From: Gamsiella multidivaricata
Lineage: Eukaryota > Mortierellomycota > Mortierellomycetes > Mortierellales > Mortierellaceae
NCBI RefSeq assembly: GCF_025024155.1
Contig: NW_026251709.1
Span: 1,039,860-1,103,859, forward strand
Length of the DNA: 64,000 nt
Direction: 5' to 3'
Of the stretch, positions 1 through 64,000 are shown one piece after another (position 1 is the stretch's first letter; every line of letters starts with the position of its first letter). The translations under genes and the position numbers were made by a program. Below the pieces are notes generated by a model. The model made no database searches, was not told the DNA's origin, and worked only from the letters and a program-made list of their open reading frames with translations.

Positions 1-850
1 CTCATGAAATTTACATCAGGAAAATAAAATACTGGAGTCAATTTAAACGCCTGACCAATATAAGGGATGTTTGTTGATTCCTCAGCGAGCCTCACTGCAA
101 GCTCCTCATTAGCCTCTTCAGTCTCATTCATGAACCAACCAAAAGACGAGCACAACAGCTACGAGGACCGCGAAAGCCTTTTAGAAGAGCGGCAAGAAGA
201 GAAGGAGGCATGCTTGATTTTTCAAGCAGAATGGGAAAAGCAGCATGTTGGCGAGGAGAATGAGGAGGAGGGGCTGCACAGCTCTCAACCTATGCAGGAA
301 GCATATTCCACCGAGGAGTGCGAATCGAACGAGGGATCAGTCAACGGGGATACTGACGAACCAAGTTCCTCTTTCAAGTTCAGTCGCAAGGTTCCTTTCC
401 GTTCTCTCACATCAAGAAGCGACTAGTCAGTAGCTCTTCTGAAAGCTATGCTTCCCAAGTCACCCTTTCAATGGACAATTTTTGATGGCGAAACTAGTTT
501 TGCTGTTTTCAAATTTACATCAGGAAGGAAATAGAGTTTCGCCGCCCCGATGTAAACGTTCGACCTCTCTGTTGCAATGTTTGGAATGAAGTCAAAAATC
601 TATCCTGCCTCGACCCCTCTTGGCACACCATTCGACTACAAAAACATGACGACGCCCCAGAAATCGAGCCCGACAGGAACAGGCTCGCTGGCGATCTTTC
701 CGGCATTTCGAGACAGTAATAATGATTTCAATATAAAACCAAATGTCTGGTGTTCTTAAGAGCACACTAAAGTCGATCGTTGGTGCGACTGGCGCTTGTG
801 GATCGAGAAAGGGATCAGAGAGAATTTACACACAAAGATTATTTGGCATA
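1..850. other. No recognisable gene
   Basis: A 119-residue acidic, Ser/Glu-rich open frame lies on the plus strand at 67-426, but it has no domain I recognise and could be chance. The motif aaatttacatcagga occurs at 7 and again near 511. A short plus-strand frame at about 530-710 with an RRPD motif looks coding-like but is closed on both sides. It may be the remnant of a mobile-element protein. I assign no function. Confidence 0.3.
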
Positions 851-852
851 GT

Positions 853-883
853 CTTATGGCAGCCAAGCGTTCATAATGACGTT

Positions 884-916
<33 letters not shown>

Positions 917-1383
917 GATGCTGAAAATTCAGTAAGCGTTGGATTGTTCACCCGCTAATAGGGAGCGTGAGCTGGGTTTAGACCGTCGTGAGCCAGGTTA
1001 GTTTTACCCTACTGATGAAATGTTGTTGCAATAGTAATTGAACTTAGTACGAGAGGAACCGTTCATTCGGATAATTGGTATTTGGGCCTGCCTGAACAGG
1101 CAATGGCCCGAAGCTATCATCCGTTGGATTATGGCTGAACGCCTCTAAGTCAGAATTCGTGCTAGAACGCAACGATTACCGCCTTTTCCGATTTTTAATT
1201 GAATACGAATAGACTCTCGGGTCCTGAATCATACTATGTGGGGTCGTCTTGTGGAGCGGAAAGGCTTCATGAGGTGCCTGCTAATGTTAATTTCAAATAT
1301 TGGAAGAGATAAATCCATTGCAGACGACTTTTATTGAACGGGGTATTGTTGAGATTAAGCCCATTGTTCTATAGATTTGTTCG
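853..1383 (+). rRNA. 28S rRNA 3'-terminal fragment (degenerate)
   Basis: The stretch matches the conserved last domain of fungal 25S/28S rRNA in order: ggcagccaagcgttcat, the tttagaccgtcgtgag block, the sarcin-ricin loop agtacgagaggaac near 1047, the ggattatggctgaacgcctc block, and the 3' end near gagattaagcc...ctatagatttgt. Upstream of about 853 the homology stops abruptly. Compared with yeast, about 30 bases are missing near 1347, between the conserved cggggtattg and gagattaag blocks. It is therefore a non-functional fragment and not part of an rDNA unit. No 18S, 5.8S or 28S 5' sequence is present. How it arrived cannot be seen here; duplication from the array is likely. Confidence 0.9.
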
Positions 1384-1749
1384 TAAAGAACAGCAGCATC
1401 TTTTTCTTTTTCTTTCTCACTTGTCATGGCACTGTTAAGGGGCATTTGATAGCACTTGTCCACTGACAATGGCATTCAAGCGACAAAGCCGAAGAGATTA
1501 GCTGCCAAGCGCGGAATCAGTTTTACATCATCACTTTTTATTTGTCTTTTCAACATTGCAGCCAGGGGCAGAGTTGGACGTATACCAGACTTTGACTTTG
1601 ACATATCCATAATAAAAACAAAAAAAATAAAATAAACGATTGACGGGCGTAAACAGGAGAAAGAACGAGGGAAAGTGGAAGGGAGGAAAGGTACAGAGAC
1701 AAAAGGGAAAGAGGAAGGGGAAGGGGAAGAGACAATGAAGCATGTTGAT

Positions 1750-2361
1750 TTAACAGGTCTGAAGGTCATCCAGGTTATATGTTGCCTTCCAAGCCACTCC
1801 ATCCTTTGGCTTTTTAAGCACCCACTTAAATTCCTTGTCTGCACAATTTGCGCCCACAAGATGCAAGTATCCGTCCGAGGCATAATTGGCGATGGCACCA
1901 TTAACAGGTTGGTCGCCAGTCAGCAGACCAATCTGATAACACCATTTCGACGTGCACTGACCCTCATCCCATTTTCTGAATTCCAGGAAACCGCCACCAT
2001 TACAACCGTCGGGGGCCATATACCGACCGCTATGACCAAGCCATGCCTTATTTCGGACAGAGCAGTTTTCGCCCACCGTGCCCTTTAGATACTTGATGGT
2101 CGGGTTACTGGGCGAAGCCTGCCAGAAAAACCCTGCTGGAGCAGTCTTGGTCGGCGTGAGCCAATTCTTTTCACCGCTGCCGATATAGTTGCCGTTGATT
2201 TCGTCGTACAAGACAAACACGTCGCCCGACTTGACAATGTTGCCGCATTCGTCTTTGAGATCGGCGAAGTCAATCGCGTCTTTGTCATTTCCGTTCATGC
2301 ACCAAGCGTGGGCAGAATGAGCAAGGAGTGACAGGACAGCCAGGGTAGCGAAGCTCTTCAT
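1750..2361 (-). CDS. Small secreted cysteine-containing protein (203 aa)
   Basis: An uninterrupted 203-residue frame begins with a clear signal peptide (MKSFATLAVLSLLAHSAHA, cleavage likely after AHA). The mature part holds about eight cysteines and many Trp, Gly and Asn residues, including the motifs WCMNG and SKWCYQIG. This composition fits an exported beta-rich protein, possibly beta-trefoil-like. I do not recognise a named family. The start is the first Met and the signal peptide follows at once, so it is secure. It lies between two 28S rRNA fragments on the opposite strand. Secreted protein of unknown function is the safest name. Confidence 0.75.
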   Translation of the reverse strand: MKSFATLAVLSLLAHSAHAWCMNGNDKDAIDFADLKDECGNIVKSGDVFVLYDEINGNYIGSGEKNWLTPTKTAPAGFFWQASPSNPTIKYLKGTVGENCSVRNKAWLGHSGRYMAPDGCNGGGFLEFRKWDEGQCTSKWCYQIGLLTGDQPVNGAIANYASDGYLHLVGANCADKEFKWVLKKPKDGVAWKATYNLDDLQTC

Positions 2362-2983
2362 GTTTGTTTGCTATTGGGTGCCAAAGAATGAAAAGAAAAA
2401 AAGAGGTCAGTTTATGAATAAGCACTGCTACACCCAAGTGCAATCGCAAAAGTCTAGTCAAATATCTTTACGTGGGGGGGGGGGGGGGGGAGGTTTGTGT
2501 TTTGGAGAGGGTTGTGCTTGATAGGTGTAGGCGTCGGTGGCGCTCTTGCGACGGTGCTTGCGATGGTTCTTGGAGTAGTTGTTGGGAGTGCTGAGAGTGC
2601 TTTTGCGAATCGAGGGTCTTGAGGTAGGATAGGATGTGTGTCGGTGCAGGACGTTGGGTATGCGCAACTTATATACGTGAAGAGAGATATCAGAAACAAT
2701 GACTCGAAGTAAACGTTCTTTCTTTGGGTACGGGGAGTGCAAATCCCCTGCGACACCATTCTTAACTATGCCACAATTGAAAGATCAAGGGCGAGTATAG
2801 AAGGAAGGACAGAGGAGGCACGCAAAAAAAATCAAGGGGTAGCCGAAAAGAAGGGGACAACACCAGGGACGTAAGAGGATCAAGGACGGGAGAACACCAG
2901 GAATGTAGGAGGTCAAGCGCAGGAGAAAATCGCAGCAGCTCATTCATCAGCATCTAGGAATTCTAAAACATCAGAAGAATCAT
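2362..2983. other. Upstream region with a poly-G tract
   Basis: No supported gene. A run of 17 G lies at 2474-2490, followed by GT-rich sequence. Open frames here are low-complexity Pro/Thr shadows. A hairpin shaped like a tRNA T-arm (2732-2748, 5-bp stem, 7-nt loop) precedes a cca, but no A box or acceptor partner is convincing. The segment just above 2361 is presumably the promoter of the secreted-protein gene. Confidence 0.4.
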
Positions 2984-3092
2984 GAGGATATCCACCGCCA
3001 ACGACTTTCTTTGGCCGGGCTATTGTAATCATGCGGGTAACCTTGTAGCTACGAGACAATGAGATTCAGGCTTTTGTTCTATAGATATAGCG
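2984..3092 (+). rRNA. Second, more diverged 28S rRNA 3'-end fragment
   Basis: About 100 bases repeat the extreme 3' end of 28S rRNA: gatatccaccgccaacgac, then ggctattgtaa, ccttgtagctacga and caatgagattcaggct, ending cttttgttctatagata. It still holds the helix that is deleted in the fragment at 853-1383, so it did not derive from that one. Many point changes show it is old. Both lie in the same orientation about 1.6 kb apart on either side of the secreted-protein gene. Confidence 0.7.
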
Positions 3093-4366
3093 CAGAAGAG
3101 CAATTGTAGGGGAGACGAGAAATTCAAGGGGGAAAGAACAGAAAGGGACTATTTGCGAGAGACAAGGAAGAAGAGAGGAAGAACACTGTGTGGAATAAAT
3201 CTTCACCTTTTACACACCTTCTCGACTTTACTCAGGCTTTCCCTCACTCCTGTTTCCTTGACCTTCACAACCTAAACCCTATCAAATTGAGCTAACGAAT
3301 AGTCAGTTTGGTAGTTAAGGATTAAGTTAATGCAGGGGCATCCAGAGTTGTCCTCAGTATCAATGAGAGAATTTTACGAAAGCGGTTACTGTTCCCAAAA
3401 ATGGCGTTGCGAACTGGACTACACTCCTTTTTGCAAAAAAATCCACTTTTCATAGTAAAGGTGAAAGTAGTCAGTGTCATTTTTTTTCCAACTCCACATC
3501 TCCTTGTTTGCGGTCAGAGCTAATATCTTCAAATTGATTCGATTTATAATCTTGCGGGAACTTGTCAACGGTCTACATTCGAGAAAAAAATGGCAAAAGG
3601 ATAGTGAAGAAGAAATGGACATATCAGTGATTTAGTACTTCTCTTCAGATTCATATTTCACGTCCTTGGGCTCACACTCACCAAACAAATTGAGAATATC
3701 GATGAGCGAGCTGAACATAGACAAATAGGACATGGTTTCCAATAAAGCATAAGAACCAGTCTATGTTGGTGAGGATGGGAGAGACAGAGGCAGGACAAAA
3801 TAAAAACGAGTCAACATAATTGTTCCCTCTCATATCAATATCTCCCCTCATGTTCGCCATGTTCTGATCTTACCAACCTGATTTTCGACTGCGAAAGTAT
3901 AGAGAGAGGAGGTCGAGTATCATTGAAATCAATTCATTCAAACTATAGGAAAAAAACAAAACGAGGACGAAGAGGGTTAAAAAAAGGAAGGAGAAAAGGA
4001 GAGATGAGAGGAAACCAAAATGAGCCATCAGTTTTTTTAACTCGACATCTAGTTCATATTGTACCGGTCATGGATGGATCGCTGTCCAACTTACCAAATG
4101 AACAGGGGATCATCGCATGTGTTCAAAAATGCAGGGAAGAAAGTAGTCGAAACCGCCGAAACAAGACAGCGGTCGAAGGAAAGCATCACAAATCAGCGAT
4201 GGACAAGTAACCCGACTGTTTTTTTTAAAAAAAAAAAGATGCATGGGGTACTGTCAGTTATCTGTGCATCTCTTCATCTTTTTGTACTAGTCTCGTATTT
4301 GCCTGTATATGAACTCTTTCAAAGAAAAGGGACGTGTTGTGCCTGATGAGGAGTCAGACCAATACT
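3093..4366. other. Intergenic, no gene seen
   Basis: AT-rich sequence with short A and T runs, for example near 4221. The open frames are short and of low-complexity Lys/Arg/Ser composition, with no domain. Its right end is the 3' side of the orphan gene that runs leftward to 4367. Confidence 0.4.
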
Positions 4367-7345
4367 TCAAAAAAATCGTCTTACCTGCACGGGGCCATCC
4401 TGTCCAGTATGTCCAGCCTGTCCGTCCTGTCTGTCGTTGGCGTTTTGTTGGGTATCGGGAGGATCGTTGGTTGTGCTCTTCCGCCTAAAAAATGCTGCTA
4501 TTAGAACCAAGGCGCTATATGCCAATACAGCAAAACTAATATTGAACATTTCCTTACATTTTCTGACCACTATTGGGTCGTTGAACGAGAGCTTTCTTGG
4601 ACTTGTCGAGGTCTTGGTAACCCCATGATCTCTTGAGAACATTGAATGAGCCCTTTGCAATATCCTCGATGTCTTTCTACAACAGAGAAATAAAAAAATG
4701 TCAATGAGAATAACTTAAAAAAAACTCAAACATAGCTAAAATACATACCTTTGCGATCAATAGAGTGGAGAAGGTTGCGATCAGTGAGGCGACCGCGGCA
4801 GTCGTGGTTGGGATGGTGAACTTGCCCACTTCATGAAGGACATACATCCCTCGGGTTTCAGCCCGTAATCGCATGTAGTTTCCATTCTCGTAGATGATAT
4901 GGAAAAGAGGTGCCATTTTAAATCCAGAGTCCAAAAAGGCCTTGCCATAGCGAACATCACGGAAGAAATCCCAAAGGTTCTTCCACTCGTCGTTCTTGTG
5001 AGCTGGACCAGAGAACTCGCCCCAGGCAATTTCTGTTTTGCCAACAGCGGCCGTAAAGTCGGGTCGGTCGGGCTTCAGTCCTAGTTCCTTTTGCGTTGCT
5101 GAGTCTTTGTTCGGGCTATTGGTCAACAATAAAAACATTTCTTAGAAAGGCAATTCCACCATACGTCAACAAAAGATTTTGCAGCGCATTCTTACAAGTG
5201 GCTAGTGACAGTTTTGGATTCAAAAAATGCCTGCATGACTGGCCCAATATGCTTAACGGTATACTCGTACTCAGAAATCGAACGGTCTTCATCCTTCGGG
5301 AGATATTCCAACCTGAGAAAAAAGGATACAAAAACAAAATTAGCTTGATTTTACAGCACCAATAGCATCATGTGCTTTGTAACATCGAATCCTACAGCGT
5401 TTCAAGCATGATACGGATGGGCCTGTGGTCCTTGTTCATAGGGACAAGAGTCGCCGCCACATCGTCCTTTCGGTCTTGCAAGCAAAGCTAGAAAAAGAGG
5501 GAAAAACATTAGTGAGCATCAACAAAATGAGCGTGAAGCAAACAATATTGAACGTACCTTAACAGCTTTCATTGCCAAACTATCGTTAAACTCAACAGAA
5601 TCCCACTCCGCATTTGTGATCTCGCGCGATTTGATGAAAGCTTGAAGAATTTCATCTGAAAAAACGGATTTCATCCTTTCGGTTGGTCTCGAGGGCACGA
5701 ATATCCCCATCAAAGATACCACGTCTGCAATTTCCATGATCTTCAGCTGGCTTTTCACAAGGGCATCCACACTGAGCCGCTGGTACTTCTTGAAGAGGCA
5801 AGTTGAGCATGCCTTGCCTTCCTGCGGTGCACAAGTATGCGTGATCTTCTCGATTTGTGACAGGAGAATCGCTCGTTCATCTGCGTTGATGATTGTTGAT
5901 TGATCATCTGATGGCGGTGCGGCTAGGACCGTTCCGGGGGATCCTGGAAGTATGTCTGACGCGCCAGTCATGATCTGGCTTGAATGAGTAGTGGGGAGTC
6001 CATCTGTGGTTGATAATGATCCAGGAACTGAGCTCGAGTCAGTAACGCGTCCAAGACCTCTGACTGAGATTTTCGATTCTGATGCCAGTCCCGGAACAGC
6101 GGCCGAAGTGTTCAAGCCAGCTGCTGATCCAGTAATGGTTGTCGAGGCTATCAAATCGGTTGCGGCAGTGGTTGAGGAGGTTGAGTCGATAGCAGCTCCA
6201 AAATAAAGGGGAGGGGTTCCCAGACGCGACGATGAAGCAGCAAACGATGGTGGCATTCCTGGGGGAGCGGTTGAAGCATTTGGGAATGGCGGCAATTCGG
6301 TACTTGCGCATGAGGGTCCTGCTCTTCCTGCACTCATGCCCACCGCTGAATCACCTGCGGTTGACGTTGTGGAGTTCGCGGCTGTTGAGCCTGATGACGT
6401 TGAAGTTAAGGGCGAAGCTGACGAGTTACGGGGAGCTTTAGGCGGTGCCTCCTCCAGTTCGACCCAGGGATCGCGTGGATGCTTCTGGCCAGCTAGTAGA
6501 GTGGTAACAAAAGGTGCCCAAGAAGTCAATGTATAAGGAATGCAAGAGTCTCCGGACCAATCGTTATATGGCAAGTTTGCTTACCTGCGCTGGGGATGCA
6601 TGTCGAATGTGCAGAGTCTTGGCCGAGCACATGAGAGTCCAAAAATGAAGCCGGATCTGTGATGCGCGTCGAGGATTCAGTGCCTTCATCAAGGTTATGA
6701 GAGGGTAAAGAGAAGGCTGGATTGGGGATATGCGTGGTTGGATTGGCGGTCTGCGTGGTTGGACCAAGGACATGCGTGGAAGACGATGAGGCGTGGGCTG
6801 GCACCGCTATCAAGGTAATGCAGCATTGGTTAAGCATTGCAAATTATAGTCCTACGCGAGCAAATCATATGTATCCATACAGTTGTTGACATCGATTGAA
6901 TATTGGGCATTGGCCCTTCCAATTTGTCTATTGCAATTGTCCACAGGACTGTACCTGAACTCGAAGAAGATGCAGGGATGTCGCCTGCATCCCGCGCAAC
7001 ATGGAGATACAATCCTCGCACGCTTACTTTGGCACGCGTTGACTCAGTTTTCAATAAAAGATTTTCGAACGTCTCCATGAACTTGTCATATCGAACAGAT
7101 TCACACAAGAATCTTGCGCGCTTCTGAAGTGGTTCCGAGATGTCTTTGTGATGAGCGATTATCTTCAGGTTTTCCATGAACACCTCATGGTGTTGGTGAG
7201 GAGTTTTGGTCACGTGTCTGTAAGCGAAAAAAATCTCGACCTCACCCCAGTGTCTAGCATCGTTCTCGCGGAAGAAGGCATGAATGGTGGTGATACGCGG
7301 GTCAACAGATCCGAGGCAGCCCTGGAGAAGCCGTGTTGTGCGCAT
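4367..7345 (-). CDS. Intact eight-exon orphan protein (786 aa), possible PD-(D/E)XK-like domain
   Basis: Eight exons join with matching phase: 7345-6955, 6806-6585, 6492-5558, 5487-5396, 5312-5196, 5115-4749, 4676-4558 and 4484-4367. All introns are GT-AG and the total is 787 codons including the stop. The start ATG (MRTTRLLQG) follows a likely intron or leader. The N-terminal 120 residues are alpha-helical and charged. A long Ser/Thr/Ala-rich low-complexity stretch follows, then a conserved-looking C-terminal half with paired CxxC (ACSTCLFKKY) and a block with RPDF...TEIAWGEFSGP followed by a hydrophobic segment (TIPTTTAAVASLIA). The RPD...E pattern resembles expanded Mortierella proteins with a restriction-endonuclease-like fold, but a Lys at the active position is not evident. 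The last exon could splice on at CAG/GTAAGACG. Function unknown. It is one of few undamaged genes here. Confidence 0.7.
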
Positions 7346-7398
7346 CTTGAAAGGATGCGTAATGTCGTGAAGAATGTAAGCAAATGTCAGATAGTACA

Positions 7399-8345
7399 AA
7401 AAAAAAAAAAGAAAAAGAATGTGATGGGCGAGTGTAGATGCTCCATGACCACATTTGCCATGTATGTACCTCTCGGCAGATACCATGCGCAACTGATCAC
7501 TATTGCGACTGCAGCTCGAGGTGACAGAACCAAGAGTTCGCGGTTGAGCAAGCTGCACTATCCCCATCGAAAGGAACAGTCTGGCGACCCTCTGCATCGA
7601 AACGATTGCGTGTCCTCATGATGAGAAGGCGCAACAGGAATCTCAGCAGAGTTCACCCAGACGCGCTGGATGAATGGCAGCCTAGACGGGAGGAGCAAAA
7701 AAAAAAGAAAAAGAATGTGATGGGCGAGTGTAGATGCTCCATGACCACATTTGCCATGTATGTACCTCTCGGCAGATACCATGCGCAACTGATCACTATT
7801 GCGACTGCAGCTCGAGGTGACAGAACCAAGAGTTCGCGGTTGAGCAAGCTGCACTATCCCCATCGAAAGGAACAGTCTGGCGACCCTCTGCATCGAAACG
7901 ATTGCGTGTCCTCATGATGAGAAGGCGCAACAGGAATCTCAGCAGAGTTCACCCAGACGCGCTGGATGAATGGCAGCCTAGACGGGAGGAGCAAAAAAAA
8001 AAGAAAAAGAATGTGATGGGCGAGTGTAGATGCTCCATGACCACATTTGCCATGTATGTACCTCTCGGCAGATACCATGCGCAACTGATCACTATTGCGA
8101 CTGCAGCTCGAGGTGACAGAACCAAGAGTTCGCGGTTGAGCAAGCTGCACTATCCCCATCGAAAGGAACAGTCTGGCGACCCTCTGCATCGAAACGATTG
8201 CGTGTCCTCATGATGAGAAGGCGCAACAGGAATCTCAGCAGAGTTCACCCAGACGCGCTGGATGAATGGCAACCTAGACGGGAGGAACAAAATAAAAAGC
8301 GTTTATGCTCTCTTACCTTATTTGCCATGAATGTTCCAATCGGTA
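7399..8345. repeat. 296-bp tandem triplication plus a diverged fourth part-copy
   Basis: Three nearly identical 296-bp units start with an A-rich run, gaaaaagaatgtgatgggcg (about 7399, 7693 and 7989). They end in gatgaatggcagcctagacg. After about 8284 a fourth, clearly diverged partial copy continues (ttatttgccatgaatgttcc against catttgccatgtatgtacc). The unit is not a multiple of three, so each copy shifts frame, and its 103- and 111-residue open frames are copies of one another. The array lies between the orphan gene's 5' end and the 3' end of the Fanzor gene. It may be a subterminal repeat of the mobile element to its right, or upstream control sequence of the orphan gene. Confidence 0.9.
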
Positions 8346-8483
8346 GATGCTTGCGATGAAGGAAGAGGTGAGGTGGGACGGAGTTTATGCAGCAGCGTTA
8401 AAGCATAACTTGGACTTTTACATGCCAAATATGGTGAATGTCAATCCAGACTGACGCTCTTAAGTGGTTGAATCCAGTGCACT

Positions 8484-11400
8484 TCAGGCGTAAACTAGGT
8501 CATCGAAGTGAAATAGGTGTGATACTTTTGCTTCTTTTGCTTTTTTCCCGGGCTTTCTTGGCTTGTTCGATACAGATGGTGTCCTCTTGCGACCACGGGG
8601 GAGAGCACCGGTGCTTGTACTGGCGCTGGTCATCGGTGCACTGCTGTTGGTGTTGCTGGTGCCAACTGTGGAAGAGTTCATGTTTGGGTCCTCCTGCCAA
8701 GGGTACCGTCCATCGGCCGTCCTGGGCTGTAGATAAAGAGGTCGTTCCTGCTTCTCCAGGTGTCCTCTGACAATCCTGGATATGTTCTCAGCCGCCATCA
8801 CATCTCTGTGGTGATAATGCTCGCAGTGTGGACAGTACAGCTCGCGGAGGGTCACCTGTGCCACAAAGTTTTGGCAATTAGGACACTTTTTTGAGGTATA
8901 GTACTCGTTCAGTCCCACAACAATATACCCCAATGATCGGGCCTAGATTTTTTTTAATAGATTGTGTCAACCCTTCTCTACATATGTCAAACATTTGAAC
9001 ACTTTGCAATCATGATAAATAGCATACATACCAATGGGATAAAGTAGTCCAGGAAGGTTGAATGGAGGGACGAAATGCGCCCTGTGCTCTTGAACTGACC
9101 AAGACCAACGCCAATCAAGACTGGATTGGCTGGGTCCCAGGGATGGCCAATGCTTCCGCCTACGATACCCAACAGACTCGCCGCAACAGCCTGGTATTCT
9201 GCTTGATTCGCCCTGTCCCGATCTCAACCATGCTTTTTGAATCTGTTGTTGGATCCAGCATAGAACTCCAAGAGTCGTTCTCCTGCTGGACATTTTGGCT
9301 CCTCCTCCTCGTCGTCATCCTCTGGGTCTTTCTTCTTTGGTTCAAGTGCCTCCCAGTACTTGGTGATGCTCGCGCCTGGACCCCGAAGTGGTGGGAGACG
9401 AGACTCCATTTCTGAAATCGACTCTGGTTGATTGTCCTCCTTTGAGTTTTTTTCTTTCTCAAGCCATCTCCTGTAACGAAAAACAGGTTGCATGACTGCC
9501 TTTTGATTCACCGCGAGGTTGTAGTGACCGTCGGGATCCTCAGGTAGATAGGCATACGCACCAACCACGAACGCTTGACCAGCATCGAGTGTCAGGATCT
9601 TGATATCGCTTGGGTTGACTCCTGGCCAGAACTGTTCGATGTCCTCCTCGGTCCGGATAACGTTACGAACCTCTTGGAGGTAGAATCTGTGCCTCCGGCT
9701 GTCGACACGATCCTGAGCGGCAGACGATCGTCTGGTAACCTCCTGTATCGTACAGATTGCAGCTCCTTCAACTTGAAGGTCGACAGGTACAATCCCAATC
9801 CATCTGTCATTGGGGATCCCCTGGAGATATACCCGTTCTCGACGTAGTCTCTTGGCTGGAACTCAGGTTCCTCAAGCTGTTGCAAGTGCTTCTCGAGTTT
9901 CTTGAGGGACCGTAATTTGATTTTGGCTCGGCGACCTGCTCTCCGTTTCTGGCAACCCTTCAGGCCTTTAGGATCAATATCGGCGACAAAGTTCTTGATC
10001 AAGAACCCGGGCTCTTTCTCGCCCATCCAGCTGTGGACCTCGTCGACAGAAGCATGGAATCCGTCCTCGGTTGCCAGATTTATAAGCCTCTGCATAAGCG
10101 CTCCACCTCTCTTGAAGAAGAACCCAGCCAGCTCTCTCTCAGAGAATCCGACATACGGTTGCCTGGACGACGTCATAGGGATAGTCCTTCTGGGGTTCGG
10201 AGACAACTTGTTCAGAGTCAGGTAGTTCTCGATGGCCGAGAGATCCTCCCGAATCTGGATTTTCGCGTTGGGCTTGTCCAGCTGCCTTTGATTGGCCCTC
10301 TTCATCAACTAAAAATTGAAGATTAATAAAAAAAATTAAACACGTTCTAGAGCCAATGAACACCTGTATTGATGACATGCCACTTCAAGTCTTACCATCT
10401 TGTGGAGATCGCAGGTTCCAGTCTTGTACATTCGTTTAAGCCCAGCCTTCAGCTGTCCGACTACGGATCGGACTAGGTCCGTGGGTGTGAACGGCATTCT
10501 TTCGTTGATCTCAGCCCGAGTCCGCGGCGGATTGTACAGATGAAGTTCTTCAAGACGCTTGATGAACTTGACGACCTCCTGTTTTGTTGGGATGTTGCCA
10601 GAGCACAGATAAACAAGAAAGCTTGAAAGGAAATGCCGCTGCGCTTGGTCACTCCCGCCTGATCCTCCCATATCGGTGTCATCCTCCTCAACATTGCCCT
10701 CATCCTCCTCGTCCTCGTCCTCGTCCACAATGCCAGCAATCTGATTCCCATCCTCGTCTTCCTCCACGGCATCATCGGCGTTGTTCTCGACATCCTTCAT
10801 GGTGACTCGCGGACATATCAGATCGAGAAAGGTCCGATCCTGAGCATCCAGTCCCTCAAGTCCTTTTTCGACCAGGCGTTCTAAGTATTCCCAATCAACA
10901 TCTGGGCCTTGCGCTTGATGCGAGCCGTCTCACTTGCAGCATCCAAGAGGACAGACTTCACCTCGTGTTGGAGACTGTTTTGGCTGGGAAGAGCTTGCTC
11001 GATATTGGCGGATAGAGTGCCGATGTGCAGAGAGGTCGCCGGGTGCTGGTAGGCCAACATCCTAGTGATTTTCAACTTGTAGGTTTCCGCTGTTAAAGTT
11101 GATAACGATTTTGGCGCAGGCTTTTGCTTTTGCTTTGGCTTCGGTTTCTCAGTCTTGGGTTCAGGCTCCTTGAAAGGCTTCCAGACGTATTGTTTCATCT
11201 TTGCTGGCGGTGATCGCCGTTTCGTTTTGGCCCGATCTTGTCGTTTAAACGAGTATCGAGGGCGGTTTTTCTTGGGAACTCAGGTTCGTGGCAAAGCAGA
11301 GTGACCGACTTCTTCCTGAGGTGAAGACGGACCTTGGGTCGTGGTTAAAGCAAGCCGCTGTGTTTGTTGGGTGACCGCGGCGAACTGCTGTGATTGCTGC

Positions 11401-11525
11401 CCAGTAGCTGGCTGGGAAAGGGAAGAAACCTGAGAGTCCGTCTGACGATCCCTAATGAACACCGGCGACTCCACAGTCTTGAAATGGCTCGGTGTCTGGG
11501 GTGATCTCAGGCGCACGATTTGCAC
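8484..11525 (-). pseudogene. Fanzor1 (eukaryotic TnpB/OrfB) RNA-guided nuclease, decayed
   Basis: Fanzors are TnpB homologues; characterised members are RNA-guided DNA nucleases. Visible parts in order are a Lys/Pro-rich N-terminal tail (11198-11100) and a helical N-domain (SVLLDAASETARIKRKAQ). An Asp/Glu-rich insert (10800-10680) is followed by a core with FSERELAGFFFKRG. RuvC-I is KILTLDAGQAFVVGA near 9590. The RuvC-II region is VLIGVGLGQFKS. The C-terminal exon 8942-8484 has ARSLGYIVVGLNEYYTSKKCPNC, the zinc ribbon CPNC...CPHC, and RuvC-III HHRDVMAAENI. GT-AG introns are at about 9031-8943 and near 10385-10312. Lesions: a stop near 11280, a one-base frame change near 10886, another near 9690 and a TGA at 9224-9226. 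Catalytic Asp residues survive. The C-terminal tail is basic and nuclear-signal-like. A guide RNA would be sought at the 3' end (8290-8484). Confidence 0.85.
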
Positions 11526-11547
11526 GTTGGTTGAGCTAGTTAATTTG

Positions 11548-11578
<31 letters not shown>

Positions 11579-11642
11579 GTCAAACAAGTCTCTACAGACA
11601 ACATGGAACAGAGCAACCACAACAAAAATAAAAATATTACCT

Positions 11643-12740
11643 CCTTTGAGGCGGACGACTTTTCTTGGGCTGCTCGTAACGGGAACAAAGGTCTTTGAAC
11701 CTGTCCCAGAGATCGTTGAAAGACGGGCCTACTGGAGTGGAGGTTTGGGAGACAAGAGTCTACTTCTTATCGACAAAGACCCGCAAGGATACATGAAAAT
11801 CCTCGTTTGTTGTGTTCTTGGTCGAGACCTTGACGTGGTTCAGATAGGCGGCCACAATGGCTTCTGTGTCTGAAGAAGAAACAAAAAAAAAAAAAGAAAA
11901 AAAGGTTATTTTTCCTGTTACATTGTCCCAAAACCATAATCGCTCGTCTTATTTTTTTTTTTTTTGACCTTACTGGGTGCATCGAGGCTCTTGATAATGG
12001 AAAAGTTTGTTGCTGGTCCCAGGGAATATATATTGCGGTTGTAGTCGTTCGACGACACCACTGCAAGGGCCGTGGGTTGAGTTCGAGTCAATCCAAGTAC
12101 TGGCAAACATCGTTGAGCTTGTACTTCAGGACCAAGTATTTAGAGATAGGACGCCAAAGAGTCAAGGCAGAATCATAGCCCAACATGTCGCTTTCAGCAG
12201 AAATTGCGACATTCTCTGGCCCACAGTCAAACGCGATCGCGACATCCGCCTCTGTCTCACAGATGCGTACTGACCAGCCGGCCTGCTGAAGGTACCCGAT
12301 GAATGTTTGACGATCCTCCAAAGACCAGTAGAAGTGGCCGAGAGACTTATCCTAACGTCAACGAAGTGGCATTTTCGCGGCTTGCTGCCGTCCTTCATGA
12401 TGCTTTCGAGCTTGTCGAGGCTTTCAGTACATTTGGAGGCAGCCTTGCTCCGAGATTCCTTGCGCTGCTTCGCCCTCTCCTGCTTCTCTAGTGCTGGCCC
12501 GCCGTCGATGTACAGGACCAGGTTCGTTTTAGAGCCAAACCCCAAGACATGCTGTTCAAGCCTTGCATGGGCCTTCTCTGCGGTACAATGGGCATAGGCG
12601 TTTTTGATGACGCCGTAAAAGGACAACACGTCGACGAGACCTCTCCGACTGCCCAGGGCAGACACCATCGCCGACTTGTGTATCACCCGAGGAGAATGGC
12701 CTTCTCTTCGTAGAAAAGCGAATCCGTCTTTTAGGCCCAT
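11643..12740 (-). pseudogene. XPG/FEN1-like nuclease domain, copy 1, in line with the Fanzor
   Basis: The start MGLKDGFAFLRR resembles the XPG N-terminal signature. LYIDGGPALEKQERAKQR matches the DG-x-P-x-x-K...R part of XPG-N. ICETEADVAIAF matches the XPG-I acidic motif, SAESDMLGY gives the next Asp pair, and SSNDYNRNIYSLG resembles the helix-hairpin region. Two one-base frame changes (near 12352 and near 12087) break it. After an intron (about 11960-11881) an exon beginning TEAIVAAYLNH carries an in-frame TAG near 11763. It ends QPKKSRPPQRR, where a good donor (GAG/GTAATA) could splice in phase into the Fanzor linker exon at 11535. A paralogue at 16091-16963 aligns throughout. XPG-type proteins cut DNA flaps and bubbles; this one's target is unknown. 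Confidence 0.75.
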
Positions 12741-12859
12741 TGTCGTTTACATGAGAAATAGAGAGAAGTGATGTAGAAAGTGAGCCGAGAGAATAATAAA
12801 TTCGAAAGTTTGTGTGAGATAATGTATGCGTGGGGAAGTGAATGAGAGGGTGTGGAGCA

Positions 12860-12900
12860 GAGATATCAGCGGATTGATTTTTTTGGTGAGACGCTGTCAA
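12860..12900. repeat. Terminal-inverted-repeat-like motif, right end of the XPG-Fanzor element
   Basis: The sequence agatatcagcggattgat, a T run, then ggtgagacgctgtcaa sits 120 bases upstream of the XPG-like start at 12740. The same motif in opposite orientation follows at 12934-12975, and a diverged copy lies upstream of the third XPG fragment (28699-28745). The repeated position beside XPG starts suggests an element terminus. No matching left end is visible near 8.4 kb. Confidence 0.65.
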
Positions 12901-12933
12901 TTATGACTATTTTGTTAAGCAAAACTCCTATAG

Positions 12934-12975
12934 TTGACAGCGTCTCACCAAAAAAATCAAGCCGCTGATATCTCT
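12934..12975. repeat. Opposed copy of the same TIR-like motif, left of the MULE
   Basis: It reads ttgacagcgtctcaccaaaa...caagccgctgatatctct, the reverse complement of 12860-12900 with two changes. A 33-base spacer separates them. Beyond the motif the two flanks are unrelated, so this is either two elements placed end to end or one foldback junction. It stands about 620 bases before the MULE transposase start. Confidence 0.7.
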
Positions 12976-13108
12976 GGTGTGGAGAAAGGGGTGCATGTGA
13001 AGATGCGTGTGAACCATTCTGTTCTTGACCCCAAGCCACCAGGAGTTTGAAGTGGCTACTTCTTGTTGACTTTACTTTTGCGCCTCTATTCTATTGACCC
13101 AAACCTCG

Positions 13109-13496
13109 AAGCTGTGGTATCCAGCCGCCTCTTCCGTTGAATGTGCAGTCACACTCCAGAGGGGCTGGGCGAGAATCTCTTCCTCACCCTTGAAGCACAC
13201 TTCGTCCTCAACATTTCCTAAAAAGGATGGAGGCCTCCACAACCTCAGATGTCCGCTCTCTGACATGGTGCAGTCTTGGTCCACGGCGTAGCAGGGTGGG
13301 TACGAGATAAGAGACGGGTACGGAGAGAGTGAATGAAAGAGAATATCCGCGAAGTGATATTGCGCATCTGAGGTTGTGGAGGCCTCCATCCTTTTTAGGA
13401 CGAAGTGTGCTTCAAGGGTGAGGAAGAGATTCTCGCCCAGCCCCTCTGGAGTGTGACTGCACATTCAACGGAAGAGGCGGCTGGGTATCACAGCTT
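13109..13496. repeat. Long near-perfect inverted repeat (arms about 135-145 bp) holding a coding-like fragment
   Basis: Arm 13109-13252 is repeated in reverse at 13364-13496, with an 11-base difference (ctcaacatttc present only on the left) and a spacer of about 110 bases. The minus strand of the left arm reads as a 65-residue frame (13267-13072, starting MSESGHLRLW and ending NRIEAQK) that looks like the C-terminus of a real protein. The right arm carries the same peptide (CFKGEEEILAQPLW) on the plus strand. A gene fragment has been copied in inverted orientation next to the MULE. Confidence 0.85.
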
Positions 13497-13601
13497 CCCA
13501 AACCTCTCCCTGTCTTCCTCTCTCCCATCGGTTGCCCCTGCATTGCCATTCCTCTCTTGTTCTCATCTTCACTATCTACACCTGTTGTCACCACATTCAA
13601 G

Positions 13602-16050
13602 GATGAGTGGACTCAAATTAAAAGACATTTTTATTGATCCAAGTGATTTCAAATCTCGAGATCTCGTTGTGCCCAACGCATTCCCGCGTGAACAGGATGT
13701 GTGGATGGTTAGATTCACCCCGGAAGACTTCAGGGCGTTCTGGTTTCAAGAGTAAGCCGCCATTCAATTTGTTCCCTGCTCTGAACGAGGACCTAATCGC
13801 GACATCCGAAAACAGCCCGGCGACACTCTCCTCCCTCTCCATATCACCGTTCCTGGTACCAATGGTAGACCAAAGACCTACGACTGGAGCTTCCGCTTTC
13901 AATGCAGAAGGCACGGTCCTCCCAGACCCTTGGCGCTCAACCGACCATCTGTTGGCACTGGATGTCCTGTTGAGATTCGGATGAAAAAATTTGTCGGCAT
14001 GGATGCGGTGCTTGTGGATTACCGGTGGCAGCACAACCATGACCTTTCGGCCCAGACCTTGTCAAATATGCCCATGGGTGCGAATGAACGCAACTGGATC
14101 AAGCTGAAGGTGGCGGAAGGTAGCGACTGGAAGGGGATACGAACTATGCTGTGAATGGGTAAAAACTCGATGTCAGAGGTACAGTTTTTATGCTGTCATG
14201 TGTTATTGAGTTGAGCCGTTGTCATACAACTTCTCATTTCTATCTCTTGGCTCTTTTATCCTTTAACAACACATAGATCAAAGCGAAGAAATCTGGCGGT
14301 ATTGTCCCTCCAGCATTTTGCCTGTCCTATGAAGATGTGAGACAAACGGTATATCGTGAACGGATAAAGAACTCTCGAAAATCATTAAATACAACGACAA
14401 GCGTGCAAACCTGGATCGAAGCTATCAACGAATACGGAGAGAACTTGGCGCTCTAAGAAAACATGTAAAGACCCGCATCTCCGGCAATTCCAACTGAAGG
14501 TACCCTTTTTTAGAAGCAAGAAGTTCTAGGGTTTCGTATCGGTCTCGATCTCTTACTCGTTCTATATTTTTCCTTCAATGATTTTTAAGGTCATGAGCGA
14601 CAGCACTAAAATCGTGTGTATGGACTCAACACACAAAACCGTCAAATAATCATTGAAGCCAGATCCAAAAAACGATAAGAGATTCGTCTCCGCGTATCTG
14701 TTCACTCTTTTGGTGAAAGATGTGAAGACGCAATTGGGTGTGCCAATTGCGTTCATGGTATGCAATTCTGAATCAACGTAAGTACTACCGTTTTGTACAA
14801 AATGTATCTTTCTTTCGCCTTTCCAAAGCACAAAATATAAAAACAACTGGGTTTCTATCATGCTCTGCTGGCTCACATTCCTCATATTTTATTTCTGAAC
14901 TGCAATAGGGATGTTCTCAGGACCTGGCTGACTTGGGTCAAAGACGAGTGTGGCCTAAACCCATCAAAGTTTATGATCGACTGCTCTGTCGTCGAGACTG
15001 AAGCTCTCAAGCAAACGTTTCGCTCGTTAGATATTTATTACTGCAAGTTTCATGTTGGTCAAGCTTGGGAGCGGAAAATGCGGGACCTTCACAGTGTAAA
15101 TGCATATGGCAAAGAAAAGAATTCTCCTGTCCGCCGAAGTCACTCTGTTATTCCATTCGTCTTCTAATATTTTCAGCTCTTTGATATGCCCCAGGTTGCA
15201 GAAAGCGATGCCATGCGGAAATCACTGAACGGGATCCTAAACGCTCTGTCGGACGAGGACCGAGGACTGAAGTGGAAGGCGTTCACAACCAATTTTTCAC
15301 CATCTGCAGACGCTTTTATTACCTATCTCGAGAAATGGATGGAACCAACAAGACTTGCGAAATGGGCTCTATATCTTCGATCGGTGAGCATGAACAGGTC
15401 GTTTGTACGTTGCCAAGGTTTGTTGACGATCCAACTCTGTTAATTTTTGTATTTTTCATATTTTTCATATTTTTCATATTTTTCATATTTTTCATTTTTT
15501 TTTTTGGCGTCGTTAGGATTGCCAACACAATGATACCAACAATTTAGTTGAGAACTGGCACAAGACGCTGAGTCACAGTACCTGAGAAGTGAGAGGAATC
15601 TGCGTCCAGATGATCTTGTGCACTTGTTGCAAGGGGTGGTGAACATCGACTTCAGGACCCTCTACTTCAAAAGACTCAACAACATGATACCGCATAAACT
15701 GTCCTCATACAATTTAAAGGAGAAAGCGAAGGCAGACGCTGTCAACTTCAACACTGCTCAGACTATGGTCATACCAAACACAGACGAACAAAAGGTATAG
15801 TATCGGTATCGATACCCCGGTTGTCAGGGCTCTGGACAATGGCATTAACGGTATCTTATTAACATTCCTATTTTACCTAGTTCAAGGTCCAGTCCTTCGC
15901 TGTTGTAAACAATCCTATAGCTGTCAATAGGGTAATCAGTAACACGTATGACGTCCGCACAGATGAAGAATTCACCGTCCTTACTGCCTGTCGCTGCAAC
16001 TATTATGCTCAACATCAGGCGCCGTGCAAACATATGTATCTAACCGCAAA
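13602..16050 (+). pseudogene. MULE-type transposase with zinc-binding N-domain and SWIM finger, decayed
   Basis: MULE transposases excise and insert Mutator-like DNA elements. The reading starts MSGLKLKDIF. It continues in a shifted frame through an FAR1/WRKY-like zinc fold (FRFQCRRHG...GCPVEIRMKK...DYRWQHNHDL, 13840-14150) and a helical segment at 14280-14460. The DDE core follows: MDSTHKT near 14620 (first Asp), FMIDCSVVETEAL near 14970 (second Asp) and NNLVENWHKTL near 15540 (Glu). The SWIM finger CRCNYYAQHQAPCKHM is near 15990. Introns with GT-AG ends are seen at about 14779-14910 and 15385-15516. Damage: a stop after GENLAL near 14455, a TAA after HKTVK near 14640 and a frame change near 15570. 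It is directly followed by XPG copy 2. Confidence 0.85.
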
Positions 16051-16090
16051 GGTTTTCACATTGACATTCTCAGCTCGTTCTTTTCAGTCA

Positions 16091-16963
16091 TTCGCCGCTG
16101 TTTCCTTCACCCTGACACAACAGTCGCATGTATCAACTTCGAACGACATTTGATCACCTGTCAGTTTCCCAAGGCAACGACGATTCTGCACATGGACGGA
16201 CCTTCTCCTGCTGAGAAGAACGCGACCAACGAAGAACGTCAATCAAAACGCACAAAAGCCCTTTCCAAGGCCAACAAGCTCTTGACCAACATGGAAGAGA
16301 CCCTCGAGAACAACAGAAAACTACGGAAACAGCAGTTCAAGACTGTCAACAAAGCCATTGTCGACCCCTATTTCAATCATGATCTCCGCCAAGCACTTGC
16401 CCAGCATCTTGTCACAAATGGCTGGAATGTCTGCAGATGCCGTTCGGAAGCAGATACCCGCATTGAGTCCATTTGCCAGCAACAGGATATTGTCATCACT
16501 CGTGACAGTGACTCGCTTATCTACAGCAACATCACCACAATCTGGAGACCCTTTGGCCGAAACCGGTACCTCGTCTATAATGTCCCGGAACTGTTACGCC
16601 ACCTTCAGCTCTCAAGAGCAGGATTGACTACCCTTGGAGTCGTTACCCAGAACGACTACGGCAAGGGGATCCACAAGCTCGGTGTCAAGGCAAATTTTAT
16701 GATTATTTTGGCTCTGGAAAAGGACGGTAAGCCGAAATAGACTATGTATTCTCCCTTGTTTTCATTGCCTTATTCATCTCCATCTCACCATTTTTATTTT
16801 TCTTTTGTTCAGTTCCGTCGACGGCTGCGAGTGTTCAGGAGCTTGTTCAGGCCTACTTGGTACACACTACTATATCTAGCAAGCACCCGACAGAGAGACT
16901 ATTTGACTCGGCTATTTGGATCTTTACCGTACAGCAGTGTACGACTCTTACTCTATCCTAAGT
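16091..16963 (+). pseudogene. XPG/FEN1-like nuclease, copy 2, lacking its N-terminus
   Basis: The frame from VIRRCFLHPD aligns with copy 1 from its residue 43 on. It has LHMDGPSPAEKNATNEER (XPG-N DG-P-K motif), CRCRSEADTRIESIC and ITRDSDSLIYS (XPG-I acidic residues), and TQNDYGKGIHKLG (helix-hairpin-like). An intron (about 16733-16812) leads to an exon VPSTAASVQELVQAYL that ends in a natural-looking stop at 16961-16963. No frame lesion is seen inside this part. The first 40 or so residues, which in copies 1 and 3 carry the MG(I/L)K signature, are absent. In their place stands the SWIM end of the MULE, joined through a possible acceptor (ttttcag at about 16090). Either the MULE truncated the gene or the two are now one transcription unit. 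No Fanzor follows it. Confidence 0.7.
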
Positions 16964-17312
16964 GGTGAGAAAGCTTGATATTGAGATTTTCCTTCCGATC
17001 ATGGAGATAATGATATATGTCCAGTAACTCGACTTGCTTCTTCAGGGTGTGAGGGGCCCTGACCATTGGGATCTCGAACTGGTTGACTTCAGGAAATGCA
17101 ATGTATGTGTCCATATCTTTGCGCCTGGCACAATCCAAAAGCAAGCTGTATTTCAGTCGACGAGCGTGTTCGGTATCTTCAAGTTTGCGCTTGGTGTATT
17201 TATGATTCTTGACAGGAGGATGTACAAGAGTTGGTTTTTGTTTTTTGCTTGACGTCGTTGCTTGGATCGAGAGCGACCCATATTGTCGTTTTTGGTAAGT
17301 TTTTGTAGCCAT
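16953..17312 (-). CDS. Hypothetical 119-residue basic protein
   Basis: An open frame starting MATKTYQKRQYG is rich in Lys, Arg, His and Tyr, with KRKLEDTEHARRLKYS as a possible helix or nuclear signal. It has no introns in my reading and no recognised domain. Its 3' end overlaps the last codons of XPG copy 2 on the other strand. It could be real, or an antisense shadow in a poorly conserved stretch. Confidence 0.35.
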   Translation of the reverse strand: MATKTYQKRQYGSLSIQATTSSKKQKPTLVHPPVKNHKYTKRKLEDTEHARRLKYSLLLDCARRKDMDTYIAFPEVNQFEIPMVRAPHTLKKQVELLDIYHYLHDRKENLNIKLSHHLG

Positions 17313-17522
17313 GGTGTTGAGATGTATAGAATGCAACATGAAAGACGTGTCCATGGGGAACAAGAAGTACGCAACATGTGACTGAATATGTGACTGTATT
17401 TTTTTCTCTTTAGAAAGTCCACCAATTCAATCTGAAATTAAGTTTCGACTGTACTTTTTTTTTTGTTCTTTCTTCCATTATCTCATCTCTTCGCACACGT
17501 CTCATCACTTAGAAGACTGGAA

Positions 17523-19005
17523 ATGAAATTACCATCAAATGCAACGGTAGGAGCAGCTGCACCAGACTAGCCACTTTGGACCGTCCTTCCCGCATCCAGG
17601 AAATTTTTCTGATGATCACAATTGAAATAGATGATCCCTCAAACATGAGCTAATTATAAGGTTGTTGCCATCACTCTAGGTCCTCAGACGGTCGTTCTAT
17701 GCAATCGCCCTTGCTTGCGGGATAGTGTTGATGATCCGTGTACACAACATCATGCTCTATCGACTGACAACTGCCAGGAGGATCGAGGGCTACACGAATC
17801 TCAAAGTTGTCGAGAAACCCTCTGTCTGCCCCTTGCCCCGAGGTGCCACAGTCTGCGTCCATTCAGAAGCAAGCAAGGCCACCTTAGTCGACATTTGCGG
17901 AGACTTCTCAGCTTCGACTGGCAGCTGCCAAGACAAAACTTATGGATCTATCGTCACCACCAAGGACCACATCGGCGACATCAGCGAATATACCCTTAGA
18001 ATCATTGTTCAAGGAAAAGGGTCGGAACTCGGAGATGCCGTCGACAAGTTTGTCCAAAGACGGTCTCGATGGATAGTTGATATCATGCAAGGCGATGGAT
18101 ACGAGCTATTGACGACATTCGACGACCCCCGCCGTCTCGCCTTTATGTCACAACTAGATCTTATTCAACACCGATGTGCCAACTTCTTCAACGGAGCAAT
18201 TAACGGCAACGGATTTGGATCCAAATGGCACACAGTAGCTCTGGGTCTCTCTTTCGGTCTGTACCACAACATGACCCTGATGACCCCCGAAGTTCTCAGC
18301 AACTTTATACCTCTGACATCATGCACCGAGGCAGACATGGAGCGAGCGTTCAAGAAAACCCCTCCAGAGCATCTATTCGCCAACTGGAACGAGTCAACCA
18401 TCAATTTCCAGACAGTTGGCAATGACCTCGGTGATATGGCCGGCCAGTCATACCTCAAGACGAAGACGCCTGGATTTGAGGACAAGGACCTATTCTGGTT
18501 AAGAACTATGGTGGCCTACTACGCCACTCGACCCAATTATCATTTCCGAGAGCAGTTTCGACAGTATTCTCCGATCCGGACTCCTTGCATGTCTGTTCAT
18601 GTGCGACACTCTGACAAGCATTGGGAGGCAGCGCTTTTGGAGTTTCCCGATTACATGAGCAAGGCTGAGGAGTACAAGAGCCAGACTGGGGTTTCGAACA
18701 TCTACATCATGTCGGACGACGGCAAAGTCATAAAGTCTACCGAGCAGTACAAGAACTTCCGATTTCAGTACCTGGACATGCCTAGGCCGAACGAAGCGTG
18801 GTACACCGAAAAGGCGCGAGGCATGCCTGTGGATATGCTCGAGAGAGATTTCCTGCTGGATGTTTACGCTGCCGCCCAATGTGAGCATCAGATTCTCACC
18901 TATTCAAGTAACGTTGGCAGATTGATCGGCGAGCTCTCGTACGCTATACGCAATAAGGAGCCGTCCTTGGTTTCGCTAGATAAAGAGTGGTCAATGTGGC
19001 CCTGA
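17523..19005 (+). CDS. GT23 alpha-1,6-fucosyltransferase (FUT8-like), 449 aa
   Basis: This family transfers fucose from GDP-fucose to the core GlcNAc of N-glycans in the Golgi. Supporting motifs lie in the last third: CMSVHVRHSDKHWEAAL matches the GT23 HVRRTDK nucleotide-sugar motif, NIYIMSDDGKVI is the following acidic strand, and LERDFLLDVYAAAQCEHQILTYSSNVGRLIGEL matches the FUT8 C-terminal pocket with its serine pair. A first exon MKLPSNAT (17523-17546) joins in phase across a 133-base intron to 17680. This gives a short cytosolic tail and one signal anchor (FYAIALACGIVLMI), the expected type II topology. The coding frame is undamaged. The SH3-like tail of animal FUT8 is missing. Regulation is not visible. 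Confidence 0.85.
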
Positions 19006-19467
19006 GGTGGACTGAAGAAGCGAAATAAAAACTACATTACGTATTTGATAGACTAATCCTGAACTTCCCCAGTAGCGTTGCGAAAGTGAAGCTCTTGCAA
19101 ACAGTATCGGTGGGTCAGAAATCAGAAATAAATTTTTGATTTTTGACCTGATGGTTCAGCCACACGTATCTCACCAAAAAATCACTTGATACTACTAAGT
19201 ATCAAAGTGGCTGAAGGTACACAGCTCGTTAGGGTTGATATATAACCGCCTGCGGGTTCGAGGGCTCTTTTTTTGCAATGATGAATGGTAAGCAAAGGGC
19301 GTTGACGAAGTGTTCATTCGGTGGGAGGGGGGAGGGGGCATGCAATGAGCCATGTAGCAATGTAGCAATGTAGCAACAGCTAACTTCTTTTCAAGTATGG
19401 CGGAGTATTATCTAGCAATCTAGCAATATAGCAATAGTATATCTCATGTTTTAAGTCGCGTGTTCCT
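19006..19467. other. Intergenic with stem-loop carrying the TIR-like core
   Basis: At 19156-19214 a hairpin (cagccac...cttgatac / gtatcaaagtggctg) contains tctcaccaaaaaatca, close to the core of the 12934 TIR motif. Further on, gcgggttcgagggctc followed by seven T (19253-19275) resembles a pol III B box and terminator, without a convincing tRNA fold. Short tgtagcaa repeats lie at 19350-19380. No coding region. Confidence 0.45.
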
Positions 19468-22400
19468 CTAGGCATTCTCCTCCTGCTCCTCCTCGTCCTC
19501 CAGCTGCGGGCCTGGCTGCCCCAGCTGCCCCATACCCTTAGCGACGTTCAGGTAATATCTGTTCAAGGTCATGACCCTCAGTTGATCCTCCACGACCTGC
19601 AAGGCTGACTCCTCCCTTGCCTCCAACGTCGCCCCTTCGGTGTTCAGTACCAAATCCAAGATGGGGTACACGATTGTCTTCTTGAACGAGAATGTTTTCG
19701 CCAGCGTGTTACCATGCCCTTTGCGCCATTTGGATTTAAACGTCTTATTCAAGATCCAAAGTGATGGCCGCCCGTCTACGCCCCTGAACCATTCATCCCA
19801 TTGTCGTTGAAGTGGTTCATTGCGCGGCAGCATTGTAACGTCGACGAGATCCACACTATTAGGTGGATAGTGTACATACCGGGACCCTAATTCTTCTTCG
19901 AGCACCATCCGTCTCTCCTTCAAGGACTGCTGTCTAGGAGCTGCTGGGGCTGCTGGGGCTGCTGGAGCTACCGGTGCTGCTGGTGCTACTGGTGCTGTTG
20001 GTGCTACAGGCGGAATCTGTTGCCCCTGCTGCTGCCCCGGCTGCTGCTGATGCCCCATAATCGACTGCAGTCCAAGGTGAGCAGTGTGACTAATCGAAGT
20101 CGATATGTCTTGTATAATTCCAAACATCCGAGCTACTAGCTCCTTATTACAGCTGTTGTTGTGGGTGACATAGCTGCTGAACTGGTTGACAAGGAGGTGT
20201 TCGAGGCGCTTTACTTGCTGGGCTGCCTGGTTGTTGCTTTCTTGAAAGGGATGGCGAAGTTCGCTTTCGGCTCGACTCATTCTGTTGTTCATCCTGCTGA
20301 ATTCGTTATGGAGAGCTGGGGCATTGACGGAAAGACTGTCCGTCATGGGAGATCTTGCGGTTTCCATACTCCTTAGCAAGGTTTCCTTGAACTCCAAAAA
20401 CAAGGGTCCTTTGAAGACGCTGTGCTGAAGGATGCGATGGTCCCCATACAGGAACGGCTCATTGGGGAGGCTCATAAGTGCGACGGCATTCTGCAAGACG
20501 ACTTTGCGTAGGTGGGCCAGAAGTAGCAGCATCCTGATTTTAAGAATATCGGAGAACGAGATTGCCATTCGCTTGGTCGACTGCCGCTTATGATACACGT
20601 TTCTGTCCATCATCACGTTTTCGAGCCATTGCAGCCAATCCTCGCGTCCTTCACGCTCCTTGAAGTGATCTTCGATGAACGGAAAAACCTGCCGCTGAAG
20701 CTCAGGTGGTGGTATTACAGTGTTCCGGGCCGGCCATAGACGTTCATTAGGGTGTGTACAGCCAGCCATCTGGAATGCAACCTTGTGCGGGATTCTGATC
20801 AAGTAATGTGTCGAGACGCGGCCATGACCCCAACTACCATGTTGCTCGATCGCAGATATCTCTGCACCAGCATCCTGGGCATGGCGAGCCCCAGCGCCAC
20901 GGTGAGCATGAGTGGGTTTCGAGGTAACGGCTCCTGCATCCTCCCATAGCTCTTTTGAGGCCCGGTAGTGGGCTGCAGCCGACAGCTTAGACTTGTTATC
21001 CTTGCCAGGCATTAGGTAGTACGCAATCCATCCGTCATCATCGAAAGGTGATCTACCATGCTATAGAGAGATAGGAAGGGACAGAAAGGTATTATTAAAT
21101 ATTTATAAAAAAAAAATGATATTATTGGGCAGAAAGCAGTATCAAGCGTTGCATACCATCCATTGCTCGAACAAGTAGAATGCAAGGCTATTGACAGGAC
21201 AAATCTCGACGTCCTTATTGCGTACAACAGCTCCGAAATTTTCCTTGCCCTCGCGATTGGTTTTTCCTTGTAACATCGAAAGGACGACCCCTAAGGCAAA
21301 GTACCCGTCCTGAGTGTTGAGACGAAAAGCATGCGATGAGATATCTCCCAATGTCGCCATCCTCATATTCTCTCCGCGAGCCATCATAAAATGGGACCAG
21401 GATGCATTGAGTCGTTGATGAAGTCCCACTAGTTTATGACGCCGACTACCTCGAAATCGCTGGTAGTTATGGCTCCAGCCTTTCCGCATGACTTGTTTGA
21501 GTGATTCGAGCTCGTACCCGTCTTCGATTGTCAAGCTTGCCGCATGAGCCGACTTCCTGGTATTCGCAATCCTTAGCCTATAGCTCTTCATGAGTCCTCT
21601 GATGTTTCTGGATCGTGAATGCGGTTCTGAGTGCATGGCAGCATTCGAAGGATCTGCCTTCTGAGATTCGTATAGATCGCAAGCAGCCTTGATGTAAGCA
21701 TCCACGGTCTCATAAGAAGGAAGTTTGTCGGTCTCGTCCAAGGGATCCACTTGCGCACCTGACATAGCTTTCCTCTTCTTTCTTCGTAGGACACGTATTG
21801 GATAGACACCTTCATCCTCATCCGTTTCCTCGGCCAAATTCTCAGCCATATAAACCTGGAATCGTTTTGAGAGTACGAGATGATCCGTGTATCCCTTTCG
21901 AGTGCACCACTCCTGGAGAAGCCCCAGAAATATCCGTATAGATAGATTAGTACGATTGCGAAGCGTCTGTTTTCCAGTGACATGGCCACTCTCTAGTCCA
22001 ACACTTACTCTCCAATGGGACTGGTACCGCGAGTATATATTTTCCGTACTCGCACGCAGCCAAGTTACTATGACGCTGTGTCTGAAGCTCCATTTCGACG
22101 CGATATTCATTGAGTGCCAAGTTCCTGGATCGCTGCGCTTCTGCCAATCTGTGCTGCTTGGCCATGAAGGCCTTGGAGCTGGTTGTGCTGGAGGCCTTGG
22201 AAGTGAATGTGGACAGTTGCTGTGCAGTCTGGTCGCCGGATTCCATTGTTGCCCTCCTGCGAGCAGGTCGCGCCTTCCCTGGTGCTTGTTCCGCCTTTCT
22301 CTTGCTACGTCTATCCAGCAGTTATTCCCGACACTCCTCCTCGTCACTCATTGCAACACTGGTGCCATCGACGTCGTCTAAGCCATAGTCTGTATCCTCA

Positions 22401-22942
22401 TCTGTCGTATCGTCGTCCGTGTCGTCTTCTTGATCAACGCGTTCAGCAAACGTCGGGTCGTCGCGCTCTACATAGATATTGCCAGACGATCCCTCGAGTA
22501 CATCGCTATATGCATAGGCATAGTCTGGCGTGTCTACTGAGTCTCCGAAAGCCTGGCACGAAGCGGCAGCAGCTATATACATGAATATACGACCGGTGGA
22601 TGCGAAGAAGGAATAGTAAGTTGGTGTTGTCGATCGGTGTGATGAGTAGCGTTTCAGCTGGCTAATGTCAGAGCATACCATCACCTTGACCAGCATGTGC
22701 AATGTCGACTCCATTGGCAGAGAAAGAGGAGAAAGAGGAGAAAGAGGCACTTGTGGAAGCCCCTTCTCCGTTGTCTCTTGGTCTATTGGTGGAAATAGAG
22801 TTATGGTCCATGGTGTGCGTTGTGCGACTGATGCAGGAGATGGTGATGCTGGTCTGTCACCAGCGCGGACTGGTCTAGATGTGCCAATCATCCACGCGCA
22901 GAATAGGCAACAAAATGGGCCGCGATGCATGGGCATGAACAT
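19468..22942 (-). mobile_element. Crypton (tyrosine recombinase DNA transposon), partly decayed
   Basis: Cryptons move by a tyrosine recombinase. From the 5' side there is an acidic N-terminus (22500-22325), a stop TAA at 22322-22324 and a Ser/Thr-rich start MESGDQTAQQ. SAM-like core-binding residues (STENIYSRYQSHWR) follow after a one-base frame change near 22065. A probable intron (about 22012-21912) then leads to EWCTRKGYTDHL. The catalytic domain shows ARGENMRMATLGD (first Arg) and GKTNREGKENFGA. After an intron (about 21155-21064) come THAHRGAGARHA (H-xx-R), HGSWGHG and the nucleophile in STHYL. The 514-residue ORF 21012-19468 ends in a GCR1_C-type DNA-binding domain (WDEWFRGVDGRPSLW) after an Ala-Pro repeat. 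Catalytic residues look intact; only the N-terminus is disrupted. Element ends were not found, as Cryptons lack TIRs. Confidence 0.85.
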
Positions 22943-23640
22943 GTTTGAAAAAAATCAGGAAAAAAAACGTTGCGCGTACTCTCTGCTCCGCACTAGCGCT
23001 GACAAAGAGAAGAGCGGTGGGAAATGACCATGCAGTGCAGGGTGAAGTAGATTGTTGATATGGATCGCGGACCAAAGAATTAGAGATGAGGGAGGCCGGG
23101 ATGGATCCTCATCAACATGGATGAAAAAAAAGGAAAAAAAAGGAAAAGTAGGCGCTCCCTCTGAAGCGCGTGCCAGGTCCATGTAATATTTTGCACGGGT
23201 CTACTGCGGGAATCAAGACACACGCCAAAAAAAAAGACACAATGAGCGATGGAAATGACCATGCTGGGTGGTGTAGAAGATGGATGTTGATGGTGCACTA
23301 AATAAGTAGAACTGAGGAAGGCTGGGCTACATCCTCATCAAAAAGTGTGATCTCCCTCTGCAGTGCGTGCCCGGGTCTACTACGGCGAGCTAGACAAAAA
23401 CATGGTGCAAGAGCGGACTGATAGAACACTGTATTAAACTATTTTTTGGAACGAGTCTACATGTGGCCCTGAAAAATGTGGTAAGCAACGCGAACTTGTC
23501 TCCTCATCCTCTTCAGTGCCACATCCCAACTGCGCGAAGGTCATCCACGTCGAGAAGAGAAGACGGAAGGCTCCCATCCTTCAAACTGCACAGTCATCAT
23601 GAACGGCACTCAGATTAACACAGCGAGAGTAATTAGATGT
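22943..23640. repeat. Diverged tandem repeat of about 220 bp
   Basis: The blocks gaaatgaccatgcagtgca...tcctcatcaacat (about 23020-23120) and gaaatgaccatgctgggtg...tcctcatcaaaaa (about 23250-23345) are diverged copies, each followed by ctccctctg.ag.gcgtgcc. A weaker third part sits near 22950. A-runs interrupt them. No gene is supported. The region lies just upstream of the Crypton 5' end and may contain its leader. Confidence 0.6.
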
Positions 23641-23651
23641 TGCAACAACTT

Positions 23652-23900
23652 TTAGTCTGCATGAGTAACAGGTGTTAACCAGAACAAGTCGGCCGCGTCG
23701 AGAAGGAATTTGACAGGGTAAAGAAATGATTCCTTGGCAAATTTTTCCTTATGTTTCATTGCACTTTGAGCAATGGAGACTTTTTTTTTGTCCGGAGAGA
23801 CACCTTTTTCTGCTGGATTTTTTTTTTGTCCGGAGAGACCGCCTTTTGCGCTGGAAATTTTTTTTGTCAAGCCCGCATTTCCACACAGCGCAAAGAACAT
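23652..23900 (-). other. Possible exon with short Lys/Gly repeats
   Basis: An 82-residue frame contains the repeated block GLSGQKKNPAEKGVSPDKKKVS, produced by a DNA repeat (ttttttttgtccggagagac, twice, near 23779 and 23821). It may be the last exon of the zinc-finger gene to its right, or an independent fragment. I see no domain. Confidence 0.3.
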
Positions 23901-24077
23901 TCAAAAACGCTGACAGCTTTTGCAAACAGTCAGGGGTCGGAGAGGTTCTAGGGTGGAATCTAGTTTATTCGATGATTGATTGCTATCTAAACCGATGTTT
24001 GAAGGGCTCTTTTATACTAAACACAGTTGTGTTGGAATACTCCAGAAACTGGGCGCAGCATGGTGATGACCATGACA

Positions 24078-26393
24078 TCATTCTCGAATAAACAGTTGTG
24101 CCTGTTGCAGCTTTTGATTTATTTCAACAAGTAAGAACGTAAAAAAAACATTCCTCAGCATCAGACTCCACCACGAGAGCTGGGATATCTCCTTTTTCAG
24201 CTGTGGAACCACCACCTTTTCATTACAGCGGTACACAGTGGCTGAAACGCAACCCGCTAGCTCACCCATCACCTCTTCCAGGCCAGAAGGTCTGTCCTCA
24301 CCAAGAATGCTGATCTCGAGCTTGCTTTCGAATAAACCCAAGATTTTCCGGAGGAGAACGTCGCAGGACTGACCAGTCTTCACCTTTTTTAGGATGTTCA
24401 ACAGCACCTCCTTCTTCAAAACAGCGTTTTCTCCTTTTGCATTCACTTCCTTAGCGATACGGCTCAAAAGCGATGACACCAAAGAAGCATCTCCAGACCC
24501 CGGAGAGACCATACACAGCGTAAAAATTGACGCTGTTTGAGCAGACACCATATTACTGATAAAGTAAGAGGAGGCTCGACCCATTCGGTAGGAATGCTCC
24601 GAACAGAGATTAGATCGGATTTGCCGGAGGAGGTCAATTCCGAACTGCGGTGTGGATATGCCAGAGACAATGTCGGATGCCAGGTCGAAAGAACGCCTAT
24701 CAACAAAAATTCTGATTTTCTCACTGCCAGCGATAGGAAAGGCGCTGCAACAAGAACCAGCAGTAAACGCGCGGTCAGAGGAGCAATTCTTGTCCAATCG
24801 TCAAACCTCAGTGGCGAGGATGTTGAAGAACTTGCAACCAATAACAAGACGATAGTCAGTCTTGTCGTGCTGAATCCGACATACGGTAGCTTGGGGGTAC
24901 AACCCGGAAGTTGAAGGCTGGGAAATGGAGGAGACGCTTTGGCCAATGGAAACAGGCTTTTCAGCGTGAACGTCAACATCAAGAGCTCGGTCATACGACT
25001 CGGCAACCAAACAAAGTACTGCGTTACTATTCAGCGGATTGTAGAGGACACAACCAGCAAACAAAACGGCGGTAGCATAATTCAGGAGTGGGTTTTTAAG
25101 CCAACAGCCAGAAATTATGTTGTCCCATTCTTCCGGAAGGCGCTAACATCTTGGAAACTCAATCCAACTTGACCGAGATAGCACTCCCTCATAAGGCGAA
25201 TCGGCCAAAAGCGACAACAGAGCCTCAGCAGGCTCCATTAGAGAAGGACGATCTCGTACGCCAAGGTCCCGAGCTGACAAATTCAAATTGATACCAAGGT
25301 TGACAATGCCCTCTTTAGAGCGAGAAATCATCACCTCAGCAGATGTGTTCAAGCGCTTTGGTACACTTGACAGCAAACCGGGAGAGGAAGGCCCTGTTTT
25401 AATTTTTAAAGAAAAAAAGTAAATCCGCAATTTCAGTTAAAAAATTGGCATCACCACAACGAGATCAATTAGCGGGATTTGGACGTATTTTTATCAGAGG
25501 GACTTAGGCTGTCATAAGAGGGCAAAAAGACTGCGAAATGAGAGAAGAAATTACACAAGGTTAAGAACGGACCAAGCGTCGTTTTTTGACTGGTCTGATC
25601 CCGGGTAACTAATACAATATTATTCGGCAAAACTCACCAGATAATTCGCTGACTTGCGACATCAAAGGATCGTCTGCAACCTCAATGACTTCAGCAACGC
25701 CGCATGCTGTGACAGAATCTATTGGAGTACTATTGACAGGGTGGAATCCTTTAACAACAGATGCCACACAACGCGAACGCGACTCATGATTTTCTTGACT
25801 TCCTTAGCAAACTAACCAGATGAAACTGAGGAACTGAAAGATACATCGCCGGAAACATCAGACAACGTCTTCAGAAAATCAGAAGCAGCGGTACCAACTA
25901 AAAAGAAAATTAATTTTGGCGAAGAGAACGGATGAAGGAGAGAGTCCTGGATTTCAATGCAGTTTTTGAGGTCTTACATTTTTCATCCTTAGTTAGGGCT
26001 GCAACTTCGACTAAACCCTCTTCAGTGGCAACTAAAAAAAGAAACGATAGCGTGTCAGCCGCTGACAGACTGACAGACTGAAGACTTTCTTTCTGAAATT
26101 TTTAACATAAACTTACACCAGATGCACTTCATCTGTAATAAGTGCTGATTCAAAAATGATTCCTTGTTCGCACAAAACTTTTGACACTTCAAGCACCGCA
26201 ACACGGGCTTGTCCCCATTAAAGTCAGGAACAGCGTGGGCTCGGAACGCTCCAAAAGTCTCAACGACGTCCATGTGATGCCTGACGACATGTTTTCGCAG
26301 CGCGTCTCCGCTTTTAGAATATTTGCAAGGAGGGTAGGGACAAATCTTTGTTGCACTCTCGGTGACCCCTGGCTCTTTATCCAAGGCATTCAT
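24078..26393 (-). pseudogene. C2H2 zinc-finger protein with in-frame stops
   Basis: The start MNALDKEPG leads into CPYPPCKYSKSGDALRKHVVRHH and then CLKCQKFCANKESFLNQHL, two C2H2-like fingers (26393-26120). GT-AG introns separate several short acidic exons (about 26020-25640). An exon at about 25400-25143 reads through PSLMEPAEALLSLLADS and meets TAG at 25143-25145. The same frame continues 340 bases to a TGA at 24801-24803, then 240 residues more to a normal stop at 24078. Because the frame is kept across both stops, they look like point nonsense changes in one long gene. The C-terminal 400 residues are helical with no recognised domain. Function is unknown; zinc fingers suggest nucleic-acid binding. 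Confidence 0.65.
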
Positions 26394-26799
26394 GTCGAAG
26401 ATTGTTGAGAGAAAGGAGATTGGTTTGGTCGAAATGAAAAAAAAGACGCAAAGACATGGCTTTAAACTAATTTCGCGCTGTCAAACGAAGTTCCCGACCT
26501 CCCTTTAAAACACAGGGAGAGGAAGCAAAACAGTGTGCAAAAGGGGCAATCAAAGATCTAGAAACAGGGGAAGAGGCTGAGGGGCAGCAAACAAAATTGA
26601 CAGAGGGCGTGGGTACCTGACTTTCCTGCAAACACACACGCAACTTGCATTTGTGTCCACAAACAAACCAACAACGCATTTTTTTTCGACTTGGCTCGCC
26701 CACGCTCACGCAATTTGCATTTGTGAACGGAACCACTACGTTGTTGTGGGCGCGTTGGCGAAGAATAGATAGAAAACAAGTCAACACAGAGAAGACAAC

Positions 26800-26807
26800 T
26801 ATAAAAT
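26800..26807 (+). promoter_or_regulatory. TATA box of the small gene, copy A
   Basis: tataaaat lies 72 bases before the ATG at 26872. It is conserved in position and surroundings (cacttttgag, acaacaatcaatcat) with the copy at 47040. Two-copy conservation supports a promoter role. Confidence 0.6.
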
Positions 26808-26871
26808 TTGCTCTATGCTTCACTTTTGAGTGCATTCAACACTCCAAAGCATACAACAATCAATCATCGGC

Positions 26872-27171
26872 ATGATCCCCGACCTGTCAATTCCTTTGAA
26901 TGTTAGTGGGCTAACTGGTTCTCTCAACATTGTCGTTCCACCATCCATTACAGTTTAAGAATTCATGGACGTTATTCGAAAGTTACACCCCGGTTGTCTG
27001 GATAAGTTTAATCCAGTTTCTCTGCACGCAACTTGGAAGAACACCGTCTTGTTTCGTGGCCGGCGAACGCATGTTTTTATCGAACTTTCTCAACAAGATG
27101 AGTTTGGGCAGCTTTACTCATCAGGGATACTCTTAAGAGGCAGCATGATGATTTCCGGAAGCCCCTGGTAG
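26872..27171 (+). pseudogene. Small gene of unknown function, copy A (about 100 codons)
   Basis: It starts ATG ATC CCC and reads 28 codons (DLSIPLNVSG, LNIVVPPSITV) to a TAA where copy B has CAA. The frame then stays open through THVFIELSQQDEF and ends ISGSPW before a stop at 27171. It is highly similar over its full length to 47098-47398, including the 5' flank. The shape (strand, helix with DVIRKLHPG, strands, hydrophobic end) would fit a small beta-grasp fold, perhaps like CRN header domains, but similarity is too weak to claim. Each copy has a different lesion, so an intact parent gene probably exists elsewhere. Confidence 0.7.
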
Positions 27172-27843
27172 CATAACCGGGAATTTTTGAGTCACGTAAT
27201 TGTTCAAATTCGAGTCCATCAATGGGGGGACAGGACAATGGACAAAATAATGTAGTGAATTGAAATACAGAATAATGAGGACTACAATCTGAGTCCTGGC
27301 CTTTCTACGCCGCTTACGAGGACGCTGCTCCATTCTGCTATCGTCCTCCGCTTCAACTTGAACCCCCTGTTCTGCTGTCTTTCGATCCACCTGAGTGCCT
27401 TCATCCTTGTAAATTATATCCCGTTCACGCTTCAAGGCACTGCGAAGCTCCTCGATTTCCAGCTGAGCTGCGATGAATCGAGCCTCATAATCCTCGTCCG
27501 TGCCACCCTGATCCTGTGGCGAATCATCATCTTTCTCGAGGGGCTGAGTTGCATAATCCTCGCTCGTGCCACATTGACCCTGTGGCAAATCGTCATCATC
27601 TTCCTCGTCGGGTTGCGACGCTGGCACAAATTCAAGCTTGGCTGATGCACGCTTGCCTAGTGCCACATCCGAGGGAAAAGTCGGAGACCAATAATCCTTC
27701 GTTCCTTGTGTCAAAGGCACTGTCTCCGCCGACAATACCCCCTCTGGCTTCGCCGTCGAAGTGGATTCCTCCTGTTGTTGTCTTTGCAGCGCAGCAAGGC
27801 GCTTAGCTTCACGCAAGCTGATGATAGGCCGATGTCCGGACAT
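27133..27843 (-). CDS. Hypothetical coiled-coil/acidic protein
   Basis: From ATG at 27843 (MSGHRPIISLREAKRL) the frame runs 237 codons. It has an N-terminal basic helix, two near-repeats in an acidic region (EDYATQPLEKDDDSPQDQ and QGGTDEDYEARF), a predicted coiled coil (FIAAQLEIEELRSALKRERD) and a basic nuclear-signal-like segment (RPRKRRRKAR). The last 60 residues look non-coding and overlap the 3' end of the small gene on the other strand. A splice site near 27300 may therefore end the true exon. No known domain. Confidence 0.45.
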   Translation of the reverse strand: MSGHRPIISLREAKRLAALQRQQQEESTSTAKPEGVLSAETVPLTQGTKDYWSPTFPSDVALGKRASAKLEFVPASQPDEEDDDDLPQGQCGTSEDYATQPLEKDDDSPQDQGGTDEDYEARFIAAQLEIEELRSALKRERDIIYKDEGTQVDRKTAEQGVQVEAEDDSRMEQRPRKRRRKARTQIVVLIILYFNSLHYFVHCPVPPLMDSNLNNYVTQKFPVMLPGASGNHHAAS

Positions 27844-28316
27844 AATGAAAAATATTGTAGGAAAGTGTTTGTGTTGGGCAGGTGAATGAGGAAGAAAGAA
27901 TGAGGAATCAACCTCGTTCATCCCTCACCTTGAACATTCATCCATCACTCATTCCCATCCGCATCATCTCATTGGTCCATGGGACATCAGATGATCTCAC
28001 ACATTTGATCAGATGATCTTGACTGTATGATGTCACGAAAAAAAAAAAAAATCCATACACAATCAACCTAATTTACGCGATTCAAAATCTCTGCAGTACA
28101 ACTCACTCTGCCTCATATGCCATACAAAATCCTGGAACTCGTGCCTCGTTCTCCAAGGGGAGGGGGAGCTGTCGCATATTTCACCAGAGTTCACTATATA
28201 TTTAGTTTAACAAGTGTACCTCCAGCTCACTATTACATATAATACAAATAAATACCTAGTCGGTGTGGTGTGTGGAGCCACATCTCTTTATCACTCATTT
28301 TCAATCCCAAAATATC
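27844..28316. other. Intergenic, no gene seen
   Basis: It holds the 5' side of the coiled-coil gene, an A run at 28038-28050 and repeats of the type gatcatct. Nothing codes in any frame. Confidence 0.4.
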
Positions 28317-28563
28317 TCAAATGTAAATAACCGAGTTGGCGGGGGTGGAGAGCATCCTTAGCCGTCTTTCAACAATGGGATGTGCAAGATCGATGGTGTA
28401 GGATGAGTACACAGACTGAATAGTTGGGAAAAGTGTGCCGAGAATGTCCACGCGAATACGTGGGCCATTGTGAAAAGGATCAGCGAGGCTGTGGCAACCA
28501 TAGCGCAGAGTGGCCTGGTACCCTTTCTTGTCTAGAAAGGACCACAAGCCCTTAATGCCCATG
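28317..28563 (-). pseudogene. XPG/FEN1-like nuclease, copy 3, N-terminal fragment
   Basis: The frame starts MGIKGLWSFLDKKG, a better match to the XPG N-terminal signature than copy 1. It continues IRVDILGTLFPTIQ and ends SVIYI just before the position of the DG-P-K motif in the other copies, followed by a stop. The remaining two thirds of the gene are absent. A TIR-like motif stands 136 bases upstream, the same arrangement as copy 1 (120 bases). It is therefore a truncated member of the same mobile family. Confidence 0.75.
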
Positions 28564-28698
28564 GCGATGTTGTGGATAATATGCAGAGAATAGTGGATAA
28601 AGGTTGTGAAAGGCGAAGGAAGGAAGGGAACGACGAACATCCTCCAAGGAACAGTGCTTTTTATTCTCCACATTTGATTCGCCAATAGCTCTTTGTTT

Positions 28699-28745
28699 TG
28701 AGATATAAGCGGATTGATTTTTTTTTTTGGTGAGACTTTGTCTTT
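28699..28745. repeat. TIR-like motif upstream of XPG copy 3
   Basis: gagatataagcggattgat, ten more T, then ggtgagactttgtc. This matches 12860-12900 in order and orientation relative to the gene. Confidence 0.65.
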
Positions 28746-29160
28746 AAAACCCTTCAAAATCAACTATTCCTTTGCTCCCCCTAAAGTCCTGAAACGCATC
28801 CTCCATGCCCTCCACTTTCTCACCAGTTAGTTCCTCAACCTCTAACATAACCAGATCCTGCATCCACGTTCTTCACTTCTTGGTACTTTCGCTAAATTTT
28901 CCAGCTCTTGCGATATTGCAATTTTTTATTTCAAGTTCAAGGTTTCCTTTTTCTGTTCTTGAAAGGCATTGACTCCAGACCGCGTAAAGTCATAGCGGAC
29001 TGTTCCTTCTCTCTCGCATTTGGCTTTCCGAGTTAATGATGTTTAGTCACAGAGTGTTGTTGCAGTTGTTGATACAGAGACGTGTTGTTACAGGGTGTTG
29101 TTGTTGTTACAGGGTGTTGTTGTTGGTGTTGTTGTTGTTAAAGGTGTTGTTCACGCGGTG
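28746..29160. repeat. Intergenic with GTT microsatellite
   Basis: From about 29055 to 29155 the sequence is an imperfect (gtt)n tract with tacagggtgttgttgtt repeated. The rest is unique non-coding sequence. It abuts the 3' end of the CRN gene. Confidence 0.7.
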
Positions 29161-29163
29161 ATA

Positions 29164-32018
29164 TCACTCGAGGGCGAGTCGCGGAGACGCGTCTAGCTTA
29201 TCGCCAGCAAGATTCCACAAAAGAACATGGCGAGATCCAACAATGACCACAAGAACCGACGTGATCGTATAGCCATCCTTTTTCCACTTCTTGATCTCTC
29301 GGCTCTGCGCGTAGTCACGAAGCTGTTGCTGAGGGGAATGCCCCTTTCCATCTTTCGGTTCATTCAGAATCCATTCCTTGATGGTCTGTCCAACTCGAAA
29401 TTTATCACTCCTGAACTTCAGATCCAACACCTCACTGGCATTGGGAATATCCGCGAGGACATCAGCCCTTTTCAATCGTGATCCAGATCCAATCTTAATG
29501 TAGTCGATTTGGATGGACTTCCACTCGAGAACAAACAGCTGCTTTTGCAACGGAACGGATACCAACATGTCAATTCGACCTGGCGTTCCCGAGGGCTATT
29601 GCAGAAATTGAGAAAGCAATTATTAGTTACTCTAAATAATGCTCACATCACGACATGACACGACATTAGTTGTTGATACCTTGGTAATGGTCGTCTCGAC
29701 GCCAACTTTCCGAAGGGATGGGTGGATATTAGTCAGTAGGGTGAAACGCATCGAGTTACAGTGATCCTCCTCCTTCTTTTGAAAATCATGAGCTCCGACA
29801 TCGTGTTGCTGCATACCGCGGGCGTATAAACCAATGATTCTGTCGATGTTTCCGTCTTCGGTAAGTGACCTAAACGCGCCATTCACATCCTCCAGGCTTG
29901 CATGATGCCTGTGCAGAATAGCGCTCCCAAATCGCTCTGCAGCCACCAAGTTTGGAATTCGTAGTGCTTTCTTACCGACACAAAATGTCAGTCCACCAAG
30001 GTGCACCATGTATGACAACCACGCCGCCTTGCTTTTGGCAAGCTCGCCAGCCTGAAATAAACAAGGGCGAAGATAAAAGGCTGTGTTATTTACTGAATGA
30101 ATAGAAGCACAAAAACAGCAGCAGCAGCAACAACAATTCATGTGTTATCTCGAACATTACCAGGCTTGCGAGAGTAAATGTTTGCCCAATGTCGCCAAAG
30201 GGGATCGTTCTTTCTTCCACATTCTTGCCTTGCTCGCTTCCGCTGAAGAGTCCGTCTTCTAACAATCGCGTCGCCACTGGCGATGCCGCAAGTAGCCGCA
30301 GTGATACTTCCGAGGCCTCAGAGTTAGTGACTGAGAGAGGATCCTCCATCGGCTTTCCCATTGCGAGACGCTAGCATCAAGCACAGATATCCACCTCTAA
30401 CATACTGTGAAAGGAACTCACCTGTAAGTACTCGAGGCATGTGTTTGTGTTATATGTCAAAGGCCCTTGTCCGCCAGGAACGAAATTGAAGCCGTTGTAA
30501 TGATCCCTCATGATCTTCAAATGCTTCTCGGCTTCGACGGTGGACTCATAGACTTTCTTTAGTGCCAGCGCAGCAGCGACATCTGCTTCCGTCAAACCAC
30601 AAAAACTCGCGAGCTCTGGCTCCCAGGATACATATTGAGCCACGTTGAATCCAGACGTGTTATCCACCAAAGATTGCGGTCAGACACCCGTAATATAGCA
30701 TTTGGCGATCTTGCGATTGCCCAGTCCACTCTTCACAGACGCCCAGAATCCCTTTAGCACGCTGTCGGCGTCGGTCCGTCGTGGCGGTTTCCACTGAACA
30801 CTGTCGATGGAGACAAGGTACTCATTGCTGTAGCTGTCATATTCGTCCGCCATAACGTAAATCTAACAGTATTAGGATAGCCAGTTAGTTGTCGTCATAA
30901 GAAACTTACGATCACTAAACAACTGTGAGATATCCATCTGCACATACTCCCTTGATCATTGAAAGGGGGTCCTCGGGACTATCGACACTGGCGAGTAAAT
31001 CATGAACTACATTCACGCATGCCGTCAAACTTGCCGCGGCACTGTCCTGGATAAAGTTCTCAATGAGATAATTAGCCGACATTCGGAAATATGGTTCATA
31101 GGTCCTGTAGAACTGCTTGATCGACTCGTTCAGCATCAGGTTCAAGTTGTGCTCGGCCTTCTCTCGGTCCTGAGATCGGACGACTGCAGAGAAATCAAGC
31201 GGCAGGACAAAGTAGCGCCCTGGATCCACACGCTCCTTTTTTACGTGCTCGTCGATGGCAAGGCCCTACAAGCATGAACTGGTGGGTTCAATAGGCATGC
31301 GAAATAACACTTTGAGCAAATAAATATGATTGGTAAATAAATCAAAACATCACTTACTTCAAAGAGGGGTTTGTAGTCCGGAAGGTGTTCACGACCATGG
31401 AAGTGTGCCAATGTACTCAATCCGAGCGACTTTTCCGACCTGCGGGGACGAAGAAAGACAAGAACTGACTCGTCGAAGGACTCGAGGGCCAAGATGAAGG
31501 CGGTTTTGTCAAAGAAACAGAGTTCCGGACGTTGACGCAGTGTCTTGAAGTCGCTTACACCATGGACAGGGAAGCTTCTGAACGTGTCCTCTTTCCAGAC
31601 AAGGTCCCCTGAGCGACTATCGTATTAGACGATATTCAGCGGGCTGCGCTTGTAGCCTAGAAAGATGAACTGGTGAGTTGCCAAACGTAAGCAAAATTTC
31701 GTCCCGAAAATACAACAAAGACAAGCATGGTAACAAGGTCTTACGTGGAGGTCGGACAATCACTTGAACCGTGTTTGTTTCCGCAAACATGCCACGTAGA
31801 GAGCTAGTGGCGCTAATCTCATCTTCCACTCCAACAGTGACACCCGGCTCTGTGTTGATGCCTACTCCCTCGGGGGCTTTGTACAGAGAGAGGCTGTATG
31901 CGTGTGGGAGAGGGAAGGGCGATGCTAGCTTGACCTTGTTCTGGAGATTAGAGCCTGCGTCGCAGTCGCTAATGTCTACAGGAAAAGGCGTTCTGGCGCC
32001 ATCGATCGCACAATACAC
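29164..32018 (-). pseudogene. Crinkler (CRN/CR) family protein: ubiquitin-like header, P-loop NTPase, PD-(D/E)XK nuclease
   Basis: CRN proteins are modular effector-like proteins. The header (32018-31748) begins VYCAIDGARTPFPVDIS and ends VQVIVRPP, the usual ubiquitin-like fold; an exon upstream (to about 32210) may supply the start through a GC-AG intron. The NTPase follows: PELCFFDKTAFILALE, a P-loop at FLRPRRSEKSLGLST (the family normally has FGKS, so the Walker A Gly is lost), Walker B VMADEYDSYSN near 30850, and CGLTEADV with YNGFNF. The C-terminal exon has PGRIDMLVS and FVLEWKS, the D...ExK nuclease core, and ends at 29164. Introns agree in phase. Two in-frame stops, TAA 31625-31627 and TGA 30681-30683, break it. 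Confidence 0.85.
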
Positions 32019-32390
32019 TTTGAGCTGGCGCGACTGGACCTAATGGGGCGCAGTTAAGGAATTAATCTCATGGCACATAAATACAAAAGATTGAATGCGA
32101 TTGAAATGAGAAATTGCTTGCCTGAGGGAGTCGAAGACGGCTGAGGCGAGGCCCGGAGAGCGTGCGGACTCCTTGCGTACGAAGTAATCCGGCAGATAAC
32201 ATGGTCCCAAGGAATGTAGCGAATGTGTGGTGGAGTGAGAACGAATGGAGCGCCGCACAGCCCAACTTATCTATAATGAACTCCGAAGCCAATAGCGTGA
32301 CTGTTTCCTTGTATATCCATTTTGTTTCAGCGCTAAACGTACAAGAATGAGATCACAGGTCGTGTTAATCCTCCGCCCCCTCCAGTTGGG

Positions 32391-32720
32391 TTGAAGGCGA
32401 GGCCGAGTACGAAGTCGAATCGATCTTGGATTTGCGTTACCGCTTATAACAAGGCGAAGAAAGTGAAGAGAACTGACTTTATTAATAATTGCTGTGCACG
32501 AATATATATATATACTATGATGACTATTGCTACATCGCTACAGCAAGTTGCAGTATCTTGTTGATTGGAAGGATTTCGCTCCGGATGACCGGACTTGGGA
32601 GCCAGCCAAGAACCTCGCTCATTGCAAGGACCTCATCGAGGAGCTCCATCAGCAGTATCCTGCCAAGCCCGGTCCTGGTTTTGCGCTCCCGGAGAGTCGC
32701 TCCAAAGAGAGAGGTTCTGT
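32391..32720 (+). pseudogene. Ty3/Gypsy chromodomain remnant, split by an insert
   Basis: EYEVESILDLRYR at 32400-32450 and LQYLVDWKDFAPDDRTWEP at 32540-32610 are the two halves of a chromodomain, the C-terminus of a chromovirus integrase. About 90 bases of AT-rich sequence (tatatatata core) separate them where intact elements run straight through. Downstream, QQYPAKPGPG is the usual tail. No LTR was recognised beside it. Confidence 0.75.
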
Positions 32721-34192
32721 CGCGAATCAAGGTTCGGGCAGAATTGCAATTGCTCGCCACGCGAGTCTGAATGAAAGCATATCCTGTTTAAGGTTGCTTG
32801 CCCGTTCCAAGCCCGCGTCCACCTTGTCTATTTCGTGGGAGTTACTTTATGTCACGGTTCCGAGCACGGGAGCTTATTGGATATAAGCTATCGATCTGGG
32901 GCCTCAAACCATGCTTTATTCACGTACAAACGGCCCACTTAGTTGCCCTAGTCAAACCCCAGTCTGCAATAAAATATCTTCCTACCTTGTACTCGCTCTT
33001 GCTCCTCCATCCCTTACTCACCTGCCTGTCTAGAACTTGACAGTGGCGGGAATATGAATGGCTCATTTACCAAGTCGGACTCAGCGCCGTCTTGATAGGC
33101 CTTGCGAAACCATCTCTTTTTGATAAGGCAAATACGTAGTACTTACACCTCTTATCAATCAACATCGCTTAAAAAAGCAACAGCAGACCAGACCAGTGAT
33201 ATGAAGAAAAAGGTATGTACAGAGGTAGGATCCGTCTTTCAAACGCACCACATACTGAATGCGAGCGGGGATTGTGAGGTGAACGACATCATAGACGCGC
33301 TCAGCATTATGCTCTTCAAGCTGATAGAGCACTGTGGTTAATGACGTGTTATGGTGGCCTTGCTTAATAGTACTTTCGACCTAATTGCAACAAGAAAAGA
33401 GCAAAGATGGACAACTGAATGAAACTGGCATTAACAAAAAAAAAAAAAAAAAAGAATAAATACGTAGAAATAAAAATAAAAATAATAACAAAAGATTCAC
33501 TGTGCCATCTGCAACAGACTCTCTTAGTTAGATGTTCTTCGCATGGACAGAGGCTCAATAAAACAAGGGCTCTCGCACCTTGGTCTCCATCTGCTACAGA
33601 GCAAAGCGACCAAGGTAACGCTGATTCATGCTGTAGATGTCTCCAAACAGAACTTTGCACTGCGACATCTGCTTGCTGTTTGGCTTGGCATGCATGACCT
33701 TGAAGTGCCTTGTGGCGGTCACTTCCTGCGACTGCTTCGAACACCTGTAGCAAAGTGGATTGCGGACCCAGGGACGACTTCATGTTGCTGTGGATCTACT
33801 CATCTCCCTGACTCTCTGAGTTGATTATATATCAGCTGTAAAGTGTGCTAAGACCCAAGGTCAAGCCCAGTACTCGAGACGATCAAAGAATCTTGTAAGA
33901 TACGGAAGTAATTTAGATTTTATGCCTGTCTTATATCTTGAACCTCTCGTGGATATTACATCTGCTGCGAATTTTTTTCTGGCACATACTCTGCTTCTGT
34001 TTTGGACCCAGAACCATCGCAGAAAAAGGCGCGTCAAATGACATGAACAGGTAGGCCGTGTGGGTACGTTCTGGATGTATTTAAGCCAGAATTGTTCTGT
34101 ATTCATCACCATGCCACTTTCTCCTCATCTCAACATTACATCTTTCCATTTCGTCCCTCCTTATCAACAATACATGTTACTCATATGAAAGC
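32721..34192. other. Degenerate sequence, no gene supported
   Basis: It contains A runs (33436-33453), a possible LTR-derived stretch near 32850 (tttatgtcacggttccgag) and a 139-residue minus frame (33783-33364) rich in Cys and His without a domain. I see nothing firm. Confidence 0.35.
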
Positions 34193-34850
34193 CTAGAACA
34201 ACAGATTTCCCAGGTCGACTTTGAATGCGTTGCCGTTGACCTGCTCGACAATCCTGTAAGGGCCGATATACAGCGGTTCAAGCCTTCTTGAGGGCCGACT
34301 GGCATGTGCTGCGACTGAGAGGTGTTCTGTGCTAAGAAGTACCATGACACCGACACCGAAAGGCACTTTGCTGCGGAATTTATCTGCTTCTTGCTTTTGG
34401 CGATCCGGAGCAGTAATGATAGCACCTTGGCTCGAGCGAAAGCAGTCATCTGAGAAGCGACGAAGTCTGAGGCCGATGGCACGTTGGTGATGGACGGTTT
34501 CAGGAGTGATGCAGGCATGAGAGGGCGGTGACTGCAGTTGAGGAAAAAGGGCGAAAATCCTGTCGATGGGTTCACCAAATTGTTGTACCAGTCCTTTTGA
34601 TTGTATGAAATGTAAAAAGCAAAGCATCTCTTCAAGCGTTCGATTGGCACGCTCCGTCTGTCCATCATTCTGAGGGTGATATACCGTCGACATGTTCGAT
34701 TTGGTCCCCATCATCTTCATCAATGCCGTCCAGAATTTGTCTATGAAACGAGAGTTGCGGTCGAGATGATAGTGCGCGACATACTATGCAACTGGAACAC
34801 CTGTTCGAGCAATATCGGTGGCGGAGTCCGTGGTATGGCTTCCACAAAGA
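34193..34850 (-). pseudogene. Ty3/Gypsy integrase remnant
   Basis: STVYHPQNDGQTERANRTLEE is the DDE glutamate region of a Ty3 integrase. Downstream, DKFRSKVPFGVGVMVLLST and RRLEPLYIGPYRIVEQV are the GPY/F module that precedes a chromodomain. Frames change near 34600. RT and RNase H are absent. Related to, but clearly older than, the element at 41272-46611. Confidence 0.8.
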
Positions 34851-35099
34851 TACAAAAATGGTCCTGCTTAGACAACATGTGGTAAATTAAGGTTTGTGCT
34901 TACTACAGTGCGCACGACTTTGCGTTCGTACATTCGATTGCCCCGGAACCTCAGTGGACTGCACCTCCTATCACTTCTACCACTATGCAAGTTCCCTGAA
35001 GATCTGATGACACTATGGACTTCTATGTAATTCTAAAGTCTCATGGTGAACTTTTTGTTACGCACTGTAGCAATGTTCGGTCCCTTTTTTCTATTTAGC

Positions 35100-36060
35100 G
35101 ATCCTAGTAAAATATCTGTGCGGTATGGCGCACCACTTGCAGAGAACTTCTTTCCATTTTTCAAGGTTGTACAGCTGTATAGTTGTATAGCACATAACAC
35201 ACACACAGTTTACATTTCATCCACGTGCGCAACGTTACGTTGTCCGCGATTGCCCTGAAGACATAAAACCAAAGCTGCGGACAATCGTTCTCTGATGGCC
35301 TGATTGTGCCGAAGGGAGGGTTTTCGATAAAATCACATCTAACAAACCCAGTAAACGGTCCGATCAGAGGGAGGTTTTCAAAAAAGATAAAAAAGGGTCG
35401 CACCTACAAGTGCGTAAGGATCTTTGAAAACCTTGTCTTGACCAATGACAGACTTGGGCAAATGCTCAGCCAGTTCGTAAGGGCCAAGTAAGGCTCCCCT
35501 GTCTTCCGCGAGCTTTCTGTACAGGAACGAGACGCTATGTTCCGCCAGCGTGGGCTGATATTCCTTGGCGAAAGCCAAACACGAGCGGCCTTCGAATTCA
35601 GGGATGGTTGCACGAAAAATAGCGTCTGAAACGAGTTCCTTGTCACCTGTACTCATACAGTGGTCAATAGACCTTGGTGACATTGTGTTTAGTAGGCAGG
35701 ACAATGCCACTCTATAGCAGCACAAGGTGTTCTTTGTTACTCCTTGGTTTTTTATAATTGTGGGCAATCAAAACTAAAAATCAGGTACTTTTTTCTTAAT
35801 GTCCTTGCGGAGTATGTGGGAATGATATCTGTAAAAAACGAGATCTTTTAATAATGGTCTGTGGGCAATGCAATCAATTAAGGTTTTACCAGGAGAAAAA
35901 TGTAATGAGACAAGAGAGAGATCTTTAATAGCACCGTCCGGTCCCCTTTGTATAGGTCGCAGAACGGTCTTTTCTGTATAACGTGATCCTAGTAAAGTAT
36001 CTGTCCAATATGGCACAGCTCCCTCCCATAGGAGGCGTACAGGTCTTCTAGCTCATATTG
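35100..36060 (-). other. Fragmentary multi-exon gene of unknown function
   Basis: Exon-like frames run 36016-35790 (YWTDTLLGSRYTEKTVL...LLKDLVFYRYHSHILRKDIKKK, then donor gtacct) and 35653-35410 (GDKELVSDAIFRATIPEFEG...SVIGQDKVFKDPYAL, then donor gtaggt). The intron ends in tacag. A diverged duplicate of the first exon's start (35096-35130, gatcctagtaaaatatctgt) lies 890 bases away. The composition is that of a true protein, but I recognise no family and see no start. Confidence 0.45.
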
Positions 36061-36245
36061 GGCTGATTGATTACGGTGTGAGGGAAAAGTGAAAACCTCA
36101 AGGTAAACAAAATAAAGCCTCTACATGACAGTTGTAATAATCACCTCAAGGCAAAAAGCAAAAAGGCCTTGCGAGGGAAAGCCAGAAGGAAAACCTTTAT
36201 CGTGATTCAAGGAGAAAGTACATGAAACCCCCTCCTCATACTCCT

Positions 36246-38000
36246 CTATTTTCTGCTCGCTGATTTGCTTCGTGGCCTACAGCGTCCTCGTTTGCGGGAT
36301 AGCTCTCGATCAATTGCGCTTATATTGACCTTTGGTGGGCGACCGCATTTAGGTTCCGGGGCGGTTACACTATTAGCAGAATTGCTCATATTATTTTTAC
36401 GTGCTTCTGGACGCTGTGTCAATAGTGGCTCCTGCTGATTCTGCTTCGCCTTGTGGCTCTTCAAATTTTAACGAGGCTGCCGTCAAGAAGGTAGTCCAGG
36501 AAGATCGCGACTCTTCCAGTAGTCTGTGATGCACTTTCTCTCAACAAAGTTCTCTTCTGGTTCCCAGGCCTTCTCTGTATACCCTTTCCACTTTATGAAA
36601 TACTCCACCCCTCTCTCAGAATCATCCCGATGTTCGAAAATCCCTTCTATTTCGTAAGTGGGTTGGGATGGAGCGTACAAGCGTTGAAGCAAATCGCCGA
36701 TGCCGTATTTCAAAACATACGCACTGCCTGTAGATCTACGCACAACAACGTAAGGACCTTCATACTTGGACGTCAATTTATCACCCAAGATAGGATCGAA
36801 AGTCGACCTTGGCTCCATCAGGAAACTCATTGCGCGATACTGTTCTGTTGAATCGCCCAACCATTCTCTTCTGAGTGGCACGCGACTTGGCACTCGCAGC
36901 TGGGAAGACAACTTCAGTCATGTATTGAAGTCGCTCCAAGAGTTCACTATGGGATAATCGTTCATCCTTATCGTTTGAAAAATTATGGAAACCGTTGAAA
37001 TGTCCGGCAAAAAATAAACAAGTTGTGCAATGCAACAATTCTCGTATTCACGGCTAATTGAGCCATGGTGACATATCGGTCCCAATTGCGTTTCTTCGCT
37101 TTGATTTCTTTACGGATAACGTTTACAGCTGTCCTAACATGGTTCTCGGCTATGCCATTGGCTCGAGGGTGATATGGAGTGGCCAATCGATGTTGTACAC
37201 CCATCTCTGTGGTCATCACTGTCATAACCTCATTAACGAACTCTTTTCCATTGTCCGACTGCAAAATGCGAGGAAAACTAAATGGTGGTAAATATCTTAA
37301 ATAATTTGTGCACTACGGTTGTTGCTGTCTTATTTTTCATGGGCACGAGAAAGGCGAGCCGAGTACAAGCATCTACTAAAATGAGCAAAATGGTGTTCCC
37401 TTTGACACTTTCTGGGAAAGATCCGGCAAGATCTATTGCCATATGCTCTCCGGGCAGCTGGGCATGGATTACAGATAGAGGATGATATCCCTTGCATCCT
37501 ATATTTACGCATTGACATTCTGTACAGCGCTGAACAAATTCTAAGCAGTCTTTAGTCATCAAGGGCCAAGTTTTGTTCAGTGAGTGAATATGATTGGCCA
37601 TGGCATTTGTGCCAAAATGGCCAAGCGCGTGGGTATCGGCTAGCAATGTTTCACGTTTGACCTCTGGCACCGTCTATCTGGGAGTTTGCTTATCCTGGAT
37701 AAGATACATACAGCTATAAACCTTCGTAGTTCCATTAATAGGTGTTCTACTCGTCCAAAGCTCCTGTGGGAACTGACGCGACAATGCATCGGGTAGTACA
37801 TTAAGCACTCCTGGTCGGTAAACGGCTTAAATGTGTAATCTAGGATAGTCTCTTGCTATCCAATGAGCATAGAGTTCATCTCTTGAGAATGAATGAACGT
37901 CAGTGCGCGACGGTCCGTGTACAACGTAAAATGCCTACAGTAGAATAAGTAGACACACCTGGGAATAAATTCACACTTACGTTCCTATCCAACGTTCGTA
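36246..38000 (-). pseudogene. Ty3/Gypsy pol remnant with chromodomain
   Basis: From the right: RNase H end (HFTLYTDRRALTFIHSQ, about 37930-37880); integrase HHCC zinc fold (HALGHFG...CTECQ, 37650-37520); catalytic HMAIDLAGSFP, MQSDNGKEFV and NGIAENHVRTAV (37450-37120); GPY/F-like YEGPYVVVRR; chromodomain VEYFIKWKGYTEKAWEP (about 36590). A tail with an AT-hook-like GRPPK lies at 36340. At least three frame changes (near 37270, 37000 and 36470) and missing RT show decay. Its sequence differs from both other Ty3 copies, so it is a separate lineage. Confidence 0.8.
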
Positions 38001-39817
38001 AGTCTACAACTCGTATATATAACACATGAATCTGTCAGGGCCAATGCGCTGCGGTATATGTTTTTAGGCCATATGGATCTGTACATATATTTCATTCGAA
38101 GTGTAACCGTCCTTTTTTTGTTTTTTTTTTGTTTTTTTGAAAGATTATGTCGATCCCAAAGCAAAATTAGAGTACCATGAAGTATTAACCTGGCGTTGCG
38201 CTTTTGCGCTTTTAAAAGTGGGGACTTACACGAATTTTCAGTGGCAAGAAATGGCATAGCCGACTTGACATCAATGAACGCGAGGGATCCGTCGATCTCA
38301 CATGGACATTTATATAGGAGTAGCCATGACCTTGATAAAAATCGAAACAAGGTCAATGGAAATCCTCGTAATCGGAGTAAGAACCCGGTCAAGGACTTTT
38401 TCATGCAGACAAAGCTGCTTGGTCATTTCACCGATGGCGTCACCTTCCACATATCACTCTAACTGTATTTGTATGAAAGTATCAGCAGTTAACAACTCAA
38501 AGGCTGGTAAGCGTATAAGAGACGAGTTCAAACTGCCTAGGTTAATGCGGAACACCCAAAGCTGGTACTCCGAGTCTAGGAGGATATTGAAGCTTGATCG
38601 GAGGACGTAGTAAGGATAATCGAGAGCTCCACTGCGTTACATTCAAAGAGTCGTACCAAGAGACGATCAGTCAGATCGTAGAGTCTCACATCCACTAGGG
38701 AAATAAAATAGCCGCGGTCTTGATGAGAATGGAATGTAATAGCTATGGAGAATGGAGAAGGAAGGTGAAGTGCATATCATGAGGCGAGATTCAGGGCTTT
38801 GGCCGATCGATCCATGGATGTAACCAGTACTCACTTGTCTTTTCTAGTCATCCTGATAACAGTCCCTTGAGAATGACGAGCGCCACGTTGTGCATACTAC
38901 AACGTTTGCTCCGCAGTTTTTTTTTTTTTTTTTTTTTTTGGTAGTGGTGGTGATACACGGCCGCTCAACATAAGACCTGCAATGCAGTTGGTGTTGCTGG
39001 CAACAAGTCTCCTCAAGTTTTCTATGATAAAAGAAGAGGGCGGAGGAAACTACAAGGCGATTTCTTTCACTCTATCTTTTTTTTTGTCCTGCTCATGCAT
39101 GAATGCCTTTCAATTGCTACGCTGTGCCGCGTAAGAGCTTGAGAACACTGAGCTTTGTCAAAGCACTAGACCAGCGATGCTCATAATTTGCCGCAATCTC
39201 AGTCATGGATCAGAAGAGGTAGATGCAACACAGTGGAGCTTTTTTTTTTTTTTTTTTTTTTTTTTCGGTCAGCGTCACAGTGAAGACTATTCAGGGAAGC
39301 AACAGTGTGTTGGCTACAGGGCGCAAAGGCTCGTTGATGGTGCCTGATAGAAAAAAGTTAGCGTTGGATTCCATGCGACATAAGGACGTAGCGTACATCG
39401 TACGGCTGCATTCATATTCATCCGTTCTTTTTTATTTTCCTCTTTGCGATGCGGAAACTATTGCAAAACTTCCTCTCCTGTCCTGATAGACCCTCTGCAC
39501 TTGATGCTATCAATCGTTCTCGAGTCAGTTTCTGCACGCCATGATGCTGCGAGTTCCTGAATAATACTGAATGCGTCAATGACTGTTGCAGTTGCTCTCT
39601 GACATGTCGATGGCTCCATTGCAGGCATAAATACCAAAATGCGCGAACCCGTAAATGATGTTGATCGCAAAGACGTACCTAGCAACAAAAGTGAGAGGGA
39701 GAGGGGCTGAGAGTTAGAATCCGTAATTACGTTCAGGACACACTCTGGCTTCTGGCCAACAAAAAAGAAAAAAAAAAAAAGATGCGGTACTGACGACTTG
39801 AATATCAGAAGGGACTA
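38001..39817. other. Non-coding stretch with homopolymer T tracts
   Basis: T runs of 20 or more at 38919-38939 and 39241-39265 and A runs near 39764-39780 are typical of retrotransposed tails or slippage. No open frame has coding character. The left part (38200-38450) may be further decayed Ty3 sequence. Confidence 0.4.
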
Positions 39818-40376
39818 CCTCGGAATTACACACGAGGCAGTGTGCTGTGCCCAGCGATGCTTCACCAAGGGGTTCCACACTAACACTGCAGCACAGCACG
39901 GGATACCCACCTTTGACTGTGCGGAGAACGCCGCAGCGTCAAACCTCCCAACACAATCATTGAAGCATGACCATGTGCACTTTGGAAAAGCAGAATGGCC
40001 GCAGAGATAGTACCTTGGCTGCATTGGACGCGCCACTGATGGGGTACATCACACCTCCACATATGCGAAAGAGAGCTGTAGAAAGACCTGTGGTGTTTGT
40101 GGTTTCTTCTAAAGGGGCCACCTCGGAATTACACACGAGGCAGTGTGCTGTGCCCAGCGATGCTTCACCAAGGGGTTCCACACTAACACTGCAGCACAGC
40201 ACGGGATACCCACCTTTGACTGTGCGGAGAACGCCGCAGCGTCAAACCTCCCAACACAATCATTGAAGCATGACCATGTGCACTTTGGAAAAGCAGAATG
40301 GCCGCAGAGATAGTACCTTGGCTGCATTGGACACGCCACTGATGGCACCTCACACCTCCGCATATGCTTGCGGTCT
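39818..40376. repeat. Direct duplication, period 303 bp, next to poly(A)
   Basis: The block cctcggaattacacacgagg...ttggctgcattggac occurs at 39818-40029 and 40121-40332 with almost no change, and similarity continues less exactly to about 40376. An A tract of 29 bases follows the second copy (40380-40408) and an A-rich stretch precedes the first. The minus-strand frame MLCCSVSVEPLGEAS is duplicated with it. A short retroelement with an A tail, or slippage duplication, could explain it. Confidence 0.85.
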
Positions 40377-40377
40377 G

Positions 40378-40410
<33 letters not shown>

Positions 40411-40700
40411 CGCATGAAGAGAGACTATCACGAGAGGGGTTGATTGATTCGAGAGCAGCAGCACGTTCCTTTGGGCACGCAACGACCATCGCTTGTGGCA
40501 AAGTGATGGTGGGAGGGGCAAGATGGAGGGAGTGAAGATCGTTGTGCGCGGATCATGTAGGCAGGTGGCGCAACTCTGGATGACGTCGATGGGCCTGAAC
40601 GTCGCTGCTTATATCACTCTTCGCAGTATCAGCCCAATTCTCTCGTCCTACAAGTGTCGCTCATCACCGCAGCTGCAACAGCGCCGCTCTACCGTCCACA

Positions 40701-41271
40701 ATGACAACTCCAGCCCACCTCCATCCTAACAAGCGCGTCCTGCTCATCAAGAAGCCTGTATTCTACGACGCGCCGGTCCATGTTCAGTTTTTCAACCAGC
40801 ACGCTGTTTCTGAATGGCTCCCGGAGAGGTTCCTAAAGCACGGCTATGGAGATCTCGATCACTTTTTTCGCGGCCTTAAGTGGATACGGCAGTTTCCCAC
40901 TCTCCCACAACACCTGAACGAGTTTTGCCATCATCTCGAGCGATACTACAACTCGGAAGATGGGCGACTAACTCTGGAACTCATCCGGAAGGCCCATCTC
41001 GCCTCAAAGACTCAGGACAACTTCCATATCGCAATGGATACGGCTCTTTTCAAGGCGGCAGACAAGCGATCCGCTCAAGTAAACCGTAAGACTGAAAGCC
41101 TTTGATACCTGCTGGTTGCATCATGCATTTTTAAGCGCAACATTGTATTGAGACGCCTTTCATTGCCTTTATGTTTCTAGCGTTCGAGGACCCCAAGAAC
41201 CCGTTCCTTGTCCAAGCTCGCGAGCCATCCAGCATCTGCAGCTCCGTAGCCGCCTCAGCAGAAGCCGAGAT
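40701..41271 (+). CDS. Unknown gene, cut off by the Ty3 LTR
   Basis: ATG 40701 opens a 128-codon exon (PNKRVLLIKKPVFYDAPVHV...FHIAMDTALFKAADKRSAQV) ending at donor C/GTAAG (41085). A 95-base intron leads in phase to 41181 (FEDPKNPFLVQARE). At 41271 the LTR begins and the frame stops inside it at 41300. The protein is rich in His and aromatic residues, with no domain I know. Its promoter side looks normal. The rest of the gene is not found beyond the right LTR, so the break is more than a simple insertion. Confidence 0.65.
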
Positions 41272-41459
41272 TGTAATAGCTCTAGGCAGTCGAGGGCAGG
41301 GGTAAGGATGGAAAGGGTTGGAATGCGTGCTGTATTAAGATGGCAACTAGCTGGTCTATATATCTATGTCTACGGTCCGGTTCCGGCCCGGCCGGTTGTC
41401 TATAGCCGAGGCCCCAGTCCTTTCGGAGTCGGGGCTATAAGCGGGGTTATCCTGTTACA
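41272..41459 (-). repeat. 3' LTR of the Ty3/Gypsy element (188 bp)
   Basis: TG...CA-bounded in both directions (tgtaatagctctagg ... cctgttaca). By eye it is identical to 46424-46611. A purine tract (aatgggaagg, reverse of 41460-41470) lies just inside as the polypurine tract. Confidence 0.95.
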
Positions 41460-41482
41460 CCTTCCCATTAAAAAAAATAATT

Positions 41483-44400
41483 TTACAGTCTATGCTGTTT
41501 CTTGTACTGCCGTAAAAGTCGCGCACAGTTGGTCATATTGCTCTCTGGTTCCCATGTGGAGTCCTCCCTTGCATATCCTTGCCACTTGACCAGGTACTCC
41601 ACGCGATTGTTGTTGTTTCGATGCTCCATGATCGTCTCAGCCTCGTATTCTTCCTCGCCATCAATGATCTCTGGTGCTGGCCTCGCATGTGCACGTCGGC
41701 CGAATGTCACCGGTGAAGGTAAGTAGGGTCGAAAGCGGTCAACGTGGAATATATCGTGTATCTTCATGGCCGGGGGTAGCTCAATGCGGAAAGAGACCGG
41801 TGAGTGCTGTTCCAGGATGGTATAAGGTCCGATGAAGTGTGCCTGCAACTTCTTGGTGGGGCGATTCCTGTCAGCAGCAACAGTGATGTCTTCTGTACTC
41901 AGCAGCACCTGGTCTCCAACTTTGAAATCGTGATCACGGCGACGAGAATCCGCATTCTTGGTCTGCCGTTCCTGAGCATCTGCGATGGCCTCTTGCGCGA
42001 GGACTAATGCTGTGCTCTGTGCCTCTACGAATTCCATGACACTGGGATTGGGACTGGGCTGAGGTTGTAGCAGAGACGACGGTACGCGTGGGTGAAATCC
42101 CAGGTTCAAAAAAAATGGGGACTGGCCAGTGGTGGCATTGCTGGAGTTGTTGTAGGCGAACTCAGCGGCGGATAGGAGTAGATCCCAGTTTGTCTGTCGC
42201 TGGTCCACGAAGGCGCGTAAAATGGACTCCAGTGTCTGGTTGGCACGCTCGGTCTGTCCATCGGTCTGAGGGTGGAAGGCGGTCGACATGGCCAGCTTGA
42301 CGTCCATGAGGCGGTGCAGCTCCTTCCAAAAACGACTGGTGAACTTAGTGTCGCGATCAGAGACGATCGAGGTCGGCATGCCGTGCAAGCGAAAGACGTT
42401 GTCAAAGAACTGTCGAGCTACGTCGGATGCTGTGTCGGTGGTGTGGGCTGGGACGAAGTGGACCTGCTTTGACAGTTTGTCGACGAAGACCGTGATGGAG
42501 TCATAGCCGCGAGGAGTCTTGGGTAGCTTGACAATAAAATCCATCGTCACCGTCTCCCATCGCTGAGTAGGGATCTCGAGGGGCTGGAGTAGACCGGCAG
42601 GTCGCTGGTGGCTGGGCTTGTTCCGTTGGCAACTCTCACAGGTTTGCACGTACTGCCGGGTGTCACGTGCGATGTGAGGCCAGTACACAGTGCGACGGAG
42701 TGCATCGTATGTCTTGTCGAAACCAAGGTGGCCGGCGATGGCGGAGTCGTGGGCATCGTGAAGAAGAGAGAGACGAATGTCAGATTTCTGGGGGATGCAG
42801 ACAAGGTTGTCTCCTCTGCGATCAACACAAAGAAGACCATCAATCAAGCGGTAACGCGGTGGTGTACTTCCCTCGAGGCAGCTTTCATAGATGGGACCGA
42901 GCTTGGGGTCGTCCCGGTAGCTGTCTACAAGGCGCTGCCTCAAACCTGAATCCAGCTGAACGGTCATTGAGTTGATGTTGACTGCAGGGGGGTCTTGGTC
43001 ATGATGGTCCGGTCGTCGCGATAGAGCGTCGGGAACGATATTGTCGACTCCACGTTTGTACTTGAAGTCGAAGTCGTACTCCTGCAGCAACTCCATCCAT
43101 CGTGCCTGGCGTCTAGTTAACTTGGGTTGGGTTGGGAAGTGCTGAAGAGTAGCATGGTCGGTGTAAACGACAAAATGTGTCCCGTCCAGATAGTATCGCC
43201 ATGTCCGAAGTGCGTGCACAACCGCCAATAGTTCCTGTTCGTGGGTGGGATAATTGCGTTCGGCGCTGTTCAGTTTGCGGGACGTGAACGCCACGGGTCT
43301 TGACTCACCATGTTCATCAGTCTGGAACAAGACAGCGCCTAGCGCGAATCCAGACGCGTCGGTTTCAACTGTGGTTGGTAGATCGGGATCGAATATTCGC
43401 AGCACAGGTGCTTTGCTGATCGCCTCCTTCAGGGTGGTGAAAGCGCGTTCTTTGTCCGTGTCCCAGGAAAATTCCACGCCTTCACCTAACAGAGCCGTGA
43501 GAGGGAGAGCGATGTTAGCAAAGTTGTTGATGTATGTGTGGTAGAACTGTGCGAGGCCAATGAATTGTTGCACGTCCTTCTGCTTCGATGGGCGAGGCCA
43601 TTCCCTGATAGCCTTGACGTGGCCGGCGCTGGTGTGGATGCCATCCTTTGAGATGACATGTCCGAGGAATTCAGTTTCTTCTTGCATGAAGGAGCACTTG
43701 CTCAACTTCGCATAGAGGCCGTTCTTGCGGAGGAGCGCCAGCACACTTCGGATGTGGGCAATGTGCTCTTGTTTCGTCTTGGAGTAAATAAGAATGTCAT
43801 CAAGATAAACAACAACCCATTTGTCTAAAACCGGATCCAAAACCTTGAACATCATGTTGGAGAAAGATGCAGGAGCATTAGTGAGACCAAAGGGTACCAC
43901 ATTGAACTCGTAGTGTCCGTACCGACAGCGAAATGCTGTCTTGTGCGTATGAGGCTCAAATATCCGTTGCTGATGGTATCCTGACAGCAAGTCCAGTTTC
44001 GAAAAGTATCGTGCCCCTCGGAACCTGTCGATGAGCTCGTCGATGCGAGGGAGCGGGTGGCGGTTCTTCCTTGTGATTCGGTTGAGTCCACGGTAGTCAA
44101 CGCACATTCGGAGCGCACCATCCTTTTTTCTGACGAAAAGGACGGGCGCGCCATAAGGCGATGTGCTGGGCTTAATGAATCCTTTGGCGAGGAGGTCGTC
44201 GAGCTGTCTCCTGAGCTCGTCCAGTTCCGCAATAGAGAGGCGGATCACAGGGCGGAATGGCGGGTCTGCGTTGGGGTCAGTCTCGATTTTCATAGCATCC
44301 CCTCGGTCTGGTGGTAGACCGGCGGGGAGTGAGTTGGGGAAGACGTCTGCAAACTCCTGAAGTACAATGGGTCGGACTTCGGGCGGAAGATCAGGTGTGG

Positions 44401-45463
44401 AAGGTTTGGTATCGTCGTCGTTTTCATCATCGCCGTCGTTGTCATTGTCGTTGTCGCCGCCGATTTTCACCAGAGCCATGAACACTTCCGCGTCAGGCTG
44501 AGCTGCAAGAGTATGAAAGTGCAAGTGACTCATCAAGAGGCCACGGGACTTAGCTGTAATGGATGAGGGTGCGAAGCCTCGACACGTCCAATGAACGGTG
44601 TTGCCATTATGTGTGAAATGAAGGTCGTTGGTACGCCAGTCGATGTTGGGGTTGATGTGTGTGAGCCATGGTTTACCGAGGATAAGGTCGTATTTTTTAA
44701 GGGGGTAAAGAAGGGTGTTGATGGTGTCGGAATAGGAATCTCGTTCGAGTGTGATGGAGGCGGAGTGATTGGTGATGGAAAAAGTACCGTCGGGGAGAAC
44801 AATAGGAATGGGGGAACAGGAATGGAGAGGAAGTGAATGTCGTTTTTGAAAAGAAGAGCTAATGACGTTTCCTTCTGCTCCTCCATCAATCAAGATGTGG
44901 GCGGGGCGACCGTTAATAGAACCAATAAAAGTCAGGAGGGTGCGCTCGGCCTCAGCCGTTGTGAAGGACTGCAGCCGAACGGTACGCTTACGAAGGCGCT
45001 TCAGCTGGGTCTTGGAGAGGGCTGGTGCTAGAGTAGCGAGAGAGGCAAGTGGGTCCAGGTCCACTGCCTCAGACGACCTAGACACCACGGATGGGTCGTA
45101 CGTGGGTTGTGGTTTGTCTGAGACGGTTGGCAGGACATCAGGGGCATGGTGAGATTCGATGGTTGTTTTTGTTGTCTTTGCTTTTCTTGGAGCATTTTTG
45201 TACGATTGGAAGGGAGCGAGCATAGGCACAGTGGAATTGTTTTTATTTTTTGAGGAATAATTACTTAACTCTGAGTGGTGCTCACTCCCCTTGTCCAGAA
45301 GAGAAGGGGAGGGAACTTCAGCGACCAAGTCCTGGACTAAGCCTGATCGCTGGAGGCGTTTCCCGCCGAAGCAGAACCAACACCCGCGGCAACCGAGAGG
45401 TTGTTCATATTGCTGCCACGGCAGTCTCGTGCCATATGGCCGTCTTGTCGGCACTTGTAGCAA
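41483..45463 (-). CDS. Ty3/Gypsy chromovirus Pol polyprotein, intact (1,326 aa)
   Basis: A single open frame carries every pol domain in Ty3 order. The protease is AHILIDGGAEGNVIS (DGG where D(S/T)G is usual). An Asp/Asn-rich linker (44470-44396) precedes the reverse transcriptase (VDYRGLNRITRKNRHPLPRI, YLDDILIYS). RNase H is TVETDASGFALGAVLF. The integrase has HDSAIAGHLGFDK...CESCQRNK zinc fold, VTMDFIVKLP, VSDRDTKFTS and PQTDGQTERANQTLES. A GPY/F module (LQAHFIGPYTILEQ) and a C-terminal chromodomain (VEYLVKWQGYAREDSTWEP), which targets methylated histones in chromoviruses, complete it. The N-terminus overlaps gag in another frame, so expression needs a frameshift. The intact frame and identical LTRs mark a recent insertion. 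Confidence 0.95.
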   Translation of the reverse strand: MLQVPTRRPYGTRLPWQQYEQPLGCRGCWFCFGGKRLQRSGLVQDLVAEVPSPSLLDKGSEHHSELSNYSSKNKNNSTVPMLAPFQSYKNAPRKAKTTKTTIESHHAPDVLPTVSDKPQPTYDPSVVSRSSEAVDLDPLASLATLAPALSKTQLKRLRKRTVRLQSFTTAEAERTLLTFIGSINGRPAHILIDGGAEGNVISSSFQKRHSLPLHSCSPIPIVLPDGTFSITNHSASITLERDSYSDTINTLLYPLKKYDLILGKPWLTHINPNIDWRTNDLHFTHNGNTVHWTCRGFAPSSITAKSRGLLMSHLHFHTLAAQPDAEVFMALVKIGGDNDNDNDGDDENDDDTKPSTPDLPPEVRPIVLQEFADVFPNSLPAGLPPDRGDAMKIETDPNADPPFRPVIRLSIAELDELRRQLDDLLAKGFIKPSTSPYGAPVLFVRKKDGALRMCVDYRGLNRITRKNRHPLPRIDELIDRFRGARYFSKLDLLSGYHQQRIFEPHTHKTAFRCRYGHYEFNVVPFGLTNAPASFSNMMFKVLDPVLDKWVVVYLDDILIYSKTKQEHIAHIRSVLALLRKNGLYAKLSKCSFMQEETEFLGHVISKDGIHTSAGHVKAIREWPRPSKQKDVQQFIGLAQFYHTYINNFANIALPLTALLGEGVEFSWDTDKERAFTTLKEAISKAPVLRIFDPDLPTTVETDASGFALGAVLFQTDEHGESRPVAFTSRKLNSAERNYPTHEQELLAVVHALRTWRYYLDGTHFVVYTDHATLQHFPTQPKLTRRQARWMELLQEYDFDFKYKRGVDNIVPDALSRRPDHHDQDPPAVNINSMTVQLDSGLRQRLVDSYRDDPKLGPIYESCLEGSTPPRYRLIDGLLCVDRRGDNLVCIPQKSDIRLSLLHDAHDSAIAGHLGFDKTYDALRRTVYWPHIARDTRQYVQTCESCQRNKPSHQRPAGLLQPLEIPTQRWETVTMDFIVKLPKTPRGYDSITVFVDKLSKQVHFVPAHTTDTASDVARQFFDNVFRLHGMPTSIVSDRDTKFTSRFWKELHRLMDVKLAMSTAFHPQTDGQTERANQTLESILRAFVDQRQTNWDLLLSAAEFAYNNSSNATTGQSPFFLNLGFHPRVPSSLLQPQPSPNPSVMEFVEAQSTALVLAQEAIADAQERQTKNADSRRRDHDFKVGDQVLLSTEDITVAADRNRPTKKLQAHFIGPYTILEQHSPVSFRIELPPAMKIHDIFHVDRFRPYLPSPVTFGRRAHARPAPEIIDGEEEYEAETIMEHRNNNNRVEYLVKWQGYAREDSTWEPESNMTNCARLLRQYKKQHRL

Positions 45464-46275
45464 GCACCCCGGGCTCGAAGGCGGGCGCGTTCGGTGTCGT
45501 TGAGTGGGGCGAGGTTGTGGCGGCCGTTATTGTTGTTGACCTGGCGGCGGAGTGCATTGAGCTCCAGTCGCAGGTTATCCAACTCCAATGGCCATCGGGT
45601 CGGGTAGACTGGCGGTGTGGGCGGTGAGGAAGGCATGTGCAGGGGTAGGAGTGGCATGGTTGGCGTTAGTGGGAGTGCGATTGGGTAAGGAGAAATTATA
45701 AATGGTGTCAAACTGCTCGGCAGCCTGACACATCTCGTGGATAGACACCGGGCTGCGGCTGTTGATGGCGAGGCTCATCAACATCTGGCGCAGGGCTAAC
45801 GGGGCGCCTGCCAAGAAGCATGACTTGGCAGAGTCCTCGAGCATAATACGAGCCTCAGGGTGGGTCTCGTTCGTGCACAAAATGGCCAGGTAGCGACGAG
45901 TGCGACTGACATAGTCAGCAACAGTGCTAGACATTTTGATTCCGAAGAGGAGGGTTCGGACATGATCATAAAATCCAGCGGGGCGGAACTCCGCTCGAAA
46001 AAGCTCCTCGAACTGGAACCAGGGGTGTCGTGTCCGGCGCTTGCAAGCCGTCCCACCAGAGGAGGCCAGTGGGGCCGAGGTACGCAACAGCTGTGACCGT
46101 GCGCGAGTCTTCGCTGATGCGAGCACCAATGAAAAAAAACGGCGGACAGTGGTAAGCCATGCTTCGCAAGCGAAGCCATCCCGCACTCCGTTGAAGGCAG
46201 TGGGAGACGGGTACCTGTAGGAGGGTAACAGGACCTGGACGGGGGCAGGGGCGGGGGCAGGGTGGATTCATTCAT
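45337..46275 (-). pseudogene. Ty3/Gypsy Gag with CCHC knuckle, frame broken
   Basis: The reading begins MNESTLPPPLPPS (46275). Capsid-like segments follow in three frames: ARISEDSRTVTAVAYLG with LLWWDGL (46120-46050), then FEELFRAEFRPAGFYDHV...SLAINSRSPVSIHEM (46010-45720), then LELDNLRLELNALRR with the zinc knuckle CYKCRQDGHMARDC (45470-45430). The first change follows a run of eight T-equivalents near 46130 and may be slippage or assembly error. At least two shifts are needed, so Gag would not be made as one piece while Pol is intact. Confidence 0.8.
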
Positions 46276-46411
46276 GGTTAGGGAGGAAAAAAGGGATGAC
46301 AGTTGGTCGGCCAAGGTTTAATTTAATTGGTGGATCAGGGTAAAAATTTAGCAGAGTTTCGTGGTACAGGGGGATCGTGGTTCAGGGACAGAGGTGCAGG
46401 GGATCGAAGAA

Positions 46412-46423
46412 CCTTTGCTACCA
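46412..46423 (-). other. Primer-binding site
   Basis: Directly inside the 5' LTR, in element orientation, the sequence is TGGTAGCAAAGG. TGGTAGC is complementary to the 3' end (GCTACCA) of the initiator Met tRNA used by many Ty elements. Confidence 0.75.
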
Positions 46424-46611
46424 TGTAATAGCTCTAGGCAGTCGAGGGCAGGGGTAAGGATGGAAAGGGTTGGAATGCGTGCTGTATTAAGATGGCAACT
46501 AGCTGGTCTATATATCTATGTCTACGGTCCGGTTCCGGCCCGGCCGGTTGTCTATAGCCGAGGCCCCAGTCCTTTCGGAGTCGGGGCTATAAGCGGGGTT
46601 ATCCTGTTACA
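46424..46611 (-). repeat. 5' LTR of the Ty3/Gypsy element (188 bp)
   Basis: Same sequence as 41272-41459. Flanking five bases are cttgt here and gagat at the other end, so the usual 5-bp target duplication is absent. Confidence 0.95.
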
Positions 46612-47097
46612 CTTGTGCACAAGATCACGCGATTTGTTAATGTTGAAACATCATGCAGTCCTCCTGAGAGTTCAATCATTTTGTTTACGCACAGAAACAC
46701 AAATCCGAAAGTCGATCGATCCTTTTTTGTTGACACGCAATTTGTTTACGCCGCACACTCCTCACTCTTTTTTCGAGGTTACCCGCACACTCCTCACTCT
46801 TTTTTCGAGGTTACCCGCACATGCTCAGACAGTTTGTTAATGCACGTCGTTTTGGCACTCACAGTGCTCATGCAAGTCCTTTTTTTAATTCGCGTAGGGC
46901 AATGTCCTACTCCTGTTCGTGCGGATGGGTGAATACAACAATTCCCATCTGTGGTTGTACCATGTAAACAATCATCGGGTGGGCGAAAACAGCAATTTGC
47001 TTCTCATGTTCGTTCCATGTAATCAACAGAAAATGTAGATATAAAATCGTTCTTTGCTTGACTTTTGAGCCAAAACGAACAACAATCAATCATTACC
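46612..47097. other. Intergenic with 32-bp tandem duplication and promoter of small gene B
   Basis: cgcacactcctcactc...cgaggttacc is present twice in a row (about 46752-46815). The right part resembles the 5' flank of the copy at 26872 in patches. No coding frame. Confidence 0.6.
47040..47047 (+). promoter_or_regulatory. TATA box of the small gene, copy B
   Basis: tataaaat, 58 bases before the ATG at 47098, in a context shared with 26800. Confidence 0.6.
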
Positions 47098-47398
47098 ATG
47101 ACTTGCGACCTGTCAATTCCTTTGAATATTTGTGGGATTCGTGATTCTCTCAACATTGTCGTTCCACCATCCATGACAGTTCAAGAATCCATGGACGCTA
47201 TTCGAAAGTCACACCCCGGTTTGTCTGGATAAGTTTGATCCAGTTTCTCTGCAAGCAACTTGGAAGCACACCGTCTTCAAACATGGCCGGCGAACGCATG
47301 TTTTTACCGAACTTTCCCAACAAGATGACTTTGCGGAGCTTTACTCATTAGGGATCGTCTTTGGAGGCAGCGTGATAATTTCCGGAAGCCCCTGGTAG
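47098..47398 (+). pseudogene. Small gene of unknown function, copy B
   Basis: ATG ACT TGC begins the frame (DLSIPLNICG, SLNIVVPPSMTVQESMD). An extra T at about 47220 (ggtttgtctgg against ggttgtctgg in copy A) shifts it to a stop within three codons. The remaining sequence would read on to ISGSPW. The damage differs from that of copy A. A missense-rich divergence of perhaps one base in eight suggests an old duplication. Confidence 0.7.
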
Positions 47399-47628
47399 CA
47401 ATCGCTGGCATAACCAGGTTGTTTTATTTCGAAATAAAATTTATTTCAATTGAACAGAGTCCATAATGTATTGAATTGAAATGCATAATAAAGCTCTAAA
47501 CAGCCACGAAATAGTAATCGCAGATGATAGGCGATTGAATTGAAATGAACGGCAATACAAGGCTCTCATCGACGCGTCGCAACATGCAAGTCCTTATGAA
47601 GCAGGCATGATGCCCACTGTTAGCCTAT

Positions 47629-50570
47629 CCCTTCGTTTGTTTTCTCACTCTGGAGTGAGGAATTTTTAAAAAAAACTACATAAATGAGAAATTCTCTAAA
47701 ATGGGCTAGCTTACCCCCCTAATTGCTTATCTGAATCTGATTCAGATCGAAATTCCACGTACGGGGGCCAGCTCCCATAAAACTGTTTCATTATGATTCC
47801 TGCCTTCGAAATTGCAGATGAAAAGTGCCCTCCACCAACATTTGCGATTCTTTACCATTACCATCAAGCTAATTCTAGCCATGAATCCCCCCAACAATTC
47901 TTCATCGGGAACACCTTCTGATCAGGCGCCATCTGGTGGCCAGGCTGCTAGTTTGAGGCAGGTGGCTGCCCTGTTGTCCCAAGTAACAACCATCCTTGGC
48001 CAGACTGAGCCTTCTAGCCACGCTGCAGCTTTCGTAACACAAGCTGCAAACCTCATGCAACAGCTTGCTCCACTCTTTGACCAACCCGTGCCTGTGCCTG
48101 GTCAACCTGGGGCTCTGCCTAACCCAGCTACCCAGGGGCTTAACGCTTCTGTACCTGGATCCAGTCAGACTTCGTCTCATGCTCCAGTTATGCCCATCGC
48201 TGTCCAAGTTGCACCTGTAATCATCCACGGCACCTCACCCCTCGGGCCAGTGATGCCTTTGACCATCCAGACCGCTCCTACCACCATCCAAACTGTGCCT
48301 GTCGCCACCCAAGATGCATCTCCACTTGCTAAAGGAGCCAGTGGAGCCCACTCAGGTGTGGAGGAGGGGCATTCGGCGACAATTGTTCGCTCCCGTCCAC
48401 TCCTCAATGCTGAGGAACAGTTTGATGGTCTGGAGAACGAACCTGGTAAGCAATGTGCCCAATGCTTTTTGTTTTTTTATTTTATTTTTTATTTTTTATT
48501 TTTTTTTATTTTTTTTTATTTTTTTTTATTAACCACGTAACCATTCAAAAGTCGCTAGCATGGATACTGCCGACAGTGTCAGCAGCAACACCAATTGCAA
48601 TAATAAACGCAGGCGCAATCTTCCCCCCGTCCTCTTCTCAACTGTCTTCCGCCTCTTCCTGCATTTCATGCTTTTACTCATCCACATCATCATCCTCACC
48701 ATGGCTATATCAACCTCCCTGCGCCTATGCGTCTGGACGGGTCCCTTGAGCCTATCCACATATTTTCACTTTTTTTTACGGATGATATCTTGGCTGAACT
48801 AACATGGAACACAAACGCATATGCTACAAAGAGGAAGCCGGAATGAAAGTTGGGGCTCGTACATGGATGTGCACCTCCTCAAAGGAACTTAGTCTTTTCT
48901 TGGGTATCCTCATCTACATGGGCATTTTCCATCAGCCTCGTGTTGAGGATTATTGGTCTCTGTCATCACAATACCCATCACATCCATTCAAGCGCTTCAT
49001 GTCACTCACTCGATTTCAACAACTCAAGCGATCCTTTCATGTTTCCAACCCGTATGCCCATCCTGAACCTTTGGTATTTCATTCTGGAGCCACTTTCTAC
49101 CAAGCTTCAGGAATTGTTCCACAAATTCTACACCCCTTCGACAAATGTCTCTATTGATGAGATGATGGTTCGGTTCTCAGGTCGAAGTATGCATACTGTT
49201 CGGATAAAGAACAAGCCAACGCCTCAAGGATACAAGATCTTTTCACTTTGCGACTCTGGATACACCTATTCTTTTCTGTACACCTCGAGGGTTCATCCTT
49301 TCAATGTTATTGAGGAAGTCCCTGGCTTGAGCAAAACCTCGTCTGTAGCCTACCAACTTGTCAAACACTTCCTTATCGAAATTTGTCCTACAATGTCTTC
49401 ATGGACAACTATTTCTCCAACATCCCTCTTTTCATTGCTCTTCGGGACCTCAATATTGGAGCATGCGGCACAGTACGGAGTTCATCGTCGCGATTCCAAA
49501 AGAACTCAGGGTTAACAAAGGCGATAAGCTTGACTGGAATACTTTGTCTGGTGTTGTGGTTGATGATAAGGTCATTGCCATACTTTGGATGGATAATGGG
49601 CCGGTTACAATGCTGTCTACAATCCATGAGATCGTGGGTGATATCTCATTTCGTCATGCGCAATAGACGCCGCCCTCGAGAAACGAGTACAAATGGCAGA
49701 ACTGTCCGTGCAGTTTTCCAGGACATCCCCGAGCTGACCTCAAGATCCCCAAGGTTATCGATGATTATAACCATTACATGAATGGCGTGGATGTCAGTGA
49801 TCAGTGTCGCATGTACTATCACACACAACTATCAGTTGTCCGAAATTGGATGCCTCTTTTCTTCTGGCTATTTGACACAACTATTGTCAACGCATACCAC
49901 ATTTACAAACGGAACAATGGGTCTCTTTCTCATCGCGATTTTCGAGTTCAGCTGGCATGGTCTCTGATGATGAATGGCATTCGAGAGGAGCAAGCTTTAA
50001 CAAGGAGCCGCCATGGCCAACCACTTGTGTCGCGCAAGGTCAATAACCCCTAACATTTCTAAATTGAAACCCACGCTCTCTGAAGAACGTTTCGTTATTG
50101 GGAACCACTTTCCTGAATATTCAGATAACCGTTCCGAGTGTGTACTCTGTCGCTACAAGTCAAGCATACATGGGCCTGGCCTCACAAGCTTTCATCACAA
50201 GATTACACATTGGAGCTGCACCCATTGTGCCCTTCCTTTGTGTATCATCAAAGAGCGGAATTGTTTCCAAGAGTATCACAGATCTCAGGATATTTAATTA
50301 TCAATGGTTTTCCCTCTCTTACGATAACAGAATGATGGCACCAACGCCTGTTTTCCCTTTGCGCTCCGGTGAGGTGATGAGACCAGTGTGCCAGGTTGTT
50401 GTTCATGCCGGTTCGGGAACCGGATGTTGAACGCAGTGAAAGATGTAAAAAGAAGACGGAGACCTTTTTACTTTGATATAATTTTTCGTTACACGCGTTT
50501 GCACGGAAAATTCCTCACTCCAGAAAAAAATTCCTCACTCCAGAGTGAGAAATTTGTGACAGACGAAGGG
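47629..50570 (+). mobile_element. piggyBac-type DNA transposon with TIRs
   Basis: The left end cccttcgtttg...tctcactctggagtgagg (47629-47661) is matched in reverse at 50533-50570 (cctcactccagagtgaga...agacgaaggg). Both ends begin CCCTTCG, as piggyBac termini begin CCC. The flanking four bases are ctat and ataa, so no TTAA duplication is seen. A second partial copy of the inner motif (ttcctcactccaga) precedes the right TIR. The only gene is the transposase below. Confidence 0.8.
47881..50297 (+). pseudogene. piggyBac transposase, decayed
   Basis: An N-terminal Ser/Ala/Thr/Pro-rich exon (47881-48444) has donor G/GTAAGC and a T-rich intron to about 48550. The DDD core then appears in several frames: FTDDILAELTWNTNAY near 48790, LGILIYMGI near 48910, VSIDEMMVRFSGRS near 49150 (first Asp), VFMDNYFSN near 49390 (second Asp), WMDNGPV near 49590 and MNGVDVSDQCRMYY near 49780. 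The C-terminal cysteine-rich finger CVLC...CTHCALPLC is at 50140-50240. At least four frame changes inactivate it. piggyBac transposases cut and paste precisely at TTAA. Confidence 0.9.
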
Positions 50571-50699
50571 ATAATAGCATCATTCACTTAGACTTTCACG
50601 TTGATATTTATTGAGGCCGTGCCTTCTGAAGCCCCTTCTCTGCTGCGATACCGCGGCTAAGCTGTAAATAGTACTGATTGAAGGAACCAGCCCGCGCGA

Positions 50700-52790
50700 T
50701 TTTTGTTTAACGACCAGCAATCCAGCCTCCTTTCTCAGATCCAACGTTGGCTCTGCGCCTCCGAGATAGCCTTCAATGCTGACTCAATGACCAGCCGATT
50801 GAAAGCCATAATGCTTTCGTACCGCAGCGCTGGCGTTCTTGCGCCACTTGTAGTACTTGTTCATTTGCCAGATCGAGGGTTCCCCGTCAACACCATGAAA
50901 CCATTCTTGCCAAATTGGATCGATGGTACGTGGACGGTTCTTCATGGTAATGAGGAAATGACGGGCTTGTCCCGAGCCATGCCAGTTACTCTGCCAAGGC
51001 CACCAAGTCGTCCTTGACTGGCTCGGCCTCCATTGAGGGTAACTAGGGCTGTGAAACTGATGGCGGAGAACGTGGCGGTGGAGAACGTGGTGGTGGGAAT
51101 GTGGTAGTGGAGAATGTGGTGGTGGAGAATGTGATTCATTCTCTGTAAATGGCAACCGAGATAGCAGTGGCGACCACGGTTGATCCTGAACAGATGGCGG
51201 CAATGGCTGTGGCTGCAGTTGTTGTTGCGTTGGCTCTTGTAGTGTTGAAGGTAACATCTCTGACGCAAAGGCATTTCTGGCATCTGTGCTATCTTAAGCT
51301 CTGTTCTAGCCATAGTATCAGCTGCAGTGGCCATGATCTGCTTTAAGACGTTGTGAATTGAGATCAAGCTGTTGCCTATATTATTGTTCACTGTTATTAT
51401 GCCGCTGTGCATAGTGACCATGTCGCTCTTCATGTGGTTCATTTTGTCGTGCTATTGATGCTGACCAAACGTTCCTGTCGCGCTGCATGTCGGTTGTAGT
51501 GGGTATTGTTTTAAGCAAGCTTGTCGCGGATGCCACCTTCTCTGAAATGTCCCGCAGCCCATGTTGAATGGCGGAGGCTATCTAAGATAGGCGATTTGAC
51601 GTAGCCATCTTTTCGCGCAAAGCGGCCCGGAACTCGCTGAACATGGTAGCCTGAAGACTGGCTCATGAAAATCCGGTGGAAGTCGTACTGACACTGTGGG
51701 TCACCGTTAATTTCCATGAGAGCTGCAGCATCCTGCAAGATGACCTTGCGCAAATGGGCTAGAAGGATAAATACATGTAGTTTAGTAGTTGAACAATAGC
51801 ATGGCCACAAGCATATGCAGCAATATATCAGCTTACCGATCTTTCTTTTGTACGCCTCCATGAATGGCCTAGCTATTTGCGCGGGGATGTCTCTGCTCCC
51901 TGCCACACTCCATTTGGTGCCGAAGCTGCCTGTTCTGTCCATAGATCAACAACAGCCTTGATGTAGAAATCAGCCGTCTCGGGCATGTAGTAGTCCTTCA
52001 GCGCATCGGTCCGCGGTTTCTTTTTGCGCAAAGGTTGAACATCAGGGCTCCGTGGGTCGCCTTCGCCAAAACGTTCCTTAAAGTATCGTGTAGCGCGTGA
52101 ATTTTTTACAGAGTCGTCCCTGTAGTGATGGCGCGCACACCAGGCCTAAGGCAGAGTGAGTGGAGGTAAATCGGACAAAAATTAAGGACAGAACCAACAG
52201 CATCCTGACTTGAATTAAAGATCATCTCTTACTTTCTAATGCTCTCGGTATTTGTCGTATGATTTTTGGGTGGATTGGTGTAAGTTGGCGCGGCGCACTT
52301 GTTGGGCAATGAAGACAGCATCTACCTCCTCTCTGTTATTGATCCCGGCCCACTCCAGTTCCGACTTAGGCATTCCTACTTGTTGGACAATAGGCCGAGC
52401 CTCTTCGTCGCTAACGCCCTGGTCGATGGTCTCGCTGGTCGTTCCATTGGTGTTGTCTGCCAGCAGCAGCAGCCTCGCTTTTCTTTTTCGTAACATTAGT
52501 TCTGGCATGAGTCCCATTTGCAAGAGCGGAGCGGACAGCATTTGAGGTTGATGCAGTGGCAAGGAGGGAGACTCGACAGCATGCTGGTACTGGTGCTGTT
52601 GTATGTTGTGTCTCCTGCACCATGTGTGCCGTTATTGCGGTACCACCTTCACCCTCTGTCCATGCACTCTCGTACAGCGCGCTCTCCTCGTCTACTACGT
52701 CGTCCTTATCGTCCTTATCGTCGTAATAATGATTTTGCACTTCGGCTACGTACAAGCAAGAGAGTCAAGCAACAGAGAGAATTAAAGAGG
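50700..52790 (-). pseudogene. Second Crypton, catalytic core deleted
   Basis: From the right: an acidic start (52755-52650); the recombinase N-domain AQQVRRANLHQSTQKSYDKY (52340-52250); an intron; then WCARHHYRDDSVKN...FYIKAVVDLWTEQAA (52140-51930). The next recognisable segment, LLAHLRKVILQDAAALME (about 51770), corresponds to the region after the catalytic Tyr in the 19.5 kb Crypton. About 250 residues holding the Arg/His/Arg/Tyr catalytic set are therefore missing. The GCR1_C-like DNA-binding domain is kept (WQEWFHGVDGEPSIWQMNK, near 50900). It is a different lineage from the first Crypton. Confidence 0.75.
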
Positions 52791-55329
52791 CCGCATTGAA
52801 GTGCAGACTATTACGCTATCAAGAATCTCAGAATAAAAAGTATGAGCCATCACCTTCGATCAGAGGGCAGAGTGGGAAATCGCAGACTGAGTCTGACTGC
52901 TTTCGCCGACCTTGTCTAAAAAGTGCGAAGAGTAAGGGGTATGACATATGGCGCCGCTGCTTTGTCGCTGGGTTATGAGTTCCGCTTGAGGCACTACTGC
53001 CTGGCTACTGGCAGGGCGCGAGAAGGAGATGAGAGATGGCAAGAAGATACAATACAAATGGACGGCACATCGTGATGCACATTTTTTTTTTAGTATTCTC
53101 GGTCATCCAAAAATTCAGAAATTTGTGAACTGGTTTACAGGAAATACCCTCAGGGACGTGGTGCGTTTTGACCCTACCCATGGTGATGTGGGCCTTAGTT
53201 TTTGTCGCCTATGGCCGGTTCATATGCAACAGTAGCACCCGTGCATGCGACAGGGTGCGGTGGGGTTTTGCTAGCTTGCACAAGCATCATCTGCTGGAGG
53301 GAGAAAGCATAAGTCAGACTGTCGTGCACGACTCCGATGGATGTGCTCATTTTGCACCTTAAACTCTGCAATGTCTATAGGAACGGGCACTTGATTTCCT
53401 CCTCGCAACCAAGGCCCACCAATACATCATTGAATCAGCGCAACCATAACGGATCATGCGAAAAATGCGATGAGGACGACGACTAGGCCTCGGTGGGGCA
53501 TTTCATCTATTTATCTGTGGACTTGTTAATGGCCCTTGTTCTTTTCTTGCCTTTTGCTTTTTTTTTTTTTTTTTTTTTTTTGCTGTCTACGTATTCATAT
53601 CTCCATGGAGCAATGCAGCATTAAACTTCCTTCGGTTTTCAAGAAGTCGCTTAGATACCGCGGCTATCTGCATCGTAATAGAAATGTGTAGTGGATCGTG
53701 ATGACGCGAACTGCGGCTTCTGTTTTTTGTTGGCAGAGAATCTCGATTCCCCACCTTCTTGGCTCCTGGCTCACTATAACATGCATACGTAAAGGATTTG
53801 TCCAAGGGATTAGGACAATACAGCTTGTGGTGGTTATCCGGCTGCAGCTCTGGATTCAGCAGAGAGATTATGCTGAAACCTATACTAGTGAGGAGATTAT
53901 ACCGTTTACGCGACTTGCTCTACTGAGAAGACTTATCGGGCGCTGAATTCAGCACAGATGCGGTCCATTCTGGCGAGTCTGACGAAACAGGATGTAGTAA
54001 ACGAATTGCGCGCACAGATCGAAGTAGCGATGCCGGTGAGGAATATTGAGGTTGCTATGTTCATTTGTGATATGACGGTAGGGCTGGTACAATCATTCCA
54101 TGGACTGTTCTTTGCTCGGGTTACAGGGGCTTTTGGCGATGGGTTTAGTGGACTTCATATCCGAGGGTCTTTTAAGATGATCGTTCACTTCCATCCATTT
54201 CGTCTCCTCTCTCATTTTTTCATGTAGACGCTCATCTCACTACCTTTATGCTCTTATAATAAGTCCGTATCATAAAGGCCCTGTTTTCTTTATTACGCAT
54301 TTTCTCTAAATCCCACCACACCCTCTCGCAAGGTCACCAGTTTCCTCCTGCCCGGTTCCTCTGTACCACTTCGAAAGCCGGACGACGCAACTTCCCAGGC
54401 TGTCATGCCTACAACGCCTCTAAGCACGCAGCTGAGTCATTATGGACACCCTTCTGATAAAAATCGCGTCTTAAAAGATTGATATCTCGGTTATTGAACT
54501 CGTCGGAGCTAAGGTTCCCATGGCTGCATCCTTGCCCTCAGTGTATGAAGTCGTCTGGCGGAAAAACGGCGTCAAAGATCCGTGAAGATATATGGTCAAA
54601 AGTTTATTGAGGGGCTGATGAAGCATAACGAAAACGGAGCAATGTCGGCGAGGACAGTGGTGGAGGGATCGGTAAGGGTATTTTGCGAGAGAAGTGGAGC
54701 GAAGGGGGCTAGGGTGATTGTGGGAGTCTGGTGGGCGGGAATAGCGATAGGAGCTCAGGAAAAACTGCTAGAGTTGGGAGATCGATGGGCGATGCGATGG
54801 TGTGTGAAGTACGTGTGAAGTTGGCCAGAGGGCCCTTTCCCTCAGAATACTATCAAGGAGCAGTAATGGCAGTGGGCGGAGTCATGATATCTTTTGGTGT
54901 AGTGATCATCAGCAATTAGCGTTAATAATAATAAAGGAGAGGATAGCTTGTAATCTAATTTGAAGGAGAAAGTGCTGCGCCCAAATACAGCCGTGTACGA
55001 TTTCGTTGTGCTTTTTGAACGCATTCACTGTAAAAATGTGAAACCGAATATTTATGTCCCACAGACTGAACGTCAACAGCACCACAGCAGGATCTTGCCT
55101 GGTTTGGTTTGTTTCCTACCATGCACGAAGTATATATACACGGGACATATATCCTTGCATATGCATGGCGTAAGCGTATACTCCAATATCATCAGACACC
55201 ACTCAAGGGTCAAGAACGAAATTGAGCATCAAGATGCTTTCTAGGATGCCGTGATGTCCTTCATGGCGCTATACGCGCTCAGATTCCTTTTAATCATATA
55301 CTCCATGCGAGTGTGAATTTGCCCTCCGC

Positions 55330-55360
<31 letters not shown>

Positions 55361-56034
55361 AAAACTGGGTTCTATTGCCTGGTGTATGCAAATGAGTAAC
55401 ATGTCCAGGGCTGACGCGGGGCAGTCGGACCTACTACAATACCAATATCGATTGGATATCCACGGAGGCTGGCCAGTATTTATTACACTGCCTGATGTTC
55501 TCAGTAGGGGACATCATTGGTTGTTTTTCATTATGGGGGCTAGCGGGGGTGAATGGGCATGAGGAGAGGAGGCGGATGCAGTGAGCATTTCCTCGGCGGA
55601 GGTTTTGGCGAGAATGGTCTTGCAGAAAGGGCTTTTGGCTGTGGCCCGTTTAATCTAATTTTCTTCGCACTCAGCATCGCAGGAAAGATGTAAAAAGACA
55701 AGAGCTAGACCTTTGGAAGTAAACGAGAATGTCCCTGTCCATCGGAAATCCGTTTATGTTAGAACTTTGCGGATCTGATGCTAATCCACATGGATACACC
55801 TGAAAGTGGAATGGAGCAAAGTGGGGAATGGCAGAAAAAGGAGGGAGCAGGCTCCACGCAAAGGGCTTACTCAACGTTCATTTCTTGACTTAAAATTTTT
55901 CTTAACGGTTGAATGTCCATCCTCTTCTGAAAACTTTTTTCTTCGTCACACCTTCTCCTCCTTTAGCTTCCTCATCTCATTCCTCTTTCTTCATTCCTCC
56001 GCTCCCCATTTCTTCATTCCTCAAAAGGGTTACT
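52791..56034. other. Long stretch without a supported gene
   Basis: It contains a T run at 53560-53581, an A run at 55330-55355 and several short frames. A 78-residue frame at 54582-54818 (SVRVFCERSGAKGARVIVG) looks coding-like but is closed by stops and has no secure match. The last 300 bases are CT-rich, as in fungal promoters, and precede the PRM10-like start. Confidence 0.45.
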
Positions 56035-58996
56035 ATGCCAGACGGCCATCCGCATTCCCATGCTATCCAGATGGATGACCCTCTCGACAGCAACAGTACC
56101 GACACCGCATCAATCAGCACTGTAACGACTGCCGGCCATGGCGCTGTAGTCCCCGCCCTAATCCTTGCTAATATTACCAGTGCTTCCCCTACTCTGATCG
56201 ACACCATCAGCCCCGGCTCTGCAGTCATTTCCCCGCGAACCACCTTACCTACAACTGCGAACAATACTCATGGGAACACTGGCCTCTCCTCCGGATTCGC
56301 ACTCCCTACCGCCAATCCCTTCACAGAAAGAGGCGAGCCCGTCAACCCCTTCAGTCCTGCAGGAACACCCCAGGAGACCCCGATGGTCACCCCTCTCGGA
56401 TCACCCACACAGGAGCTGCAGAAACTCAGTCTTGGTGTTGAACGATACGCACGAGCAATTGAGGATCCTGGCCCCATGGGTTCCTTCTCAGGGACGGTGC
56501 CCTTGCCCTCGCTCTCGCAAGCAGATCATTATGCATCAAGGAGGAGACCCTCTCGTATTCTGCTGGATGCGATCGTTTCGTCCTCACCGTCCACAGGCAA
56601 AGCGGCCGAATGTTCGGGCGTCAATAATTCGTCACAAGAGGGCGGATCTGTAGAGTCACCCACGGGCAAGAGCAGCAAAGGGCTAAACCTTAACACCATC
56701 AAAAGAGCTCTCTCTGGAAGGCGTCGTATGCAGGACGCAACTATGGTTGATCTGGAGACCAACCATACGGGTGACAGCAGTAACACAAGCAACAACAGGG
56801 ATGGAAGGAAGAACAGCGTCATGATTAACGATCTCGGAAACCCCTTTAGTAGTCCGATGCTCTCTGCCAATAGTGATGCTCAGGTCGCTCTGTTGAATAG
56901 TCTGTCGTTCTCACCTCAACCACTGCTGTTGCCGTCAACGCTCTCGAATCATCCGCTGCAGGAGGCCGCGAACGAGAGTCGACCGAATGAAAACGACGAG
57001 ATCAGGAGACGATTGGAACAGAGTAATAGTCAGGTTACTGCCACGGCCACCGTCGATAGATCATCGCCCGATATGCAAGCGGACTCTACGGCTGCCACAG
57101 GAATGCGCCACAGAAAGCCCAAGGGGGGCATTCTTAGTCAACTGCTGAAACTGCAGAGGAACGAGGCTGCAGCGGCGGCGGCGGCGTCTGGATCTTCGGG
57201 TGCCAGGAAACCACATGGGAGCCCACAGCATCCTCAGGTGAAGAAGACAAAGAAAGGTTTTATTATCGATCCTCGTCCAAGAACAACTCGTTCACAGATC
57301 TCAATTCGCCCTCGGCCACGACCACACGCGTGTGTCCCCCAGGAACTCGAGGATCTTTGAGCTAGACTCGTCAAATGCCTCGACCACAACCACACGTCTT
57401 CCCACACAACCGCCGACGTCGATCAACAATGCCTCCTCACCCTTCAACAGACCTGACCCACATGAACACATCGAAGAGATGGAGGCCATCAGCGCGGCGG
57501 CCACGGCGGCGGCCACGGCGGCGACACTCTCGACCAGTTTGGGAATCCAGCGGGATATCGCTGAAATCCTGACGCGGCAGTCGTTCCTGATCATGATTGC
57601 CAAGGCTCTGATTCTCTACGGAGCACCGTCGCATAGGATTGAGGAGACCTGCGCGTTGTTGGCAAGAAAAATGGATGTGGACGCTTCATTCGCGTTGCTG
57701 CCTGGGTTAATGACCATCTCGTTCAGCGATCCCGAGACACATACCAGTGATACAAGGCATCTGCGGTGCACGCAGGGCATGGATATGTACAAGCTCTCGA
57801 AGGTCTACACAATCGCATGGGGTGTCCTGCATGGCGAAGGTATCGAGGAGGCAAACAAGAAACTCGAGAAAGTCACTATTGAACCTGGATATTATCCCGT
57901 CTGGGTCACGGTCATGTCCTGGATGTTCGCTGCGGCGTTCGTGGCGCCCTTGGCGTTCAACGGCAGTTGGCTCGACACAGTGTTGGCGGGATTCTGTGGT
58001 TTGTTGGTGGATTGCTCGGAGTCGTCGCGGCCAAGTTCCCGGTGTATGGAAATGTGTTTGAGGTGACCTCGAGCATTTTGGTCGGGTTCATTGCGAAGGC
58101 GTTTGGAGACCGAGTGTGCTTCTCGGCCGTAGCACTCGCGGGTGTGGTGGTGTTGTTACCAGGGTTGTTGTTGACGCAGTCGATTATGGAATTGGCATCG
58201 AGGAATATCGTGTCGGGCGCGGTGAGGATGTTCTATGCGCTGATGTATGCCTTCTTCCTCGGCTTCGGACTCTCCCTCGGCGCTGAGATCTGGGACTCTG
58301 TAAGTACTATTGCTCTTTGCAATGTTATAGTTGCAATGCTGTCTTTGTCAACCTATTGGCGCATAATAATTGACATGAGATATTGCATTGCGCTGATGCT
58401 TAGATTGGTGGGGAATCGACGGCCCCTGCGTCGGCATGCGAGAAGGGCGTGAACCATTGGTGGCTCTTTTTGATCTTCCCTGCGGTGTCGACTTCGATCA
58501 ACATTGTCTTCAACGCGCATCCAAGCCAGTGGCTCGGTATGACCGTAGTCACCGCCGTCGGCTTCACGGTCTCGTACTTTATGACGGCCGGTCCACAGGT
58601 TACGCCCGCGGTTGCGGCGTTTGCGGTCGGCGTTGCAGGGCAGGCCTACGGTCGGATAACGGGCAAGCTAAGCTATGTGCCTCTGCTGAGCGGAGTTCTT
58701 TTGCTGGTTCCAGGAAGTGTCGGCGTGAGAGGAGTGCTGGCCATCATTGGAAGTGACCCGGGTCAGGGCTTTCAGTTTGCGCTGCGGATGGTCAATATCT
58801 CTGTGAGCATCACGGTAAGCATTTGATTGTATCTTTCGTTTGGTCGTATACGGCACTTTCGATCCCGTCTGTCCTTTGGCAGACTCTAATTGCTTCTTTT
58901 TTTATTTTATTTTTTATGACAATTCAGCTCGGCGTGTTCTGTTCTGCATTGGTCTGGTACCCATTCTGGCGCAAGAGTACATTTATGAACTTTTAA
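56035..58996 (+). CDS. PRM10-like protein with ThrE (DUF1212) membrane domains
   Basis: The ThrE family has about ten membrane helices and includes bacterial threonine/serine exporters and yeast PRM10, a pheromone-regulated membrane protein. Residues 1-440 are a disordered Ser/Thr/Pro/Asn-rich tail (MPDGHPHSHA). The first ThrE half includes LIMIAKALILYGAPSHRIEE and GLMTISFSDPETH. Helices follow (YALMYAFFLGFGLSLGAEIWDS), then an intron 58300-58403. The second half includes NHWWLFLIFPAVSTSINIV and VPGSVGVRGVLAI, then an intron 58815-58927 and the terminal WYPFWRKSTFMNF. Two frame changes are needed, at about 57250-57340 and near 57990. The second falls in a conserved segment and looks like a one-base indel, so either assembly error or recent loss. 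Convergent with RPB8. Confidence 0.85.
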
Positions 58997-59302
58997 TGTG
59001 TCTAATTCGACCTCTCTATAATGGCCATCTGATTTCGCTATCTTTGGCAGGCGGCCATGCATTTTCAACCAATTATTCTTAGACATATACCCTCTCTCCC
59101 CTCCTCCTATTTTCGCAATAATCTTGTAGAATATATCCTTAGCTGGTTAAAATAGATATAGTATTTTGCGTCCAGATAGAACAACAAAGTTCATCTGATA
59201 TGCGTTGATTTCCAGTGGTTTATTATGAATTCTCGGTGGTGTGAGTGTATGATGAGTGTGCTAGTGTTGGTGTTGAAAGGGAGGAATGGATGGAGCCCTC
59301 GT

Positions 59303-60238
59303 CTACTTGCGCATCAACAGGTACAAGTTCTCGCCCAAGCTGATGTTCTGCAAGTGTCTGAAATCGCCTTCCAAGCACATCAAAAGACCACCATATGAAA
59401 TGTAAACCGAGCTAATTTGAGAAAGGAGATGATGCGTTTGTTAGAAGATCGAAGTAGCGATGTTTGATCGATAGTTCCTGAACACGTCCGCAATCCTTGG
59501 CTGTGATATACGTGCGCTCCCGCACAGTTTGCTGCTCAATGGTTCCATATAGCCCAGATTCCTACGTCGATCGATCTGCTCTGCCGTTACTAGGTCCCAG
59601 CTTGAGAGAAGGTCCAAATCCTGCCAGGTCCACGTCCCTTGATCCTAAAACTCTACCAGCCTCGTATACTTTTTCATGAATTGGCACGGTTTCAACGAAA
59701 ACAAAACTTACACTTTGCTTCCCTGACCCTCATCGTACTTGTAGACCTTTCCATACATGACATATTCATAGTCATCGGCCAAGGTTCTCTCGCCACCGAC
59801 CTTCTCACGCCAGCTCTCCTGAGTTCCTGAGGTATCGTTTCCGACCGTAGTGGTCAAGGACAAGGAAGTAGCAAGGACAAGTGAGAACTTCTCGCCAATT
59901 TCGAGAGGGTAGAGCTCGTTGTTGATATCGAGCGTTAATTCCATCTCGTAGTTCTCACTGCGGGCATTGATACGCGAGACTAGATACGATACGATGTTTG
60001 ATAGTATTTGGTTAGTTCGGCCCCCTATGGTTTGTTACAAAGAGCAGTGTTGATCTACCAGGAGCAAATGCATCGCTGCCAATGAGGCCTGGAGAGGTAT
60101 GTTGGATGGAAGTAGGGAGGGGGGAGTTTTTTTTGGCATTGAGCGAGGATGCGTACCCTTGTCGAACTTTTTTCCTGCACCATCGACGTCCTTGATATCG
60201 AAGATGTCGGAGAAGAGGACGTTGTCTTTGCTGGCCAT
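59303..60238 (-). CDS. RPB8 (RPABC3), common subunit of RNA polymerases I, II and III
   Basis: Exons 60238-60157, 59979-59712 and 59411-59303 join in phase to 152 residues, close to the 150 of human RPB8. The N-terminus MASKDNVLFSDIFDIKDVD and KKFDK match the family. Exon 2 has SENYEMELTLDINNELYP, LVLATSLSL and YEYVMYGKVYK. Exon 3 has VYISYGGLLMCLEGD and ends LYLLMRK. All splice sites are GT-AG. The middle loop (DTSGTQESWREKVGGE) is longer than in animals. RPB8 is an OB-fold core subunit, essential and usually single copy, so this marks ordinary chromosomal DNA. The ATG is the only in-frame start with the conserved N-terminus. Confidence 0.95.
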
Positions 60239-60602
60239 GATGTCCGAAGGATCTGTTTTGGGACTCGAAGAGGTATTGCTGGAGTGAAGAAAGGTGTATT
60301 CTTTTTGCCTGAACCACGCATGCAGAGTGTTTCTGTTTACAACTGTGCAGGACGAGCGAGCAGACAGTCACTGATATCAGTTTTTTTGAACCAAAGCAAT
60401 TCAGCAGCTCCTCCACGACGTGAAAGAATAAAATGCCGATAGCGGCCTTTATTATTCTGATATGAAAGTGCGCCTGGCTATGTTGGCTATCAAATCGAAG
60501 ATAGATCGATCCTGAGTTCCTGCTTGCCATACGATCACTACCGCCTTGACTATGAAAGCCTTTGTATAGTCGAAACAGCGGTTAGTCTTCTATGTGTTCT
60601 AT

Positions 60603-61350
60603 GTGAAAAAAAGGAGCACGAATTTCTGCTTTTCTATCACGTGCTGGAGGAACAACAGGCATGAGCTGCATGCAAAACAGGCACAAACCTTTTGAGAAAC
60701 AGCACAAACCTATTGGGAAGCAGCACAAACCTGTTGGTGAACCAGCACAAACCTATTGTGGAAGCAGCACGGACCTCTTGATAAAGAGCACTAGCCGCTT
60801 GTAAAAAGCAGCATAGCACACATGCTGGTCCACATTACTTGCTAACACTTCATCGACTCACCATTCCTCTCATCTTTCCACTGTCAACCATTACACTGCA
60901 ACTTAACGATCAGTTTTGTCATCCCCGTCTTCGTCCTTGCTGACCATTAAGTGTTCGTCCATGGCCTTTGATTAGTGCAGTCCTCGTCATGGTAATCATC
61001 GTCGACATCATCGGCATTGTCTTCAAAAGGGATATGTGTGTTCTGTGGAAAAAGGCGGCACAAAGAGTTTTATTGAGAATGGACAAAAGACAAGGAGACT
61101 CTGCTATGTAAACCAGCATAGTCTACGCCTATGCTGCTTTTTACAAGCGGCTAGTGCTCTTTACCGAGAGGTCCGTGCTGCTTCCACAATAGGTTTGCGC
61201 TGCTTCCCAACAGGTTCGTGCTGGTTCACCAACAGGTTTGTGCTGCTTCCCAATAGGTTTGTGCTGTTTCTCAAAAGGTTTGTGCCTGTTTTTCCTCCAG
61301 CACGTGCTGGAAAAGCAGAAATTCGTGCACCTTTTTTTTCAGCTTAGATT
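60603..61350. repeat. Foldback/MITE-like element built of 21-bp repeats
   Basis: About 205 bases at 60603-60810 recur in reverse at 61125-61350. The outer ends are tgaaaaaaaggagcacgaat and its complement, each with gcacgaatttctgctttt. Inside each arm, a 21-bp unit of the type gcacaaacctattgggaagca is repeated about five times with small changes, ending at cactagccgcttgtaaaaag. The unique centre (60811-61124) has no gene. It has no transposase and was presumably moved in trans. A target duplication was not clear. Confidence 0.85.
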
Positions 61351-61628
61351 TTCAGATCTCTGCTTTCACAGAACACGTTGTTGGCAGGGGTGGTTATCGG
61401 CCATTTTACTTCAAGTAGACCCCTCAATGTTCATGTATTGTACGGAATTCACTTTGGTAACTACATGGATGACCCCAGCTCGTTGTTGAATCCTAGAGCT
61501 TGGAGGCTGGTATACATCATGTTTTGTCGGGCAAGAAGCGATAGGCGATACCTTTGTACATTGGCTTAAAGCTCAGCAATTTATTTTTTGAGTTTTATAA
61601 AAAAAGACTTCTTTTGACTGGCTTTAGA

Positions 61629-61919
61629 CTAGACAAATGGCTGGAACAGAGAGCCGGATGGCAGGCTAGGGGTTGGTGCGCATCCGGCAGCAACACAGCC
61701 GACCATGTATGTGCCTAGTGCTGCGTTACAACCAGCGATGACAGCTGGAACTGCAGCACCCGCGGTAATAGTTCCAAAAGTAAAGCCGGCGGCTGCGTAG
61801 CATGCGACAACGAGAGCGTTGCATCCCGACTGACATATCCCATAGGCCAATGGACCTGCGTTCGACACACCGAGGATTGTACAGACGACGGCAAGATGGC
61901 GCAACATAGTGTATTTCAT
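61629..61919 (-). CDS. Small secreted cysteine-rich protein (96 aa)
   Basis: A signal peptide (MKYTMLRHLAVVCTILGVSNA) is followed by GPLAYGICQSGCNALVVACYAAAG, then an Ala/Gly-rich stretch and a second CxxxxxxxxxxxxC pair (ACNAALG-like GCNAALGTYMVGC). The CxxxC-N...C spacing with GF.FGT.TAG resembles small secreted fungal and algal zygote-type proteins, but I hold the name open. The frame is intact and single-exon. Confidence 0.7.
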   Translation of the reverse strand: MKYTMLRHLAVVCTILGVSNAGPLAYGICQSGCNALVVACYAAAGFTFGTITAGAAVPAVIAGCNAALGTYMVGCVAAGCAPTPSLPSGSLFQPFV

Positions 61920-62565
61920 AGATGGGCGGTTTGATGGGTGAGAAATAGAGAGAAGTAAGTGATAGAGCAGTGCATGATTTTTTTAGTCACCTGCTGCACA
62001 CACGAAGCACAGCAGCACAGCAGCACTCACGGGTTCTTTTCGCATGGCTCCAATATCCCTCGCGTCAAAAGGTTAGAGGAAAAAAGCTACAAGACACTTG
62101 GCAACGCCCTGTTCAATAAAAGTCGTCTACGGCGGATTTATTCCCTTCCCTTGTTAAAATTAACACTGGCCCGTTGGTAAATATGTTAACAGAGGGATCT
62201 TTATTCTCGTGGCAGACGGTAACCTATATACTTGGTGATGGATGCTCTTCTCTACTCGTACGTGCTACATTGGTCAATATAGCGCAGGAGTGAAGCATTA
62301 GGAAAGAGCAAGGCAAGGCCACTTGCCATGACGAGTGTGCGAAGCAATGCTACTATAGCCCATGGTATCGATCCTCGACTTTAGGAGGGGTGAATAAGAC
62401 AAGGGATGCACTGCCCTCTTCACAAAAATAACATGTGGCAATCCAAACCGAGGCCTTGTAGCATTGTGTAAATATGAATACATTAATCCGTTTCTTTCTT
62501 CTCTCCACCCGCAACTTGTTCCTCTCCATACCATCTACCCTAACCCACCTCACTTGCTTCCCATC
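61920..62565. other. Intergenic, divergent promoters
   Basis: It separates the minus-strand secreted gene from the plus-strand ubiquitin-RING gene, so it should contain both promoters. CT-rich tracts precede 62566. No coding frame. Confidence 0.45.
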
Positions 62566-63619
62566 ATGGCTGCAGAGCTCGACGTGCTCATTGCCGGTGA
62601 GCCTGGCATGTCCGTCAGAGCGCCCTACAAAGATGACGAACCCGTTTACTTCCTAATACAACGAGTCTCCAACAAGCTTGGCGAGAATGAGAGCGAGATC
62701 CGATGGCGTGGCCTTTATATCAACGGCATCCATGCTAAAGATCAACGACAGTCTATTACAACCTATCGAATCTTTGGCAACAGTTTGACCTATCGTTCTC
62801 AAAAAAAGGGCGAAATGGCAATTGCAATGAGAACACTTACTGGCAAGACTATTCATTTGACCTGCAACCGTCAAGACATCATCATGGACATCAAGACCAT
62901 GGTTCAGGAGATGGAAGGGATCCCTCCGGACCAGCAAAGACTTATCTTCGCAGGAGAGCGGCTTGAGGACGAGGATACGTTGGAAGATTACAATATCGCC
63001 GATGGCTCGATATTGCACTTGTGTTGCGTCTGCGCGGTGGAGGTCACGCCCCAGGTATAGGGCTCAAGTTCTCGGATGTCTCCGAACTATCTGGTGTGCG
63101 CAGGTACGAATTTTCCTTGTCAGTTCCTCCTGGACGCACTGTCTTACCAGGAACGAACGTCGAATGCAAGTGCAAGTGCTCTTCAAGCTACCGAGTGATC
63201 TGTCCAAAGCGGTTTGGAGCAATTGAGTTGTCTAAAGAGCAGTTCACATGCCCTAACTGCAAGTCGAGCAAAAGGATTACCCTGTCACGGTTGGATTCGT
63301 GAGATGCAAGTACCGTTTTCATGGAATCAAGGCAACTGGCGAGCAGTACACATCTGATTGGAAAGACGTAACTGACGAGGATTGCTACCAGCTATTCAGT
63401 CCAGACAATCAAGCCCTTTGGAAACGCTTGGTAATCGAGTCGGCCGATATCTATAAACGCGAAGACTGTACGATCTGCCTGAAGCCCATGGACACCATGC
63501 AGAAACTTAGCTGTGGCCATTGCTTCCATGAAGCTTGTTATCCTCAATGGAATTCTTCCTGCCCCAAATGCCTCTTCAGCCAACACTTAATCACCGGCAG
63601 AGCACCGCAGCAGTGGTAG
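62566..63619 (+). pseudogene. Ubiquitin-like plus RING finger fusion, two one-base breaks
   Basis: ATG 62566 ([17 protein letters not shown]) opens a charged N-domain. A clear ubiquitin-like fold follows: [44 protein letters not shown], then LRLRGG. The GG motif is reached only after a frame change near 63020, where one G appears missing. Next comes a Cys-containing domain (VECKCKCSS...FTCPNCKSSK), a second one-base change near 63270 (A run), and a RING: CTICLKPM...CGHCFHEACYPQW...CPKC. The frame ends at 63619. RING proteins act as ubiquitin ligases; a built-in ubiquitin ending LRLRGG inside one is unusual. Both lesions are at homopolymers, so a sequencing error is possible and the gene may be intact. 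Confidence 0.8.
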
Positions 63620-64000
63620 AATCTTTACCACTTAGTGCTATGGACAACGTGGAGTATATATCTTTTTGAAGATGCATGTGTCGGCAAGACCTATTGGACT
63701 TACCGGTTCTGTTCAAATATTTTTTTCTACACTTTTGAGGAGTGGTACAAAAATAAAATATATATAATAAAAGCTGTGCATGACGACCAGTCCTGCTTCA
63801 CTTACATTATTAGACCATCACCCTAGGATTGGATATCACTGCGTAACTTGTACATTTAAAGCAGAGATGGATTCATGCTAGTGCACTCTGTTGAATTCTG
63901 TGTTGATGCATGTCTTTCTAATCTTGCTGGTACCGTAATTACCTGGATTATTTCATGTGTTGGACATGTTGGGGTGCAGAAGAGGAAGAAAGCCAGTAGT
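63620..64000. other. 3' flank, no gene seen
   Basis: AT-rich sequence with aataaaatatatataataaaagc near 63751, which may serve as polyadenylation signals for the gene at 62566. Nothing else recognised. Confidence 0.4.

Follow-up and report, generated by a model that had tools for sequence, protein, structure and literature searches.

Does the minus strand of this locus encode a single protein carrying two nucleases, or do an XPG/FEN1-type nuclease and a Fanzor RNA-guided nuclease lie there as separate genes? A preliminary description of the window (the whole 64,000-nucleotide stretch of Gamsiella multidivaricata DNA analysed here) had reported an XPG-like exon, a TEAIVAAYL exon, a Gln-rich linker and a Fanzor following one another on the minus strand, and this order was confirmed by direct reading and tblastn. 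Exon 1 (11974..12740, from the ATG at 12740) encodes the XPG/FEN1-type nuclease with its N region, I region and helix-hairpin part; its reading frame is broken by frameshifts, it reads ISAESDML where relatives have SADSDML, and Pox_G5 is a weak Pfam match to it, under the cut-off. Exon 2 (11641..11869) holds the XPG C-terminal part (TEAIVAAYL to QPKKSRPPQR), with one internal stop, and is followed by a 105-nt phase 2 junction intron (11536..11640, GTAATA...ACTAG), established by comparison with relatives. Exon 3 (10396..11535), located by direct reading and tblastn, encodes the Gln/Pro/Lys-rich linker and the Fanzor N-terminal half, interrupted by one TGA (11282-11280) and by a break in the frame around 10881-10929; exon 4 (9032..10308), with further frame breaks, encodes the Fanzor middle and RuvC-I (LTLDAGQA). 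Exon 5 (8484..8942) contains the alternative Glu (NEYYTSKKC), the zinc finger/TNB (Pfam PF07282, E 1.1e-13), the RuvC-III Asp and the stop. The exon 1 donor and the other exon boundaries were set by eye against relatives. The window copy of the element is decayed.

The earlier proposal that splicing joins the XPG part in phase to the linker, and that this frame continues to the Fanzor across one stop, was borne out: the donor is GGAG/GTAATA at 11641/11640, the acceptor ACTAG ends at 11536, the linker exon starts at 11535, and the spliced frame runs on to the Fanzor N-terminus with a single TGA in between. We fetched 14 loci from a DNA search of the same genome (37.5 Mb, 180 contigs), giving 15 sources with the window. 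By piecewise tblastn XPG, linker and Fanzor are ordered on one strand in 12 of these 15 (the window plus 11 fetched loci), amounting to 13 ordered copies with two in L012; an XPG match was not found in L013, L020 and L022, and L021 is without the Fanzor end. The arrangement is not due to chance, because the same order recurs on one strand in so many sources.

The window, L009 and L010 form family A, and L011 with the minus strand of L012 form family A', the two being about 69% identical in DNA. Their junction introns (AG/GTAATA...TAG) are 105, 97, 92, 102 and 103 nt long, lengths that span all three remainders modulo three, yet splicing enters the same linker frame in all five copies. Both A' copies are open up to the Fanzor start; the linker has one stop each in the window and L009 and a frameshift in L010. 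The linkers of A and A' differ by gaps of 18, 33, 3 and 12 nt, and L010 has in addition its own 1-nt deletion. Family B comprises eight copies (L012 plus strand, L014-L019 and L021), with 35-60% amino acid identity to family A over the four pieces compared. Its homologous intron is 96 nt long and stop-free in all eight copies, so the frame runs through whether spliced or unspliced, although the L012 donor is AT instead of GT. Thus, as the central finding, the family B gene has no stop at the join between the two domains. In L014, L018 and L021 the frame stays open and in register as far as the Fanzor N-part, and in L018 a 483-aa stop-to-stop frame connects the XPG C-part, by way of the linker, with the Fanzor. 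Within the stretch checked, a single stop interrupts each of L015, L017 and L019, and a frameshift each of L012 and L016.

Selection on the coding parts was estimated by the Nei-Gojobori method with L009 representing family A; dS is near 1, so the ratios are rough. Between A and A', dN/dS was 0.20 for XPG_I (L011), 0.11 for the XPG C-exon, 0.31 (L012) and 0.24 (L011) for the linker, and 0.20, 0.41, 0.18 and 0.09 for the Fanzor pieces, while two of the ten comparisons (XPG_I with L012 and one RuvC piece) yielded no ratio because their synonymous sites were saturated. Of four comparisons between A and B, two were saturated; the others gave ratios of 0.27 for the linker and 0.14 for a Fanzor piece. 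These rough linker ratios suggest that the linker acts as constrained protein.

Genome-wide, a single family B XPG query had at least 124 matches and the TNB profile at least 109. Among the matches listed, 55 of 109 TNB matches have an XPG match on the same strand within 6 kb upstream, compared with 1.08 pairs expected under uniform placement, and in 43 of these 55 pairs the spacing is 2.9-3.7 kb; another arrangement was found for 3 of the 109, and 51 have no XPG nearby. Three of the 51 were inspected: the C12 locus sits where its contig ends and retains the linker, and the Fanzor N-part is absent at C109 and C106. The 51 matches therefore represent a mixture of truncation, contig ends and possibly XPG-free Fanzors. 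Families D (L028) and E (L029, L030), which are more distant, have XPG before Fanzor on one strand and DPG at RuvC-I, and in L029 a single stop divides the two open frames, which share one reading frame.

Three protein searches, each with 8000 scored candidates, gave 19, 15 and 7 matches and together 35 distinct proteins. Taxonomy places 34 of them in Mortierellomycotina genera (Gryganskiella, Podila, Entomortierella, Haplosporangium, Linnemannia, Dissophora, Benniella and Mortierella), the 35th being the JGI record P0028; no named match outside Mortierellomycotina was found among the 8000 candidates scored per search. More than 60% of both domains is covered by 20 of the 35, annotated as single chains of 985-1,502 aa (15 of them 1,100-1,360), and the annotated names include "hypothetical protein", "putative transposase" and "Cas12f1-like TNB domain-containing protein". 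These gene models are predictions, some of them partial, and are consistent with the open family B DNA. The single two-nuclease protein proposed in the preliminary description is supported by these spanning proteins and by the open frames in the same genome, and intact relatives in which an XPG gene stops at QRR while the Fanzor has its own promoter and start were not seen among the sequences compared. We conclude that XPG and Fanzor are very probably made as one protein.

The distances between XPG domains follow those between Fanzor domains (r 0.904 for 20 proteins; r 0.754 for the 15 proteins outside the DPG clade; in both cases 0 of 5000 shuffles as high). Nine of 17 splits are common to the two domain trees, including the deep DPG split, and three pairs of splits with support above 0.9 conflict, involving P0005, P0006 and P0008. 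From these comparisons, a single old fusion whose domains have descended together fits best. The age of the fusion and its presence in several families go beyond the preliminary description.

The same holds for the carrier, which we assign to the MULE-like elements. One copy, on C122 (217495-225234, 7.7 kb), is flanked on both sides by GCTTGGATG, a 9-bp target duplication, and its ends are imperfect inverted repeats with GGCGTAAAC in common (by eye). Among five elements tested the duplication was convincing in this one: none was found for L014, L016 has an 8-bp, one-mismatch, off-position candidate, L017 a 7-bp off-position one, and L018 has poly-A alone at its ends. In the window the right end (8470..8483, minus strand) lies in the 14 nt past the Fanzor stop (TGA at 8484), where the homology common to the window, L009 and L010 stops, and the C122 target duplication begins at the matching right end. 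Upstream of XPG, on the plus strand, are the remains of a divergent MULE-like transposase gene (13497..16053), with weak Pfam evidence; the left end past 16053 is missing from the window. By eye this gene has motifs that we take to be FAR1-like, DDE-like and SWIM-like. The Pfam MULE profile (PF10551) gave no match in seven window pieces, and none of its 11 genome matches fell inside the fetched copies; a match below cut-off at C93:674932-675057 (-) is about 1.5 kb from a plus-strand XPG with TNB downstream. Over its left 0.6-0.7 kb, family A shares 88-93% identity with five family B loci, and a sixth is 97% identical over 245 nt. In family B loci the transposase gene is reduced to a SWIM-like remnant at most and, because the left ends are alike though the proteins differ greatly, family B may be mobilised by the family A transposase. 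MuDr-type Fanzor1 elements of Rhizopus, Phycomyces and Mucor are likewise MULE-like with 9-bp target duplications and, in the part of that report available to us, are said not to encode the MuDR transposase (Bao and Jurka 2013, PMC3627910), whereas family A has the divergent transposase-like gene beside the fusion.

This neighbourhood raises the possibility that the XPG part serves the transposase, trimming flaps or hairpins at excision and insertion sites, with the fusion merely delivering it. The position of XPG next to the transposase gene in family A and the 9-bp duplication left by the C122 element agree with such a service; family B, however, keeps the fusion with little or nothing of the transposase, and in the one comparison of distances made, XPG with Fanzor, the two follow each other. 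We regard this explanation as unlikely, though still one to be reckoned with.

The XPG domain could instead be catalytically dead, a DNA-binding arm with whose help the Fanzor finds or holds branched DNA. The XPG/FEN1 superfamily fold and the helix-hairpin region are present in it; it is nevertheless very divergent, with about 15% identity to known XPG proteins in the structural alignment, and Pfam XPG_I is above its curated cut-off in one of seven proteins (P0019, 28.5 vs 24.9 bits), the other six being below it or unlisted. In columns aligned against Rad2, the acidic residues of the catalytic site and two basic residues of the arch hardly vary (column counts over 26-30 sequences), unlike what a dead fold would show, which makes the dead arm improbable. 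We take these positions to correspond to the active-site carboxylates and the arch Lys/Arg of FEN1; Asp occupies the position of the second Glu in the Rad2 EAEA motif. The XPG domain is thus likely an active nuclease, and its fold and conserved active site would be suited to action on DNA flaps. It differs from FEN1, EXO1 and XPG, the 5' nucleases of the Rad2 superfamily, in being transposon-borne and fused to an RNA-guided nuclease. A PIP-box search gave four matches, spread over 4 of 20 proteins without a common position and three of them in the Fanzor part, and was dropped.

The junction intron itself could be a switch in family A, splicing giving the fusion and retention giving a stand-alone XPG nuclease ending at QRR. 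As had been noted for the window, QRR is followed at once by TAA if the intron is not used; the intron starts with this in-frame TAA in all five A and A' copies, and the XPG frame of L028 in family D likewise ends with AGG-TAA. GTAA is, however, a common splice donor anyway, and in family B retention adds just 32 residues, so the switch would not be general; we consider such a dual output quite improbable. Two adjacent, separately translated genes linked only by the element (XPG to QRR-TAA, Fanzor from its own ATG, for example MKQY) are highly improbable and set aside, even though the unspliced frame ends in (Q/E)RR-TAA in five of five A and A' copies and an in-frame ATG (MKQ or MKL) precedes the Fanzor core in families A, A' and B, because the family B frame is open spliced or not and the linker is kept as protein under selection, with between-family gaps in multiples of three and gene models in several genera covering both domains. 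A viral origin was rejected: among the best 50 of 150 viral structure matches, flap endonucleases and transposase/TNB proteins occurred only as separate entries, and scanning viral contigs with P0010 brought up no confirmed relative.

The fused protein belongs with Fanzor1, as a variant with an added N-terminal nuclease and not a separate kind. PF07282 was above cut-off in five of seven proteins scanned, and the alternative Glu six residues ahead of the zinc finger, which defines Fanzor1 in the part of PMC10711439 available to us, is present in 14 of 17 proteins reaching that column. The RuvC-I Asp is present in 23 of 23 proteins, followed by Ala in 8, Pro in 5, Leu in 5, Gly in 4 and Ser in 1; the same source gives near exclusively DPG for Fanzor1, and the window reads DAG, so the window copy alone does not show DPG. 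The predicted structure has moderate confidence (mean pLDDT 67.4, pTM 0.40), and the mutual placement of the domains is not readable from it. Foldseek matched the Fanzor fold of the two-domain model to SpuFz, GtFz and PpFz (E 2.6e-7 to 1.5e-5) with poor superposition (target TM 0.22-0.30, rmsd 16-26), and the VIA structural list was filled by XPG-domain matches, without Fanzors. SpuFz1, GtFz1 and PpFz1 share the RuvC Asp, the alternative Glu, the TNB zinc finger and carriage by DNA transposons; most Fanzor1 proteins have 600-700 aa according to the accessible part of Xu 2024 (PMC11423790), whereas here a whole second nuclease is fused N-terminally. PpFz1, also fungal (Mucorales), has an extra domain too, described there as FRI, an insertion of about 100 aa in RuvC that binds cyclophilin, not an N-terminal nuclease.

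The right end was examined as the place of a putative guide RNA. In family B it seems more conserved than the coding part upstream of it. Three family B 100-nt ends gave folding z scores of -1.73, -2.16 and -0.59 with a weak hairpin, L009 gave -3.84 vs +2.16 for the window, a fold of six right-end sequences had no compensatory pairs among 26, and no Rfam match reached the gathering score in window 7000-17500.

We consider it quite probable, as the best explanation overall, that in Mortierellomycotina a family of MULE-like DNA transposons codes for a single protein of about 1,000-1,500 aa. This protein would start with a 5' nuclease of the FEN1/EXO1 type (XPG superfamily), continue through a disordered linker rich in Gln, Pro and Lys, and end with an RNA-guided nuclease of the Fanzor1 type. 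Sequence comparison and structure prediction support the fusion itself and its age, the selection acting on the XPG part, the linker and the Fanzor, and the fold and active site of each nuclease. For prokaryotic TnpB, the current idea is that cutting element-free DNA promotes copying-back. By analogy, the Fanzor, guided by RNA from the element right end, would cut DNA without the element; the tethered XPG domain would remove 5' flaps or the displaced strand, or resect the 5' ends left by RuvC cutting; and the resulting 3' tails would steer repair to homologous copying-back from the element-bearing copy. We propose this sequence of programmable break, tethered FEN1/EXO1-type processing and homology-directed copying into the broken site only tentatively.

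Engineered fusions of RNA-guided cutters to exonucleases exist, and the XPG-Fanzor protein may be their natural counterpart. In agreement with the preliminary description, which knew of no XPG-Fanzor fusion, targeted literature searches found no natural one, though an earlier description elsewhere is possible; the parts of PMC3627910, PMC10432273, PMC10711439 and PMC11423790 available to us do not mention it, and the word XPG is absent from the main text of PMC3627910. Our results indicate that in at least one fungal phylum a eukaryotic RNA-guided nuclease has long been joined to a second, repair-type nuclease and kept under selection, and what Fanzors do for their transposons becomes directly testable, one active site at a time.

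In the window copy, a 389-bp MITE-like insertion (13108..13496), not present in L009 or L010, lies between the XPG exon and the transposase remains; by eye it has inverted arms, with AGGTTTGGG on both sides.

The left 0.6 kb of family A, read from the family-A-type copy at C122:217494-218150, is 88-97% identical in DNA to the family-B loci L014-L018 and L021. The fusion proteins of the two families, in contrast to this left end, are far diverged, suggesting exchange or a transposase common to both.

The left part of the MULE-like element in the window breaks off at the start of a second XPG-like reading frame (window 15967-16960, plus strand), detected by sequence comparison and Pfam and distinct from the XPG frame of the decayed fusion, with about 30% amino acid identity to it. 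The XPG_I profile matched this second frame at E 0.012, under the cut-off, and the genome-wide pairing of XPG matches with the Fanzor-type TNB domain (within 6 kb) linked no TNB match to it. The TNB domain has at least 109 matches in this one 37.5 Mb genome, including 5 under the curated cut-off. An additional weak XPG-like match with one stop was found on the minus strand at window ~28311-28562 (C1:1068170-1068421; E 2.3e-6). For a 157-aa frame (window 16953-17426, minus strand), the Pfam scan gave no matches at E 0.5; a relative (65% at the amino acid level) lies at 7827-8222 of L021, directly after a truncated Fanzor.

Direct reading and copy comparison detected a 389-bp insertion (window 13108-13496) with inverted arms and AGGTTTGGG at both flanks, which is missing in the family-A copies L009 and L010, ~95% identical around the site. 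It is a MITE-like element nested inside the transposon. Both copies also carry the imperfect 119-bp palindrome found directly upstream of the XPG start (window 12858-12976). A 296-bp unit is tandemly repeated shortly downstream of the element's right end (window ~7540-8330).
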